From Candidatus Obscuribacterales bacterium (lineage in GTDB: Bacteria; Cyanobacteriota; Vampirovibrionia; Obscuribacterales; Obscuribacteraceae): a stretch of 64,000 nt of DNA. The notes below the pieces were generated by a model. It searched no databases. It was given only the letters and a program-made list of their open reading frames with translations, and was not told the DNA's origin. The translations under genes were made by a program, and so were the position numbers. Shown one piece after another: positions 1-64,000 of the stretch (positions within the stretch are counted from its first letter, which is position 1; each line of letters begins with the position of its first letter). The stretch covers positions 1 to 64,000 of the forward strand of contig JAIETE010000004.1 in assembly GCA_019745505.1 (NCBI GenBank). Reading direction: 5' to 3'.

Positions 1-1586
1 CGGTCAAAGATCAGAAACGAAAAGAGAATATCGAGTTTGCTCCCCCGCCTGGGGATAGCGCAAAGCGTCTGACGCTGTCCGAAATTGCGAAGGTCTTGCC
101 CCTTCACCGCTTGGATCGGATTATTCAATATTCCCATGAGCGTTTTTCCTCTGGGCTGCGTTGGCAAAATAATTTGCGGCATCCGGATGCCGCACCCAAG
201 CTGAGGACGCACCTTCAATCCGGTGACTCACAGCCGCCGCGCGCCGTTCAAAAAACAGATCTGCCACCACAATCTCGCTTGTCTCATTCTTCGCAAGCGG
301 GACTCAGAGCCATGCCGGAGAGTGGACTGACTGGAAAAATTTTTCAAGGCGGGCAATCGGGGGCTGTTCGCGAGCCGGCACCTGCTGGCGGCGTAAAAAC
401 ATATTCCTTGCCGGGTCGTATTCAAGATCGATACATTACGGGTGCAGAAATTGCACTGGCCGCCATTATCGCGGCTGCAGGCGCTAAGAGACTTCGCTAT
501 GACGAATTGAACCCATCCGCTCCCGAGAGCAAAGAACAAATTCCGAAAGTGCAGAAAATAGAAGCGTTTTCACCGGGATTGTTGAAGCAGGATAGAAGCC
601 CCAATAGACAAACGTCACAAGTAGACAATCGCACGGTCATCTCCTGTTCGTCGAAAATCGATTCGACTTTTCTTGCCAATGTCGCACCCGGCGATACGCG
701 AGGTGCGAGCCAGAATAGCCCTGCCAAAAGCGCACCTGCTGAGCCTGAATCGGCCAAGTTTACTCCTTCGCAGAAGCGCTTCATTACTGGCGCGGAAATT
801 GCTCTTGCGGCAGTGATAGCTTCTTGCGGAAGCGCCAGAATCAGGCAAACCTTTGCAGAAAAGACCGACCCGGAGGATTTATCCAGGGACGATCAGTGGC
901 GTATAGGAAGTGCGTCTCCAAAAGATTTCGAGTCTGCGTCCCGTGAGACCGAAGAGTCAAAAACGCGCCAGGAAGATGAAAGTCCGGGAACCTTGCGCTA
1001 TATTCAAAAGCACAAATACAATCGAACCACCAGGCTGATAGGACCGCAAGAAACTTTTGTCAGTATCGCCGAGTCACTGCCCGGTTTATTCTGTGACGGA
1101 CGATATGGATGGTTGATTGCAGACATAAACCTGCCGCGTATAAAGGAGAGTTTTGTCGATGGAAAGAGGATTGTCGAGGTTCGCTCGCGCCAGTTGATCG
1201 AGATTCCTTGCATGGCAGATATCGTGGCTTTCAATCGCAATCGCAAGGAAGAACAAAAACCGGAAAATCTGATCACTGTTGTTATAGAAAACCAGGTAGA
1301 TAGAGAAATGTTGAACGAACATTTTGGCGTTTTTGTAGAGGGTGGTGGTAAGCCTGCAATCGCAGCCGTCGGCGGGACGGTAACGCCGCCCATACTGAGT
1401 GGTAATTTTTTCGCTGCTGATGCCGCAGATGTGCTTCCACCGCTGGTGCTTCAATCGCAGAGCGTGTTGAGAATCGCTCGCCGGGAGCTGATTGATATTG
1501 CTCGTCAGATTATGGATGCTGGACGCAAACCAATTGCAAAGTTTCGCAATTCACTCAATCGTGACCGAATCAAACGCAAATTTTAG
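1..1586 (+). CDS. LysM-like domain protein, 5' end cut by window
   Basis: The reading frame is open from the first complete codon at base 3, with no stop before 1586, so the true start lies upstream; 527 residues are visible. The middle carries two copies of a segment reading R(Y/F)ITGAEIALAA(I/V)IA, at about 430-485 and 775-830, each followed by a basic stretch and joined by low-complexity Ser/Pro/Glu-rich sequence. The C-terminal part (about 1010-1240) has the outline of a LysM fold: ETFVSIAE, then GWLIADIN, then a RQLIEIP end. LysM domains bind peptidoglycan-type glycans, so a cell-envelope role is inferred. The remaining C-terminal 110 residues match nothing I recognise. No signal peptide can be assessed because the N terminus is missing. 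Confidence 0.75.
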   Translation, partial: VKDQKRKENIEFAPPPGDSAKRLTLSEIAKVLPLHRLDRIIQYSHERFSSGLRWQNNLRHPDAAPKLRTHLQSGDSQPPRAVQKTDLPPQSRLSHSSQAGLRAMPESGLTGKIFQGGQSGAVREPAPAGGVKTYSLPGRIQDRYITGAEIALAAIIAAAGAKRLRYDELNPSAPESKEQIPKVQKIEAFSPGLLKQDRSPNRQTSQVDNRTVISCSSKIDSTFLANVAPGDTRGASQNSPAKSAPAEPESAKFTPSQKRFITGAEIALAAVIASCGSARIRQTFAEKTDPEDLSRDDQWRIGSASPKDFESASRETEESKTRQEDESPGTLRYIQKHKYNRTTRLIGPQETFVSIAESLPGLFCDGRYGWLIADINLPRIKESFVDGKRIVEVRSRQLIEIPCMADIVAFNRNRKEEQKPENLITVVIENQVDREMLNEHFGVFVEGGGKPAIAAVGGTVTPPILSGNFFAADAADVLPPLVLQSQSVLRIARRELIDIARQIMDAGRKPIAKFRNSLNRDRIKRKF

Positions 1587-1608
1587 GGACTTTGCTTCGC
1601 GGCGCCGG

Positions 1609-2511
1609 TCAATCCGTATGCCCGCAATACAGGCAGAAGTTGAAACTTGGATCGCGATCTTGACTGCATTTCATGCACTTTGCTTGGGCTGATTTTGGCG
1701 CACTCGAGGATGGAAGCGGATCGATGGGGGAGAAATTTAGTGTATTGGGAATTTCTCCTGGTGGTGACACCATAGGCGGCATTTGTGACGAGACATCCGG
1801 TATTTGCATCAGTGACGGATCTCCGGTCGTTCCAGGAATATGTTTCAATTCTTCCCCAACTATATCGGGCAAAGCAGAAGACTTTGAATCGTCGAGCTTA
1901 GTTGCTGGGCTTGAGCCGGCTTCCTCAGAGACATTGCTATGGGCTGCTTGCTGAATCAAGAGTTCCTGCGCACTAGGCTGTTCCTGACTGGGTGGGCCTG
2001 GCTGCGTTTGCGCCTCGAGAAAGGTCGCTTCTTGCTCATCGCCTTGCGCGATAAACAGAGCTGAGCGGATCTCGAGAGTGGTGTTCTTGTAAATCTCTTC
2101 GGCAATAACGGAAAGGCCCAGCGGCTCAGTATTAAGCGGACTCATCATGACGTAATTCCATTCCACGGTGCACCCGCCTGACGCCTTGCTCGTTGCCAGC
2201 AAGTTGAGAAGGAATGAGACTCTGACGTTGTCACCACTCAGGTTGAAAGGTACGTTGAGCATTGCTTGATAGCGTCCGACTTTCTCGACCTTTTCGGTCG
2301 TCTTCCACTTCTGCCTGAGCGAGGCGATGTTTGTGACGCGCTCCTCGACTACCGTCAATATTTCTTTGCGTTCGAGGCTGCTCGAAAACGGCGGCGGAAA
2401 TTTCGCCGATTTGGCTCCATTCGCGTTGTTCGTCACGCCTAATACTTTGCCTGCTGCTGTCAGGGCCAAGATGACTCCGATCATGGCAAAGATGACAAAA
2501 ATAAATTCCAT
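1609..2511 (-). CDS. Membrane-anchored protein with C-terminal zinc ribbon
   Basis: A protein of 300 residues of unknown function. The ATG at 2511 is preferred over an upstream TTG at 2553 because it follows AAGGT at good spacing and opens directly on a hydrophobic segment (MEFIFVIFAMIGVILAL), which should anchor the N terminus in the membrane. A globular region of about 120 residues follows, then a long Pro/Ser/Gln-rich linker. The last 20 residues form a C-x2-C-x10-C-x2-C zinc-ribbon motif (CMKC...CLYC). The likely topology is a single membrane helix with the rest in the cytoplasm (inference). It is divergent from glgP with about 190 bp between the starts. No family name can be given. Confidence 0.7.
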   Translation of the reverse strand: MEFIFVIFAMIGVILALTAAGKVLGVTNNANGAKSAKFPPPFSSSLERKEILTVVEERVTNIASLRQKWKTTEKVEKVGRYQAMLNVPFNLSGDNVRVSFLLNLLATSKASGGCTVEWNYVMMSPLNTEPLGLSVIAEEIYKNTTLEIRSALFIAQGDEQEATFLEAQTQPGPPSQEQPSAQELLIQQAAHSNVSEEAGSSPATKLDDSKSSALPDIVGEELKHIPGTTGDPSLMQIPDVSSQMPPMVSPPGEIPNTLNFSPIDPLPSSSAPKSAQAKCMKCSQDRDPSFNFCLYCGHTD

Positions 2512-2607
2512 GACTACCTTACCGGCGCTGCTCTGCTCGTCTACTGTGAACAATTATCCAGCATTTAACCACTAACATTAGAGTTTGGTATTTCTTCCCC
2601 CCGCGTA

Positions 2608-2616
2608 TGCTATAAA
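2608..2616 (+). promoter_or_regulatory. Possible extended -10 promoter for glgP
   Basis: TGC-TATAAA lies 84 bases before the glgP start and resembles an extended -10 box. No good -35 element is visible at 17 bases, which extended -10 promoters can tolerate. Based on pattern only. Confidence 0.35.
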
Positions 2617-2699
2617 CCGCATCTTATTAGGCCCTGCGCCTAGCGCGGCGGCGCCTTACCGGCGTCACTTGGCAGCGTCACGATTGAAGGAATTTGCAT

Positions 2700-5234
2700 A
2701 TGGACAATACGGCAGTACGGGTTGAAGACGACCGCACAGGGATGAGTATTCCCACCTTGCGGCGTGCACTTGAGGACAACCTCTACTACGCGGTTGGGAA
2801 GTTTCCGGAGATTGCCAATAAGCGCGATCTCTACATGATGCTGGCTTACACTGTGCGCGATCGGTTGCTGCAGAGATGGCTCAACACTCTGGAGACTTAC
2901 ATCAGAAAGGACGTGCGTGTTGTCTGCTACCTTTCGGCAGAGTTTCTGATGGGACCGCACCTCGCCAACGCCATGGTGAATATGGGCGTCGAAGAACAAA
3001 TGGAGAAGGCTTTGGCTGAATCCGGTCTTGACGTTAATGAATTGATTTTGCAAGAAGAAGAGCCCGGCTTGGGCAACGGCGGTCTAGGACGTTTGGCTGC
3101 CTGCTATTTGGACTCTCTGGCAACCTTGGAAATTCCTACGATTGGCTATGGAATCCGTTATGAATACGGAATTTTCGACCAGGAGATTCGCGACGGCTGG
3201 CAAGTCGAGATCACGGATAAGTGGCTGCGCTACGGAAATCCATGGGAGATTGCGCGTCCTCTGTCTGCGGTTGAAGTCAAGTTCGGAGGCTACACGCGCA
3301 AGTACAAAGACGATAAAGGTCGCTATCGCGTGGAGTGGGTGCCGGATCGCACTGTAAATGGCGTTCCTTATGACACACCGATACCAGGTTACAAAAACAA
3401 TACCGCCAATAATCTGCGTTTGTGGAGAGCTGAATCACCTGAGTCGCTCAACTTGCAAGCTTTCAATAGAGGCGACTATGCAGGCGCTGTGGCGGAGAAA
3501 ATCGCATCGGAGACGATTTCCAAGATTTTGTATCCCAACGACAACTCGCAACAAGGAAAGCAGCTGCGTCTCGAGCAGCAGTACTTCTTTGTCGCCTGTT
3601 CTTTAAGCGACATGGTCGCCCTTCACTTGCGCGAAAACGAGAACATTTTGAACTTCCACGAGAAGTTTGCCGCGCAGATGAATGACACTCATCCGTCCAT
3701 TGCGGTTGCAGAGTTGATGCGTCTTTTGGTCGATGAGCACGATGTCGAATGGGACACCGCATGGGACATTACGACAAAGACTCTCGGATACACCAACCAT
3801 ACGCTTCTTCCCGAGGCCCTGGAGCGCTGGCCGATCAAGCTGATGTCCGACTTGTTGCCTCGTCACATGGAAATCATCTTCGAGATCAATCGTCGCTTTT
3901 TGGATGACATCGCTGAGAAGTATCCAGGCGATGACGGCTTGATCCAGAGACTTTCCATCATCGATGAAGCCGGTGAGCGTTTTGTGCGCATGGCGAACCT
4001 TGCATCGGTCGGCAGCCATTCGATTAATGGTGTTGCCGCACTGCACACTGAATTGCTGCAGAAATATACTCTGCACGACTTTTATACAATCTCTCCGGAG
4101 AAATTCAATAACAAGACCAACGGCGTGACTCCTCGACGCTGGATGGTTCTTTCCAATCCGAAAATGACCAAGTTGATCACCAGCAAGATCGGTGATGGCT
4201 GGATCAAGGAATTGGACCAATTGAAAGGTCTCGAGAAGTATGTCGATGATGCCTCTTTCCGTCAGGAATGGCGCGATGTGAAAGCTCATAACAAGATGGT
4301 TTTGGCCGAATGGATTCAGAACCGCTTGGATTTGACTGTCGATCCGCAGTCGATGTTCGACATTCAAGTGAAACGGATTCACGAGTATAAGAGACAGCAT
4401 TTGAGCGCACTGCATATAGTGGCGCTCTATAATTTGCTCAAGGAAAATCCGAACCTGGATGTTCAACCAAGAACATTCATTTTTGGTGGAAAAGCGGCGC
4501 CCGGTTATTACATGGCGAAGCTCATCATCAAGCTGATCAACTCGATTGCCGAAGTGGTGAACAACGATCCGAAAGTAAGCAAAATCATCAAAGTTGCGTT
4601 CCTTCCGGATTTTTGTGTCAGCCTGGGTCAGCGAGTTTACCCTGCGGCAGATTTGAGCGAACAAGTTTCTCTTGCCGGTAAGGAGGCCTCCGGAACCGGC
4701 AATATGAAATTCGCGCTCAATGGTGCGGTGACTATTGGAACTCTGGATGGAGCCAATATCGAAATTCGCGAAGAGGCTGGAGCGGACAATTTCTTCTTAT
4801 TCGGGATGAACGCTGAACAAGCGGCTAACTTGAAGGCGAAAGGGTATAACCCTTATCACTACTACGAGAAGAACGAGCAGCTTAAGAATGTGATTGATGT
4901 TCTCAGCTCGGGACACTTCTCTCACGGCGATCCTGACCTTTTCCGTCCACTGATCAACAATTTGTTGGCGGATGATCCGTTTATGGTGCTTGCCGATTTT
5001 GCATCTTACGTCGAGTGCCAGATGAAAGTCGGCGCCGCGTTCAAACAGCAAGATGAGTGGTCTCGCAAGTCGATTTATAATGTCGCGCGCATGGGCAAAT
5101 TCTCGTCCGACCGCTCGATTAGAGAGTATTGCGAGGACATCTGGAAAGTGAAGCCGGTGAAGGTGGAGCTGAAGGAATACTGCCAGCACCAAGCCGGTCT
5201 CAAAGTTCCGCAGGGTAAAACTTGTTTGATTTAG
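2700..5234 (+). CDS. glgP: Glycogen/starch/alpha-glucan phosphorylase
   Basis: Glycogen phosphorylase (GT35 family) removes glucose from alpha-1,4-glucan ends with inorganic phosphate, giving glucose 1-phosphate. The protein has 844 residues, the usual length, and aligns by eye along its whole length. The N-terminal hallmark YLSAEFLMG is present, as are the glycine-rich GNGGLGRLAACYLDS stretch and the C-terminal PLP site EASGTGNMKFALNG, with the Schiff-base lysine at residue 670. The ATG at 2700 has GAAGGA nine bases upstream; an in-frame TTG two codons earlier is not needed. No other glycogen gene is nearby, so the gene is a stand-alone unit, perhaps sharing a transcript with the small unknown gene 28 bases downstream. 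It acts in the cytoplasm. Identification is secure. Confidence 0.97.
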   Translation: MDNTAVRVEDDRTGMSIPTLRRALEDNLYYAVGKFPEIANKRDLYMMLAYTVRDRLLQRWLNTLETYIRKDVRVVCYLSAEFLMGPHLANAMVNMGVEEQMEKALAESGLDVNELILQEEEPGLGNGGLGRLAACYLDSLATLEIPTIGYGIRYEYGIFDQEIRDGWQVEITDKWLRYGNPWEIARPLSAVEVKFGGYTRKYKDDKGRYRVEWVPDRTVNGVPYDTPIPGYKNNTANNLRLWRAESPESLNLQAFNRGDYAGAVAEKIASETISKILYPNDNSQQGKQLRLEQQYFFVACSLSDMVALHLRENENILNFHEKFAAQMNDTHPSIAVAELMRLLVDEHDVEWDTAWDITTKTLGYTNHTLLPEALERWPIKLMSDLLPRHMEIIFEINRRFLDDIAEKYPGDDGLIQRLSIIDEAGERFVRMANLASVGSHSINGVAALHTELLQKYTLHDFYTISPEKFNNKTNGVTPRRWMVLSNPKMTKLITSKIGDGWIKELDQLKGLEKYVDDASFRQEWRDVKAHNKMVLAEWIQNRLDLTVDPQSMFDIQVKRIHEYKRQHLSALHIVALYNLLKENPNLDVQPRTFIFGGKAAPGYYMAKLIIKLINSIAEVVNNDPKVSKIIKVAFLPDFCVSLGQRVYPAADLSEQVSLAGKEASGTGNMKFALNGAVTIGTLDGANIEIREEAGADNFFLFGMNAEQAANLKAKGYNPYHYYEKNEQLKNVIDVLSSGHFSHGDPDLFRPLINNLLADDPFMVLADFASYVECQMKVGAAFKQQDEWSRKSIYNVARMGKFSSDRSIREYCEDIWKVKPVKVELKEYCQHQAGLKVPQGKTCLI

Positions 5235-5262
5235 TCGAACCCACTTCTGCTGCGATGTTTTC

Positions 5263-5826
5263 ATGGACGGTTTGATTCCTTACACCCATGAGCTTTGCGT
5301 TGAAAAATTAGAACATGCAGCCGCTTTGCTCCAGCAGCAATTGAAGCGTTGCGGCTCGGCGAAGCAGGAAAAGCCGGTCTGGATTACAAGCGTCCACCAG
5401 TATCCTCCTGCACCTGCTGCGCCTGAGGTTTTTACCTTGCATGTTTTTAGACCGAACTGGTTCAATGAAGATCGGCAAGGCATCCACTTCGAGACTTTCA
5501 TGGGACCGAAGGAATGGAAAAGAAAGCAAATTCAATTAGCCATGCACATTTTCCATGTCGATTGTATTCCCGGCACAAAGATTAAGCGGCGAGTCGTAGC
5601 CGTTCCTTTTGTAGACGAGATTTACGAGATGGTCTCCGGTTGGGAAGGATACAAGTTTCGCACCGGCAAATACGGCTCTCACCCTTTTACCAAGGTTCTC
5701 TCCTTCCAGTATGAAACGATGGAATCACAGCTCTGCAAGGAACTTCTCAAACTATGTCTGGAGCTTGGACCCAAGATGGATGGAATCCTGTCATCGGTCT
5801 GCGGACAGAAGTCGATTGGCTTGTGA
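5263..5826 (+). CDS. Hypothetical protein downstream of glgP
   Basis: An open frame of 187 codons starting 28 bases after glgP, probably on the same transcript. The protein is soluble, with no signal peptide or membrane helix. The N-terminal third is helical (KLEHAAALLQQQLKRC), followed by a Pro-rich strand-like part (HQYPPAPAAPEVFTLHVFRP) and a mixed alpha/beta C-terminal half. I do not recognise a family. The ATG has no strong ribosome site, so translation may depend on coupling to glgP. Whether it has anything to do with glycogen is unknown. Confidence 0.7.
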   Translation: MDGLIPYTHELCVEKLEHAAALLQQQLKRCGSAKQEKPVWITSVHQYPPAPAAPEVFTLHVFRPNWFNEDRQGIHFETFMGPKEWKRKQIQLAMHIFHVDCIPGTKIKRRVVAVPFVDEIYEMVSGWEGYKFRTGKYGSHPFTKVLSFQYETMESQLCKELLKLCLELGPKMDGILSSVCGQKSIGL

Positions 5827-6140
5827 TTTGAAACTTAATCAGATATTAAGAAACTGCCTTCCAGCGCAAAAATTTGATAATTTTGTTGCATAGGCAATCT
5901 CAGTTCAATATGGTTCGTAATCAGAATAGTCTTTTCTGTCTATGGCTTGCTCGATTGTTGTAGCGAGCCACATACAGCAAAGATTTTAGAGTGAGCGATG
6001 CAGAGGCGTCGCCCCTGGGGCTATGAGCAAGTCTGTCATTCATGACTGAATGCGGATGGAAATCGGTTCGTCACGTTTAGCTATCTTTGAGGCCGCAGGT
6101 CTGATAGCCAGTCTTACTTTCATTCAATCGAGTATTAGCT
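5827..6140 (+). other. Intergenic leader with four small hairpins
   Basis: 314 bases with no convincing gene. It contains a row of short inverted repeats: GCTCG/CGAGC (5949-5968), GATGC/GCGTC (5997-6010), GCCC/GGGC (6011-6021) and CATTCA/TGAATG (6037-6052). All lie before the cation antiporter start. They may form a structured 5' untranslated region. I could not match them to a known riboswitch consensus. Confidence 0.3.
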
Positions 6141-7148
6141 ATGAACATTTGGATCGAGTTCGTAATTTGCGCCGGCTTGATCTTATACTCAGGCAGCCGG
6201 CTCAGCATCTATGGAGATCTGATCGCTGAAAAAAACGGTTTGGGAAAAGGTTGGATTGGGCTGGTTCTCCTGGCGACGGTTACATCGCTGCCTGAGCTGA
6301 TCACCAGCGTCAGCGCCGTAACCATAAATGACTTGCCTAGCATGGCTGTCAGTGGAACGATCGGCAGTTGTATATTCAATATGTTGGTAATTGCACTTTT
6401 GGATGTTCTTTCCAAAAATCGTCCAGTATCGAATATGGTGCACGATGGACACTTGCTGTCGGCTGGGTTTGGCATACTCTTGCTCGGTTTCGTAGCCATA
6501 GATATTGGCTTCGGCAAGTACTTTCCTGTCCTGAAAGATCTCAATTCTTGCGGACCTATCAGCCTTCTATTCATCTTGATCTATCTTCTGGCTATGAGAT
6601 TGATCTACGAGTATGAAAAAGTAAGACTGAATGAAGTCGCAGGTGAACTTGCAGAATCAAGCGACATCTCAAAACTCGGACTGCCGATGGCCATGTTCTG
6701 GTTCGGGCTCAACTCTCTTGTAATTGTTGGCGCTGCCTGTTTTCTGCCTGGAATAGGAGAACAAATCGCAAAACAAACAGGTTGGGGCGAAAGCTTCATT
6801 GGGTCATCCCTAATCGCTATCACGACCTCTTTGCCGGAGATTACGGTATCGGTCACTGCCGCACGCATGGGATCGTTCGATATGGCGGTTGCGAATCTGC
6901 TGGGAAGTAATCTGTTCAATGTCGCTATTTTGGCAATCACTGATTTCTTCTATTTTAAGGGGCCGCTTCTTCGATCTGTAGATCCGGTCAATGCATCGAC
7001 TGCAATCTGCTCCATGATGGCACTGGCGATTGTTGTTATCGGTTTGACTTACAGGTCGCAGAAGAAATTTCTCTTCCTGGCTGGAGACGCAATCGCTATC
7101 AGTATCGTGTACTTGATTGCTAATTTGATTCTCTACCTGGCTCGCTAA
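6141..7148 (+). CDS. CaCA-family Na+/Ca2+ exchanger-type antiporter
   Basis: Inner-membrane cation antiporter of the Ca2+:cation antiporter superfamily (YrbG-like), 335 residues with about ten membrane helices. Both signature alpha repeats are visible. The first is SLPELITSVSAV followed by GTIGSCIFNMLVIALLD; the second is SLPEITVSVTAA followed by LLGSNLFNVAILAITD. These contain the acidic residues and the GS-(N/C)-x-x-N motif that coordinate the ion. The protein would exchange Ca2+ (or another divalent ion) for Na+ or H+; the substrate cannot be read from sequence. The next gene, an Na+/H+ antiporter, begins 36 bases downstream, so the two probably form an ion-homeostasis operon. A structured leader may precede it. 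Confidence 0.9.
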   Translation: MNIWIEFVICAGLILYSGSRLSIYGDLIAEKNGLGKGWIGLVLLATVTSLPELITSVSAVTINDLPSMAVSGTIGSCIFNMLVIALLDVLSKNRPVSNMVHDGHLLSAGFGILLLGFVAIDIGFGKYFPVLKDLNSCGPISLLFILIYLLAMRLIYEYEKVRLNEVAGELAESSDISKLGLPMAMFWFGLNSLVIVGAACFLPGIGEQIAKQTGWGESFIGSSLIAITTSLPEITVSVTAARMGSFDMAVANLLGSNLFNVAILAITDFFYFKGPLLRSVDPVNASTAICSMMALAIVVIGLTYRSQKKFLFLAGDAIAISIVYLIANLILYLAR

Positions 7149-7184
7149 ATTAGACTGTTTCGTCAAATGCTCGGGGGTGTGATT

Positions 7185-8720
7185 ATGGAATCCGCTTCTA
7201 ATCTCAACTTCTACATACTCTTTACGATGCTTGTTCTTGCATCGGGCGTGGCTATCGTTACCAAATGGGTGAAGCTGCCATACTCTATTGCTCTTGTCAT
7301 AGTCGGTCTGGTGATTGGCGTTACCCGCGCAATTCCAATTGCAATTATGACTCCAGAGCTGATCATGCTCATCTTTCTGCCGGCTCTTTTGTTTGAAGCA
7401 TCATGGCATTTGAAGCTGGAAAACATCAAGGCATGTGTCAAGCCTGTTTCCTTGCTGGCGACGGTCGGAGTTCTTATTTCGGCTCTGGTCGTTGCTTCTG
7501 CTTTGACTTATCTTACGCACCTCGATTTCAAATTGGCGCTTCTCTTCGGCGCGATGATTTCTGCAACAGATCCAATTTCCGTACTTTCTCTTTTCAAAAG
7601 AATGAGGGTCGATCCCAGGCTATACACATTGCTTGAAGGCGAAAGCCTCTTAAACGATGGTACTGCAGTCGCACTCTTCCGTGTTTTGCTCGCCTCTATT
7701 ATTGCCGGTGGTGAAACATCATGGCTTCGCATTGAGCTTGAGTTTCTAATGATAACTGCAGGTGGTGTGCTATTGGGAGCAGCGATTGGCAATTTTGCAT
7801 CAAGGCTGACCTCATTGTTTGACGATCATTTGCTGGAAACTACTCTTACAGTCCTTGTTGCTTACGGCTCTTACCTGCTGGCCGAGCAAATGCACGTTTC
7901 GTCTGTCATGGCGGTGCTTTGCGCTGGCTTTGTGATGGGCAATTTCGGCAGCAAGAAAGGCATGTCCGCAACCACCCGATTGGCTGTAAGTTCGTTTTGG
8001 GAGTATGCCGCGTTCATTGCAGAGTCACTAGTTTTTCTTCTCATCGGTATGCAGATTCAGTTTTCATTACTGATGAAGTATGCGCCCTTTATAGCGGCCG
8101 GCATCGTTGCCGTCCTGGTGGCACGCATGTTTGTCGTCTATGGACTAATGCTCTTGGTCCGCGACAAAAGAAATCCAGTGCCGCTGAGCTGGCAGCATCT
8201 GCTTTTTTGGGGAGGACTTAGAGGTTCGCTTTGCATGGCCATGGCCCTCAGCCTGCCGTCGGATTTTCCATCTCGCGAAATGTTGGTTGTCACTACATTC
8301 GGTGTAGCCCTTTTTACGTTGTTGATTCCAGGCTTGACTATGGAAGCTGTAGTACGAATTTTGGGAGTTGCTCGTCCGGCCGGCAGGAGGGAAACCCAAT
8401 TGCACGCCGAAATCAGCGAACTGGAAACAGAAAAGAACAATTTGCTGCAATTGAAAAAGGCTCGCGCTTTCGGCAAACTAGAATATCAAGAGAGGCTTGC
8501 TGAAATTGAAAAAAGGCACGAGGAGGCATTGCGGTTGATTGAAAATATTAAGGGGCAGACAGACGATGATTCCGAGCGTCTCCACATAGAAACCGCACTG
8601 GTTCGTGCGCAGAGAGAATGTTTGATTCAAATGTCAAAGCAGGACATTTCCAAGCCTTCGCTAATTCAAGAATATCGAGAAGCTTTGGATAGCCGACACC
8701 TTGAGTTGGAGTCGAAATAA
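7185..8720 (+). CDS. Na+/H+ antiporter, CPA1 (NhaP/NHE) family
   Basis: A 511-residue monovalent cation/proton antiporter. Roughly twelve membrane helices span the first 390 residues. The family core is clear: LIFLPALLFEASW, then the ATDPISVLSLFK motif with the ion-binding Asp, then LLEGESLLNDGTAVALF, and later WGGLRGSLCMAMALSLP. The C-terminal 110 residues form a charged cytoplasmic coiled coil (ISELETEKNNLLQLKK...). The ATG at 7185 is preferred over one at 7167 because it follows GGGGGTG. The gene follows the CaCA antiporter on the same strand. Its stop codon directly abuts the stop of the convergent gene at 8721, leaving no room for a separate terminator. Confidence 0.93.
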   Translation: MESASNLNFYILFTMLVLASGVAIVTKWVKLPYSIALVIVGLVIGVTRAIPIAIMTPELIMLIFLPALLFEASWHLKLENIKACVKPVSLLATVGVLISALVVASALTYLTHLDFKLALLFGAMISATDPISVLSLFKRMRVDPRLYTLLEGESLLNDGTAVALFRVLLASIIAGGETSWLRIELEFLMITAGGVLLGAAIGNFASRLTSLFDDHLLETTLTVLVAYGSYLLAEQMHVSSVMAVLCAGFVMGNFGSKKGMSATTRLAVSSFWEYAAFIAESLVFLLIGMQIQFSLLMKYAPFIAAGIVAVLVARMFVVYGLMLLVRDKRNPVPLSWQHLLFWGGLRGSLCMAMALSLPSDFPSREMLVVTTFGVALFTLLIPGLTMEAVVRILGVARPAGRRETQLHAEISELETEKNNLLQLKKARAFGKLEYQERLAEIEKRHEEALRLIENIKGQTDDDSERLHIETALVRAQRECLIQMSKQDISKPSLIQEYREALDSRHLELESK

Positions 8721-9797
8721 TTAGGCTGGAAAGAAATCATCTGATTTGCTTTTGCTTGCTTGATTGAAAGTGACTTCGGGTACCTTAGTGTTCTGAGAAA
8801 CTGTCAGTGTTTTCTCTCCCTGAGCTACCATTGCCAGCTCCAAAAGCAGTCTTTTCATTTTCCAAACTTCAGCGTGCAACTGTTGCAGCATAATGCTGCG
8901 CGAAGTGAGGGTAGAAATGGACAATCCCTTTTTCTGCGACACGCTGGCTGTAATTGCGTCAAGCTGTTTTTTCGAGTGTCTGTCCGTAAAGCCGGACATA
9001 TTGGCATCGGCAATCCAGCGATCGACCAATTGATCGATTCGCTTCTTGCCTTGCGGATTGTCCGCCGGCACCTGGTTCAGGAATGCCCAAACAGAGGCTG
9101 GATACTCGATATCGGGATTGGTCGGATAACCGAAAAGCTTCGCCAGCATATTTGGTTCTACTTCCGATTTTATTTTCTTTCCGCTCATTTGCTTCAATGT
9201 CCACATGGAAGCGAATGAGGGAACGACACCGGCGGGAATTCCGACTATCCCGGAGGGAATAGCAAACATTGAATTTTTGTAGCCTGGTATCGCTAATGCT
9301 GCGCTAACCGCCCACAAGGCACCATTGCTAATGAAGCTGATGGCATTGGTTTTGGCAATTGCCTTGTCGCGGTCGCTGGTGAAAGTGGCCAGAATTTCTT
9401 CATAAACCTGATGTTCTGCTTCGATTGCCGCTACCGCAAAATCAATTTCGAGATTTGTTTTTTGAATGAGCTCCGATACGCTCTGACGAATTTCAAGCAG
9501 AGTTTGTCTTGCACTGATGTTTTCCTCACTGCCGACATTGCTTGATTCGACTCTTGCTCGAGCTGCCTGAAGTTGTTCTAGAAGTGGTGTAAGACCAATC
9601 GTTGTGCTCAGTTGGAAACTGTTAGGGGAGATCGAGCGCGCATTCAAGCTGACCCCTGTTTTGAGAATTTGCCTGGGAATTTCTGTTGTGTTAGCGCTCG
9701 ATTCTTTACTATTGGTAATTGTCGCCTGCGCCAAAGCCGCGGGCGCTTGAAGCACGACTGCTGCGATAACTAATGACAATAGCGATAGTCTCATCAT
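8721..9797 (-). CDS. Exported hypothetical protein
   Basis: 358 residues. The ATG at 9797 opens a clear signal peptide (MMRLSLLSLVIAAVVLQ...ALAQA), so the protein is exported. The mature part begins with a polar stretch, then a long helical region (LLEQLQAARARVESSN... to EIDFAVAAIEAEHQVYEEIL) likely to be a coiled coil. A Gly/Pro-rich hydrophobic stretch (SNGALWAVSAALAIPG... GIVGIPAGVVP) may insert into a membrane. The C-terminal half is helical and charged. I recognise no family. The gene converges on the Na+/H+ antiporter with no gap. Confidence 0.75.
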   Translation of the reverse strand: MMRLSLLSLVIAAVVLQAPAALAQATITNSKESSANTTEIPRQILKTGVSLNARSISPNSFQLSTTIGLTPLLEQLQAARARVESSNVGSEENISARQTLLEIRQSVSELIQKTNLEIDFAVAAIEAEHQVYEEILATFTSDRDKAIAKTNAISFISNGALWAVSAALAIPGYKNSMFAIPSGIVGIPAGVVPSFASMWTLKQMSGKKIKSEVEPNMLAKLFGYPTNPDIEYPASVWAFLNQVPADNPQGKKRIDQLVDRWIADANMSGFTDRHSKKQLDAITASVSQKKGLSISTLTSRSIMLQQLHAEVWKMKRLLLELAMVAQGEKTLTVSQNTKVPEVTFNQASKSKSDDFFPA

Positions 9798-9932
9798 GGC
9801 AACCCTGGTTCCCTTTAAAAAGCTCAACTGGTACAAGTTAGCTGCCAGGCAATAAAGAAAGTGTAAATATACGGACCACCGTCATAAAAATGCATTGCTC
9901 CGCATTCTCCAGTTTCTGTTAAGCCTTGGAAC

Positions 9933-11813
9933 TCAGGCTACGTGAATGCGTGGACGCCTTTCTGAGGCAGGTTCTGCACTTCTCAATATTTCGCGCGTCA
10001 ATGGTGCCGTTTCGCCTTCGCCGAAAAGCAAGTATTTAAGTGCGTACATTACCGGGTTTCCTTCCGTCCATCCAAAATAGGCGTGAGGTAATTTTCCCGT
10101 TGAGTCGCGCAGGTGCAGCAAAAGCGCAGCGATCGCATTGGGCACGGACGGGCTTTCGCAACGCAATATAGGGAATCCATGCTGGACCACGCCTTGCACC
10201 GAGAGTGTGCCGGTGTAGAATTCCGAAACGTCCTTAGGCGAAACTTCCAAGAAAATGAAATTGCCTTCCGATTCCTGAATGCTATGCCTGAATCTTGCAT
10301 CCGCAACTTTCAATGAATAGTGGGCATCGTCCGGTCGATGCGATAGCAAGCGGATCTCGCCCCAGGCTTCCGCTCTTGCCTTTTCAATAAAATCGATCGC
10401 TCTCTCGTCGAGCTCGACTTTTCCTACACGCAATTCTGTTGAACGCAGGGCTCTGGATAAGAAGCAGGAAATGAGCATGATGAATGTGAAGAGCACTGAG
10501 ATGAGAAAGCCATCAGGCCGTGTCTTGATAATCATGATTGACGCATAGATGAATGCCGCGGCGATCGAGCTGTAGGCGATGCGTTGCAGAAGACCTCGTC
10601 TCCAGGCAGTGGCTGCCGCTGCGACAGTCGCAGACGAAATCAAAACCAGCAAGCCGGTTGCAAACGCTCCGGCTTGTGCATCGACGTTTGCTTTGAAGAG
10701 AAAAACCAGAAACGCGCTTATGACGGTGATTATGAGAACCAATGGCTTGCGTGCTCTTGCCCAACCCGGCGCCATACCATAGCGAGGCAAATATTGAGGT
10801 ACCAGACTGAGCAGAGCGGCTACCCCCGATGCTCCTGCGAACCATAGAATGAGTACTGTGGAGAGGTCGTAGACAAGCCCGAAACCGTCACCGAGATAAA
10901 GATGGGCAAGATAGGCGAGAGCCCGTCCGTTGGCTTCACCTCCTTCTGCAAACAGCTTTGGTTCTATCAAAACAGTAGTGGTAAAACTTCCCACTAAAAG
11001 GAAGACAGCCATAATGAGCGCCACCGTAAGCAGCAGTTTGTGCGTTCTTTCAATGCGCTGCGGCAGCGAATGTTTTTCCGGTGTATCAATCATGGGCATC
11101 ACCGCCACGCCTGTTTCGAAACCGGACAAACCGAGAGCAAGTTGCGGAAAAACCATGAGAGAAACGCCGATCATCGCATTGATGTTTTTGTACTGTGCAA
11201 AAAGAGCGTTCAGCCATGTATTGATCAGATCTGTGTGTTCGAGCAGCTTCTGAACGCAGACCGAAAGAGTCACCATATTGACCAACAAATATGCGGCCAC
11301 CAACCAGACCGAAATGCGGATCGCTTCACCGAAACCTTTGAGAAAAACCCCGCCCAGAATCAATATCATTCCAATGGTGAGAATGATGCGGTCGAATGCG
11401 AAGTGGGGAAACCAGGGATTTTCGACAATGTGTGCCGAAGCATCCGATGCGCACATCGTAATCGTGAAGACAAAGTCGGTTGCGGCAAATCCTAGAAGAA
11501 CCAGAACGCAGGCTTTACCCGCCCAACCTTTGATCAGTTCTTCAAAAATGTGGAAGCTGCCCTGTCCGTGGGGACTTTCCTGGGCAATGATGCGATAGGC
11601 CGGCAGCGCTCCGAAAAGAGTGAGCAAGACGAGAGTGAGCGTTGCGAAGGGGGATAACAAGCCGGCAGCGAGAAACGATATGCCTGGCTGGAACCCCATC
11701 GAGGAGAAGTAATCCACACCCGTAAGGCACATCACCTTCCACCACGGGTCGAGCTTTTCCGGCTCTCCGTTTGGGGAAGATGAGCTGAGCAACCATTTGC
11801 GAAAGCGTTCCAA
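9933..11813 (-). CDS. APC-family amino acid permease with cytoplasmic tail
   Basis: A 626-residue permease of the amino acid-polyamine-organocation superfamily. About twelve membrane helices occupy residues 25-470. The N-terminal LTGVDYFSSMGFQPGIS matches the first unwound helix that forms the substrate site in APC proteins. A cytoplasmic tail of about 150 residues follows, starting near LRSTELRVGKVELDERAID and ending RPRIHVA. The substrate is unknown. The start is a TTG with GGAA upstream; no in-frame ATG is close. A degraded paralogue lies 3.6 kb away (15443-15815, same strand) and retains segments of the same sequence. The gene stands alone between an exported protein and a divergent RDD gene. 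Confidence 0.85.
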   Translation of the reverse strand: MERFRKWLLSSSSPNGEPEKLDPWWKVMCLTGVDYFSSMGFQPGISFLAAGLLSPFATLTLVLLTLFGALPAYRIIAQESPHGQGSFHIFEELIKGWAGKACVLVLLGFAATDFVFTITMCASDASAHIVENPWFPHFAFDRIILTIGMILILGGVFLKGFGEAIRISVWLVAAYLLVNMVTLSVCVQKLLEHTDLINTWLNALFAQYKNINAMIGVSLMVFPQLALGLSGFETGVAVMPMIDTPEKHSLPQRIERTHKLLLTVALIMAVFLLVGSFTTTVLIEPKLFAEGGEANGRALAYLAHLYLGDGFGLVYDLSTVLILWFAGASGVAALLSLVPQYLPRYGMAPGWARARKPLVLIITVISAFLVFLFKANVDAQAGAFATGLLVLISSATVAAAATAWRRGLLQRIAYSSIAAAFIYASIMIIKTRPDGFLISVLFTFIMLISCFLSRALRSTELRVGKVELDERAIDFIEKARAEAWGEIRLLSHRPDDAHYSLKVADARFRHSIQESEGNFIFLEVSPKDVSEFYTGTLSVQGVVQHGFPILRCESPSVPNAIAALLLHLRDSTGKLPHAYFGWTEGNPVMYALKYLLFGEGETAPLTREILRSAEPASERRPRIHVA

Positions 11814-12103
11814 TTCGATTGAATTCCAGGCGCCCTTGTACTGGAAAATACTCTAAGCCCAATGAGCTATGCCAGTATCGGTAAAACGTAAAAATACTAT
11901 CGTTCCCAGCGCCAGCGAGTAAAGGTTGATGTAAATGGGCAACGCCGCTTAGCGCTTGCAGTCTTAGCAAAACCTGAATATAAATGCGAATAGCTGCTGA
12001 AATCATTAATGAACCACGACTTGTCAAGCGCTCGTGGTAATTTATGCATGGTTCCCTTTTTCCCTGCACCTTAGTAATAGAAAAAACAGGAAGTGGCAGT
12101 ATC

Positions 12104-14014
12104 ATGTTCACCTCTTTTTCGCGCGGCGATGCAACTGAGCCTCGCTTCAAGTATGCGAGTTTCTGGCAGCGTCTGGTAGCTGTCTCGATCGATGAATTGA
12201 ACCTCTGCCTCATCAGCATGTTCATTCTGGCAATCTCATTGCTGGCAATGTTTTCTGCCTTTGGTGCTCCCTATTACAGCGTTCCTTGTCCGGTTGGATT
12301 TTGTTTTACTCCCGCTGGAGTAGCAGGAGTTATCGTATCGGGAAGTTTGATTCTGCTTTTCCTGCCATGGCTGTATACAGCCCTGTACGAGAGTTCCTCC
12401 TGGCAGTCGACACCCGGCAAACGTATGCTGGGTCTGGTCGTTAAGGAGCCCGACGGCAGCAAATGCACGTTTATGCGCTCTACGTATAAGTTGTTTGTTC
12501 AGGCAGTCAGCGTGATTGTAATCACTGGTGTCACAGGAGTTGTGCTTGGTGGGCTGGATGGCATTTTTGCCCGTTCGTTTCTATACGATCTGCTTCCGGC
12601 AGAACTTCGTTGCCTTTATTACTTGGTAATCGATCCGCTGATGAAGGGTGTCGTCACGATAGCGCTGCTTTGCTTGGTTCTCTTTCGAGGCAAGCAGACA
12701 CTGGTAGATAAGATTTCCGGGCGTATTGTCGTCTGCGAAGATAACACCCATGAAGACCACGGAGCTATCAAAACTCCTGGCTCCGTTTGGAAATCTTTCA
12801 GTTGCTGGATGCGCTCGACTATAACCCAGTTCACCCTGCTCCTAGTCCTGTGTGCGCTACCGCTTTTCACAGGGCTGCTTTTCACTGCCGGCGATCTATG
12901 GCGAAAGCTCGATCGAGTTACTTCCGGAGCCGTGTTGGAAAAAACACCCGAGCCCTATGAAACTCGGCCTGAACCTTTAGATAGTATCTCGGGATTTTAT
13001 TTCATCAGATATTTGTTTGCCGAGCATCAGAATGTGCTGTATCTGCCTGAGTCCATAAATAGCGTAGAAACGACCTTGCCTGGTTTTGCACGCTTTTATG
13101 CTGATGCCAATGGTATCATCGGTGATGCTCTCTATGCGTTTGGAAACAAGTCGGCTTTGCATTTTTACTCTCATTCTTTGGCAGTAAATCCCAATCAGGT
13201 TCACTATGCCAATCGCTGGACGGAGCTCGTGCAGCCAGACTCTGGTGTCCATGCCAGGGTCTCTTCATTCGAATCTCCGACGGCGACCCTGAGCCCAACT
13301 TCTGAAAGTAGGTTAGCAGCACTATTGCCGGCCGCAGATTCTCTGACAGCTGCCGTCAAGTATATCTGCGTTGGAAATCGAGAACTGGCCAGACAGAATT
13401 TGATGTCGATCAGGGATGGCGATCCTGGCTATTTCAAAGCTAAGCAATTGTTGACCTATATCAATCTGGAAAATTGCTATTACGATGAAGTAGTGGCTGG
13501 AGCGCGTGCACTTTATCAACTGGACGCAAACAGTTCGGCTCCGTATGCTTTCGCCGCCAGTGCCCTCAGCCGCCAGGGATATACTCGAAGCGCGCTGCCT
13601 CTAGCTATGAGTGCAGTCGTAGCCGATCCAAATTCTTCATATGCACGTGCCATTCTGGTGGATGTAGCTAGCTGCCTGGGCTTACATGGAGTCGCAGGAG
13701 AGCAGGCTTTGACTGCTCTCAAATTAGATGCGAATGAACCTGAAGCTCATTTGCAAATTGCACACCTTTACCGTCTTCAGTCCAAGCTCCTTGACGCCAA
13801 GAAAGAGGTCAATATTGCTGTAGCCCTCAAGCCCGGAAGTCCTTCTGTTCACCAAGAGCGTTACGAAATTGAAAGACGGCTGGGCGACTTTTCTAATCTG
13901 AGCACCGATCTCGTTTATCTGAACGACTGTGCTTATCGTCCAAGAATGAGCAGGGAGAAACCATACACATCATCATATGCAAGCAGCATCTGGAAGGGAT
14001 TCTCTCCACATTAG
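12104..14014 (+). CDS. RDD-domain membrane protein with TPR tail
   Basis: 636 residues. The N-terminal 215 residues form an RDD domain: FWQRLVAVSIDELNL carries the Arg and acidic residues that name the family, and SWQSTPGKRMLGLVVKEPDG is the second hallmark. It has about five hydrophobic helices. Another membrane helix lies near residues 240-265. From about residue 370 onward the sequence is helical with tetratricopeptide-like units (for example ALYQLDANSSAPYAFAASALSRQGYTR), which usually mediate protein contacts. The ATG at 12104 follows AGGAAG; an ATG at 12044 lacks a ribosome site. RDD proteins are membrane proteins of mostly unknown role, some transporting small solutes. A C-terminal TPR tail suggests a scaffold or partner-binding role (inference). 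Confidence 0.8.
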   Translation: MFTSFSRGDATEPRFKYASFWQRLVAVSIDELNLCLISMFILAISLLAMFSAFGAPYYSVPCPVGFCFTPAGVAGVIVSGSLILLFLPWLYTALYESSSWQSTPGKRMLGLVVKEPDGSKCTFMRSTYKLFVQAVSVIVITGVTGVVLGGLDGIFARSFLYDLLPAELRCLYYLVIDPLMKGVVTIALLCLVLFRGKQTLVDKISGRIVVCEDNTHEDHGAIKTPGSVWKSFSCWMRSTITQFTLLLVLCALPLFTGLLFTAGDLWRKLDRVTSGAVLEKTPEPYETRPEPLDSISGFYFIRYLFAEHQNVLYLPESINSVETTLPGFARFYADANGIIGDALYAFGNKSALHFYSHSLAVNPNQVHYANRWTELVQPDSGVHARVSSFESPTATLSPTSESRLAALLPAADSLTAAVKYICVGNRELARQNLMSIRDGDPGYFKAKQLLTYINLENCYYDEVVAGARALYQLDANSSAPYAFAASALSRQGYTRSALPLAMSAVVADPNSSYARAILVDVASCLGLHGVAGEQALTALKLDANEPEAHLQIAHLYRLQSKLLDAKKEVNIAVALKPGSPSVHQERYEIERRLGDFSNLSTDLVYLNDCAYRPRMSREKPYTSSYASSIWKGFSPH

Positions 14015-14043
14015 ACACTGTAGGCGAGATTACTCAAAGGGAT

Positions 14044-14817
14044 TTATGGCGAGGCAATAGAATGACGAAGATCCTGCAGCGGCTGTTGCGGCGTCCTGAG
14101 AAGACCTTGACTGGGTCTGTCCAAGTCGGCGACAAGCACTATGACTATAGAGAATGCAGTCACCAAGATGATGGTTTCGGACCAGCTTCTGCTGCCGGCC
14201 AGACCGCAATAATAGCCGACCCCGAGCATGCTCAAGACCGCTACAGTTAAGAGGCAGACCCATATGACTGCGGGCACCCGGGCGTAAAATCTGGCTGAAA
14301 CCCGCACTGAATGCATGTCTATTACTTGATTGAGTGCGCTTACGAATAGTCCCGAAATGGGTGAGTCGTGATTCTTGCCGGCAATGACAGCAAGTGTCCA
14401 CAACTCGTTTTGTATGGACTCCGATTTTTTGATGAGCTCAGCGCTCGATTTTTCCGTTGTTGCCACGAGAGTGCGCGTGTCGAGATAGTCACGAAAGAGT
14501 TTCTTTACCCTTGATTTGAGCGGCTCCTCGAGAAAATCGGCTCTCAGATATGCTGTGCCTATGGCGTTTGCTTCATTCAAGACAGCTTCGCGACGATCGT
14601 CAAAACGACTGGCTGCCATATTGAAAGTAAATGCCAGAAGAAACGCTAAAAGCCCAAGTGTAGAGGCCACGATGGCACTAATCGGCGACTCAGGCTCTTT
14701 TCTGCCGGTCTTTCTTTGCCGCTCGCCAAGCAAGTATCCGCATTCGACACTAAGTAGGGAAAATCCAATCACCAGCACAAAAAATACTAGGAGTGGAATA
14801 CCATCGAAGTTCTGCAT
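14044..14817 (-). CDS. DUF4239/bestrophin-like membrane protein
   Basis: 257 residues with two N-terminal and two C-terminal hydrophobic segments flanking a soluble middle region. The block LGLLAFLLAFTFNMAASRFDDRR, followed by EANAIGTAYLRADFL, is typical of the DUF4239 family, sometimes called bestrophin-like. Function is unknown; a channel role is only suggested by the family name. The ATG at 14817 is chosen because AGGA precedes it and it opens next to the first hydrophobic segment. The gene converges with the RDD-TPR gene, with 29 bases between stops. Confidence 0.75.
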   Translation of the reverse strand: MQNFDGIPLLVFFVLVIGFSLLSVECGYLLGERQRKTGRKEPESPISAIVASTLGLLAFLLAFTFNMAASRFDDRREAVLNEANAIGTAYLRADFLEEPLKSRVKKLFRDYLDTRTLVATTEKSSAELIKKSESIQNELWTLAVIAGKNHDSPISGLFVSALNQVIDMHSVRVSARFYARVPAVIWVCLLTVAVLSMLGVGYYCGLAGSRSWSETIILVTAFSIVIVLVADLDRPSQGLLRTPQQPLQDLRHSIASP

Positions 14818-15069
14818 TTGGGTTCCTTTCGCCCGCTTGATCTTGCTTGCGCAGTCCAATTCGATTATACGCGCTTGAATTTCTAATCGTATGCTATCGA
14901 ACGAGAGGTCTTCACGATAAATTTCGGATCCTAATCTCTCTAATTTTTAAAGGGCCAGGTCGTTAGAGGCTTGGCTGCGTCCGCCATCTTTTTGAACGTT
15001 CCGGCAGCGCTTTCATTTATATTTGTGGTTTAATCGCGAAGTCCGGAAGGACCTTGCGAGGAATTTTCT

Positions 15070-15441
15070 ATGACTGATTTGCGTGAAAACGATGATGATC
15101 GTGTCCGCGACCATCTTGCCAACGAGCGTACCTACCTTGCCTGGTTTCGCACCGCAATAGCTACCATGGGACTGGGCATTGTTATAGCTAAGCTGAAGTA
15201 TTTCCTTGCCCCGGCTTACCAACATTCTTCCGGCGCGATTCATGCCAGCAACATCGGCCTGATTTTCAATTTGATCGGCCTGGCAATTATCGGAGCTTCC
15301 GTCTATTTCTATTTTCAAACACAAAAGGAGATACGCTCTGGTACATATCGTTCCAAAAGCTTATTTATAGTCATTTTGAGTGTGTCGATGCTTGCTGTTG
15401 GAGTGATCATTCTCTGGTATCTTTTGCAGCCGCCTGCATGA
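15070..15441 (+). CDS. DUF202 (YidH-like) membrane protein
   Basis: 123 residues with three membrane helices. The N-terminal block HLANERTYLAWFRTAIATMG is the DUF202 signature (NERTyLaWiRT). Function is unknown; related small membrane proteins occur widely in bacteria. A good ribosome site (GAGGAA) precedes the ATG. The stop codon abuts the end of a decayed permease remnant on the opposite strand. No operon partner is evident. Confidence 0.88.
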   Translation: MTDLRENDDDRVRDHLANERTYLAWFRTAIATMGLGIVIAKLKYFLAPAYQHSSGAIHASNIGLIFNLIGLAIIGASVYFYFQTQKEIRSGTYRSKSLFIVILSVSMLAVGVIILWYLLQPPA

Positions 15442-15442
15442 T

Positions 15443-15815
15443 TCAGGCGACGTGAATGCGAGGTCTTTTCTCAACAAGAACTCCCGTGTGAAAGTCCGAC
15501 ACGTCCTTGGGAATGACTTTCAAGAAAATTGAAATCATAGCTTGTGTCATCAGGACGATGAGAAAGCAGGCGGATCTCTCCCCTGCCGCGCAAACAGTTT
15601 GGGCTCGATGAGAATCGTCGTAATCAGACTTCCAATCCTGTTTCAAGACCGGAGAGTCCCAATGCCAGCTGCGGAAATACCATGAATGAAACACCGGCCA
15701 TGGTGGCAATATCTTTGTATTGAACAAATAGATTGGTTATCCATTGATTGATCGAATACGGTTTGGAAAGAAGGCTCTGAACACAGACGCCCAGGGTAAT
15801 CAGATTTCACAAGTC
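15443..15815 (-). pseudogene. Decayed, multiply deleted copy of the APC permease
   Basis: Read on the minus strand across shifting frames, this stretch reproduces scattered parts of the permease at 9933-11813. In order they are: NLITLGVCVQSLL (parent NMVTLSVCVQKLL) preceded by an in-frame TGA, GVSFMVFPQLALGLSGLETG, GSLITTILIEPKLFA (parent GSFTTTVLIEPKLFA), GEIRLLSHRPDD (identical), IFLKVIPKDVSDFHTG (parent IFLEVSPKDVSEFYTG), and the identical end RPRIHVA-stop. Deletions of about 40 and about 250 codons and several smaller ones, with frameshifts between blocks, separate these pieces. The remnant cannot encode a functional transporter. The piecemeal similarity without a coherent frame marks an old duplicate gene in decay. 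Confidence 0.85.
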
Positions 15816-16085
15816 TATCTTGGAAGCCTCTGACCCCTCCAGCATCAAGTACACGCAAAAAAAATTTGGTCACTGACTCTGATCTTGAGCCTAGTGAAAT
15901 GCGGTGCTGCCACTTTGAAAGAATTTGCTCAACGCGCTGGGGTTTCCTTCTGTCGCCAGCGATCTGTATTTCGATGCTCTCGTCGCGAACTTGTTGACCG
16001 CCCTCAAATCACCGACTTTGGCGCAATCTCTTTTCATCGTTTTTCATTGTTTTACCCATTGTTGGGACCGAAGATTGTTTCGGGA
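15816..16085. other. Intergenic stretch, perhaps more pseudogene debris
   Basis: About 270 bases between the permease remnant and the atpC terminator. The minus strand holds a 48-codon open frame (15891-16037) with a protein-like composition (KVGDLRAVNKFATRASKYRS) but no ribosome site or recognised relative. It could be a further gene fragment. A run of eight A residues (15857-15864) lies beside it. I see no convincing functional gene. Confidence 0.25.
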
Positions 16086-16087
16086 AT

Positions 16088-16115
16088 GAAAAAGGACGCT
16101 ATTGAGGCGTCCTTT
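16088..16115 (-). terminator. Rho-independent terminator of atpD-clpP-atpC unit
   Basis: A perfect nine-base stem (AAAGGACGC/GCGTCCTTT) with a seven-base loop is followed on the minus strand by a T tract. It lies 47 bases past the atpC stop. Confidence 0.8.
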
Positions 16116-16161
16116 CAGTAGGTGATTTTTCGAGCTGGCTGGAAGACTACTTTGGGGAAAC

Positions 16162-16596
16162 CTAGCGGTTGTGTCCGCCTTTTCTTCTCTTGGTGAGTTC
16201 CACAGCTTTGAGACGGGCCATCGCTCTGGACAAGGCCATCTCGGCGACCTGCACGTCGATCTTGTCTGTTTTTTGAGTTCTTTCTGCTTCCAGACGAGCT
16301 TTTGCCTGATTGGCTCTGGCTTCGTCGATTTCAGTGTCGAGTTCTGCAACGTTGCTGACGATAGTGACGTTGTTGTCTTGCACTTCCATGACACCACCGA
16401 TGACGGCAGCGGTATCGAAGGATGATTCGCCTTTGAACTCAACAATGTCGATTGCCAGTGCAGTTACGAGCGGTTCATGCTCTGGCAGGATTGTCAGTTC
16501 GCCGTCGACTGCTCGGGCGGTAACTTGTTTTACCGGCGCTTCGAAAACGATGCGATCCGGAGTGATGATTTTTAGATTTAGCGTGCCAGCAGTCAT
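16162..16596 (-). CDS. atpC: F1F0 ATP synthase epsilon subunit
   Basis: Epsilon subunit of the F1 sector, which couples the rotating stalk to the catalytic head and can inhibit ATP hydrolysis. It has 144 residues. The N-terminal beta sandwich shows the usual blocks: LNLKIITPDRIVFEAPV, GELTILPEHEPLVTAL, and IGGVMEVQDNNVTIVSNVAE. The C-terminal helical hairpin is present (DEARANQAKARLEAER... EMALSRAMARLKAVE) and ends in a basic tail. GAGGACG precedes the ATG, 15 bases after the stop of the ClpP-like gene. Epsilon normally follows beta directly; here a protease-like gene lies between them. A terminator follows. Confidence 0.95.
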   Translation of the reverse strand: MTAGTLNLKIITPDRIVFEAPVKQVTARAVDGELTILPEHEPLVTALAIDIVEFKGESSFDTAAVIGGVMEVQDNNVTIVSNVAELDTEIDEARANQAKARLEAERTQKTDKIDVQVAEMALSRAMARLKAVELTKRRKGGHNR

Positions 16597-16611
16597 TGAA
16601 TCCGTCCTCTA

Positions 16612-17337
16612 TTACTTGCTTTTCTTTGCTCTTGCAGTTTTCTTCTTAACTGCAAGTGCCGATGCCACTTTCTGTTGTTTTACACCTTTGACTGTTGATT
16701 CAGCAATCAAATCCAGCCCTTTGCGATCGTGATTCTTGTGATTTGAATTGGTCTTTTCGCTTTTGCTCTTCTTCTTGTGGGTGCAAATGCGATCGATCAT
16801 TCCGTATTCAAGAGCTTCTTGAGCGGTCATATAATGATCGCGTTCGATGTCCTTACGAAGTCGCTCGCGGCTCTGTCCTGTGCAGCGATGCAAAACTTCT
16901 ATCTGAGCGTTGCGAAAGCGCTGTCCCTGAGCGGCTTGAATTTCCAGGTTGGTGATGTCTCCATCTGCTTCCCAGAGCGTCTGGTGGAACATCAAGGTAG
17001 AGAATTCATATGCCGAACGCTCTCCGGTGCCGGCTGCCAAAATTTCGCAGGCACCGGAAAGAGCGTGACCGAGGCAGATGGTGTTTACCTTCGCTTCGAT
17101 CTGAGACATTATGGCGATTATGGCGTCTGCGTTATATCCGTTGCCGCCTGAAGAATTGATGTACAGATTGATCGGTTTTGTCGGATCGCTCTGATTCAGT
17201 TTCAGGATGCGTCGAATGACCGGCAGCGCCACCTCGTTTTCCAGCCGACCAAAGACAAAGATGTCTCGATTGCTCGGTTTGGGAGCCGCAGGTGTTTGCG
17301 GTTTTTCGCTATTAGCTTCCTGATTCTTCTTTTTCAT
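16612..17337 (-). CDS. ClpP-like serine protease with basic C-terminal tail
   Basis: 241 residues of the ClpP/crotonase fold. The catalytic triad of ClpP appears intact: Ser94 (GHALSGA), His118 (LMFHQT) and Asp167 (ERDHYM, followed by AQEALEYGMIDRI). The oxyanion-loop region INSSGGNGYNA is also present. A 20-residue Pro/Lys-rich N-terminal extension and a Lys-rich tail of about 55 residues beyond the family core are unusual; the tail may block or replace the normal axial contacts with a Clp ATPase (inference). The gene lies between atpD (30-base gap) and atpC (15-base gap) on the same strand, so all three are almost certainly co-transcribed. No clpX or clpA is nearby. A divergent paralogue of housekeeping ClpP is the likeliest identity. 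Confidence 0.88.
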   Translation of the reverse strand: MKKKNQEANSEKPQTPAAPKPSNRDIFVFGRLENEVALPVIRRILKLNQSDPTKPINLYINSSGGNGYNADAIIAIMSQIEAKVNTICLGHALSGACEILAAGTGERSAYEFSTLMFHQTLWEADGDITNLEIQAAQGQRFRNAQIEVLHRCTGQSRERLRKDIERDHYMTAQEALEYGMIDRICTHKKKSKSEKTNSNHKNHDRKGLDLIAESTVKGVKQQKVASALAVKKKTARAKKSK

Positions 17338-17367
17338 TCGCCCTTTTGCTGAACTTGCGTTCTAGCT

Positions 17368-18840
<1,473 letters not shown>

Positions 18841-18941
18841 TTAAGGCTTTAACGAGAAGCCTGATTTTACCAGCTAAGGATAAAGGCTAAAGGCTCGATA
18901 GGACGGCTCGTTTATGTTACTTTCAGTATGATCGACACTTA

Positions 18942-20000
18942 GTGTCCCCTCATAAATCATTCGTGGACTCTCCTAAATCAGCGGCTCGACTAAAAAGGCT
19001 TCATAAACGGAATATCACGCGACGCCTGTTGCGCGATATCGGCGCGGTCGCAGTGCTTGTGTTGATAGGCACTTGCGGGTTTATGGTCATCGAGCATTGG
19101 CGTGTTCTGGACGCCTTGTTTATGACGGTTATCACTCTCACGACGGTTGGTTACGGAGAGGTCAGGCCGCTGACCGACACCGGAAAAATCTTCGCAATGT
19201 TTGTAATCTTTGCCGGCGCCTCGACTGTCGTGTATGTGCTTGGCGACATGGTAGAACTGTTTGTTAGTTTCAACTTCGAGCTCAGGCGCATGAAAGAACA
19301 GATTGCCAAACTCTCGGATCACTACATTGTTTGTGGCTGGGGCAGAACAGGTCAAGAAGTAACTGAGCACTTCATGGTCAAGAAAATCCCCTTTGTCGTT
19401 GTCGAGGCGGACCCGGTGCTGGCCAGGCGCGCGCGGGATGCTGAGCTACTTGTCATCGAAGGCGATGCGACATCCGACGATATTCTCCTTCAAGCACAGA
19501 TTAAGACTGCCGCAGGCGTAATTTGCTGTCTTCCGGATGATGCCGCTAATACATTTATTGTGTTGTCTGCCAAGGAACTCAACAGCAATGTAACTATCGT
19601 GTCAAGAGCTGCCAACCCGGGCTCTGAATCCAAGCTTCGCAGGGCGGGGGCGAGTATGGTCATTTCTCCGTATGTAATCGCTGGGCGAAGAATGGCTACG
19701 GCTGTCACTCATCCGCTTGTAACCGAATTTCTCGACGTGGTAATGCACGCTCCTGAGTATGACTTGCGCATTGACCAGGTGAACCTCGGCGCCAATTGTC
19801 TGCTGGTCGGAAAGTCTTTAAAGGATGCAAATATAAAGCAACAGTCTGGGGCGATGATCTTGGCACTAAATCAAAGTGGTAAGCTGATAACCAATCCGCT
19901 GCCGGACCAAGTGTTTTGTAGCGGAGATATCCTGATCGCGCTGGGAACGGAAGAAGAGCTAAAGAAGCTCGCAGCGCTGGCGGGTATCCGTCCGGATTAG
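18942..20000 (+). CDS. Potassium channel with RCK (TrkA-N/TrkA-C) domains
   Basis: A 352-residue K+ channel subunit of the two-helix type. Membrane helices lie at about residues 30-50 and 75-100. They flank a pore loop with the K+ filter TLTTVGYGE near residues 64-72. A cytoplasmic RCK domain follows: HYIVCGWGRTGQEV is the dinucleotide-binding glycine motif, with an acidic residue ending the next strand (VVVEAD). A C-terminal TrkA-C domain (YDLRIDQVNLGANCLLVGKSL) completes the gating ring. Ligand-controlled K+ flux is expected. The start is a GTG without a clear ribosome site, so the N terminus is uncertain by some residues. It diverges from atpD with 137 bases between. Confidence 0.9.
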   Translation: MSPHKSFVDSPKSAARLKRLHKRNITRRLLRDIGAVAVLVLIGTCGFMVIEHWRVLDALFMTVITLTTVGYGEVRPLTDTGKIFAMFVIFAGASTVVYVLGDMVELFVSFNFELRRMKEQIAKLSDHYIVCGWGRTGQEVTEHFMVKKIPFVVVEADPVLARRARDAELLVIEGDATSDDILLQAQIKTAAGVICCLPDDAANTFIVLSAKELNSNVTIVSRAANPGSESKLRRAGASMVISPYVIAGRRMATAVTHPLVTEFLDVVMHAPEYDLRIDQVNLGANCLLVGKSLKDANIKQQSGAMILALNQSGKLITNPLPDQVFCSGDILIALGTEEELKKLAALAGIRPD

Positions 20001-20052
20001 GAGAATGAGGCTGGAACGGCCGGCAATTGGCTTATAAGGATAAGACTACATA

Positions 20053-20376
20053 ATGAGCAACGAAGCCCCTGCACAATCTGAAGAAGCGATGATCACTCTG
20101 GAAGGAGAGGATGGTCAGTCGTACACTTGTCAGATTCTTGACATATTCGATTTTGAAGAGCAAGAATATGCGCTGCTTTTGAAGATGGGCGGCGAAAAGG
20201 GCGAGTCTAAAGGTGATGATGAGGAAGATGGTTCGCTCGTCATCATGCGCCTTATCCAGCGCGACGATCAGTCTATATTTCAGACGATTGAAAGCGACGA
20301 AGAGTTTGACAAAGTGGTTGCCCACGTCGAAGAGCTCGCTCGCATGAGCGAAGATGAAGCCGAAGGCGACGAGTAA
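20053..20376 (+). CDS. DUF1292 family protein
   Basis: A small acidic protein of 107 residues. The core (MITLEGEDGQSYTCQILDIF, EQEYALLLKM, DGSLVIMRL, SDEEFDKVVAHVEEL) matches DUF1292/UPF0473, a family of soluble proteins of unknown function. It carries an unusually acidic insert (KGDDEEDG) and an acidic tail. It starts 52 bases after the potassium channel gene and ends in a strong terminator, so the two may be co-transcribed. Confidence 0.85.
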   Translation: MSNEAPAQSEEAMITLEGEDGQSYTCQILDIFDFEEQEYALLLKMGGEKGESKGDDEEDGSLVIMRLIQRDDQSIFQTIESDEEFDKVVAHVEELARMSEDEAEGDE

Positions 20377-20398
20377 TCAGTCATTTCAATAGTTATTG

Positions 20399-20422
20399 GG
20401 GCGCGTGCAACGCGCCCTTTTT
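20399..20422 (+). terminator. Rho-independent terminator after DUF1292 gene
   Basis: GGGCGCG-TGCAA-CGCGCCC followed by TTTTT, 22 bases after the stop. Confidence 0.9.
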
Positions 20423-20479
20423 GTTTTGCAGCATCAGACTAAACTCATCTGCGCGCATCACGCGGCCCGTGAGTGTTCA

Positions 20480-20516
20480 AAAAGTCAAAGCGAGATGAGC
20501 AGCTTATCTCGCTTTG
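20480..20516 (-). terminator. Rho-independent terminator of the unknown gene upstream of it
   Basis: An 11-base perfect stem (CAAAGCGAGAT, 20486-20496, with its complement at 20506-20516) begins right after the stop of the minus-strand gene ending at 20517. On that strand it is followed by ACTTTTT. Confidence 0.85.
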
Positions 20517-21002
20517 CTATGCGTCAATTTTCGGCAGCAACAACATGGGCTTGACCGATTCCGGCTTGGGAAGCATTTGGCGCCTGACGTCGTCAATAAT
20601 TGCTTCCGCAAGAGTGTCGTATGTGGCTTTGCTGTCGAATTTGCGGGTCGCGCTTTCATCCATTGTCCACATGCCGTCTTCTTTGCGACCGGTGACGTGA
20701 TAAGTCGTGTAGCGCCCGCCCAGGTGTACTGTATAGAGCACGGCATCCTTCTCGAATTTGCTCCAACTGTCTATGACCAGACGCTCGAGAATGATCGAGC
20801 CTGCTGCTTCCGAGCCGTCCGGCGTGGGAATGCGCGCATTGCCTTTGACAAATGCTTTGACTATTGCCTGGCGGACCTTTATAGAGTCTTTCACGGATGT
20901 AACCGTGAGCGGACCCTGATCCACGAAAAATCCGGCTTCCGTTTCGCAGACACTGGGCGTTATAAGCTTTCCCTGGTGGAGATAGAAGCGAAATAGTCCC
21001 AT
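20517..21002 (-). CDS. Hypothetical soluble protein
   Basis: 161 residues without signal peptide or membrane segment. The N-terminal part is strand-rich (GLFRFYLHQGKLITPSV, ETEAGFFVDQGPLTVTSV), and the C-terminal third is a helix rich in Asp and Lys (DTLAEAIIDDVRRQMLP). I do not recognise a family. The upstream neighbour on the same strand is lysS, with 57 bases between, so read-through from lysS is possible. Its stop is immediately followed by a strong terminator. Confidence 0.7.
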   Translation of the reverse strand: MGLFRFYLHQGKLITPSVCETEAGFFVDQGPLTVTSVKDSIKVRQAIVKAFVKGNARIPTPDGSEAAGSIILERLVIDSWSKFEKDAVLYTVHLGGRYTTYHVTGRKEDGMWTMDESATRKFDSKATYDTLAEAIIDDVRRQMLPKPESVKPMLLLPKIDA

Positions 21003-21059
21003 GCCTGGAATTCCTGGAATACGGCTGTCCTTTAGTCAAGTTTAGCGCAGTTCAAAACC

Positions 21060-22541
21060 CTATGTTCTAGGTTTCATCGTCGGGAATGCAATCACGTCAC
21101 GAATCGATGCGCTGTCCGTAAGCAACATGACCAGGCGGTCGATGCCGATGCCGATGCCCATTGTAGGCGGCATTCCATATTCCATCGCCATGATGAAATC
21201 GAGGTCCAGCGGCATGGCTTCTTCATTGCCGGCAGCTTTCTTGGCGGCCTGCTCCTCCAGTCGCTGTCTCTGGTCGAGCGGATCGGTCAATTCGCTGTAG
21301 CCGTTGGCCAATTCCCTGCCGTAGGCAAAGAGCTCGAAACGTTCGACCTCGCCCGGATTGCTGCGGTGAGGTTTTGTCAATGGCGACATCTCGACCGGAT
21401 AGTCGATGAGGAAAGTCGGCTGCATGAGCATCGATTCGGCTTTATGCTCGAATATCGCGTTGATGACATGACCGCGCGTATCGCAGTGGGTGAGGTCGAT
21501 TCCGCCCAATTTGACGGCTGCTGCTTTCATCTCCTCGAATGACTTGATCGACTCTACATCAAGTCCGGTAGCTTCTTTGATGGCGTCATTCATGCGCAAT
21601 CTTCTGAATGGTCGCTGGAAGTCTATCTCGACGCCTTGATAAGTGAGCTTCGTTGTTCCAGCCACTTTCATAGCCGTTTCGCAGAGCAATTCCTCTGTCA
21701 TGTCCATGAGCTGGTTGTAGTCGCCGTAAGCCCAATAGAGCTCCAGCATAGTGAATTCGGGGTTGTGTCTGGTGCTGATGCCTTCGTTCCTGAAAATGCG
21801 ACCGATTTCGTAGACGCGCTCAAAGCCGCCTACAATCATTCTTTTCAGGTGCAATTCAGTGGCGATGCGCAGATACAAATCAATGTCGAGCGTGTTGTGA
21901 TGAGTGATAAACGGGCGAGCATCAGCTCCGCCGGCCTCCACCTGCAAGACTGGTGTCTCTACTTCGATGCAGCCGCGCGAATCGAGGAATTCGCGGATAG
22001 TGCGAATAGCGATGCTCCGCTTTCTCAGCGTGTCACGCACATTAGGATTCATGATCATGTCTACGTAGCGGTGGCGATAGCGCGCCTCTACGTCGGTAAA
22101 ACCGTCCCAGCTGTCCGGCAGCGGTTGCAGGGTCTTGCCTAGAATCTCATAGCTGGTCACTTTTACCGAAAGTTCGCCCTGCTTGGTTCTTCTGATAGTT
22201 CCTTCCGCGCCCAGGAAATCACCCTTGTCGAGCAGTCTCAAGCGCTTCAATTCATCTTCCGGAAGATTTTGCTTGTGGCAGAAAAGCTGAATTTTGCCCG
22301 AGTCGTCGAAGAGGTCGACGAACATCCAGGTGTTTCTCTCGTTGAGCACTTTGCCGCAAACGCGCACGACGTCTTCCGTCTCGGTGTCGGGCGCCAGATC
22401 TTTGTATTTCTCCTGCAGTTCCTCGGCTTTGTGAGTGCGCTTGAAGTTGTAGGGATAGGGATTGACGCCCTGCTCCTTCAACTGCTCCAGCTTGCGCAGT
22501 CTTTCTTGTCTAAGCCTTGAATCGTCTAATTCCGACGTCAT
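21060..22541 (-). CDS. lysS: Lysyl-tRNA synthetase, class II
   Basis: Charges tRNA-Lys with lysine in the cytoplasm. 493 residues, the normal class II length. The N-terminal OB-fold anticodon-binding domain covers residues 40-150 (VRVCGKVLNERNTWMFVDLF). The catalytic domain shows class II motif 2 (IFRNEGISTRHNPEFTMLE) and motif 3 (GIGIGIDRLVMLLTD). I place the start at the ATG at 22541 (MTSELDDSRLRQERLRK), which matches where the family begins and follows GGGAG; upstream in-frame codons give a hydrophobic N terminus not expected for this enzyme. The gene diverges from gyrA. Confidence 0.97.
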   Translation of the reverse strand: MTSELDDSRLRQERLRKLEQLKEQGVNPYPYNFKRTHKAEELQEKYKDLAPDTETEDVVRVCGKVLNERNTWMFVDLFDDSGKIQLFCHKQNLPEDELKRLRLLDKGDFLGAEGTIRRTKQGELSVKVTSYEILGKTLQPLPDSWDGFTDVEARYRHRYVDMIMNPNVRDTLRKRSIAIRTIREFLDSRGCIEVETPVLQVEAGGADARPFITHHNTLDIDLYLRIATELHLKRMIVGGFERVYEIGRIFRNEGISTRHNPEFTMLELYWAYGDYNQLMDMTEELLCETAMKVAGTTKLTYQGVEIDFQRPFRRLRMNDAIKEATGLDVESIKSFEEMKAAAVKLGGIDLTHCDTRGHVINAIFEHKAESMLMQPTFLIDYPVEMSPLTKPHRSNPGEVERFELFAYGRELANGYSELTDPLDQRQRLEEQAAKKAAGNEEAMPLDLDFIMAMEYGMPPTMGIGIGIDRLVMLLTDSASIRDVIAFPTMKPRT

Positions 22542-22883
22542 TTTTACGAGGCTCCCTTGAGTCATGATGAGAAAACCTATGATGAAACTACATGAAGGAT
22601 CGAAGATCCCGAAACATCGTAATTCATACATGTAAATATGCGGGTGCCAAGTGGGATATATAGGAAGTTTCGTTAAGAATTTCTACGCTCTAAAATTAGC
22701 GAAAGCCGCTCTGTGACTTGGATAAAGCAGCATGTTATACTTACCGGTGTTATGTTTCGGGACAAGTGTGCGCGTTCATCAAGCGTCGTCAAACGTGCAT
22801 GAAAGGCGAGTTCCAGACAGTCTTCGCAAATTGGCTGCGAGCGGAATCACATATACGACGGCGATATCAGGGAGTAATTGCAG
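22542..22883. other. Divergent lysS-gyrA intergenic region
   Basis: 342 bases between divergent starts. A possible gyrA promoter lies at 22712-22741. An in-frame upward extension of lysS exists but is unlikely to be translated. No gene or RNA is recognised. Confidence 0.4.
22712..22741 (+). promoter_or_regulatory. Possible sigma-70 type promoter of gyrA
   Basis: TGTGAC and TATACT separated by 18 bases, about 140 bases before the gyrA start. The -10 box is good and the -35 box is weak. Based on pattern only. Confidence 0.3.
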
Positions 22884-25412
22884 GTGGCTGAACCGACTAA
22901 CCCTTCAGGCGGCGGATCTGGAGAAAGAATCGTTCCCATTGAAGTTCGCGACGAAATGCGCAAGTCGTTTATCGACTATGCGATGTCGGTTATCGTAAGC
23001 CGCGCCATTCCTGATGTGCGCGACGGTTTGAAGCCCGTTCACAGACGCATCATCTTCGGTATGTATGAGAGCGGTCTGGAGCCTACTGAGCGCTACCAGA
23101 AGTCCGCCAAGACGGTCGGATATGTGATGGGTAATTACCACCCGCACGGCGACTCGGCAATTTATGAATCTTTGGTCCGGATGGCACAACCGGGCTCCAG
23201 CCGTTATGTCCTTGTCGACGGACACGGCAATTTCGGCGACCTCGATAATCCGGCTGCCGCTATGCGATATACGGAAGCCAGACTGGCTCGTATATCGATG
23301 GAGATGCTCGCCGATATCGACGCTGAAACCGTCGATATGCGTGCCAACTTCGACGACACGAGAAAAGAGCCGATTGTTCTTCCTTCTAGAGTGCCGATGT
23401 TGCTGCTCAACGGCTCTACCGGTATTGCCGTAGGTATGGCTACCAACATTCCGCCTCACAATCTGACTGAAGTGCTGGAAGGCACGATTGCCAAAATCGA
23501 CAATCCGGAGCTGACTTCCAAAGAGCTCATGCAATGGATTAAGGGACCTGACTTCCCTTCGGGCGGCGTCATCATGGGCACCGAAGGTATCGAAGAAGCT
23601 TTCGAAACCGGCAAGGGCTCTATTCCTGTGCGCGGCGAAGCGACAATCGAGCAAATTCCCGGCTCCGGCGGAAGACAGCAGCGCATGGGCATCGTTGTTA
23701 CTTCATTGCCTTACACGGTCGGTCCTGAAGCTTTTGCAAAACGCGTTGCCGACATGGTGCGCGATGAGAAGCTCACAGGCATCAGCGATGTTTGCGACGA
23801 AACCAACAGGCACGGAATTCGAGTGGTCATCGAGCTGAAGCGCGACGCTCACCCGGATGTTGTTCTCAACAATCTATATAAGTTCACTCAACTTCAGCAA
23901 TCTTTCCCGGTCAACACTCTTGCTCTGGTGAGAAACAAGAAAGCTGGAGCGTCTGACCAATTCAGACCGATGACTTTGTCTCTGGCGAATATTCTGCAAG
24001 AGTTCATCGACCACAGAATCGAGGTCATCACAAGACGCACCGAGTATCAACTCAAGAAGGCGCAAGCCAGAGCTCACATCCTCGAAGGCTATCTCAAAGC
24101 TCTCGAGAATATCGACAAGGTCATCAAGATTATTCGCGGTGCCGAGTCCACGGAAGAAGCTCGCCAGGCATTGATGAAGTCATTCTCCCTGGACGAAGAT
24201 CAAGCCAACGCCATCCTCGAAATGCAATTGCGCAGATTGGTAGGATTGGAACGCGGCAAGATCCAAGAAGAATACGACAAGATTCAAAAGCAAATTGCCG
24301 AATACAAGGCTATTCTCGGCAGCCGCGAGAAAGTGCTCGTCATCATCAAAGAAGAACTCAACGAAATCAAGAACAAGTACGGCGACGAGCGCCGCACTCG
24401 CATCGAAGCTTCGGGCGCTACGGAATTGAGCAACAAAGACTTGATTCCCAACGAGCCGATGGCTGTTTTCATCACGCAACAGAACTACGTCAAGCGTATT
24501 CCGCTTGATTCGTTCAAGCGTCAAAAACGCAACACACGTGGTGTGACTGGCATGAAGACTAGGGAAGAAGACGATCTTCAACACTTCTTCACTGCCAACA
24601 TGCATGATCGCTTGCTCGTATTTACATCGGGCGGACAGGTCTACTCGCTTGAGGTCATGGATCTTCCCGAAGGTGGAAGAACGGCTCGCGGATTGGCTCT
24701 CGTCAATCTCTTGCCGATTGGTCAAGACGAGACAGTGACTGCTGTTATTCCGGTTTCGGAATTTACGGAAGATTCATACCTGGTCATGGTGACGCGTCTG
24801 GCTTATATCAAGAAAGTCCAGATGTCCGACTTCGCCAATATTCGTCGCTCCGGCATCATTGCCATTACTCTTGGCGATGGCGACCAACTCGGTTGGGTGC
24901 GTCCGTCCAACGGCAAATCCGATGTCATCATCGGTACCGGTGACGGCATGTGCATTCGCTACTCGGAAGACGAGTTGCGCCCCATGGGCCGCACCGCCCG
25001 CGGTGTGCGCGCCATTACGCTCAGAGAAGGCGACAAGATTGTCGGATTCGACGTCACCGAAGGTGGCGACGACTCTTACGTATTGGTCATCACTAACGAT
25101 GGATTCGGCAAGCGCGTCAAATTGGACGAGTTCAGACAACAGGGTCGCGGCGGCATCGGTCTCATCGCAACCAAGTTCAAGAACGCTCAATCCAGATTGG
25201 CTGCATTGCGCGTAACAGCGGATGGTGAGCAGATCGTCATCGCTACGGCAAACGGCATAGTTGTCCGTCAGTCGGTCGATGAAATCAGCGCTCAAGGACG
25301 TATGGCGACCGGTGTTCGCATTCAGCAGCTTGGCGAAGACGATTCGGTCGTCTCGGTCAGCCCGATCGTCGAGCCGGCCGGTATCGAAGCGGAGAACGGC
25401 GAAAGCGCTTAA
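22884..25412 (+). CDS. gyrA: DNA gyrase subunit A
   Basis: Breakage-reunion subunit of DNA gyrase, which with GyrB introduces negative supercoils. 842 residues. The catalytic tyrosine is Tyr129 in [13 protein letters not shown]. The quinolone-resistance region reads [17 protein letters not shown], with Ser and Glu at the two usual resistance positions, the sensitive-type residues. The C-terminal beta-pinwheel repeats run from about residue 530 ([20 protein letters not shown]). The GyrA box is degenerate, QGRGGIG instead of QRRGGKG. GTG at 22884 is preferred because GGGAG is nine bases upstream; a TTG two codons earlier is too close. The gene stands alone and ends at a terminator. Confidence 0.97.
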
Positions 25413-25430
25413 GAACTACAGTTTAGCGAG

Positions 25431-25466
25431 AAGCCTTGTTGCTTAAAGCAACGAGGCTTTCTTGTA
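25431..25466 (+). terminator. Rho-independent terminator of gyrA
   Basis: AAGCCTTGTTGC-TTAAA-GCAACGAGGCTT with one wobble pair, followed by TCTTGT, 18 bases after the gyrA stop. Confidence 0.85.
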
Positions 25467-25625
25467 CTAACTTTCGAGCAAAAGACCACACGCCAGACCC
25501 TGCAAAGGCAAAGCTTTGCCAGTAGAAAACTTCGTTTGTCTAAGCGTGCTACAAAGTCCTCAAATTTTCCAGAAATCATGATTCTGCACCCGTCACCAGC
25601 AGTGGAGCGGCGCAAAAAATCGAAA

Positions 25626-25910
25626 CTAGCGAATGCAATCGTCGAAGGAAAGTCCGTCCTGCCGGCACTTCGACATGCACCAATTGAGTGCAAGCTGCTG
25701 AGCAAGCGGAAGATTTTCCGGCGAGCAACGTCCCCGGAATACTTTAGTCAGCAATGATTCCAATTCGTGTTGGTGTGCTTTCAATTGAGGTGGCAGTGAC
25801 AAAGTCCACTGCGAGCCGCCTGACTGTGTCAGGATTTCTTCGAAGTAGTGCGGCTGCTGTCTTTGAGGGACAGAAGTAGTCATCGTGTGAGTTAGTGTCG
25901 TCGCTGTCAT
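25626..25910 (-). CDS. Small hypothetical protein
   Basis: 94 residues from the ATG at 25910, which has CAGGTAA six bases upstream; an open extension further upstream is less likely. The protein is soluble and Gln-rich. The C-terminal half (LKAHQHELESLLTKVFRG, NLPLAQQLALNWCMSKC) looks helical. I recognise no family. It is convergent with gyrA, with about 160 unassigned bases after the gyrA terminator. Confidence 0.5.
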   Translation of the reverse strand: MTATTLTHTMTTSVPQRQQPHYFEEILTQSGGSQWTLSLPPQLKAHQHELESLLTKVFRGRCSPENLPLAQQLALNWCMSKCRQDGLSFDDCIR

Positions 25911-26281
25911 TCGGTTACCTGAGCAGAGATGTGGCGCAAAATCCAAGACGCTTCCGCGTTGGTTAGATGTAAATCATCCTGCGTTATCATAACTTTACAC
26001 TCTTGACAATTGCAAGGTCTATAGGCGCCAGTTCTTGGCAATTTTGAGGATTTTCATGCGGTTTTGCCCACTGAAATTGCAGTTTTCCTGATAAGTGCTC
26101 TCGGGATAACCCGATTTCTGTAATAAATCACAGGAAAATCCTGACGGGAAGCGGTCCGGCTTGCTTTACAAAAGCCATTCCGGATACTGACAGCCCGGAT
26201 TTGGGCATATTCAAGACAGGAGACATCTTTGCAGCAGAGCTGCCTGACAGCTCAGGTTCATAGTTTCCGGAGGTGCCGTCA
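25911..26281. other. Divergent intergenic region without a visible gene
   Basis: 371 bases between divergent starts. It contains TTGACA at about 26003, without a properly spaced -10 box, and a GAGCTG/CAGCTC hairpin at 26237-26253 close to the next gene. I see no coding or RNA gene. Confidence 0.4.
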
Positions 26282-26809
26282 ATGGCGAAAACGAAGCGTT
26301 TGGAACCTGGAGACTCCGGTACCATCAATACTAAGAAGTCCGAGACCAATGTCAGGACGCACCCGGTTTTTGTCACTTCCGAGCTTGATGCGCTGCATGT
26401 AAGGCGTGTGGTTGCCAGCAATCCGAATACACCTCGTCAGGTCCTGGAGCGCTTAGCCGGCGAAGAGTCCGCTGTGATCCGGCGCCATGTCGCTCTCAAT
26501 CCGAAAACCCCGGTGGAAACTCTGCGCATGCTTGCCGAAGACAGGGAGACCGACGTTCGCCTGGCAGTGGCCGAAAATGTCCATACGCCTCAAGACATAC
26601 TCTGCTTGCTTTCTAGCGATCAAGATATGGATGTTCGTTATGGTGTTGCCGAAAACCCCCATATGCCTGAGGAGATTCTGGTTGAACTCAGCCAGGACGA
26701 TAATCCTTATGTCCGCTGCCGCGCATTGAAAACTCTCCAGATGCTTGCACCGGATGTTCAAACTCGCTTGAGCCTGATCATTCGCCAGCAGCAAGATCGC
26801 CTGAGATAG
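26282..26809 (+). CDS. LRV-type (leucine-rich variant) repeat protein
   Basis: 175 residues built from about four tandem 24-residue units of the form VAxNPxTPxexLxxLaxDxdxxVR. Examples are VVASNPNTPRQVLERLAGEE, VALNPKTPVETLRMLAED, VAENVHTPQDILCLLSSD and VAENPHMPEEILVELSQDD. These match the leucine-rich repeat variant, an alpha/3-10 helical solenoid used for protein binding. There is no signal or membrane segment. GGAGGTG eight bases before the ATG is one of the strongest ribosome sites in the window, which suggests good expression. The iron-sulfur Cys cluster of some LRV proteins is absent. The binding partner is unknown. Confidence 0.82.
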   Translation: MAKTKRLEPGDSGTINTKKSETNVRTHPVFVTSELDALHVRRVVASNPNTPRQVLERLAGEESAVIRRHVALNPKTPVETLRMLAEDRETDVRLAVAENVHTPQDILCLLSSDQDMDVRYGVAENPHMPEEILVELSQDDNPYVRCRALKTLQMLAPDVQTRLSLIIRQQQDRLR

Positions 26810-26861
26810 CGTTATTACCTGTCCCAGTCCTTCAGGCTGCGGGTTTTTGAATCTGGCCTTT

Positions 26862-26895
26862 GAAAAAAAATGGGGACGCATGCGATGCGCCCCCA
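26862..26895 (-). terminator. Rho-independent terminator of the OmpR-type regulator
   Basis: GGGGACGCAT-GCG-ATGCGCCCC forms a stem with one mismatch. On the minus strand it is followed by ATTTTTTTT, about 20 bases past the regulator stop. Confidence 0.85.
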
Positions 26896-26916
26896 CAAAT
26901 CTTTGCGACCGACTGC

Positions 26917-27618
26917 CTATCTGGAAGGCTCTTCTTCGCGCAATACGTAGCCTTCGCCGCGTACTGTTTGAATGAGGCGCTTGGTGTTGCCGTCTTCCAG
27001 TTTGGAGCGGAGATAACGGATATACACTTCGATGACGTTGGATTCGCCGATGAAGTCATATCCCCAGACTTTGTCGAAAATGAATTCTCTGGAGAGAACT
27101 TGCTCTGGGTATTGCATGAATAGTCTGAGCAGGTCGAACTCTTTGGCTCTGAGATCAAGCTGCTTCTCGCCGCGCTTGACGATACGGTTGAGCTGGTCCA
27201 TCCACAAATCTGAATAAGTAAGGATGCCTTCCTGCGGCTTCCGTCTCATAACTGCTCTTATACGAGCAAGCAATTCTTCGGTTGCAAACGGCTTGGTCAA
27301 GTAGTCGTCAGCGCCGCTGTCGAGACCTTGGACACGATCGCCGACGCCGTCTTTAGCCGTCAGCATGATGACCGGCACTTTCGACATGGCTCTCAGTCTC
27401 TTGCACACTTCGATGCCGTCAAGACCGGGGAGCATAACGTCGAGCAGTACCAGGTCCGGTTGATCCTTCTTGAAGAGGTCAATGCCCTGATTGCCTTCGT
27501 GAGCCACGGAGACTTGATAACCTTCGTAGCCGAGCTCGAGTTCGATCAATCGAGCGATATTCACATCATCTTCAATGATGAGGATTTTCAACGAACTTAC
27601 CTCGCTGCCTACTGCCAC
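26917..27618 (-). CDS. OmpR/PhoB-family response regulator
   Basis: 233 residues. The receiver domain has the acidic pocket (ILIIEDDVN), the phosphoacceptor Asp in LVLLDVMLPGLDG, and the conserved Lys in DDYLTKPF. A winged-helix DNA-binding domain follows from about residue 130 (LRAKEFDLLRLFMQYP, VIEVYIRYLRSKLED, IQTVRGEGYVLRE). It should bind DNA as a dimer when phosphorylated. The closest named group by eye is the RpaB/PhoB type. No histidine kinase is adjacent, so the partner is elsewhere. The start could be GTG at 27618 or a TTG at 27591 that has GAGGT before it and gives the family-typical MKILIIEDD; both fit. A terminator follows. Confidence 0.93.
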   Translation of the reverse strand: MAVGSEVSSLKILIIEDDVNIARLIELELGYEGYQVSVAHEGNQGIDLFKKDQPDLVLLDVMLPGLDGIEVCKRLRAMSKVPVIMLTAKDGVGDRVQGLDSGADDYLTKPFATEELLARIRAVMRRKPQEGILTYSDLWMDQLNRIVKRGEKQLDLRAKEFDLLRLFMQYPEQVLSREFIFDKVWGYDFIGESNVIEVYIRYLRSKLEDGNTKRLIQTVRGEGYVLREEEPSR

Positions 27619-27954
27619 GTTTCCTTAACCTCCGTTCAATTCTGCTTTATTCTAATCTATTGGCCTGACGCTTGTGAATCGTAATAAGCCTGACAGAGCA
27701 ACCTTTTTCGGGTTCAGATCAGAAAATTGCGAGTTATCTGACGCAAGTCTTTCGACCGCCTCGCCATTAATTGCTTAACGAATCTAGCAGGTGTTTAATG
27801 TTCAGGAAAGGGGTTAGTTATCAGTATGTGGGAATTTGTAATCTACGTATACTGAAGCAGGTTTTCAAGTGGCGCCGTTTGGTAACCTGCAGTCAAGACC
27901 AAACAGTTCCACGCCCCCAAATTACATTCCCCGATTTTTGAACAAATCGCTCAT
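27619..27954. other. Divergent intergenic region
   Basis: 336 bases between the response regulator and the TPR membrane protein, which are divergent. AT-rich stretches near 27640-27660 could hold the regulator promoter, but no consensus pair stands out. No gene is seen. Confidence 0.4.
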
Positions 27955-29745
27955 ATGGAAGCTAATCGTCACGTGAATGAAACCGGAGACGAAGAGAAAA
28001 GGGAAGTTTCGTCATCCGATAGTCGGTCTGATAATACGAATGGGCCGCACTCGAACGCCGAAAATACAAGCGTGATCGATGTCGGCGATGAGCAAAAACA
28101 GGCTCGCGAAGAAGAACTCTTCGTGATCGACTCTCAATGTCTGGCCAAACTGGCTCAAGGCAGTTCTGTGCTCATAGCCACTCTTTTGGCGATACCAGAT
28201 GCGGTAGCGCTGATTCCCGGTGCCACCTCTCCTCTCGGTTGGTTATTGCGTCTTATTGGTGTTTGGATCTCGGCAGCCGTGCTCTGGTTTGTCGGTTTTT
28301 TGGGAATTCTTCAGTGTGTGCGTCTGATCGTCCGCGGCGTCTGCGTAGGACCTTACGGAATCAAGCTCTGGCGCCTGGCCAAGCCGATTGCTTGGGACAA
28401 GCTGGAAGCGATTGCTGTCGAGCCGCAGGTCGTGTTTTCCAAGCTGTTTTCTCTCGACACTACGGCGCGCAAGTTGACGATTTATTCGAAGTTTATGTCG
28501 CAGAAGAAAATCTTCAAAAAGATTTTGGTACCACAGCCGGTGCCTTCGTTTTTCTTCAAACCTGAAGTTTTCGACAAGATGGTTCGTTGCATTATCTCTA
28601 GAAAATTTGATCTGGAGCCTGATTCTATCAATGGTATCTTTGCATTTCCGCGCACTCAGCCGCCTCTCAAAACTACCTACAAGGCTCTGCGCTATCAGCA
28701 GATTCTGGTGACAATTCTCATCGCTATAGGCTTGGTCGGTCTTCTGGGAAGAAAGGCTGCCGTTAACTACGTATATAATTCCGGCAATCATGCTCTGGCG
28801 GCGAACAATTTTACTGAAGCGGAGCGCTTGTACCGGCTTGCCACTGAGATCGACCCCTGGTTCTATGCGCCTTTCAATAATTTGGCTAATGTGGAGTTTC
28901 GCCGTGGCGAATTTCAGCAGGCTCTCACGCATTGGGAGAAGGCTTTGCGATTGAAGCCTGATTTCGTGGAGCCGATGGTTTCGATCTCATACTTGCATTT
29001 GCAAAAGGGCGAGTATTCGAAGGCTAAGGTTTTGATCAATTCAGCGCTATTGCTGGCGCCTCTAAACTCTCATGCTCTGGTGAATCGGGCTGATTACTTT
29101 CTTAGAATGGGCAATCTCAAGTCGGCAATGTCGGATGCCACAAACGTGATTACGCATGAGGAAAAAGAGAAGCGACCCAAATACACTGCACAGTGCATTC
29201 TTGCGGAAGCTCTGATTCGCTCGGGCAAAACCAGAGACGGGTTGAAAAAACTTGACGCTTTCTCGAAGAATTTCAATGAGCCTGAATTCAACCGGACATT
29301 GTGGTTGCTCGTCAAATCGGAAGGTTTGCTCAGTGTAGGCGATTTGCAGTCGGCTAGAAGGACGGCTCTGGAGGCTCAGAGGCGGGCCGGAGACAGCCGG
29401 GATATCTTGATTCAGCTGGCCAGGGTTAGTGTTGCCAGACAGAACGCCGACGAGGCTGGACCCTATGTAGAACGTCTTCTGGCTTTTAATGCTGATGATC
29501 CCTGGGCCAATCTTTTGCAGGCGAATTTATTTCATTTGAGAGGCGACGATAAGAAGGCGGAGAAAACCTTAGACCGGGCCATGCAATTGGCGCATGACGA
29601 TGCATTCCTCTATGCTGAAGCGGGATGGCTCATGCATTCGATGAAACAGGATGATCGTGCCAGGGAAGCTACGCGCAGATCTCTGGAATTGGAGCCGCTT
29701 ATGTACTCGTCTTTGTCTCTTTTGGATAGTATCGAGCATCGCTGA
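27955..29745 (+). CDS. TPR membrane protein
   Basis: 596 residues. An acidic, polar N terminus of about 55 residues precedes two hydrophobic segments (about residues 65-125). A soluble domain follows with a PH-like strand pattern (VGPYGIKLWRLAKPIAWDKLEAIAV), then a third membrane helix near 245-265. From about residue 270 to the end are some eight TPR units, for example NHALAANNFTEAERLYRLATEIDP and NLANVEFRRGEFQQALTHWEKALRLKP. The TPR region would lie on the side opposite or equal to the middle domain depending on topology, which cannot be decided here. The gene converges with the Ser/Thr kinase gene. A general protein-interaction role is inferred. Confidence 0.8.
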   Translation: MEANRHVNETGDEEKREVSSSDSRSDNTNGPHSNAENTSVIDVGDEQKQAREEELFVIDSQCLAKLAQGSSVLIATLLAIPDAVALIPGATSPLGWLLRLIGVWISAAVLWFVGFLGILQCVRLIVRGVCVGPYGIKLWRLAKPIAWDKLEAIAVEPQVVFSKLFSLDTTARKLTIYSKFMSQKKIFKKILVPQPVPSFFFKPEVFDKMVRCIISRKFDLEPDSINGIFAFPRTQPPLKTTYKALRYQQILVTILIAIGLVGLLGRKAAVNYVYNSGNHALAANNFTEAERLYRLATEIDPWFYAPFNNLANVEFRRGEFQQALTHWEKALRLKPDFVEPMVSISYLHLQKGEYSKAKVLINSALLLAPLNSHALVNRADYFLRMGNLKSAMSDATNVITHEEKEKRPKYTAQCILAEALIRSGKTRDGLKKLDAFSKNFNEPEFNRTLWLLVKSEGLLSVGDLQSARRTALEAQRRAGDSRDILIQLARVSVARQNADEAGPYVERLLAFNADDPWANLLQANLFHLRGDDKKAEKTLDRAMQLAHDDAFLYAEAGWLMHSMKQDDRAREATRRSLELEPLMYSSLSLLDSIEHR

Positions 29746-29782
29746 GTCTGTGGGACTCGCGCTTGGAATTGATACTTGAGAG

Positions 29783-32782
29783 CTACTGTTCGGCTCGTTC
29801 TCCATAACGCATCTTCGCTGCTTTCTTTTGATAGCTTTGCCATTGGCTATTGCCGATCCTGCGAAGATACATCGCATAATTGTCGAGCGTGTCCGCTGCA
29901 TACCACTTGTCGGACGGACTGAGCAACTTTGCATTGGTCTTTTCAATGGATTCTGCAGCTGTTCTGATCTGTTCTCCGGCTTGTGTCATATTGCCTGTCG
30001 AATAGTAGTAATGTCCCAAATCGTCCCTGGCTCGCCACGCCTCGACGAGGCTCGCGCTGGATTCTGATGCTTTGACACGCGCTTTCAGTGCCGGCTCTAT
30101 CGACTGCCACTGATCCTGGCTGAGCATCTGTCTGGCATTGGAGTAGAAGAATTCATCGAAGGGACATTCGTTTGCGGGAGCTTGCAGAAAGGTCTCGACC
30201 ATTTTCTGCATTGCAGCTTTTGCTCCGTTTAAGTCTCCATTAGCCGCGCTTGCTTTTGTCAGGTAGTTATATGCCTTTATTAGTTCTGCGTTTCGTTCTT
30301 CAATAGGCGCTGTTTTGCTTCGCTGAATTGAGGCAATCCACTGATTGATTAGTGGGATGCTTTCTGCCTCATTCGGAGCCCTTTTACCATTCAGTCCGAG
30401 GAAATTTAGAGTGGCTGCCAAACGGGAAATGGAGGTTCGTACCTTGAGGCTGTCACAGGGTAGTATTCTTTGCCTCAGCGATAAAGACTCATCGTAGTAA
30501 GCGAGCGCTTCTTTCTGTTTGTTGCTTGCTTGTGTCTGTCGATTATAGACATCACCCAGAGCGGACAGATAATCAGCTCTAACACTCGGATCCGAGGCTG
30601 CCGTACCGTCGCTCAACACTTTTTGCAGCAGCGATTCTAAGATCTCGGGGGCGTGCATTTCGCCATTTAATCGCCAATCCAGGAGCGGCGCAACGGCTTC
30701 GGCTGTATGAGCATTGGTAATACAGCTTTCAATCAATTTCTTGCCCTGGTCGTGCTCTGGAGTGTTCAAAAGAAGACTTCCCAGTAAAAAGCTTGCTCGA
30801 GCTTTTTGGCTCTCTTTCGCTGGAAGCGATATGTTTGCCGTATCCAGCTGCGACAGAAGTTTTTCAACGCTGTCAATCGCCTCTTGGTTTTGTCCAGTTG
30901 AGGCCAGACAAATCGAAAGCAGCAGCTGATTTTCAAACTTTGACTCGGCTGTGCCAGTGCGAAAGTCCTTGTTGATGCGTTGCGCATCTTTAAGTGCTTG
31001 GCTGTAGTCTCGCTCGGAAATATAAGCGCGGCAACGAGACGCCAATAAAGAAGACATTGTCTGCTGTTGCTTGATTGCGTTGTTTTCTAGCTTCTCGATT
31101 GAAAGGTTCAGTATTTGTAGATCTCGGTGAGCGTGACCGGCTCTTATATCGGAGTCAACAAGTGAGTTTATTTGCTTTGCCAATAGAGTTAGATTCTTGG
31201 ATTGCTTGTCATCCAGAGTGTTCGGCAGCAGCATCAATGCTTGCTTTAGGGCAAGGCGCGCACTGATATTGCTTGAACTGCTTGCCTCCTCCATGCGGTT
31301 GGCCCTTTCATCGAATTGAATTTCCTTCTTGCTTTCTTTTTTCATGTGCGAAATCAGAGCAAGTTTTCTCAGCGACCTTGACCGTTCGCTCGCTGAGGCG
31401 GAAGAGGCTGCCTCTGCTTCTTTCAACCATTTTTCAGCCTGAGCGAGGTCGCCCTTGTTCAGCGCCTTTTGACCTTCATTGTCGAGTGCTTGCCATGAAT
31501 TGGAAATAGATATTGCAGAATTACCAGTTTCGGGTGTTGTCGATGTCTTTAAACCGTTGAAAATCTGCGTGGCCAACAAAACTGCAAATATTCCTAAGAT
31601 TATCGGCTTAATTAGAGCCCGTTTCTTGCTCGAAGCGATGTGCCCTTTAACAAGTTTGCCGGCTTCTATCTTCTTTAAGTCGCAGAGTAGTTTGTCACAA
31701 TTTTCATAGCGGTCTTGTTTGCGCTTCTCGAGGCAACGATCAATAACCGTCATTACTGAGCCCGGCACATTCAGCTCTTTTTTCACTGTTGGGCGGGGAT
31801 CGTTCAGGTGTTTCAGAATTGTTTTAACGGCATTCTCATCGCTGAAGGCAATTTGACCTGTAATCATCTCGAAGAAGATGCAGCCGATCGCGTAAATGTC
31901 TGCTCGCTGATCCAGCTTTTCTCCTCTGCACTGCTCTGGACTCATGTATTGAGGACTGCCGAACAAATCGCCCGTTTGGGTAAGCTTGCTGCTGTCGCCG
32001 TCGGGCTCTATCAATTTTGCTATTCCGAAATCGACCAGCCTCACCTTGGGCATCCCTTGGTTATCCATACTGATGATGATGTTGCTGGGTTTGAGGTCTC
32101 TGTGAATTACTCCGTTTGCGTGTGCGTGTTCGACGGACTCAACTACCTGAGTGACGATATCCAACGCTTCCTTTACCGGCAGGTGATGCCTCTCTTTCAG
32201 TAAAGCATCAAGGCTCCTGCCTTCCACCATGTCCATGACCATGAACTGGCTGCCGTCTTGCGATACTCCCAGGTCATGTACTTTAACAATGCCTGGATGA
32301 GAGAGTTTTGCAATTGCTTCCACTTCCTTCTGGAAACGCTGAATGATTATGGGCTTGCTGGCAAACTCCCTGTGCAGCATCTTCAGCGCCACGTTTCTTT
32401 TGATATACAGGTCATGCGCTTGATAAACCGACCCCATACCGCCGCGACCTATAACCTTGATGATCTTGTATCTGCCAGCCACAAGTTGGCCCGGGGCGAG
32501 GGCGGACTCTCCGGCAATGCCTGAAGGGGCATGCGGATTTTGGAGCAGTTTTGTCTCACCCGAATCGATCTGGCTAGTAAATTCTCGACTGTCGAAATTC
32601 AGAGTGCTCTCTCTTGAATGCACCAAGGTTTGAGAGTCTTTTTCTATTTCGCAAGCGCAAAATTCAGAGTTATCCTCTATCTCAGCCGAGTTGCTGGAGT
32701 TTTTCGTCTTGCCGCAGTCAGGACAGGTCGTTTTAAGTTTGAATATTTCTTGTTGCTTCTCTTCGAAATTCAAAGGCGGCAA
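29783..32782 (-). CDS. Ser/Thr protein kinase with membrane helix and TPR-like tail
   Basis: 999 residues. The N terminus has C20-x2-C23 and C42-x-C44, a possible metal-binding knuckle. A complete Hanks-type kinase domain spans about residues 104-375: glycine loop IGRGGMGSVY, ATP lysine Lys134 (VALKML), catalytic HRD at 227-229 (VIHRDLKPSN), DFG at 251-253, and SPEQ in the activation segment. All key residues are present, so it should be active. A membrane helix lies at about 391-411. The remaining 580 residues are helical, with TPR-like repeats (QKALNKGDLAQAEKWLKEAE), probably outside the membrane as a sensor or scaffold. The start is a TTG with a weak ribosome site, so it is uncertain. The receiver-kinase hybrid lies upstream on the same strand, 104 bases away. 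Confidence 0.92.
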   Translation of the reverse strand: MPPLNFEEKQQEIFKLKTTCPDCGKTKNSSNSAEIEDNSEFCACEIEKDSQTLVHSRESTLNFDSREFTSQIDSGETKLLQNPHAPSGIAGESALAPGQLVAGRYKIIKVIGRGGMGSVYQAHDLYIKRNVALKMLHREFASKPIIIQRFQKEVEAIAKLSHPGIVKVHDLGVSQDGSQFMVMDMVEGRSLDALLKERHHLPVKEALDIVTQVVESVEHAHANGVIHRDLKPSNIIISMDNQGMPKVRLVDFGIAKLIEPDGDSSKLTQTGDLFGSPQYMSPEQCRGEKLDQRADIYAIGCIFFEMITGQIAFSDENAVKTILKHLNDPRPTVKKELNVPGSVMTVIDRCLEKRKQDRYENCDKLLCDLKKIEAGKLVKGHIASSKKRALIKPIILGIFAVLLATQIFNGLKTSTTPETGNSAISISNSWQALDNEGQKALNKGDLAQAEKWLKEAEAASSASASERSRSLRKLALISHMKKESKKEIQFDERANRMEEASSSSNISARLALKQALMLLPNTLDDKQSKNLTLLAKQINSLVDSDIRAGHAHRDLQILNLSIEKLENNAIKQQQTMSSLLASRCRAYISERDYSQALKDAQRINKDFRTGTAESKFENQLLLSICLASTGQNQEAIDSVEKLLSQLDTANISLPAKESQKARASFLLGSLLLNTPEHDQGKKLIESCITNAHTAEAVAPLLDWRLNGEMHAPEILESLLQKVLSDGTAASDPSVRADYLSALGDVYNRQTQASNKQKEALAYYDESLSLRQRILPCDSLKVRTSISRLAATLNFLGLNGKRAPNEAESIPLINQWIASIQRSKTAPIEERNAELIKAYNYLTKASAANGDLNGAKAAMQKMVETFLQAPANECPFDEFFYSNARQMLSQDQWQSIEPALKARVKASESSASLVEAWRARDDLGHYYYSTGNMTQAGEQIRTAAESIEKTNAKLLSPSDKWYAADTLDNYAMYLRRIGNSQWQSYQKKAAKMRYGERAEQ

Positions 32783-32886
32783 TCTCTGTGTATGTAAAAT
32801 TAAGCTGCATTTTCAACATGCCCCTTCATCGAGAACTCCAACCAGGCTCAGGCTAGGCTCACACTTTCGCAACTTGATCTTCAGTC

Positions 32887-34041
32887 TTATTTCGTTGCGT
32901 GTCCGGCTTTCAACATGCGAATCGTTATGATCGTGCCTTTTCCGTACTCACTTGTGCAGCTGATCTCCCCGCCATGCGCTTCTACGATCTGCCTGCAAAC
33001 ATACAATCCGACCCCACTTCCATTTGAATGTCGCATGGTGTCGTTTTCGTTCCAAAAACGCTGAAATAGTTTCTCTTGCTCCGGCTTGTTAATGCCTCTG
33101 CCGTTATCCAGCACTTGCAGGTAAAGCCAATTACCTTCGCACTTGCATGTTAGAGTGACAACTCCATCTGCAAACGAGAATTTGATAGCGTTGTGAATGA
33201 GATTGCTGATGGCTTTCTTGAACATTCCACTATCGAGCCAAATCGGCTCTTTCAACTCCGACTCCAGTTTTACCTGAACATTATTTTGACTGGCGTAGTA
33301 GGACCAATCATCAATCGATTGCTTGATTAGATTATTCAGGTCGGTTGCTACCGCCAATATCTTCTGCCCGTGCTGCTCAATGCGGTAAAGGTGGACAAGG
33401 TTCTGCAGCATATGCAAAATCTCGTGATTGCTCTGTTTGACTTTCAGCAGCAATTGCTTTTGTTCTTCGTTGAGCGGCCCCAACGTTTCTGCAACCAGCA
33501 AATCAAAGGCTCTCATCGCACCGATGTGAGGAACTCTCAAATCGTTGGCCAGAGTAAAAATCAGGTCTTCTCTTTCTTCCGCCGCTTGGACTCGGGCTCT
33601 CCGCTCTGCCCGGCGCCGCTCGACTGCGTATCGAATTGCCCTTATCAAAAGGTCTCCAGAGACGTTGTCTTTGATCAAATAGTCTTGAGCGCCCTTTTGC
33701 AGTGCTTCCAGGGCAGTATCTTTATCATCTAATCCTGTCAGAACGATAATGGGCGCCTGGGGTGAATGAGAGAGCACGCGCGTGACGCTGTCGGTCGATG
33801 ATGCGTCCGGCAGGCTTAAGTCCAGCAGAACAACATCGAAGCTCTCTTGCCCCAGGAAAGCCAGACCGTCTCTGAGTTTCGTTGCGAACGAAATATCTAT
33901 TGCCGAGTAAGTATCCTGAAGTTTCAAAACTTCTTCGATGAAAATCGCATCGTCCGGATTGTCTTCGATTAGGAGTAATCGAATTCTCTGGGTATTTCTG
34001 GACATATTGGTGGTCTGCGATGGCAAGGGAAATTCCTCCAT
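32887..34041 (-). CDS. Receiver-histidine kinase hybrid lacking the phospho-His
   Basis: 384 residues. An N-terminal receiver (about 20-140) has the acidic pair in LLLIEDNPDD, the phosphoacceptor Asp74 (VVLLDLSLPDA) and Lys124. A coiled linker leads to a HisKA-like segment, FTLANDLRVPHIGAMRAFDLL. The usual sequence is HDLxxP; here Asn166 replaces the His. The ATPase domain is intact: N box NLIHNAIKFS, G1 DNGRGI, F box LFQRFW, G2 GSGVGLYV. The only nearby His is His172, six residues on. Either the protein is a pseudokinase working through its receiver, or His172 substitutes. The start at 34041 is uncertain; an ATG at 34005 is also possible. There is no membrane segment. Confidence 0.88.
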   Translation of the reverse strand: MEEFPLPSQTTNMSRNTQRIRLLLIEDNPDDAIFIEEVLKLQDTYSAIDISFATKLRDGLAFLGQESFDVVLLDLSLPDASSTDSVTRVLSHSPQAPIIVLTGLDDKDTALEALQKGAQDYLIKDNVSGDLLIRAIRYAVERRRAERRARVQAAEEREDLIFTLANDLRVPHIGAMRAFDLLVAETLGPLNEEQKQLLLKVKQSNHEILHMLQNLVHLYRIEQHGQKILAVATDLNNLIKQSIDDWSYYASQNNVQVKLESELKEPIWLDSGMFKKAISNLIHNAIKFSFADGVVTLTCKCEGNWLYLQVLDNGRGINKPEQEKLFQRFWNENDTMRHSNGSGVGLYVCRQIVEAHGGEISCTSEYGKGTIITIRMLKAGHATK

Positions 34042-34221
34042 CTCGATCTTAGATGGAATACCCGCCTACGGTAATTGTCCCTAAGTGTGGTTTATTCACT
34101 CACCTGTATTGGTGATTCACTCTCACACCAGACTTGAGCAATCACCCAATAGTTCCGCTCAGCAAACGAAAACAGCTTTCATTTCGCTTGCCGAGCAGCA
34201 ACCGATTGCCGTCAGCCTAGC

Positions 34222-34686
34222 TCAACGCCCGAGATATTTTCTCTTCTTATCAGCGGGCATCTTCTTGCCGAAGATACCGCAAGAATAAGTGTATTTAGCG
34301 TCCGCGTCCTTCAGGTCCTCTTCGAATTCACGCCAAAGGGAAGCCTTGCGATCTTCGTATTGCATGTAACTCTCAAAAGTGATCATCTCGAGTTCAAAAT
34401 AAGCCTTGTGCCATTCGGTCACTTGCTGCAGATACAGATTGACCTCCATTACGACTTCCAGCTCTTTGCTCGTCCATGCTGCAGTGAGCTTGGTCTCGAG
34501 GTGTTTGGGATTCATTGAGAAGAATGTATTGAAGAAAGCCCCTCTTCTTGCAAGATGCATTTTCTCGTCTGTGAGAATGAAGTTGAAGCCGCGCTCCTGC
34601 CAGTATCGTTTGTATTGCTGGCGCCTTGCTTCATCAAAGGAAGGAAGATTCAAGTTTGTTCCGACCAAGAATTTCGTGTTATTCAT
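34222..34686 (-). CDS. Hypothetical protein coupled to purine permease gene
   Basis: 154 residues. The ATG at 34686 lies one base past the TGA of the permease gene, so translation is probably coupled; an upstream TTG inside the permease gene is less likely. The protein is soluble, rich in aromatic and charged residues (RRQQYKRYWQERGFNF, EVVMEVNLYLQQVTEWHKAYFELE) and mostly helical. I recognise no family. It is the last gene of a four-gene minus-strand run (glycosyltransferase, epimerase, permease, this gene). Confidence 0.7.
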   Translation of the reverse strand: MNNTKFLVGTNLNLPSFDEARRQQYKRYWQERGFNFILTDEKMHLARRGAFFNTFFSMNPKHLETKLTAAWTSKELEVVMEVNLYLQQVTEWHKAYFELEMITFESYMQYEDRKASLWREFEEDLKDADAKYTYSCGIFGKKMPADKKRKYLGR

Positions 34687-34687
34687 C

Positions 34688-36082
34688 TCAGTGCGGTAAA
34701 CCAAATATGAAGTAAGTGAGGCACATCAGGCTCAGTATCACCGAGCCAGAGTTGATGTCTTTCCAGCGACCCGTGCCAATTTTTATAACGGTGTAGAGCA
34801 CCAGTCCTGCCGTCAATCCATTGGCGATGTTGTACGAAAAAATCATCATGGCAATTGTTGCCATCGCCGGGGTCGACTCTGTCAAATCGTCCATGTCGAT
34901 TTGCCTGATTGAGCCCAGCATGAGCAAACCGACTGCCATCAGAGCAGGGGCGTAGGCATATTTGAGATTCTGCAGCGGAGCCAGCAGCGGAATGAAAAAT
35001 AGGCAACAGGCAAAAAGAATTCCAGTAATGATCGTGGCGAAGCCGGTTCTAGCTCCTTCTCTTACTCCTGCTGCCGATTCTATATATGCGCCACTGGTCG
35101 ATGAGCCGATTAGCGAACTGAAAATGCAGGAGATGGCATCCACAACCATCGGTTTTTCTATGTCGATGAAATTGCCTTCCTTGTCCAGCATTTTGCCGGC
35201 TGCGCCTACGCCTACCAGTGTTCCTAGAGTGTCGAGGAAGCCCATGAGAAATAAAGTCAGCAGAATCGGCAGGTGTTTTAGTGTTAAAACACCAAGAATG
35301 TCGAGTTTGAAGGCTATTGGTGAAAGATCGTACGGAGGAACGAACGGCAAGCCGAAAATGGCTTTTGGAGCTTGCCCGAAGCCGCATATAAAGCCGACTA
35401 CGGCGGTGACTATCATGCCGATTAGAATCGCCCCTTTGACGCGGCGGTACAGAAGGCAGACGATGATGAGAAATCCAAGCATCGAAAGAATAACTTGCGG
35501 ATCGTGCAAATTGCCCAGTTTGAGCGGTACATCAGGATTGCGAAGAATGCCTGTGCCGGTGATCGTCATCACTGACGCGGGCATGCCTTTTACGGAACTG
35601 GTGATGATACCTGTCTCGTAGAGTCCGATGAGCGTGAGAAATAGACCGATGCCGCAGGCAAAACTGTGTTTCATGCTGGGCGAAATCGAGTTTGCCAACC
35701 AGGGGCGGATTTTTGCCAGCGACAAGAGCAAAAATGCAATCCCGCTGACGAAAACGGCGCCCAATCTCGTTTCCCACCCAAGCGCCATGGCCGCCAGTCC
35801 AAAGGCAATGAATGCGTTTTCGCCCATATACGGTGCAACTGCAAGTGGCCGGTTCGCATAGAGACCCATGAGAAAACAGCCGAAAACAGCCGTGACAATT
35901 GTTGCCACGGTGGATGGCTCGACTGGAAAACCCGCGAAAGCCAGGATGGCTGGGTTGACGACGATGATGTATGCCATCGTCATGAATGTAGTCGCGCCGC
36001 CCAGAAATTCCGTGCGAATAGACGAGCCGCGCTCGGTGATTCCGAAGTGCTTGTCCAGTCGCTCAGTCAGCTGTGCCGCCAT
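34688..36082 (-). CDS. NCS2/AzgA-type purine permease
   Basis: 464 residues with about 12-14 membrane helices. The N-terminal EFLGGATTFMTMAYIIVVNP is typical of the AzgA/PbuG branch of nucleobase transporters. Other hallmarks are APYMGENAFIAFGL and the region GFLDTLGTLVGVGAAGKMLD, which holds the acidic substrate-site residue. Adenine, guanine or hypoxanthine with proton symport is expected from the family; the exact base is not readable. The start lies three bases after the epimerase stop, which points to one transcript. No purine riboswitch is visible because the upstream gene is immediately adjacent. Confidence 0.92.
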   Translation of the reverse strand: MAAQLTERLDKHFGITERGSSIRTEFLGGATTFMTMAYIIVVNPAILAFAGFPVEPSTVATIVTAVFGCFLMGLYANRPLAVAPYMGENAFIAFGLAAMALGWETRLGAVFVSGIAFLLLSLAKIRPWLANSISPSMKHSFACGIGLFLTLIGLYETGIITSSVKGMPASVMTITGTGILRNPDVPLKLGNLHDPQVILSMLGFLIIVCLLYRRVKGAILIGMIVTAVVGFICGFGQAPKAIFGLPFVPPYDLSPIAFKLDILGVLTLKHLPILLTLFLMGFLDTLGTLVGVGAAGKMLDKEGNFIDIEKPMVVDAISCIFSSLIGSSTSGAYIESAAGVREGARTGFATIITGILFACCLFFIPLLAPLQNLKYAYAPALMAVGLLMLGSIRQIDMDDLTESTPAMATIAMMIFSYNIANGLTAGLVLYTVIKIGTGRWKDINSGSVILSLMCLTYFIFGLPH

Positions 36083-36085
36083 CTA

Positions 36086-37096
36086 CTAAAGCAGATTCTT
36101 GGCGTTTGCCCAGGCTATTTCCGCACGAATTCCTTCACGCAAGCCGGTTCGCTGTTGGAAGCCCGTTGCTTGCACTAATCTGTTGACGGAACAAGTTGTC
36201 GTCGTCGTCAATTTGTTCACTTGTTCGGAAGTGACCGGAGCTTTCTCCTTCATCAGCAATTCGGCAGCTTTGACGCCGAATCTGAGCAGTGGCTCGGGCA
36301 TGGAGGAAACTTTCTTGGGAGCTCCCAGGCAGTCTTGTATCGTGTCGACCAGCTCTTTTACCGTCGTCGGTTTTGGATTGGCGACATTGAAGCAATGATA
36401 GCCTTCCGGAAGTCCCATCACAAGCGTGATTGCTTCGGCTAAATCTCGAGAGTAGATTAGGCTCTTCTCTGTTGTGCCGCCGCCGATTTGAACAAATCTG
36501 CCGGCTTTGATTTCTTTGATCATGTTCAAAAGATTGCCGCGGTCACCTTCTCCGTATACCAGAGATGGGCGCAGCGTGACAGTGCGAGGGATGTTGCGGA
36601 ACATCTCCAGGAATTTCTCGCTGGTCACCTTTGATACTGCATATGGTGTCTTGGCTTGGAGGGCGCCGTTCTCTTCAATTTGATTGAAGGGACCTGTTCC
36701 ATAAATTGCCGATGTACTCAAGAAAACAAAAGTGGTGACGCCGTTGGACGCTGCCGCTTCGGCCAGACCTTGCGTCGCTCGCACGTTCATTACTTCATAC
36801 TCTTGGTATGGTGCCTCTGGCCTGTGCACCAGACCGGCGCAATGAATGATCGTATGACAATCTTTCGTCAACATGCGCATCTCGCGTTCGCCGGTGCGCG
36901 TGAAGTCCGCTTCTCTAATCAGCACCTGGGTGACGTCGCAGACCTCGCCGAGAATCGCTCTGGTCTCTTGAGGATTGCGCGCTTGCGCCCGAATATCCCA
37001 TTCAGGTGAAGCAGACAGGGCCTGGACGACCGTCCTGCCAATCATGCCCGATGCGCCCGTTACCAGTACCGTTTTCCGTTGACCAGTGAAACCCAT
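36086..37096 (-). CDS. NAD-dependent epimerase/dehydratase (extended SDR)
   Basis: 336 residues. The nucleotide-binding motif TGASGMIG is at about residue 13-20. The catalytic pair is in YAVSK, with the Ser/Thr of the triad in FLSTSAIYG. The sequence fits the extended short-chain dehydrogenase family acting on nucleotide sugars or related substrates. The substrate is not determinable. It lies 87 bases downstream of a family 2 glycosyltransferase, which suggests cell-surface glycan synthesis, and three bases before the purine permease, a less obvious partner. Confidence 0.9.
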   Translation of the reverse strand: MGFTGQRKTVLVTGASGMIGRTVVQALSASPEWDIRAQARNPQETRAILGEVCDVTQVLIREADFTRTGEREMRMLTKDCHTIIHCAGLVHRPEAPYQEYEVMNVRATQGLAEAAASNGVTTFVFLSTSAIYGTGPFNQIEENGALQAKTPYAVSKVTSEKFLEMFRNIPRTVTLRPSLVYGEGDRGNLLNMIKEIKAGRFVQIGGGTTEKSLIYSRDLAEAITLVMGLPEGYHCFNVANPKPTTVKELVDTIQDCLGAPKKVSSMPEPLLRFGVKAAELLMKEKAPVTSEQVNKLTTTTTCSVNRLVQATGFQQRTGLREGIRAEIAWANAKNLL

Positions 37097-37183
37097 TTCA
37101 ATTAGTTGCCTGAATAAATGAGAGGTTGCCTTTTTCGAATTCGCTTTGCAGGTTGGTTTTCAATATGCTTACAGCTATATGCC

Positions 37184-38074
37184 TCAATGCACTCGCCTTG
37201 GCACCAGCCCGCGCACGAGATTTACAAGTATAAACAGCAAAGCCCGTGCCCAGATTGCAGCATACACGAAGGCATTAAAGATTGGCGAGTGGTTTGCCGC
37301 CAAGTGCTTCCTGTAGAAGACTTCCATGCCTTTGTGAAGGTTTATTGTAGCGCCCACCGGGCGCAGTCGACTCGATGCCCCGTGCACGTGATAAATCACC
37401 GAAGAAGGCAGGTAAAAGACAGACCAGCCCGCCTGTTTGATGCGCCAGCACCAGTCGATGTCCTCGCCGAACATGAATATGTCCTCATCGAGAAGTCCGA
37501 TTTTGTCTATCGCTTGACGACGGACCATCATGCAGGAGCCGGAGAGAGCGTCGACCTCGACTGTTTTGTCCGGGTCTTGGAAAGTGAGGTTGTACTCCGA
37601 CATGGTTTTGCTCTTCGGAAAGAGCCTGCTCAGATAGGTAATGCGGAAAAAAGCCGCCTTTACGGAAGGAAAAGAGCGGCGGCAGGCCAGCTGCAAGGTA
37701 CCATCGGTGTTGAGAACTTTGGGACCGACCGCCCCGCATTCCGGATGCTCGACAAGAAAGTCGGACAATTTACCGATGGCGCCGTCTTTGACTTCTGTGT
37801 CCGGATTGAGCAGCAGCACAAAGTCGCCCTTGCTCTCCGGAATGGCTTGATTGCAGGCTTTGGAAAAACCCAGATTGTCCTTGTTTTCGATCAGGCGGAC
37901 GTAAGAATAGCGATTCTTCAGCATTTCCACTGATTCGTCGCCGGAATCGTTGTCGACTACCCAGATCTCAAAATTGTCGGCTTGAGGCTCGAGCTTTATC
38001 GAATCAAGGCAGCGCGCCAGAAGCGCCGGGGTTTTCCAATTAACGATAACTACAGATACGCGCGGATTTGGCAT
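37184..38074 (-). CDS. Family 2 glycosyltransferase
   Basis: 296 residues. The GT2 core is clear: VSVVIVNWKTPALLARCLDS, WVVDNDSGD, then DFVLLLNPDTEV, where the DxD-type acidic residues bind the metal and nucleotide sugar. DALSGSCMMVRR and EDIDWCWRIKQAGW carry the catalytic base region of the rhamnosyltransferase-like subgroup. A hydrophobic C-terminal segment (IFNAFVYAAIWARALLFILVNLV) probably anchors it to the inner membrane. The donor and acceptor are unknown. First gene of a minus-strand unit with an epimerase. Confidence 0.92.
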   Translation of the reverse strand: MPNPRVSVVIVNWKTPALLARCLDSIKLEPQADNFEIWVVDNDSGDESVEMLKNRYSYVRLIENKDNLGFSKACNQAIPESKGDFVLLLNPDTEVKDGAIGKLSDFLVEHPECGAVGPKVLNTDGTLQLACRRSFPSVKAAFFRITYLSRLFPKSKTMSEYNLTFQDPDKTVEVDALSGSCMMVRRQAIDKIGLLDEDIFMFGEDIDWCWRIKQAGWSVFYLPSSVIYHVHGASSRLRPVGATINLHKGMEVFYRKHLAANHSPIFNAFVYAAIWARALLFILVNLVRGLVPRRVH

Positions 38075-38162
38075 TGCGTAATTATATTACCTGCACGCAA
38101 GTTCTATCCGAATGCATTGTTACGGCAACGGTGCCACCGTTCTGACACACCGGCATCATACT

Positions 38163-38191
38163 TTGATAAAGCCGAAGGAGGAGCGTTTATA
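38163..38191 (+). promoter_or_regulatory. Possible sigma-70 promoter
   Basis: TTGATA and TTTATA separated by 17 bases, 130 bases before the LysM-like gene at 38321. Good spacing, with one mismatch in the -35 box and two in the -10 box. Confidence 0.4.
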
Positions 38192-38320
38192 CCTTGGTTA
38201 CAAGTTGTCGATACTATCGCCTTTGAGTCAGCTCCCCTTCCCCAAACCCTAGTCCCAAGACACACATTTCTGCAACTGGTCAAAAGCCCAGTTGTGCAAG
38301 CCTGCTCCGGATGGTGAATC

Positions 38321-39337
38321 ATGTCAATAAACAGAGAAGTCGTTCATTCAGAGAGATCAAATGAATCAGTTGGTTGCGCAAGCGCTGCTTTCTTCAGTTG
38401 TACGATGGAGGAGGTAAATGCCGTGAGAGCGACAGGACTGACCTCTTACCGTCATAGGAGCCCGAACTTTCCTGAGCTTGAGATTGGCGACAGCAGAGAG
38501 AAAGTCGGCGTTGGTTCTGGCAATATGGACCAATACATGCAGGAGCATGCCAGCCTCGAGCGAGTGCCTCGCGGCGCTTCCCTCTGGAAAATCGCCAGTC
38601 AGGAATTGTGCAACCGCGGTGAAGACAGCAAGGACCCATCGTGTGTGTGGAAAGAAGTGAAGCGTCTGGCCGCCTTAAATGGCATCGATCAGTCCAGTTA
38701 TCAGATAAAGGAAAATCAAAGTTTACGGCTCTATGACAGACAATCCACTGATACGGTCAATTCTTCACAATTAATTGACCGGGCGGAAGGCTTATCTCTT
38801 CACAAGGCTAAGACTTTTGCAGACGCAGGCGCAATTGCGGCCCCGACCCACTCTGAAAGACCGCGAGCTATGGATGTGATCGCGCAGAATTACTCGCGCC
38901 AACTGCCTGACTTGAGCATCGATGCTAAGCCGGCGTCTGCCGCTGCGGAGAAGGAAAAGGCGGCTGCCATGCCGAAGCCTCAAGACACAGTCAGCAATCA
39001 GGCTAAGCAAGCTGCTGAGGATATAGGTGCGCTGGTTGCGTCAGGCAAGCAAGCTGATGTACAGAAATATCTCGCGGCGGCCAGAGAATTGGCTCACGGT
39101 AAGCACCCTGGCTCAACGGTTGGCGACAGAGCCTTCATTAATGAATTGAAGAGCTATCTCGAAGAAAATCCAAACACTGCCGGCCGGTTTTCGCTGGAAG
39201 AGCGAGCCAGTGAAAATGCGTATGTTTTAAAAATTCGCAATGGAGAGCGCATGGATGCTCGTTTTCCCGACGAACTCGGCGGAGCAGTGATTGCCAAAAT
39301 ACCCGATCCTTTCAAACCCGCTAAACCCAAGCGGTGA
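38321..39337 (+). CDS. Hypothetical protein with LysM-like segment
   Basis: 338 residues, no signal peptide. A central stretch has a LysM-like outline: VPRGASLWKIASQEL, then VWKEVKRLAALNGI, then YQIKENQSLRLY. The rest is Ala/Lys-rich, helical and low in complexity (AAEKEKAAAMPKPQD), with a C-terminal region of about 100 residues that looks folded (FINELKSYLEENPNTAGRFSLEER). It resembles the protein at the left end of the window in design but not in sequence. A role at the cell wall is only suggested by the LysM-like part. The ribosome site is weak. It is convergent with the acyl-CoA mutase gene. Confidence 0.7.
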   Translation: MSINREVVHSERSNESVGCASAAFFSCTMEEVNAVRATGLTSYRHRSPNFPELEIGDSREKVGVGSGNMDQYMQEHASLERVPRGASLWKIASQELCNRGEDSKDPSCVWKEVKRLAALNGIDQSSYQIKENQSLRLYDRQSTDTVNSSQLIDRAEGLSLHKAKTFADAGAIAAPTHSERPRAMDVIAQNYSRQLPDLSIDAKPASAAAEKEKAAAMPKPQDTVSNQAKQAAEDIGALVASGKQADVQKYLAAARELAHGKHPGSTVGDRAFINELKSYLEENPNTAGRFSLEERASENAYVLKIRNGERMDARFPDELGGAVIAKIPDPFKPAKPKR

Positions 39338-39488
39338 ATTCGCCTCTAACGACTGTACGGAGTTCACAATTTAGGGCCGATTGGCGCGAGCGAAACGCCC
39401 TCGTTGAAAATTAACTGCCACCATATACGATGATAGAGGGCAGCCTGTAATCTGCGAATTGAACTGCGAAGCTATAGACAGACTGACT

Positions 39489-41066
39489 CTACAAAGTTTG
39501 GGTCGGGCGATATTTGCCGAAGGCAGTCCTGAGAGTGTTGCTGATTTCGCCTACCGTGGCGTAGCTTTCCACTGCTTCACAGATATATGGCAGAAGGTTA
39601 TCCGACTTGACTTCGCCCTCTTTGGACCTTGCCGCCTCTGCCAGTTTTTCCAGGGTCTCTGCAACCTTCTTCTGGTCGCGCTTGGCTTTCATGGCAGCCA
39701 GCGCCTTTCTCTGCTCGACTTCAAGACTTGGATCTACTTTATGCAGTTTGTCTTGTTCGGTCTTTTCGTCGATGAATTTATTGACACCAACAACCGTGCG
39801 GCGTCCGCTCTCGACATCCTTGTGGAATTCGTAAGCAGAATCTTGAATTTCCTTTTGGATGAAACCGCTTTCAACCGCGCGCATGGCGCCGCCCATCTTC
39901 TCGATTTTTTCCAGGTAGTCGATTACTTCTTGCTCGAGCTTGTTGGTCAATTCCTCGACGTAATATGAGCCGGCGAAAGGATCTACGACGTGCGTGAGTC
40001 CGGTTTCGAAGGCGATGATTTGCTGTGTGCGCAAGGCTGTAAGCGCGGATGCTTCAGTCGGCAATGACAGCGCTTCGTCCTTCGAATTGGTATGAAGCGA
40101 TTGCGCGCCCCCCAGCACAGCGGCCATCGCTTCGATGGTGGTGCGGACTATGTTGTTGTCGGGTTGCTGCGGAGTAAGGCTGGAACCGGCTGTCTGCACG
40201 TGGAAACGCAGCATCATCGACTTGGGATTTTTGGCGCCGAACCTTTCTTTCATGATGCGAGCCCAGAGCCTGCGTGCCGCCCGGAATTTCGCCACTTCTT
40301 CGAAAAGGTCCATTTGAGCGACAAAAAAGAAGCTCAGCTGCGGCGCGAATACATCTACGTCCAGACCGCGTGAGCGGGCTTGCTCCACATAGGCTATGCC
40401 GTTGGCGAAGGTGAAGGCCAGCTCCTGGACGGCCGTGGCTCCTGCTTCTCGGATGTGATAGCCGCTGATGGAGATGGTGTTCCATTTAGGCATTTCCTGG
40501 GCGCAGAACTCAAAAATGTCCGTAATCAGGCGCATTGACTGCACCGGTGGATAAATATAGGTGTTGCGCGCTTCGTACTCTTTGAGAATGTCGTTTTGTA
40601 TGGTCCCTTGCAAGAGCTTCGAGTCAACGCCCTGCTTCTTGCCCACGGCGCGATACATCGCCAGCAAGATGGCGCTGGTTGCGTTGATGGTCATCGAGGT
40701 CGAGACTTTGCCCAGGTCAATCTGGTCGAAAAGCACTTCCATATCCGCCAGGCTGTCTATGGCTACGCCGGTCTTGCCTACTTCGCCCAGGGCCAGCGGA
40801 TCGTCCGAGTCGTAGCCCATTTGCGTCGGCAGGTCGAATGCCGTGGAGAGGCCTGTCTGACCGTTGGATAAAAGATAACGAAATCTTTTGTTTGTCTCGC
40901 GCGCGTTGCCGAAACCTGCGTATTGCCTCATCGTCCAGCCGCGACTTCTGTACATGTCGCGATAGATGCCGCGGGTGAACGGATATTCACCCGGCTGCCC
41001 GAGGGCTGATTCTTCATCGAAGGATGCCAGATCTGCTGGCCCGTAGACGTGTTTTTCGCTTGTCAT
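39489..41066 (-). CDS. Acyl-CoA mutase large subunit (methylmalonyl-CoA mutase type)
   Basis: 525 residues, the substrate-binding TIM-barrel half of a cobalamin-dependent acyl-CoA mutase without the C-terminal B12-binding domain, which must be on a separate small subunit not in this window. Hallmarks are [62 protein letters not shown] and [17 protein letters not shown]. The Tyr and Arg that contact the substrate carboxylate in methylmalonyl-CoA mutase seem kept (GIYRDMY and EARNTY), favouring methylmalonyl-CoA/succinyl-CoA over isobutyryl-CoA. This is a judgement by eye. The enzyme would link propionate or odd-chain breakdown to the TCA cycle. The cbs gene diverges 151 bases away. Confidence 0.92.
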
Positions 41067-41165
41067 CGCTCTTTGCTGTTTGTTCGTAAATCCTAAATAC
41101 GGCGTCTAATCTTAATATCAAAGCAATTCTAGCTTGCTCCCATATAATTAGTATCTGTTTTTTAA

Positions 41166-41187
41166 AGGGCGCTTAAGAAGCGCTCTT
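41166..41187 (+). other. Hairpin in the cbs leader
   Basis: AGGGCGCTT-AAG-AAGCGCTCT, a nine-base stem with one wobble, about 13 bases before the AGGAGG ribosome site of cbs. The T tract after it is poor. It could act as a leader structure or as a weak boundary between divergent genes. Confidence 0.35.
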
Positions 41188-41217
41188 ACTCTCGACTCAA
41201 AGAGGAGGCTGCTTCAC

Positions 41218-42654
41218 GTGAAGTACTACGAGAACATCCTGGAGACGGTGGGAGCTACGCCTTTGGTCAAGCTGAACAAGCTTACGAAGGGCTTAAAGCC
41301 GCTTATTCTCGCAAAAATGGAGTGTTTCAATCCTGGTGGATCCGTGAAGGACAGACCGGCTCTCAAGATGATTGAAGAGGCTGAGAAGGCTGGATTGCTC
41401 AAGCCCGGCGGCACAATCATCGAGCCCACCTCCGGCAACACAGGCACAGGACTGGCTCAGATTGCCGCTGTCAAAGGTTATCGCTGCATCTTGATCTGTC
41501 CGGACAAAGTCGCTCAAGAAAAAATCAACCTTCTGAGAGCTTACGGGGCTGAAGTTGTGATGGTTCCGACCTCAGTATCGGCCAGCTCTCACGAAAGCTA
41601 TTATTCGGTTGCCAACAGAATGACCGCCGAAATTCCCGGCGCCTTCCAACCCAATCAGTTCGCCAATCCCAACAATCCGGGAGCCCACATGATCACTACC
41701 GGCCCTGAAATCTGGGAACAAACCGGCGGAAAGATCACCCACTTCGTTGCCGGCGTCGGCACTGGTGGCACCATATCCGGTATCGGCAGATATTTGAAAG
41801 AGAAGAATCCGAAAATCAAAGTAATCGGCGTCGACCCGGAAGGTTCAATCTACTCGGGCGACATGGCCCAACCGTATAAAGTCGAAGGTATAGGCGAAGA
41901 CTTCTTGCCGCGCAATGCAGACTTGAAACTAATCGATGAATTCGTTCGAGTCAGCGATAAAGATTCATTTGTAACCGCGCGCCGACTTGCTCGAGAAGAA
42001 GGTCTCCTGGTAGGTGGTTCTTGCGGTACTGCAACAGCCGCAGCCCTGCGCATTGCAGAAAACCTATCCGAAAACGATGTTGTCGTAATACTCATGCCCG
42101 ATGGCGGGCGAGGATACCTCAGCAAGCAATTCTCAGACGAGTGGATGATGGAAAACGGCTTCTTGCCGGCTCCTGGACATACCTATTACGCCAGCGATTT
42201 GATCGAGCGCAAACGCAAGCGCGGCAAATTGCCTGACATGATTGTTGTCAGCCCCGGTGAAAATGTTCAACACGCGATCGAGCTCATGGAATTGCATCAA
42301 GTCGACCAGATTCCAGTCGTAACCGAAGACGGGCAGAACGTCGGGCACATCAATGATCTCGTCGCTATGCAGGTGGTTTTCGAGCGCAAAGATCCGGCCA
42401 AGGTTTCGGTCAGCTCAATTATGGGAAGACCATTCCCGCAGCTCGATGTTCGCACCGAGATCGATCAACTCTACAAAATCTTCCGTCTCGGCAATTCACT
42501 TGTCGTCTTGACCAAAGAAGGAAAAGCCGTAGGTGTCGTCACTAAATTCGATATCATGACGCACTTGCGCGAAGCCGTGGGCAGTCATGATGATGTTGAA
42601 AAAGAAATCGTAAAGCATAAAAAAGAAGAAACCAAAATGGGGGCGAAGAAGTAA
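41218..42654 (+). CDS. cbs: Cystathionine beta-synthase
   Basis: PLP enzyme condensing serine and homocysteine to cystathionine, the first step of reverse transsulfuration. 478 residues. The N-terminal fold type II domain has the PLP lysine Lys44 in GGSVKDR, the Asn/Ser loop EPTSGNTGTGLA, and the phosphate cradle GVGTGGTISG. Two C-terminal CBS domains (about 340-455) are present, a feature of full cystathionine beta-synthases that plain cysteine synthases lack. No haem-binding N-terminal extension is seen. The start is GTG with AGGAGG nine bases upstream. The next gene starts directly at the stop (TAA then ATG), so the two are translationally coupled. Confidence 0.93.
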   Translation: MKYYENILETVGATPLVKLNKLTKGLKPLILAKMECFNPGGSVKDRPALKMIEEAEKAGLLKPGGTIIEPTSGNTGTGLAQIAAVKGYRCILICPDKVAQEKINLLRAYGAEVVMVPTSVSASSHESYYSVANRMTAEIPGAFQPNQFANPNNPGAHMITTGPEIWEQTGGKITHFVAGVGTGGTISGIGRYLKEKNPKIKVIGVDPEGSIYSGDMAQPYKVEGIGEDFLPRNADLKLIDEFVRVSDKDSFVTARRLAREEGLLVGGSCGTATAAALRIAENLSENDVVVILMPDGGRGYLSKQFSDEWMMENGFLPAPGHTYYASDLIERKRKRGKLPDMIVVSPGENVQHAIELMELHQVDQIPVVTEDGQNVGHINDLVAMQVVFERKDPAKVSVSSIMGRPFPQLDVRTEIDQLYKIFRLGNSLVVLTKEGKAVGVVTKFDIMTHLREAVGSHDDVEKEIVKHKKEETKMGAKK

Positions 42655-43857
42655 ATGTCCGGTACCGACAAAATGAAATTCTCGACTCGTGCAATTCACG
42701 CCGGACAAGACCCGGAGCCGACTTCAGGTGCAGTCAATGTGCCGGTGTTTTTCACGTCGACCTATGTGCATGAAGAACTCGATCAATATAAAGCGAAAGG
42801 TTACTGGTACGGACGCAGCAACAACCCGACCAGAACCGCATTGGAAACCTGCCTTGCTTCCCTGGAAAATGGCAAATACGGTTTGTGCTTCGCTTCCGGC
42901 ATGGCGGCAACTTCCGCAACCATGAATCTTCTGCAATCAGGCGACCATGTTGTCTGCGAAGAAGATGTTTACGGCGGCACCTATCGCTTGTTCGAAAAAG
43001 TGCTTACCCGCTATGGTTTGACTTTCACGTATGTTGATGGCTCCAAGCCGGAAAATATCGAGAAGGCAATCAAGCCGAACACCAAGATGCTCTGGTTTGA
43101 AACCCCGACCAATCCGCTTCTTCGCCTAGTCGACTTGAAGGCGCTTGTCGATATCGCCAAAAAGCACAGCACCAAAGAGCGCAAATTGTTGACTGTGATC
43201 GACAACACCTTCGCCAGCCCCTACCTGCAAAATCCGCTGGATTTCGGCATTGACGTTGTTGTTCACTCCACTACCAAATTCATCGGCGGACACAGTGATG
43301 TGGTCGGCGGCGCTGTCATCACCAGCGACGAGAGCGTATACGAGCAGGTCAAATTCCACCAGAATGCAATCGGCGGAACGCCTGGTCCGATGGATTGCTA
43401 TCTCACGATGCGCGGACTCAAAACGCTGGCGATAAGAATGCAAGCGCATGAGAAGAACGCTGCCGAGATTGCCAAATTCCTCGAAAGCCATCCGGCTGTA
43501 GAACGCGTTCTCTACCCTGGTCTCAAGTCTCACCCTCAGCACGAGCTTGCCAAAAAGCAGATGCGCGGATTCGGCGGCATGGTCACATTTGTCGTCAAAG
43601 GCGGGCTGGACAACGCCAAGAAAGTCATGGGTGCAACGAAGCTCTTCGTTCTTGCCGAGAGCCTGGGCGGTGTCGAATCGCTGATGACTCACCCGGCCGT
43701 CATGACTCACGGCGCGGTGCCAAGAGAAGAGCGTGAAGCACGCGGCTTCGTCGATGGACTGGTCCGCCTCTCGGTCGGTATCGAGGACCTCGAAGATCTG
43801 ATGGCAGACCTGAAGAACGCTCTAGCCACCGTTAAAGAACTGACACCGGCGAAATAG
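42655..43857 (+). CDS. Cystathionine gamma-lyase/gamma-synthase
   Basis: 400-residue PLP enzyme of the Cys/Met metabolism family (fold type I). The PLP lysine is Lys208 in HSTTKFIGGHSD. YGRSNNPTR and the Asp in VIDNTFASPYLQNPL are conserved. Members include cystathionine gamma-synthase (MetB), gamma-lyase and beta-lyase, which are hard to separate by eye. Because it directly follows cbs without a gap, gamma-lyase in reverse transsulfuration (cystathionine to cysteine) is the most likely role, hence no gene symbol is assigned. It ends five bases before the stop of the convergent repeat protein. Confidence 0.92.
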   Translation: MSGTDKMKFSTRAIHAGQDPEPTSGAVNVPVFFTSTYVHEELDQYKAKGYWYGRSNNPTRTALETCLASLENGKYGLCFASGMAATSATMNLLQSGDHVVCEEDVYGGTYRLFEKVLTRYGLTFTYVDGSKPENIEKAIKPNTKMLWFETPTNPLLRLVDLKALVDIAKKHSTKERKLLTVIDNTFASPYLQNPLDFGIDVVVHSTTKFIGGHSDVVGGAVITSDESVYEQVKFHQNAIGGTPGPMDCYLTMRGLKTLAIRMQAHEKNAAEIAKFLESHPAVERVLYPGLKSHPQHELAKKQMRGFGGMVTFVVKGGLDNAKKVMGATKLFVLAESLGGVESLMTHPAVMTHGAVPREEREARGFVDGLVRLSVGIEDLEDLMADLKNALATVKELTPAK

Positions 43858-43862
43858 GAAGC

Positions 43863-44720
43863 CTAGAACTTCCGGTTGTACCTTTTGCTGGACAGCTTGG
43901 CGGATACACCGCTGCGCGTCGTCTGATAGCCGCTGGAGAAAACCACGGTATCATCAAAGCCGCCGGCCGGTCCGCGGTAGTCGAACTCGTAACGGCGCTC
44001 TACTGGCGTGACCAGATCGGCGGAGACGGTTTTTGTCGCGATGGTTCCGGTAACATTCTGAGAAATCAGGCGTCCATCTGCATTGCGGGCCGCCAGTTGA
44101 CCTGCGACTGCTTTATTTGCAAGCTGTCCGTTGAGGTCGTGTGAGGCTAATTTGATATCTGTCTTCTTAGCCGCGAGGTAGCCGGCTGCTTCATGCTTCG
44201 CCAATCTGTACTGTCCGCGCACGACAGGCACTGAGATAGCGGCGTCGACATCGCGCATCGCCAATTGCGGCTGAGTGCGTTGCATGCGCAGTTTTGCCTC
44301 TACGTCGCGTGCCCTGAGCGAGCCGTTCACATCGTGAGTGACAAGCGGATTGGTGACGCGCGGATTGCGGCGCATGCTGCCGTCGTTGTTGCGCGCTGTC
44401 GGAAGCGAGGCGTGATTCATGTGAATGTAATGCGGATTTTTCGCGATACGATCGACCGGCGCTTTGCGCAACAGGCGCTGTACCTTCCAGGGTTTCTTGG
44501 AAGGAGCTACTGGCTTCATGTGATTGTAGCTTGCCGTTATCGGCATCCAGTGCCAACGCTTGAGGTTGGGATTTTTCTTGATGATGCCTTTTTCCCAGCC
44601 GCGAATCTCAACCGTGCCTTGAGTCTCACGCACATAGTAGCTGCGTGCTTGCGCCGGAATGGCAAATACTGCCAAAACGGCGAAAGAAAATATGAGATAG
44701 GCGATGCGGGTGATATTCAT
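43863..44720 (-). CDS. Exported protein with tandem nine-residue repeats
   Basis: 285 residues. The ATG at 44720 opens a signal peptide (MNITRIAYLIFSFAVLAVF...AQA), although the frame is open for 57 more codons upstream. The mature N terminus is aromatic and basic (SYYVRETQGTVEIRGWEKG). From about residue 150 to 260 it consists of about twelve units of nine residues. The clearest run is LASHDLNGQ, LANKAVAGQ, LAARNADGR, LISQNVTGT, IATKTVSAD. A hydrophobic residue every nine positions suggests a beta-solenoid or beta-roll on the outside of the cell. I know no family for it. It is the last of three exported-protein genes in a row on this strand. Confidence 0.78.
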   Translation of the reverse strand: MNITRIAYLIFSFAVLAVFAIPAQARSYYVRETQGTVEIRGWEKGIIKKNPNLKRWHWMPITASYNHMKPVAPSKKPWKVQRLLRKAPVDRIAKNPHYIHMNHASLPTARNNDGSMRRNPRVTNPLVTHDVNGSLRARDVEAKLRMQRTQPQLAMRDVDAAISVPVVRGQYRLAKHEAAGYLAAKKTDIKLASHDLNGQLANKAVAGQLAARNADGRLISQNVTGTIATKTVSADLVTPVERRYEFDYRGPAGGFDDTVVFSSGYQTTRSGVSAKLSSKRYNRKF

Positions 44721-45285
44721 TTTGCGGGAGCAAGAGGGACTGAGCCATTTATAACAGCGCCCGTGAGGCATAAGCAAATTAATCCCACTCATTTTCGGCT
44801 CTCCGGATCGGCTGGATTTCGGATGCTGCAAAGTTTCTTTTCTCTTGCTGGATTTAGTGTTTGGGCTTTTCTCTTTCTGAATTTTGGGCAATTGTTGGGT
44901 TTTTACTACGTATTACCCGCACCCTCTTTCGTATAAAACCCCCACCATTTGGGGCATTGCGGTCATGTTACCGGTGACTTTTGGCAGATAAAGGACATCG
45001 CTTCTCCGGCTGGAAAATATCGATTCCACGACACTTTTGATGCGTTGAGGGTGTTTAAACCCTAAGCCTCAATTGTGTTGGAGTCGTTAAACGCCTGCCG
45101 GCGCTTGAAACATGGATATTAGTGAAGGGTAGCTGACTGAAGAGATCTACACCAAAAAGAGCTGTTTCTGGACAGAGTTATTATGACGAGTACTTTATTC
45201 AAGTATTGGGAAGTTTTGCGGGAGCTTAGTCAAATGAGGCTAACTCGCAAATACGGAGGTACTGAATATGGTGCTGCATCCTCGG
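44721..45285. other. Intergenic region with a possible small gene
   Basis: 565 bases between two exported-protein genes of the same strand. The region upstream of 44720 must hold the repeat-protein promoter; TTTATA and TAATAC about 16 bases apart occur on the minus strand near 44905-44935. On the plus strand an open frame at 45183-45326 is listed separately. No RNA gene is recognised. Confidence 0.35.
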
Positions 45286-45326
45286 TTATTTCAAAGAACT
45301 GCCCTGATTGGCCGGCGGCGAATTGA
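45183..45326 (+). CDS. Possible 47-residue protein
   Basis: Open frame starting MTSTLFKYWEVLRELSQMRL, with an amphipathic helical N terminus. No strong ribosome site precedes it. A GGAGG lies inside the frame. Its last 41 bases overlap the end of the gene on the other strand. It may be chance. Confidence 0.25.
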   Translation: MTSTLFKYWEVLRELSQMRLTRKYGGTEYGAASSVISKNCPDWPAAN

Positions 45327-45876
45327 CGTTTGCATAGGGAGCTTTTACCGATGTTCCGGCGGCGTTGTTGTATTGCACGAACGGTGCTTTGACCTGCGCG
45401 CCTTCTGCGCTGTTGTATTTCACGAAGGGAGCCTTGACTCTGACGCCTTCCGGTCCGCCGACATTGACGTCCACGAACGGGGCTTTGACGTGAGTGCCGT
45501 TGGCATCAGAGTTTGAAACATTCACCGCATTCATTGCGCCTTCGATGATGCGCTGCAGAATCGGCTTTTGTGGAGGGCTCTGATACGGACCTTGCGCATA
45601 ATTGCCGATCAGACCTGTTTGGGGAGTCCCACCGAGCGGTTTGCCTGTTTGTGGCGCTGCCGAAGGCTGGTTTTGCGGCGACCAGGTTGGCGTCGGCGCC
45701 GGATTACCGGTGCCGGAAAACTGAGGACCAGCAGGTGCAGTCAGTGTTTTGCCGACATCGAAGTCTTTCAGCAAATCATCTTTGCTCTGATTCAGGATCG
45801 TTTGTGCAAAGGCATTCGAGCCGCATAGCGAAAAGCACAGGGCCGCCAGAACGGATGCCTTCGACTTGCTCTTCAT
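45286..45876 (-). CDS. Exported protein with VKAPF repeats
   Basis: 196 residues. The ATG at 45876 has AGAGAGG upstream and begins a signal peptide (MKSKSKASVLAALCFSL...NAFAQ). The mature protein starts with a short acidic stretch, then a Pro/Gln-rich region (TPTWSPQNQPSAAPQTG). It ends with four copies of a 15-17 residue unit built on VKAPFVxYN (VKAPFVDVN, VKAPFVKYN, VKAPFVQYN, VKAPYANVN). The regular spacing suggests stacked beta strands. No family is recognised. It lies between the SRPBCC gene and the nine-residue-repeat gene, all exported and on the same strand. Confidence 0.75.
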   Translation of the reverse strand: MKSKSKASVLAALCFSLCGSNAFAQTILNQSKDDLLKDFDVGKTLTAPAGPQFSGTGNPAPTPTWSPQNQPSAAPQTGKPLGGTPQTGLIGNYAQGPYQSPPQKPILQRIIEGAMNAVNVSNSDANGTHVKAPFVDVNVGGPEGVRVKAPFVKYNSAEGAQVKAPFVQYNNAAGTSVKAPYANVNSPPANQGSSLK

Positions 45877-45978
45877 AAAAAGCCTCTCTTTCTGAACGCT
45901 GATCTGACTATCGAGCACGACACGGCTCTTGATCTTACCAAAGGTGCCCGGGCTCGTCGCGTTATGAGTTTGCACCTT

Positions 45979-46494
45979 CTATTGCGGCTTTGGCGCGATT
46001 TTCTCTGCTGCTGCTTTGACTCGATTGAGACGTGCGTCGATTTTTCCTTTGAGAAATTGATTGGTCACGCTCTGTGCGTACGGCAGACCGGTATCCAGTA
46101 CTGAGTGCAAGGAGAGGCTGACGCCGTTGGGATTCTCCTCGATCACCCAACTGCCCCACATCTCTTTGAATTTGTCCGAGCGCACCATCTTGTAATCAAT
46201 GCGCTTTAGAGGGGTTTCTTCCTGCACCAGAAGGCAGGTCGCTTCTCCCACTATGGGAATAGCATTGAACTTTTGTTCTAGCAGAATTCGATTGCCTTTC
46301 TGCTCGACAATCTTGCTGTAAGTAAGATCGGGGTCGCTTTGACGCTCATGGTGCACGGCATCCCAAACGGCTTGAGCAGGGGCGGTGATTTCGACTTTGC
46401 CGGTAACGCCGTCTGAGGGCGCCTGACAGAAAGCCGCATTCGCATTGACGGAGCAGATAGCCAACGCAGCCAATAGACCGAGACTTTTCTTCAT
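45979..46494 (-). CDS. Exported SRPBCC/START-like protein
   Basis: 171 residues. A signal peptide (MKKSLGLLAALAICSVNANA) is followed by a domain that fits the SRPBCC helix-grip fold: GKVEITAPAQAVWDAVHHE, then the strand series and a long C-terminal helix (VTNQFLKGKIDARLNRVKAAAEK). Such domains bind hydrophobic ligands in a central cavity; most are cytoplasmic, so an exported one is less common. GGAAGTG precedes the ATG. It heads a row of three exported-protein genes. Confidence 0.8.
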   Translation of the reverse strand: MKKSLGLLAALAICSVNANAAFCQAPSDGVTGKVEITAPAQAVWDAVHHERQSDPDLTYSKIVEQKGNRILLEQKFNAIPIVGEATCLLVQEETPLKRIDYKMVRSDKFKEMWGSWVIEENPNGVSLSLHSVLDTGLPYAQSVTNQFLKGKIDARLNRVKAAAEKIAPKPQ

Positions 46495-46651
46495 TGAGAC
46501 ACTTCCGTTTCAATAAGAGCGTGTACTAACCTGAAGATGCGCTGGGAAAAATTTGGTTCCCTGTGCATATCCTGTAAATTGTACGTTTTCCGATGGTCCG
46601 GCTATTAGTTAATCTGGCAAAATTGAACTTTTATATGTAGGGACAAGCAAA

Positions 46652-47536
46652 ATGAAAATTGCCTATCTGGGTTTAGGGCTGATGGGGCAGGCGATGGCGG
46701 TCAACCTCGCCAGGGCAGGGCTTGACGTTGTCGGTTGGAATCGCACACCGGGCAAGTCTGGCGAAAAAGCCCTTCTAGAAGCGGGCGGAAAAGTCGAGAA
46801 ATCTCTGGAAACTGCTGTTACGGGTGCCGCGGTAATTTTCACTTGCCTGGGTGATATCGGCGACGTCGAGCAGGTATTGCTGGGCAAAGGCGGTGTCGCG
46901 GAATTCGCTCCTGCAGGAGCCGTGATCGCGGATTTTTCGACAATCGGACCGGAAGCGGCGAAGCGCATTTACGGCGCCTTGGGAGCCAAGGGCATGCGTT
47001 TTCTAGATGCGCCGGTGACAGGAGGAGACGTGGGGGCGCGCAATGCCACTTTGACTATCATGGTCGGTGGTGATGAAAAGCCCTTTCAGACTGCTCTTTT
47101 CGCTTTTGAAAAGATGGGAAAAAATATCAAGCATTGCGGCCCGTCCGGTTCCGGCCAGGCACTAAAGCTTTGCAATCAAATTCTTTGCGCCGTCAATATG
47201 ATTTCGGTGTGCGAAGCATTGCATCTGGCCGAGCGCTTGGGTGTTGATGAAAATCTGGTGGTTGACGTGCTTTCAGCCGGTGCAGGAGGTTCTTGGGCGC
47301 TGACAAATCTGGGACCTAGAATTATCAAAGAAGATTTTGAACCGGGTTTTGCGTTGAAGCATATGCTGAAGGACTTGCGCCTTGTTTTTGAAAACGTTGA
47401 TGGGCAGGCTGATTTGTTGCCAGGTACGAAACTCGCGCAAGATCTTTTTCGAAAAGTTGGAGAAACGGACATCTCGAATGGTGGTAGCGCCAATGGTGCG
47501 CGCGGCACTCAGGCTATGCGTTTGGCGTATGAATGA
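46652..47536 (+). CDS. Beta-hydroxyacid dehydrogenase (HIBADH/GLYR family)
   Basis: 294 residues. The N-terminal Rossmann fold reads IAYLGLGLMGQAMAVNLARAG, a GxGxxG motif followed by VVGWNRTPGK; the Asn-Arg-Thr after the second strand favours NADP(H). FLDAPVTGGDVGA and the lysine in GSGQALKLCNQ are the family substrate and catalytic motifs. Members reduce glyoxylate or succinic semialdehyde, or oxidise 3-hydroxyisobutyrate; the exact substrate is open. GGGA precedes the ATG. No operon partner is evident; the regulator downstream begins about 107 bases later. Confidence 0.9.
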   Translation: MKIAYLGLGLMGQAMAVNLARAGLDVVGWNRTPGKSGEKALLEAGGKVEKSLETAVTGAAVIFTCLGDIGDVEQVLLGKGGVAEFAPAGAVIADFSTIGPEAAKRIYGALGAKGMRFLDAPVTGGDVGARNATLTIMVGGDEKPFQTALFAFEKMGKNIKHCGPSGSGQALKLCNQILCAVNMISVCEALHLAERLGVDENLVVDVLSAGAGGSWALTNLGPRIIKEDFEPGFALKHMLKDLRLVFENVDGQADLLPGTKLAQDLFRKVGETDISNGGSANGARGTQAMRLAYE

Positions 47537-47643
47537 GAAGTGCAAGCTGAGTTTATACTGCTTGGAATTAAGGAGCGCCTCCGGACCAAAAATGTGCTGG
47601 TAGAATACGACTACCGATAAGTGTGGGCAAAGGTTGCAACAGT

Positions 47644-48237
47644 ATGGATACACAGACGAGAATATTTTTCGTCGATGACGATCGAGTCGTTCGCACTTGC
47701 TTGCGTCATTTTTTGAAGAAGTTTGAAGACTTCCAATTGGTTGGAGAAGCAGAAGACGGAAGCTCCGCGATTGAATCAATCCTGGACCTGACGCCCTCTG
47801 TAGCACTTGTCGACATAGGCCTTCCACGCATCAACGGCATCGAAGTCACTCGCAAAGTGAAGACGCAATTGCCTAATTGCAAGATCTTGATGCTCACTTC
47901 CAGTGATGACGCCCGCGACATCTTTGCTTCTCTGGACGCCGGCGCCGACGGGTACGTTCTTAAGGGGGATCTGGCTGCCAATCTGGAGGTGGCTATCCGG
48001 TCGGTAAGGGTTGGCTCGGTATGGCTGGACCCCGGCATCGCTCGGATAGTGCTGGACGCCTCCAACCAGAGGCAGTCTCAAGGAAATGTCTCGCAGTCCG
48101 GCATGCTTTCTACAGATGAAGCGGAATTGCTTGGCAGCATCGCCGGAAGCAGCTGTCAGGACGGCGTTTGTCTGGTTGACCCGGCATTTTTGAGAAGGCT
48201 TAAGCGCCTTTCGCAAACAGACTCCAAACGCTCCTAG
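47644..48237 (+). CDS. Response regulator with eroded output domain
   Basis: 197 residues. The receiver is NarL-type and complete: FFVDDDRVVR, the phosphoacceptor Asp in VALVDIGLPRINGIEV, and Lys in GYVLKGD. After it, residues 125-197 should hold a LuxR-type helix-turn-helix, but only a short echo remains (LSTDEAELLGSIAGSSC, compared with the usual LSxREREVLxLIAxG). The recognition helix and the end of the domain are missing. Direct DNA binding is therefore unlikely; it may work by phosphotransfer or protein contact. The ATG at 47644 is chosen over a GTG at 47623. No kinase is adjacent. Confidence 0.85.
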   Translation: MDTQTRIFFVDDDRVVRTCLRHFLKKFEDFQLVGEAEDGSSAIESILDLTPSVALVDIGLPRINGIEVTRKVKTQLPNCKILMLTSSDDARDIFASLDAGADGYVLKGDLAANLEVAIRSVRVGSVWLDPGIARIVLDASNQRQSQGNVSQSGMLSTDEAELLGSIAGSSCQDGVCLVDPAFLRRLKRLSQTDSKRS

Positions 48238-48368
48238 CTCGCCTGGCTGCGTACATCAGGACCTGTACTACTGCAAGCCGCAAGATGAATTAAATGCTTG
48301 GCCTATAAATTCTCAGCCAAGGTGGCTAGGATCTGCCAACTTGTCGCAGCACAACGGAGATATTTGGC

Positions 48369-48566
48369 ATGCCAACCGCTGAAACTGAAACTTCTGTGGA
48401 TACTTCCATCTTGGATGAAATGGTTCACTGGATTAAAACCTTGAAAGATGTCGGCGTTTCGCCCGACACTGCCGCCAAATGCACAAGCGATTTCTTTATC
48501 GCTGCTGGTGTGGCTACAACCGAAGAAGTCTGGGAAGACGAAGGCGACGAAGAAGAAGACTTCTAA
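48369..48566 (+). CDS. Small acidic protein
   Basis: 65 residues with a strongly acidic C terminus (WEDEGDEEEDF) and a helical core (DEMVHWIKTLKDVGVSPDTAAKC). GGAG lies before the ATG and a terminator follows, so it looks like a real single gene. Function unknown; there is no signal or membrane segment. Confidence 0.65.
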   Translation: MPTAETETSVDTSILDEMVHWIKTLKDVGVSPDTAAKCTSDFFIAAGVATTEEVWEDEGDEEEDF

Positions 48567-48597
48567 ATCCCTTTCGACCCAATCGAAATTGAATGAG

Positions 48598-48629
48598 CGG
48601 CTTCCCGAATCGAGGGGGGCCGTTTTCTT
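48598..48629 (+). terminator. Rho-independent terminator after the small acidic protein
   Basis: CGGCTTCCC-GAATCGA-GGGGGGCCG with two G-T wobbles, followed by TTTTCTTT. Confidence 0.8.
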
Positions 48630-48761
48630 TCAGTGAATATTTGTTCTACTCTGGCTCGATAAATGCGCCATGAAAGGTTTTTGGGATTACAGTCTTCTTG
48701 GCTGTCTAATAGCTAATGTAGGAATCCCGTTAACGTTGCCGAATTTGAACATGGGGACCCT

Positions 48762-49697
48762 ATGAAATTCGGACATAATCCTCCACTCGTCTCGATAGGC
48801 TGTATGCGAGCAAAACGCTCTCTCAAATCTCTGCGTTTGAGCGCTCTTTTGTTTGCCGCTATCGCTGCCCTGCCCTTTCTTACCAGCTGCCAACAGCCGC
48901 AGCCGCCTGATCCACGCAAGTTGACGCCGATGGTTTCGGTGGAAGGCTCGGACACGATGGGTGATTTGCTCAAAGTCTGGGCGCAAGAATTCATGAAAGC
49001 CAACCCCGATGTTCCGGTCTCCATCAATGTTGGCGATACTTCTCAGGGCATAGCGGCTCTGATCGGGCGAACGACGGACCTTGCGTCTGCCTCCCGCGAT
49101 CTGACCGACCAGGAAGTCGTATTGGCGCACAAGAACAAAGTACGCTTGAAGAAGGTGCCTGTTGCTCGTGATTCGGTCGCAATCATTGTGAATGCGGAGA
49201 ATCCTGTAAACGACCTGACTATGGCAGAGTTGAAATCAGTATTTACGGGTGAAACGTCGAATTGGTCGAAAGTGGGCGGCAACGACGCGCACATTGATGT
49301 CTTGGCGCGCGAAGAGGGCTCTGGGACGAGCAAGTTTTTCATATCTCACGTGCTTAAGCGTTCAAAGATAACCAAGTCAGCAACTTCAATGCCTTCGATT
49401 GAGGCGATGATGGAAACGATAGCGAACAACAAGAACGCTATCGGATACGCAGGAATGGAGGCACTTGGTGAATCCGGTAAAGTGAAATCGCTGAAATTGC
49501 AGCTGATCGACGGTGGTACTGCAGTTGGTGCTACTGCCGCATCCGCAATCGGGGGCTATCCGCTGAGCCGTCCTTTATTCATGTTTATGGACCATGACCC
49601 CAAGCCGTCCGCTCAGAAGTTCATCGATTTTTGTTTGAGCCAAGACGGACAAAAGTTAGTCGAGTCCGCAGGTTACGCCAGTATCGACCGCAAGTGA
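48762..49697 (+). CDS. pstS: PstS-like phosphate-binding lipoprotein
   Basis: 311 residues. A long signal sequence ends in the lipobox LTSC with Cys43, so the protein is a lipoprotein. The mature part matches the PstS-like substrate-binding family: VSVEGSDTMGDLLKVWAQEF, TDLASASRDLTDQE, VARDSVAIIVNAENPVNDLT, SVFTGETSNWSKVGG and REEGSGTSKFF. It would bind inorganic phosphate outside the membrane and pass it to a PstCAB transporter. No pstC, pstA, pstB or phoU is in the window, so it is an orphan copy, perhaps a high-affinity or storage-related binding protein. GGGGA precedes the ATG. Confidence 0.88.
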   Translation: MKFGHNPPLVSIGCMRAKRSLKSLRLSALLFAAIAALPFLTSCQQPQPPDPRKLTPMVSVEGSDTMGDLLKVWAQEFMKANPDVPVSINVGDTSQGIAALIGRTTDLASASRDLTDQEVVLAHKNKVRLKKVPVARDSVAIIVNAENPVNDLTMAELKSVFTGETSNWSKVGGNDAHIDVLAREEGSGTSKFFISHVLKRSKITKSATSMPSIEAMMETIANNKNAIGYAGMEALGESGKVKSLKLQLIDGGTAVGATAASAIGGYPLSRPLFMFMDHDPKPSAQKFIDFCLSQDGQKLVESAGYASIDRK

Positions 49698-49720
49698 CTT
49701 GAGCTCTTTGACGAGCGTCT

Positions 49721-50005
49721 TCATTCGAATGAGATTACGCTTCCCGATTCAATTGCCTGTCTGAGTTTTTCTGCAGCTAGCGGGTTCATTTTGCTCAAGA
49801 TTTTGCTGGTTGCGTCGTAGTGTTCGCCGCTCTGCCCGGCGCGACTGGCATAGTGTTGCAGCTCTGCTGCAGCCTTGACGTCGCCATTGCAAGCTTTTAG
49901 CCAGTTGCTGCTGAAGAAAGATGCCAGCATCGATGTGACTTGGTCGTCGTCAATTTCACCCATCGGCGCCGCTGAAAGTACCGGTGCAGTTAAAGTCTGG
50001 GACAT
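49721..50005 (-). CDS. Small hypothetical protein
   Basis: 94 residues. A strong GGAGG seven bases before the ATG supports expression. The protein is soluble and helical (DDQVTSMLASFFSSNWLKA, AAAELQHYASRAGQSG, NPLAAEKLRQAIES). I recognise no family. It lies downstream of the TPR-AAA+ and TPR membrane genes on the same strand, separated from them by 110 bases that contain a hairpin, so it may be its own unit. Confidence 0.65.
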   Translation of the reverse strand: MSQTLTAPVLSAAPMGEIDDDQVTSMLASFFSSNWLKACNGDVKAAAELQHYASRAGQSGEHYDATSKILSKMNPLAAEKLRQAIESGSVISFE

Positions 50006-50068
50006 GGAAAAACCTCCGCCTGAGAGATTTATTTAGAGTCCCGTGAACTGTGTGAGCTTTGCGTGAAT

Positions 50069-50096
50069 GCGCAGTGGTAGTTCTCCCACTGGGCGC
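50069..50096 (-). other. Hairpin between two minus-strand genes
   Basis: GCG-CAGTGG-TAGTTCTC-CCACTG-GGCGC gives a stem of about nine pairs with a small bulge. No T tract follows, so it may be a weak terminator of the upstream TPR gene or a processing site. Confidence 0.35.
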
Positions 50097-50115
50097 GGTC
50101 ATTCATAAGTGGAAC

Positions 50116-51333
50116 TCAATCTTCTTGCTTTCCGTTGGGATAAAAGATGGATAGCAGACAGATCAGTACGAAAACCCCACACATCATTTTTTCGGTTTCA
50201 ATTAAGTTATCGAAGTCTCTTCCGCCCATTCCTGTGGAAACCAAAATCCATACTCCCAGGATGGCTGTACAGGCTGTAATCGCTGTGATGATGTCGCGGC
50301 GAATGCCGGGAATAACATCGAAAATCCTCATCAGAGGAACGAGCAATAGAACTTGCAAGACTATCGCTAGTGGTGCCACCACCGCTATCGGTTTGATACA
50401 GATAAATGCGACGATTGAGCTGAGCAGCGTTGCCAGCCATATGCCGAAACATGCCGTCGATGCCTTCTCGTCTTCTGTGAGAATGCGCTTTCCAAATGGA
50501 TCGAGCAAGAGCACGAGATTGAAGAATTTGCGAGCAGCCAGCGCCAAAATCAAAAGCAGGAAGGTCAAAGAACGCAACGGCGGGACGAATATCAATATGA
50601 GGGCAAAGACAAACGACGCACGCCTGTCCATGTCTGAAATCTTGGCGGTAATGTAGGCGAAAGGATAATAAATAGGATTGCGCGCTTTCATCGCTTCGAG
50701 AATTCCTTCTCGCGCCCACCTTGAGGTCGGGTTGAGGCGCAATGCTTCTCGATAGTGTTCGGCTGATTCCGTGGGTTTTCCTTGGCGAAAAAGTATCGAT
50801 GCTTTGTTGGCGTGCGAAATGTCATTATCGGGATCGTGCGAGAGCGCCTGATCTATGGATATCTCCGCATCTTTGTGCTTGCCGAGTTTAGACAGTGCGA
50901 TTGCTCTGCAATTTAAACAATCAACGTTGTGAGGGGAAACTTCAAGGCCTAATTCAGCCATTCCGAGTGCTTTCTGCCATTGGTCTTGCATCAAGTGAAT
51001 CTCAGCAGCCATGCCGAAATACGTGGCATGGTGCGGATTCAGTCGAAGAGCCTCTTCAATCGCGCTCAGCGCTTCTTTCGTCCTGCCCCAGTGGTAATAA
51101 ACGAAAGAAATAGCATAATGATTCCAGGAATTGTCGGGCTCCAGATGGATGCATTCTTTCGCCTCCTTAACCGCTTCGTCAAAACGTCGCAGCGCCGCCA
51201 GCGCCAGGGCAAGCATGCCGTGCGCATGAGAGTCTGTGGGATTCTCGGCGATAGCAAGGCGAAATTCATCCTCCGCCATTTTGAAGCGGCGCGTATCGTA
51301 GAGAATGGAGCCTCGTTCTAGGTGGTCGGTCAC
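50116..51333 (-). CDS. TPR membrane protein paired with AAA+ ATPase
   Basis: 405 residues. The first 210 residues are about six TPR units (YDTRRFKMAEDEFRLAIAENP, ALAALRRFDEAVKEAKECIHLEP, YYHWGRTKEALSAIEEALRLNP and others). From about residue 235 to the end are five to six hydrophobic helices, so the TPR part sits in the cytoplasm or periplasm on a membrane base. The start is GTG, 12 bases after the stop of the TPR-AAA+ ATPase gene, which indicates one transcript. The two products may form a membrane-tethered complex (inference). Confidence 0.82.
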   Translation of the reverse strand: MTDHLERGSILYDTRRFKMAEDEFRLAIAENPTDSHAHGMLALALAALRRFDEAVKEAKECIHLEPDNSWNHYAISFVYYHWGRTKEALSAIEEALRLNPHHATYFGMAAEIHLMQDQWQKALGMAELGLEVSPHNVDCLNCRAIALSKLGKHKDAEISIDQALSHDPDNDISHANKASILFRQGKPTESAEHYREALRLNPTSRWAREGILEAMKARNPIYYPFAYITAKISDMDRRASFVFALILIFVPPLRSLTFLLLILALAARKFFNLVLLLDPFGKRILTEDEKASTACFGIWLATLLSSIVAFICIKPIAVVAPLAIVLQVLLLVPLMRIFDVIPGIRRDIITAITACTAILGVWILVSTGMGGRDFDNLIETEKMMCGVFVLICLLSIFYPNGKQED

Positions 51334-51345
51334 GCTGCAGCAGCT

Positions 51346-52722
51346 CTACAATTTCATGTATTTGACTATGTCATCGTAGGTGCCACCCTGGTTCGAATAG
51401 AGCGCATAGTTGCGCGCTGTGGCGAACCATTCAGCAGTCGATGGCTTCACATTTTTGACCGCATTTTCCAGATCTTTGGTTGATATCGGCTTGGGCACGC
51501 CGTCTTTCATCGCCTGCGAGAGCTTTGCTTCTACTGCATGATCGACCACTGAGAAGAGGTCTGCGCCGGAGAATTTGTCTGTTTTCTTGGCGAGAAAATC
51601 GTAATCGATGTTTTCTACGGGCTTGCCTTTCAGAGTCAAACGCAGGATATCAGCGCGCGCTTTCTGATCGGGAGGGGGCACGAATATGATTCGGTCGAAT
51701 CGGCCCGGACGCCGAAAAGCGCTATCCAGGTGCCAGGGAGCATTGGTAGCTGCAAGAATGAGAACCCCTTCGTTGGACGTGTCAACTCCATCCAGTTCTT
51801 GAAGAAACTGGTTGATCGTCTGACGGGTTCCACTTTTTCGTGAGTCATGGCGACTTGCTGCCAGGGCATCCACCTCGTCAAAGAAGACAACACAAGGAGT
51901 GTTTCGCCGGGCGCTCTCGAAAATTTCGTGGAGATGTCGCTCGCTTTCTCCGATAAACATGTCGAGAACATCATTGATGCCAACGCTCATGAAATTTGCC
52001 TTGATCTCACCGGCAGTGGCACGAGCCAGAAAAGTCTTTCCGCAGCCTGGAGGACCGTACATGAGGATACCGCCGCCTACCTTCTTGCCGTATTGCTTGA
52101 ACATCTCCTGGTTTTCCAAGGGATAGATGATCTTCATGCGTACTTGCTCTTTTACATCATCCATTCCGCCGACATTGGCAAAGTTGATGTCCGACTTTTC
52201 GATGTCGACAAAGGTGGAGTGGTCGTCGGCGTCTTCATTGGTAACGAAGTTTTTCAACCGGCCGTCGAAGGTTACTGCGGATCTGTCGTGGTCGCTGGAA
52301 TTGACAATCGGTTTTTCAGTCAAGCCCAGGCGCTCATGCAATCCTGAGTCTTTGACGGAAGGGTCTATTTCTGTTCCTCGCGCGTATGCCTGGCGTGCTT
52401 TTTCGACTTCGCCGTCATTGAGCAACAGTCTCGAATGGATTATCAATGCTTTGGCCGGCGGCTTTGCTTGCTTGACGAGATCCTCGACAATCACCAAGGC
52501 CTGCGAATATTTGCCGAGCTGATAGCAGCTGTAGGCCAATCCGACTTTTGCCGTCTCATTGCCGGGCGACAGAGTAAGTGCCGTGGCGAACTCGCGTTCT
52601 GCCTCGTCGTATTGGGCGCTGGCATTGAGCAGGTCTGCCAGATGTATGCGCAACGGTGCATTGTCCGGTGAAATTTTCAGCGCTTCGCGCAGTGCTCTGA
52701 TTGATTCTTCGTTTGCAGTCAT
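51346..52722 (-). CDS. TPR-AAA+ ATPase fusion (Cdc48/Vps4-like ATPase core)
   Basis: 458 residues. The N-terminal 130 residues are three to four TPR units (LREALKISPDNAPLRIHLAD, EREFATALTLSPGNETAKVGL). After an acidic linker comes one classic AAA domain: VGGMDDVKEQVRMKIIYPLE, Walker A GPPGCGKT at 223-230, Walker B VVFFDEVDAL, and the second region of homology NAPWHLDSAFRRPGRFDR with the arginine fingers. The C-terminal small domain ends in AEWFATARNYALYSNQG. All ATPase residues are present. Related AAA proteins unfold or remodel protein complexes; here the TPR part would choose the substrate. The ATG at 52722 follows AAAGGG. It is coupled to a TPR membrane protein gene downstream. Confidence 0.9.
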   Translation of the reverse strand: MTANEESIRALREALKISPDNAPLRIHLADLLNASAQYDEAEREFATALTLSPGNETAKVGLAYSCYQLGKYSQALVIVEDLVKQAKPPAKALIIHSRLLLNDGEVEKARQAYARGTEIDPSVKDSGLHERLGLTEKPIVNSSDHDRSAVTFDGRLKNFVTNEDADDHSTFVDIEKSDINFANVGGMDDVKEQVRMKIIYPLENQEMFKQYGKKVGGGILMYGPPGCGKTFLARATAGEIKANFMSVGINDVLDMFIGESERHLHEIFESARRNTPCVVFFDEVDALAASRHDSRKSGTRQTINQFLQELDGVDTSNEGVLILAATNAPWHLDSAFRRPGRFDRIIFVPPPDQKARADILRLTLKGKPVENIDYDFLAKKTDKFSGADLFSVVDHAVEAKLSQAMKDGVPKPISTKDLENAVKNVKPSTAEWFATARNYALYSNQGGTYDDIVKYMKL

Positions 52723-53018
52723 ACGCCCTTTCAGGTTGGAAGAACAAAGTGTAAGACGGTGAAGCCGCCGCAAATAGGACCCGTAAAACAATTCTAGGGG
52801 CAAACTCCTGATTCGACTGCCGAATACCCGAAATAGTCATCCATTCTTGATTTAGCTTGATTTTTCCAACTCTTGGAAGGTTGCTGGATGCGAGGGTCAG
52901 TCCGATATTTAATCTAGTCCGATTCACAGTTAACCACTTGACGCGTTGTAAAGGGCGGTTTTGCGAGGAACAACACTGCTGCAGGGCCTTTGCCTGTAGG
53001 ATTCCGGGGGACACTGAG

Positions 53019-53213
53019 ATGAGAAAGCAAAATAGGCTGACGGTTGAGAACAATCTCGATTGGACTACCTTTGAAAGCTACGGACGCGGCGTTTACGCCC
53101 CTCAGAGCCCCAATATCGAACATTCAGAAAAAGAGTCTCAAGAGCCCCAGCCCGTCTGTAAGAGCGGCGTTTGCGAGCTGTCCTGGAAACCCGGTCGCAG
53201 CTCTGTAGCTTGA
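53019..53213 (+). CDS. Small hypothetical protein, 64 residues
   Basis: The ATG at 53019 has GGGGGAC eight bases upstream. The sequence has a soluble N terminus (RKQNRLTVENNLDWTTFESY) and a C-terminal CKSGVC pair. A terminator lies 60 bases after the stop. A longer open frame upstream is unlikely to be used. No family known. Confidence 0.55.
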   Translation: MRKQNRLTVENNLDWTTFESYGRGVYAPQSPNIEHSEKESQEPQPVCKSGVCELSWKPGRSSVA

Positions 53214-53273
53214 AGCGCGAGATTCACATTCTCCGGTCTGTATAGGTTCTAAAGCGAATAATAGGCAATAATT

Positions 53274-53296
53274 AGGCTGAGGTTCAGCCTGTTTTA
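53274..53296 (+). terminator. Rho-independent terminator upstream of metH
   Basis: AGGCTGA-GGT-TCAGCCT followed by GTTTTA. It would isolate metH from the small gene before it. Confidence 0.7.
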
Positions 53297-53374
53297 CCAG
53301 TTACAGGCTGGCTCGAATTCTAGCGAAGCCGATCTGGCTTTTATGGCTTCCCGGCATCCAGGTAAGCGCCAGCA

Positions 53375-56300
53375 ATGAAATTTCTCGATGCGCTCAAAGA
53401 AAAGGTCCTCATCTTCGATGGGGCTATGGGCACATCTATTCATACATATGATTTGAGTCTGGATGATTACCAGGGCGCGGAAAATTGCCCGGAAATCTTG
53501 GTAACCAGCCGCCCTGAAGTGATTAAGGAAATTCACGAGTCCTTCTTCAAGGTCGGTTGCGATGTTGTAGAAACCGACACCTTTGGCGGCTCTCCGATTG
53601 TTTTAGCCGAGTTCGGTTTGCAAGACAGGGCTTATGAACTCAACAAGAAAGCTGCCGAGTTGGCTCGAGAAGTCGCCGATGCCTATTCGAAAAATGGTCA
53701 GCAGCGCTATGTTTCGGGGTCCATAGGACCGACAACAAAACTTCCTTCGCTTGGTCACATTAGTTTTGACGAGATGTGCGCTGCCTATTATGTGCAGGTC
53801 TCCGGTCTTGTCGACGGTGGTGCAGACTGTCTTCAGTTCGAAACCGGACAGGATTTGTTGCAGGCAAAAGCCGCTGTTGTGGCGATGGTCGATTACTTCG
53901 AGAAGATTGGCCGTCGTGTGCCGATTATCACGCAAGTGACCATTGAGGCACCGCCACTCGGAACGATGCTAGTCGGCACCGATATCTCTGCCGCGCTGGC
54001 CACTCTGTGCGCGTTTCCAATCGACGTGATTGGCATCAACTGCGCTACCGGACCGAGTGAAATGATCGATCCGGTCCATTATCTGACCATGAACACGACC
54101 AAATATGTTTCCTGCTTGCCCAATGCCGGACTGCCTGAAAACGTTAACGGGCAAACGGTTTACAAGCTTACTCCTGATGACCTCGCCAATTCTCTCAAGT
54201 ATTTTGTCAATGAGCTGGGCGTCAATATCATCGGCGGATGCTGTGGAACCACACCAGCCCACCTAAAACGCGTAGTCGAAGTAGTCGGTCATGTGGCGCC
54301 GAAAGTCAGGCATCCTGAATATACTCCTGCGGCCGCCAGCATCTACACGTCTGTGGCACTGCACGTCGATCCGGCGCCATTAATCATCGGTGAGCGCACC
54401 AACACGAATGGCAGCCGCAAATTCAAGCAGCTGCTCAACAAGGAAGATTGGGACGGCATGGTGGCTATGGCGCGCGACCAGGAGAAGGAAGGCGCGCATG
54501 TGCTCGATGTCTGCACCGCCTATGTCGGTCGCGACGAAGTCAAAGACATGTCCACTTTCATCAAGCGGTTGAACACCGAATTGCAGATTCCACAGGTTGT
54601 GGACTCAACTGAATATCCGGTTTTGGAAACAGCACTCAAGCTCATTGCCGGACGTCCGATTATCAATTCCATCAATCTCGAAGACGGCGTCGATAAGATG
54701 CTCAAGAAAGTCCGTTTGATAAAACGCTTTGGCGCCGCGACTATTGCTCTGACCATCGACGAAAACGGCATGGCGAAAGAAGCCGAGAAGAAGCTCGAGA
54801 TTGCCAGACGCATTTATGATCTTTCGCTTGCCGAAGGTTTACGCCCGGAAGACTTGATCTTCGATGCTCTCACCTTCACCTTGTCGACCGGCAACGAAGA
54901 CGATCGCAAGCTCGGTCTGGCCACCCTCGACGGCATCCGCATGATCAAGGAAGCCTTGCCTGGTGTGAAGACGGTTCTCGGCGTCAGCAATATTTCATTT
55001 GGTTTTGACCCGCATATCCGTCAGATTTTGAACTCGGTCTTTCTGCATTATGCAGTGGAAGCCGGTCTTGATATGGCAATCGTAAATGCGCAGAAGATTC
55101 TGCCGCTCTACAAAATTGACGAAGCCGAACGTGAGCTCCATAGAAAGCTGGTCTTCGATGAGCGTACACCGGACTATGATCCGCTCTTCAAGCTGCTCGA
55201 ATACTATCAAAACACCGACACCAAGGCGGCTAAGTCGGTCAAAAACAAGGGACCACAAGAGATTGAAGATGTTCTCAAAGAGAGAATTATTGATGGAAAT
55301 CGAGTCTCACTGGAAAAAGATCTCGATATCGCTCTGAAGAAATATGCGCCGCTGGAAATCATCAATTCTATTTTGCTCGAGGGTATGAAGGTCGTTGGAG
55401 AATTGTTCGGCGCCGGCAAAATGCAGCTGCCTTTCGTTCTTCAGTCGGCAGAAACTATGAAAGCATCGGTTGCTTATCTCGAGCAGTTTATGGAAAAGGT
55501 CGAGGGATCGCACCGCGGCACCATGGTGCTGGCGACCGTGAAAGGTGATGTCCACGATATCGGCAAGAATCTTGTCGACATCATTTTGAGCAACAATGGA
55601 TACAAGGTCATTAACCTGGGCATCAAGCAGCCGATTGAGAACATTATTGCCTCAGCGATTGAGAATAATGCAGATTGTGTCGGGATGAGCGGTTTGCTGG
55701 TCAAATCGACAGTCATCATGAAAGAGAATCTGGAAATTCTCAATCAGCGCGGCATTGGCATACCGGTAATTCTTGGCGGTGCCGCACTGACCCGCAGATA
55801 CGTAGAAGAAGACTGCCGCCGTGTCTACAAAGGAACGCTATTCTACGGGCAGGATGCCTTTGATGATTTGAAGATCATGGAAGCTCTGGCAAACAAAGAT
55901 CAAGCGATGCTCGCTAAGATGATGGGCGCGCAGCCCGGGCAGCATGACCCCGATGCGGATGATGACGAAACCGGAGCAATTCAGGTTTTGGAAAAGAGGA
56001 CACAGCCCCAGACACTGGACTTCAGCCCCGGTGATGAGACCGTCTCTGCTGCATCATCGAAGGCGCCCAAGAACGGTTCTAAGCCGGATCAAATGTCGGA
56101 TGTCAAACGAGACCAAGACACTTTCGCGCCGCCGTTTTGGGGCAGCCGGGTCGTTGAAGATGTTCCGCTTTCGGAAGTTTTTGAATACATCAATGAAACT
56201 GCGCTGATCCGGGGACAATGGCGAGTGCGTCAGGGTGATACTTCCGATGCCGAATACGAAGAGCTGCTTGACACAAAAGTGCGACCGGTTCTGCGCTCTC

Positions 56301-57013
56301 TTGAAAAAGAGTGTATAGAGAAAAAACTGCTGGTGCCGAAAGCTGTCTATGGATATTTCCCCGTTCAGGCAGACGGAAATGATCTGATCGTCTACAAGGT
56401 CAATGATTCTTTCCTCAAAAGAGTCGAGGAATTAGGTCTCGATGCGGGCCATGTGTTGAAGCTGAAATCCGCTGATATACCCAATCTCGAAGAGTGGACG
56501 CGCTTCTCATTCCCTCGCCAAGATCATGCACGGCATCTTTGTATTTCCGACTTCTTCCATTCGCGCTCAGAAGGTTTGATTGACGTTCTGCCCGCTCAAA
56601 TTGTCACTATGGGGGCAGGCGCTTCGGTTTATTCGGAGCAATTATTCAAAGGCGACAAGTACACTGACTATCTCTATTTCCACGGGCTTTCCGTAGAGTC
56701 GGCGGAAGGACTGGCAGAGGTAATACACAAACGCGTTCGTGAGGAGCTGGGACTTGTAAAATTCGACGCGGAAGATCGCAGCAAGTTCTTCCAGCAAGGA
56801 TACCGTGGTACCAGATATAGTTTTGGCTATCCGGCTTGCCCGAATCTCGAAGATCAGGTTCAACTCTTCCAGCTCCTCGAGCCGGAACGGATTGCTGTAT
56901 CTTTGAGCGAAGAGTTCATGCTCGTACCGGAACAATCAACCTCTGCCATCGTTGTTGTTCATCCGGAAGCGAAATACTTCAATGTGAAGCGTCAAGAATC
57001 TGCACGAGTTTAG
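53375..57013 (+). CDS. metH: Cobalamin-dependent methionine synthase
   Basis: Transfers the methyl group of 5-methyl-tetrahydrofolate through cobalamin to homocysteine, giving methionine. 1212 residues with all four modules. Homocysteine module (1-320): zinc ligands Cys223 (GINCATGP), Cys289 and Cys290 (GGCCGTTP). Folate module (about 335-600): GERTNTNGSRKF. Cobalamin module (about 640-860): base-off His727 in DVHDIGKNLV, plus SGLLVKST. An acidic low-complexity linker follows (850-905). Activation module (about 910-1212): RGQWRVRQGD and RGTRYSFGYPACPNLEDQ bind S-adenosylmethionine for reactivation. AGGTAAG precedes the ATG. No cobalamin or SAM riboswitch was recognised in the 160 bases upstream. 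It works with the MTHFR fusion 3.3 kb downstream. Confidence 0.98.
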   Translation: MKFLDALKEKVLIFDGAMGTSIHTYDLSLDDYQGAENCPEILVTSRPEVIKEIHESFFKVGCDVVETDTFGGSPIVLAEFGLQDRAYELNKKAAELAREVADAYSKNGQQRYVSGSIGPTTKLPSLGHISFDEMCAAYYVQVSGLVDGGADCLQFETGQDLLQAKAAVVAMVDYFEKIGRRVPIITQVTIEAPPLGTMLVGTDISAALATLCAFPIDVIGINCATGPSEMIDPVHYLTMNTTKYVSCLPNAGLPENVNGQTVYKLTPDDLANSLKYFVNELGVNIIGGCCGTTPAHLKRVVEVVGHVAPKVRHPEYTPAAASIYTSVALHVDPAPLIIGERTNTNGSRKFKQLLNKEDWDGMVAMARDQEKEGAHVLDVCTAYVGRDEVKDMSTFIKRLNTELQIPQVVDSTEYPVLETALKLIAGRPIINSINLEDGVDKMLKKVRLIKRFGAATIALTIDENGMAKEAEKKLEIARRIYDLSLAEGLRPEDLIFDALTFTLSTGNEDDRKLGLATLDGIRMIKEALPGVKTVLGVSNISFGFDPHIRQILNSVFLHYAVEAGLDMAIVNAQKILPLYKIDEAERELHRKLVFDERTPDYDPLFKLLEYYQNTDTKAAKSVKNKGPQEIEDVLKERIIDGNRVSLEKDLDIALKKYAPLEIINSILLEGMKVVGELFGAGKMQLPFVLQSAETMKASVAYLEQFMEKVEGSHRGTMVLATVKGDVHDIGKNLVDIILSNNGYKVINLGIKQPIENIIASAIENNADCVGMSGLLVKSTVIMKENLEILNQRGIGIPVILGGAALTRRYVEEDCRRVYKGTLFYGQDAFDDLKIMEALANKDQAMLAKMMGAQPGQHDPDADDDETGAIQVLEKRTQPQTLDFSPGDETVSAASSKAPKNGSKPDQMSDVKRDQDTFAPPFWGSRVVEDVPLSEVFEYINETALIRGQWRVRQGDTSDAEYEELLDTKVRPVLRSLEKECIEKKLLVPKAVYGYFPVQADGNDLIVYKVNDSFLKRVEELGLDAGHVLKLKSADIPNLEEWTRFSFPRQDHARHLCISDFFHSRSEGLIDVLPAQIVTMGAGASVYSEQLFKGDKYTDYLYFHGLSVESAEGLAEVIHKRVREELGLVKFDAEDRSKFFQQGYRGTRYSFGYPACPNLEDQVQLFQLLEPERIAVSLSEEFMLVPEQSTSAIVVVHPEAKYFNVKRQESARV

Positions 57014-57463
57014 ATTGGTCGGTAAAAATCCCGCTATTGAGGCGCCCTTTATTACGCCAGGCTCCATTTCCAGGGACTGAAGCGGCATTTTCCATGGGCG
57101 GGGGCCGATTCGGCGCCCCATACACGAAAAGCAGGCCGCACCGGCCGTCAAAACTGTCGGCTTTTTGGCTGAAACTCCAGCTGGGCGGCACTCTTACTTT
57201 TTAATCTTGCCGGTTTTGTATCCTCTACCCCGTACAAGTTTATAAGTATGGGGGACTTCTTCCTTGGAAAAATCGGGGGAGAATGATAACGGGTCCTTCT
57301 GCGGATAGGATTTTCTCCTCCCAGCGACCCGGAAAGAGAAATAGAGTTTGTCTTGCTTGCAGCCCAGTTGCGAGTGCACCGTGCGTGGTGCTCTCACTCC
57401 TCTCACCTTTTGAGTGAGTGTGCAATTCAGAAGATAGAGTGTGGATTCAAAGCCGGTGCCAAT
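57014..57463. other. Intergenic region after metH
   Basis: 450 bases. It contains CGCTATTGAGGCG (57042-57054), a 13-base sequence also found inside the atpC terminator (16097-16109), but no good terminator here. A minus-strand frame of 107 codons crosses into the next gene and is probably spurious. A plus-strand frame of 44 codons starts near 57281. I see no secure gene. Confidence 0.4.
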
Positions 57464-58447
57464 ATGAAAGTAAACAGTATCGAAGATGTCGAAAGATTCT
57501 TGGCGATTCAGGAGCAAGCGTTAGGCTCCAACAGTCCGGAAGTGGCGATAACGCTTCAACGCTTGGCCGCCTTGTATCTCGAACAGGACGATCTGCAGAA
57601 AGCGGAATCGATATACGAGCGAGCTCTCAGTATTCTCGAAGTGGCGGCAGCTCCCCACCGTGCCGGTGCTGCAGCAGTCGGTAAGAAATTGTACGAAATC
57701 AGCTTGAAGAAAAGGGAGAAAGAAGCTGCGTCCGCTCGCCGAGGTGGAACTATTCCGCCTCATGCTCGGCGCACATTGCAGGATACTCCATTGACTCTCT
57801 CAATGGGTGGGATCCCGACCGTTGATGCTTATTTTGCCAAAATGAAGTCGACTCAGGAGAGCCAGAAGCCGGCTTCGTCAACGAGCGAGCACGAAGAACT
57901 CGGTCTGTCGCACACAGATTTGAGCGGCAAAACGGACAAGCCGAAGAAGGTTACCGAGTCCATGATTGCGGAGGCGAAGTCGGAAGTGACATTGCTTCGC
58001 CAAATGGTTGGCAATCAAAACGTGTCGGTTGCGGACGCATTAACCAAGCTGGCAGACTTGTATTGCCGCAAAAAAATGTACAAAGAGATGGAGCCTCTGC
58101 TCATAGAAGCTCTGCAAATTCGAGAGAACACATTCGGTGAGGAGCATCATACGGTCTCAACCGAGTTGAAGAATTTGGCACGTGTGTACATGGCTCAGGA
58201 GCGCTACTCAGTAGCCGAACCCTTGCTCAAGCGAGCCATCAGTATTCGTACGAAAGCTTATGGGCGGCAACATCGCAGAACCATTGATGCTCTGGAACTG
58301 TACGTCAGTCTTTTGAAGAAGACAAACCGCTTCGAGAAAGCGGACGAAATTCAAAGCCGCATCAATGACCCCAACGACAAAGACGCCATCAGCACGGATA
58401 CATCCACAGAGCATGACGTCTACAAATTCGATAAGGTCGGCAGATAA
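57464..58447 (+). CDS. TPR (kinesin-light-chain-type) repeat protein
   Basis: 327 residues from the ATG at 57464; upstream codons in the same frame look non-coding. TPR units of the longer kinesin-light-chain type are evident at both ends: VAITLQRLAALYLEQDDLQKAESIYERALSI near the N terminus, and SVADALTKLADLYCRKKMYKEMEPLLIEALQI, STELKNLARVYMAQERYSVAEPLL and RRTIDALELYVSLLKKTNR near the C terminus. Between them lies a polar linker of about 100 residues. It is soluble and has no enzymatic domain. Probably a scaffold; the partner is unknown. Confidence 0.82.
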   Translation: MKVNSIEDVERFLAIQEQALGSNSPEVAITLQRLAALYLEQDDLQKAESIYERALSILEVAAAPHRAGAAAVGKKLYEISLKKREKEAASARRGGTIPPHARRTLQDTPLTLSMGGIPTVDAYFAKMKSTQESQKPASSTSEHEELGLSHTDLSGKTDKPKKVTESMIAEAKSEVTLLRQMVGNQNVSVADALTKLADLYCRKKMYKEMEPLLIEALQIRENTFGEEHHTVSTELKNLARVYMAQERYSVAEPLLKRAISIRTKAYGRQHRRTIDALELYVSLLKKTNRFEKADEIQSRINDPNDKDAISTDTSTEHDVYKFDKVGR

Positions 58448-58584
58448 ATGCATTCAAATTTCGGTGCAGAAGCCTAGCTCGGTCTGAACAACCGGGCTAG
58501 AAGCTTAATTACAGTCGTCTGTTCTCCCGTAAAATTTCCAAATTCATTCCTACAATCCAGGCAATCGAGTTTGGAGTTTTCACA

Positions 58585-58854
58585 TTGCACGATTGCCTCG
58601 GATTTCCCCTGGGAGAGTTTTTCCCGGTTAAGATACAACGCCGCTCTCTTTCTTCGTTTGAGCCTGAAGGTGTTGCTCCCTGTATCACCCCCGACGGGAG
58701 CAAATTCTACACAGACCAAAACGGAGAGATGGTCTACGCTCAGTATTCATCAGGCGCGATTATCTCTATCCAGCCTACGCACGTCACTACCCGCACGTCC
58801 AATGGAGATTACTGGGTCGTCAGTTCCTCCGGACTCTCGTTTCGCTTGGACTAA
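58585..58854 (+). CDS. Small hypothetical protein, 89 residues
   Basis: A TTG start has GGAG eight bases before it. The sequence is strand-rich (GSKFYTDQNGEMVYAQY, GAIISIQPTHVTTRTSNG, WVVSSSGLSFRLD) and looks like a small beta domain. A hairpin follows the stop. No family recognised. Confidence 0.5.
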   Translation: MHDCLGFPLGEFFPVKIQRRSLSSFEPEGVAPCITPDGSKFYTDQNGEMVYAQYSSGAIISIQPTHVTTRTSNGDYWVVSSSGLSFRLD

Positions 58855-58887
58855 GCAGTCAAATCGGATTTTTCCGCGCTGACAAAC

Positions 58888-58913
58888 AAGCCTGCTCAGA
58901 GATGAGCAGGCTT
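58888..58913 (+). terminator. Hairpin terminator after small protein
   Basis: A perfect ten-base stem AAGCCTGCTC/GAGCAGGCTT with a six-base loop. The T tract is weak (ATGTCATTTC). Confidence 0.6.
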
Positions 58914-59044
58914 ATGTCATTTCGGTCGCTTCGGCTTATCCGTTCGACGAATTTACAACTTGTAGAACCGATTGCGTCAAACTACAGTAACATTTAGAAC
59001 CTACAGGTAAATAAGCCATTTCTAGCCGAGCAGGAATCGAGAGT

Positions 59045-59815
59045 ATGTTTAAGAAGAAAGAACCTAAGGTTGCTGTTGAGAAAGTCTACACATATGCTCC
59101 AACCGGCAAATTAGCCAAGATTCTGAAGTATCTGCTCACAGCTTCAATCGTTTTGTCGGTTCTAAGCATTGCAGCAAACCTCTGGGGTATTTCGTTTATC
59201 AATCAGATTTCCTCAGGGGCTTCAATTACTCAAGAGCAGGGCGATATTATCGATGGTTTTGCTGCTCTAGTTGCGATAATTGCGCTTGTGGTTCACATCG
59301 TCACGGGGATCTGTTTTCTGCGTTGGTTCTATCTTCTTCGTCGCAATATGTCAGCGATGAAAGTGCAGTTTTTCGAAGGGCATCCGCTGGATGTAGTTGG
59401 TGCATTCATAATTCCGATAGTCAATTTGTATCAACCGCTTGTTCATGCTCAGGACATTTGGCGTGCGACGGATTCAAACTTCCCTAGCGATCGGCACTGG
59501 GCCGGCGCTCCTAGTTCACCGGTGATAAAGTTCTGGTGGTTTTTCTTCGTGTGCCAAAACATCGCTCACCAGGTTTCCGGCTTTTATGCAAGTATTTCGA
59601 TGAAGAAGAATGTTCGCCTTGTAGAACTTCTGAATGTCTACACTTATTCCGCCATTGCGGAAGTTCTCTCGATTGTCGCTGCAGTTCTGGCTATCAAAGT
59701 GGTTGTTGCTATGACTGAGCGTCAGGAAAAGTTTCACAGTTTGCGCTTCGAGCATACGGGGCAGACTTCAACCGAGCAACAATCGGTATTAGAGCCAAAA
59801 GCTGACGCTTCTTAA
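59045..59815 (+). CDS. DUF4328 membrane protein
   Basis: 256 residues with about five membrane helices. The features of DUF4328 are present: LRWFYLLRRNMSAM, then VGAFIIPIVNLYQPLVHAQDIWRATD, then KFWWFFFVCQNIA. The family has no assigned function. A basic N terminus and a polar C-terminal tail lie outside the helices. It is convergent with the cysteine-rich miniprotein gene, with 20 bases between stops. Confidence 0.8.
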   Translation: MFKKKEPKVAVEKVYTYAPTGKLAKILKYLLTASIVLSVLSIAANLWGISFINQISSGASITQEQGDIIDGFAALVAIIALVVHIVTGICFLRWFYLLRRNMSAMKVQFFEGHPLDVVGAFIIPIVNLYQPLVHAQDIWRATDSNFPSDRHWAGAPSSPVIKFWWFFFVCQNIAHQVSGFYASISMKKNVRLVELLNVYTYSAIAEVLSIVAAVLAIKVVVAMTERQEKFHSLRFEHTGQTSTEQQSVLEPKADAS

Positions 59816-59835
59816 TCGGTTCGGCTTATCATCTA

Positions 59836-60045
59836 CTACCAGTGACGTGTGCCACGCCGTCTGATCCCCGTGTAGTACTCTTCTTTATTGCGAAAGTAGC
59901 ATTCGCACTTTTCACGGCATCCGCAGGTGCATTCACACTTTCCCGGTCCGCAGTAGCAACTGCAGGTTTGCAATATCACGTTCAAATAGACTTTGCGACC
60001 CAGGTACAGGGCAGCGCCACCGATAACGGTGATTATCAGCGACAT
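59836..60045 (-). CDS. Membrane-anchored cysteine-rich miniprotein
   Basis: 69 residues from the ATG at 60045; the frame is open for 30 more codons upstream. A hydrophobic N-terminal helix (MSLIITVIGGAALYLG) is followed by nine Cys in 22 residues, arranged as CSCYC, then CECTCGC, then CEC. The C-terminal tail is basic (RNKEEYYTGIRRRGTRHW). Repeated C-x-C pairs are the hallmark of metallothionein-type metal binding, but known cyanobacterial metallothioneins have no membrane helix. The ribosome site is weak. Metal binding is inferred only from the Cys pattern. Confidence 0.6.
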   Translation of the reverse strand: MSLIITVIGGAALYLGRKVYLNVILQTCSCYCGPGKCECTCGCREKCECYFRNKEEYYTGIRRRGTRHW

Positions 60046-60305
60046 TTCTTGGCTGATTGGAAATGATGGGTTGAAGTATCTGAAGCAATTAAGAGCAAGA
60101 TGGGTTAGAAGTGCACCAAAGATACATACATACATTGACGGGCCTCTGCTCTATGAGCGTGAGTCACAAACCATTCGGTGATTTGTGGATTTAGAAACGG
60201 GAAAACTGAAGCCATTCTAGCCTTCCCGGTCCTGCAACCCAGGAACAGTACTAATTTTTTAAGCTTGTCAAGGGCTTTGGGCTGGCGTCCGTTTTAGGGC
60301 GAATT

Positions 60306-62288
60306 CTATTTCTTAGCGCCGGCTTTTGCCTGGGATTTGCTCTTGATGCGTTTTACGAACTGGCACATGTCGTCATAGCGACCGAAAGATGGTACGACAT
60401 ATGTTCCCTGGCAGAGAGGACGAAGTTGTTCCAATAATTCTTCAGCCAGTTCCAAACCGACGGCAGCGCCCTGGTCGCCGGCCTTTTCCATGGCTTTGCG
60501 AACATTGTCGGGAATGGTGATGCCGGGCACTTCGTTGTGCAGGTACTCGGCGTGTTTGAAACTGTGCAGTGGCATAATGCCGACGAGAATTGGAATTTTG
60601 CACTCGCCGAATTCGTCAAGGAAATTCGTGAGGTCACTCAACTGATAGAGCGGCTGTGTCATTGCAAAATGAGCTCCAGCCTCAATTTTCTTGCCGAAAC
60701 GCTCAAGCTCTTGGGCTCGATTTTCGTGGGTCGGATTGAGTGCGCAGGCGATGGATAGTGATGTTGGCGTTCCGATTGAGTTGCCTGCAATGTCTAAGCC
60801 TTGATTGAGTTGGCTGATGATTTTAATAAGACCAACTGAGTCGACATCGTACACTGCCGTAGCGTGAACGTAGTTGCCCAGTGCGGGCGGGTCGCCCGTG
60901 AGCGCGATAACGTTGTGTATGCCCAGCGCCTGGCATCCGAGCAAGTCTGCTTGAATGCCCATCAAGTTGCGGTCGCGTGTGGTGAAATGAATGATTGTTT
61001 CGATGCCGACCTTTGTAGAAATCAATTGGCAGGTGGCCAGCGATGACATTCGCACGCGAGCCATCGGGCTGTCGCCGACATTGATGGCATCGGCGCCTGC
61101 GTCTTTCAATGTTTCTGCCGCCTGCAAAATCTTTCTGGCAATGGCACCTTTCGGCGGATCGAGCTCCACGCTCACATAGAAGTCACCATTTTTCGGGTTG
61201 GCTTTTGCTGCGGCTAAACGAGCGGCCAATGCGGGAAGTTCGTTGCCTGCTTTGGGCGTTTCTTTGCTCTTAACTTCGGCCGGTCGAGTTTTTTCCTTGG
61301 GTGTAATCAGAGCTTCAGGCTTCATGGCCGGCAGATCTTGCGCTGTAGCCGCCGATGTGGATTTCTGAGATTCGATGTATTTATCCAGCTCGGCGCGCAT
61401 TGCTTTTATGTGATGCGGGGTTGTGCCGCAGCAGCCGCCAATCAGACGAGCGCCGGCACGAACATACGGTTCTACATAAGATGCGCAGTAATCCGGTCCG
61501 GACATGAATTGATATCGGCCGCCGCTCAAGCTGGGCTGACCGGCGTTAGGCAAGCATGAGTAGTTGAGCTTAGCCGGGTCGACGCCGCGTTCTTTCAGGG
61601 CGTGCGACATACGCAGCAACGAGTCGAAAACCGGACCGGGACCGGCACCGCAGTTGATACCAATCACGTCGGGAGCATCTTCACCGAGCTCAACGTATAG
61701 CTTGACCACATCTTCCGGTGTGACTCCGAGAAGTGTATGCCCGTCGGGAGAGAAACTCATCTGGGCAATGACCGGCAGTTTGGATAACGAACGTGCTGCC
61801 CGCACCGCGATAGCTGTTTCTTCCAGTGACGACATTGTTTCTACAATAAACAAATCTACGCCGCCCGCTAGGAGCGCTTCCATCTGTTCTGTAAAAGCGT
61901 CTTTCAAATCCTGGGCAGTAACATCGCCGATAGGAGCCAGCAATTTTCCTGTCGGACCGACAGAGCCCGCGACGAATACAGGTTGACCACCCACTTCGCG
62001 AGCGTTTCTTGCCACCTTGGCCGCCCACAAATTGATTTTGTGCGTTTCCTCCTCGAGACCGAATGTTGCCAGTCGATATTTGTTGGCTGAGAAAGAATTC
62101 GTCTCTATTACATCAGCACCGGCATTGATGTAGTCGATGTGGACCTTTTGTATCTCGTCCGGCTTGGTCAGATTAAGGTGCTCGAAGCTCGCTTCCGGGG
62201 ATGCTCCCCGCGCATAGAGCAAGGTGCCTATGCCTCCATCTGCAAGTAGAGGTCTTTTCGCGAGCTCTTTGAGGAAGGGATGCGTCAT
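60306..62288 (-). CDS. Homocysteine S-methyltransferase/methylene-THF reductase fusion
   Basis: 660 residues, a two-domain protein like Bacillus YitJ. The N-terminal homocysteine methyltransferase domain (1-300) has LADGGIGTLLYARG and the zinc ligands in GINCGAGPGPV and GGCCGTTPHHI. A polar linker (about 300-360) leads to a methylenetetrahydrofolate reductase domain (360-650): SVELDPPKGA, then ALTGDPPALG and HFAMTQPLY, typical of MetF. The fusion should reduce methylene-THF to methyl-THF and may also methylate homocysteine. The ATG at 62288 has GGAG five bases upstream; codons further up are Arg-rich and not family-like. It supplies the methyl donor for MetH nearby. Confidence 0.94.
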   Translation of the reverse strand: MTHPFLKELAKRPLLADGGIGTLLYARGASPEASFEHLNLTKPDEIQKVHIDYINAGADVIETNSFSANKYRLATFGLEEETHKINLWAAKVARNAREVGGQPVFVAGSVGPTGKLLAPIGDVTAQDLKDAFTEQMEALLAGGVDLFIVETMSSLEETAIAVRAARSLSKLPVIAQMSFSPDGHTLLGVTPEDVVKLYVELGEDAPDVIGINCGAGPGPVFDSLLRMSHALKERGVDPAKLNYSCLPNAGQPSLSGGRYQFMSGPDYCASYVEPYVRAGARLIGGCCGTTPHHIKAMRAELDKYIESQKSTSAATAQDLPAMKPEALITPKEKTRPAEVKSKETPKAGNELPALAARLAAAKANPKNGDFYVSVELDPPKGAIARKILQAAETLKDAGADAINVGDSPMARVRMSSLATCQLISTKVGIETIIHFTTRDRNLMGIQADLLGCQALGIHNVIALTGDPPALGNYVHATAVYDVDSVGLIKIISQLNQGLDIAGNSIGTPTSLSIACALNPTHENRAQELERFGKKIEAGAHFAMTQPLYQLSDLTNFLDEFGECKIPILVGIMPLHSFKHAEYLHNEVPGITIPDNVRKAMEKAGDQGAAVGLELAEELLEQLRPLCQGTYVVPSFGRYDDMCQFVKRIKSKSQAKAGAKK

Positions 62289-62573
62289 GTGTCTCCGGGT
62301 TAGTACTTTTCTTGGCATAAAACGAGGTTGTCGGGTGAAAGTTCTGGAACGTCGAGTGGTCGCCAAAAGTCGCCAATGGTCGCCAGAGCGGAAATCGTGC
62401 TCCGGGCGTCCGTGAACGCCAAGCCCAACTACACCCTAAAACCGAATTTTAACACCTCATTTAATCCCATGACCCAAAAGTGCCATTTCCTTGACCTGCC
62501 CCAGTCCCTGGTCCTGCGTACGATGCATTCACACCAACGGCAAGCCGGTCTCCCAGACCGATAGGAGCACAAA

Positions 62574-63044
62574 ATGGATAACGTTCAACAAGCAGTAAAC
62601 GACGCAGTATCGCATGCACACCTCAAGGCCGGAGACCAGGTTGACGTGAAAGCAGTCGCCAGCATGATGGAAGAGGTCCGTCAGACGTTGAACAATGAGA
62701 AGCGATATTTTGGTGGAGCCTCAGCCGCTGATATGAAAGTGGCGGCCATCGATATGGAGAAGGCGCTTAAGGGTTTTGGCCTCGGGGACATCGAGTTTTA
62801 CGATAGCAACAAAGATGGTAAGGCCGGCAAGGGCGACACTATGAAGATAACCTTGAATGACGGAATCTTCATCGATACAACCGAAACCGTCAAAGTCGGC
62901 CAGAAGTTTGAAACGGTCAACAAGTCCAGCTCTCCGGAAGGAATCCTTGAACACCGGAGCCCTGCAAAAGGTTCGGATATTCAAGAAAGATTCCGCCAGG
63001 AGCAGGAAGTAGGGATTAGGCGCGGACCGGGAGCCAATCGATAG
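62574..63044 (+). CDS. Small protein with EF-hand-like loop
   Basis: 156 residues without signal peptide. The N-terminal half is helical (QQAVNDAVSHAHLKAGDQ, VASMMEEVRQTLNNEKRYF). The centre carries FYDSNKDGKAGKGDTMKITL, where DSNKDGKAGKGD has Asp/Asn at the spacing of an EF-hand or dockerin calcium loop. The C terminus is polar. TAGGAG precedes the ATG. Calcium binding is inferred, and the family is unknown. Confidence 0.7.
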   Translation: MDNVQQAVNDAVSHAHLKAGDQVDVKAVASMMEEVRQTLNNEKRYFGGASAADMKVAAIDMEKALKGFGLGDIEFYDSNKDGKAGKGDTMKITLNDGIFIDTTETVKVGQKFETVNKSSSPEGILEHRSPAKGSDIQERFRQEQEVGIRRGPGANR

Positions 63045-63306
63045 AGCGATTTCCTCTAATCCTTGGCTGTCAACAGTATGCGGGGTTGTGGAGAAGAGGG
63101 GGGCTGGCGTTAGTCCTCCTCTTCCAGTACATCTTTACTTGACCTTTTATTGCTGATTAGGTGTCAAAACCTTCAGGTGGGCACCAGGTGGGCTTTTCCC
63201 TGATATCATACGGTTCGTGTAGACCACATGGGCGCGCTCTGGACTTTCTGAGCCCGCGCTAATGAGATCTCACGCGTTTATGTCTCGAAGTTGAACGTGG
63301 AAGCCA

Positions 63307-64000
63307 GTGACAGTCGACCCGAATCTAATCCGCAATTTCTCGATCATCGCCCACATCGACCATGGTAAGTCGACTCTGGCAGATCGCTTATTGGAATACA
63401 CCAAAACCATTGCCAAGCGCGACATGCAAGCGCAGATCCTCGATACCATGGATATCGAGCGGGAGCGTGGCATTACCATCAAAGCCCAGCCGGCTAGGAT
63501 GGAATACACGGCTCAGGACGGCAAACATTACATTCTGAACCTGATCGACACTCCCGGTCACGTGGACTTCGGTTATGAAGTTTCACGCAGTCTTGCCGCC
63601 TGCGAAGGGGCTCTGCTGGTCGTTGATGCGAGCCAGGGTGTCGAGGCTCAGACACTGGCGAATGTCCACCTGGCAGTGGAAAACAATCTGGAAATCGTTC
63701 CTATCATCAATAAAATCGACTTGCCCAGTGCCGATCCTGAAAGGATTCGCGCTGAAATCGAAGAAGTAATCGGTCTTGATGCCAGCCATGCTGTTTTAGC
63801 TTCAGCCAAAAATCACATCGGCATTGAAGAAACGCTGGAAGCAATCGTCAACTTCATCAATCCCCCTGAGAATACTGCCAGCAAGCCGCTTCGCGCGCTT
63901 GTTTTTGACAGCTATTTCGAAAGCTACCGAGGAATTATTGTTTATTTCCGGGTCAAAGACGGCGAAATCAAAATGGGCGACAAGATTCGCTTCATGGAGA
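63307..64000 (+). CDS. lepA: Elongation factor 4 (LepA), 3' end cut by window
   Basis: Translational GTPase that binds the ribosome and promotes back-translocation or aids initiation. The frame starts at a GTG (63307), preceded by GGAAG, and runs off the right edge; 231 residues are visible. The P loop is in AHIDHGKST, switch I in [12 protein letters not shown]3 in [12 protein letters not shown] and G4 in NKID. The ERGITIKAQ sequence is characteristic of LepA and separates it from TypA and EF-G. The beginning of domain II is present ([22 protein letters not shown]). The ATG codons upstream in frame are blocked by stops. Confidence 0.96.

Follow-up and report, generated by a model that had tools for sequence, protein, structure and literature searches.

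A ClpP-type paralogue encoded between the ATP synthase beta and epsilon genes of Obscuribacterales

The window analysed here (the whole stretch of 64,000 nucleotides, from a 6.7 Mb MAG of a Candidatus Obscuribacterales bacterium) carries three genes in succession on its minus strand: atpD, a clpP-like gene, and atpC (Table 1). Genes for the beta and epsilon subunits adjoin very widely among bacteria, and also in plastids; here, 30 bases separate atpD from the clpP-like gene, and 15 bases separate the clpP-like gene from atpC. A ClpP-like gene at this position, gaps of these lengths, and one shared terminator had all been proposed in the original prediction. The coordinates proved right and reproduce both gaps; the product scores 147.6 bits against Pfam CLP_protease, above the cut-off of 20.2 (E=4.8e-43); and a strong hairpin with a U-tract lies past atpC, with no terminator-like site found in a minus-strand scan of the unit itself. 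A simple promoter scan returned a sole minus-strand match, at 16451-16422 within atpC, and a match count at chance level. Co-transcription of atpD-clpP-atpC is a well supported prediction, given the close spacing of the genes, the ATG/stop overlaps seen across many genera, and the single terminator.

Table 1. Features of the atpD-clpP-atpC unit in the window
Feature	Position	Strand	Basis
ClpP-like serine peptidase paralogue, 241 aa	16612..17337	-	Pfam match; triad S94/H118/D167; without N-terminal hairpin or helix A
atpD, F1 ATP synthase beta subunit	17368..18804	-	Pfam PF00006/PF02874
atpC, F1 ATP synthase epsilon subunit	16162..16596	-	TIGR01216, 107.8 bits (cut-off 67.25)
Intrinsic terminator 3' of atpC	16090..16116 (about)	-	-13.9 kcal/mol, z=-5.06, then U-tract
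Short low-complexity N-terminal tail, residues 1-23, where ClpP has its axial hairpin and helix A	17269..17337	-	Alignment
C-terminal tail, Lys-rich and variable, residues ~188-241	16615..16776	-	Alignment; mostly low pLDDT

The atpD of the window is the only beta gene found in the source genome; the other genome match, just 25%, falls in the atpA-atpG region on contig C13. Since the beta and epsilon genes are on contig C1, the alpha/gamma locus is on a separate contig. The operon is therefore of the atpBE (beta-epsilon) type, with atpD and atpC in one unit apart from the alpha/gamma locus. Divergent from atpD lies a gene for a TrkA-type K+ channel (window 18942-20000). Near the K+ channel gene, a small conserved gene and then a more distant lysS often follow.

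The arrangement recurs throughout the order, whose members are cyanobacterial relatives that do not photosynthesise. A collection of 84,980 genomes yielded 45 named atpD-clpP-atpC loci, and the trio is intact in all 44 for which both flanks are visible; in the 45th (L074), the contig begins within the clpP-like gene, so that only the atpC side is visible. A second genome search gave the same arrangement at 30 of 30 loci, a set that overlaps the first. All 45 loci come from Obscuribacterales MAGs or cluster with them, and both families of the order are covered. The presence of the same trio at 45 named loci, including some on multi-hundred-kb and megabase contigs, rules out misassembly and contamination. 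Loci with 60-94% identical copies bear the names Candidatus Obscuribacter phosphatis, Candidatus Obscuribacterales, Candidatus Melainabacteria, and others.

Counted by genome, an orthologue is present in 48 of the 53 genomes of the order, and in 25 of 25 genera. The five genomes without a clear orthologue gave no atpD either (the atpD search returned nothing at all from them), and the same query worked in 15 sister-order genomes. A plain atpD-atpC pair was seen nowhere within the order. The intergenic gaps range across the order from -4 to 61 bases, and overlap of ATG and stop codons is frequent, in many genera. MAGs titled Proteobacteria, Chloroflexi, and Actinobacteria (L049, L055, and L059) also carry atpD-clpP-atpC of the Obscuribacterales type; clustering with Obscuribacterales loci suggests that these titles are probably submitters' mislabels.

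The source genome contains four further ClpP-family genes, including a standard tig-clpP-clpX cluster; the canonical ClpP gene lies ~120 kb off on the same contig. Because this standard cluster exists elsewhere in the genome, the atp-linked ClpP is an extra paralogue, distinct from the housekeeping ClpP. According to the original prediction, a functional link with ATP synthase would fall if related genomes had plain atpD-atpC and this were the only clpP copy. As it turns out, relatives within the order share the clpP insertion, and a second, standard clpP accompanies clpX.

Other members of the family deserve mention. A genus-level ClpP paralogue (C2:22447-22986, L002; also L151, L163, and L164) has its catalytic Ser replaced by Ala (GQAAAMGA) and its His by Arg (LMRQP); this catalytically dead, ClpR-like protein falls among Obscuribacterales ClpP rather than with the ClpR of cyanobacteria. 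Two more divergent ClpP-like proteins are encoded in the genome (C59:28530-29009, L004; and C35:10066-10617, L005).

Residues S94, H118, and D167 of the atp-linked protein align with S97, H122, and D171 of E. coli ClpP, and are invariant in alignments of 22 and 42 orthologues; the intact triad read from the window alone is thus a property of the whole aligned group. About 65 columns do not vary across the 42 sequences; among them are those of the triad, the oxyanion Gly-Gly, the ERD motif, and the handle, whose signature reads WEA.GDIT.LEIQA.QG. The triad points to peptidase activity, in a protein that would be catalytically competent. An AlphaFold model (mean pLDDT 73.5) has much of the core at pLDDT >90 and the handle poorly modelled; its nearest solved folds are ClpPs (Foldseek E=1.9e-18, probability 1.00). 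The gene is under strong purifying selection: dN/dS against three same-genus relatives is 0.05-0.13 for the whole gene and about 0.02-0.08 for the core, with looser tails. The corresponding values for atpD, 0.04-0.07, are close.

Canonical ClpP (MEROPS S14; E. coli, B. subtilis, and Coxiella 3q7h) shares the fold, triad, GG oxyanion motif, and ERD motif, with ~40% identity over 164 residues. In contrast to canonical ClpP, the atp-linked protein lacks the axial hairpin and helix A, has a partly altered pocket, and displays an invariant WEA.GDIT in the handle; its gene lies in an ATP synthase operon rather than adjoining clpX. Its score against TIGR00493, the canonical ClpP equivalog, is 129.1 bits, which does not reach the cut-off of 308.6. 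Cyanobacterial ClpR (PRK12552) offers another comparison, being likewise a second-type ClpP paralogue from the same phylum. However, ClpR has lost its catalytic triad, whereas the atp-linked triad is intact; the two form separate clades, and the PRK12552 score of 118 bits misses the cut-off of 263.

The original prediction stressed Lys/Pro-rich ends unlike those of ordinary ClpP. The window protein does have such ends, but they do not define the group: the C-terminal tail, often basic, varies from 3 to 75 residues across the order. A part of such variable length cannot be essential, and the Lys-rich tail, nearly absent in some members, was rejected as the key feature. Judging by the alignment, the more telling difference, absent from the original prediction, is the loss of the N-terminal hairpin (the ClpP pore gate) together with helix A; the alignable part starts right after helix A. 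A wrong start that hides the N-terminus was also considered and rejected: an in-frame stop closes the window frame 8 codons upstream of the start (open frame, 249 aa), and the frames of some second-family relatives are only 181-194 aa.

The altered positions fall in what we take to be the hydrophobic unfoldase-docking pocket (IGF loops). There, F49, Y60, F82, F112, and L114 are replaced by K, N, Q, S, and Y, respectively, and Y62, I90, and L48 are kept, although some of the altered positions also vary in canonical Obscuribacterales ClpP. Without helix A and a gating hairpin, the atp-linked protein probably provides no docking for ClpX or ClpC on its own apical face, and substrates are unlikely to enter that face from either unfoldase. 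The axial loop is reported to be required for ClpX recognition, and Chlamydia trachomatis ClpP1, which lacks the loop, does not bind ClpX (PMC9823225). Together with P. aeruginosa ClpP2, this protein resembles the atp-linked one: the catalytic core is kept, and the axial loop is lost or nonfunctional for ClpX recognition (PMC9823225). The atp-linked protein differs from both in that helix A is missing as well, and in that its gene lies in atpD-atpC, not in a Clp locus.

Searches beyond the order place bounds on the origin of the insertion. No orthologue was found in 329 other genomes of the class at E<=1e-45, and in a phylum sample of 386 genomes, at E<=1e-36, only the source genome and one canonical-type ClpP (L157) passed. 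Among 15 genomes of sister orders, none has a ClpP gene near atpD; atpC directly follows atpD in 6, and the remainder are without atpC in the visible stretch, which in two cases stops at a contig edge. Because both families carry the gene and outside orders are without it, the insertion most likely took place in the order's common ancestor. In several sister-order families, atpC is unlinked from atpD (L082, L083, L085, L086, L087, L090, and L095).

A 62-sequence tree joins the atp-linked proteins in a single clade with a very long stem, separate from canonical ClpP, cyanobacterial ClpP3, and ClpR; the clade appears in every bootstrap tree (support 100/100), and some other branches are long and of unsure placement. 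Two mobile sources were considered and rejected: recent gain from a phage or plasmid, whose best matches are ~43% identical and cover the core only; and a phage ClpP-like head maturation protease (NF045542, 74.6 bits against a cut-off of 120), given the conserved chromosomal context. Literature searches found no earlier description of an atp-linked ClpP. It is a new, clade-specific ClpP variant in an unexpected operon.

These features suggest a model, favoured here but held tentatively, in which the middle gene of the conserved atpD-clpP-atpC unit encodes an order-specific ClpP-type peptidase that clears unassembled beta and epsilon. The protein would be made together with both subunits, its translation being coupled to that of beta in many genera; it would degrade any beta or epsilon left unassembled, and so keep F1 biogenesis clean. 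With the alpha and gamma genes at a separate locus, the two subunit sets could drift out of balance, and a need for orphan-subunit clearance is plausible. Substrates might arrive by either of two routes: the protein's own ring could take unfolded or nascent chains directly; or it could stack on a canonical ClpP ring, which would dock the unfoldase. No order-specific C-terminal feature that might hint at a shared degron was seen on beta or epsilon.

The strongest outside support comes from the Chlamydomonas chloroplast, where Clp takes part in degradation of unassembled beta-CF1 (PMC6681370). By analogy, a role in ATP synthase assembly or turnover is plausible here, the likeness being the proposed ClpP activity toward orphan beta. 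However, the chloroplast enzyme is a general Clp protease, whereas the present candidate, proposed from genes, would be a dedicated co-operonic paralogue. What stands of the originally predicted link between proteolysis and ATP synthase is its genomic basis: the predicted co-transcription, the order-wide arrangement, and a standard clpP elsewhere. The functional role itself we infer. A more specific form of the model, in which a self-compartmentalised protease is dedicated to ATP synthase, freed from AAA+ unfoldases, and made in step with F1-beta, disposing of or processing unassembled F1 subunits and balancing the two unlinked clusters, seems rather unlikely.

A protease gene fixed order-wide between the beta and epsilon genes is a rare pointer, in genome anatomy, to ATP synthase quality control, a process in which plastids are known to employ Clp. 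Moreover, a ClpP that keeps its active site intact yet has lost its gate and docking end provides a natural test of ClpP function in the absence of an AAA+ partner.

It is possible, if on the unlikely side, that the protein serves instead as the second subunit of a general hetero-tetradecameric Clp (ClpP1P2-like), stacked on a canonical ring that alone docks ClpX/ClpC; the operon would then give steady high expression, and the substrates would not be F1-specific. Cyanobacteria assemble mixed ClpP1P2 and ClpP3R cores (PMC7966870). Their clpR and clpP3 genes adjoin, however, whereas the canonical clpP-clpX genes, present in this genome, are ~120 kb from the atp-linked gene. The catalytically dead ClpP of the same genus makes mixed rings likely in the lineage, and the axial-loop loss recalls the case of C. 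trachomatis ClpP1, to which ClpX does not bind (PMC9823225); but the handle, at the ring-ring interface, is far from canonical (W122-E123-A124 versus G-G-Y/A).

Distinctly unlikely is a paralogue with an unrelated housekeeping role, trapped in the ancestral beta-epsilon operon since leaving would break an essential operon. The tree indicates one origin, as such a passenger would have. Gene order in the region also changes rather little: the K+ channel gene persists ahead of atpD in 31 loci (about 37 examined loci have >3 kb upstream), and part of the trio's conservation may therefore reflect general stability of the region. Genes downstream of atpC are nonetheless freely reshuffled across loci, yet the trio is never broken, and translational overlaps recur across many genera. 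Finally, a ClpP-fold protein that assists F1 assembly as a scaffold or chaperone, without proteolysis, is very improbable: the lost docking end, the often basic tail, and the adjoining F1 subunit genes would suit it, but a scaffold would be expected to lose its catalytic residues, as did cyanobacterial ClpR and the dead ClpP of the genus, whereas every aligned orthologue retains the catalytic Ser, His, and Asp along with the oxyanion glycines.

A further observation concerns the epsilon subunit. In three same-genus relatives (L036, L037, and L038), its beta-sandwich domain carries an insertion of ~29 aa; the epsilon encoded by the window's atpC is without it.
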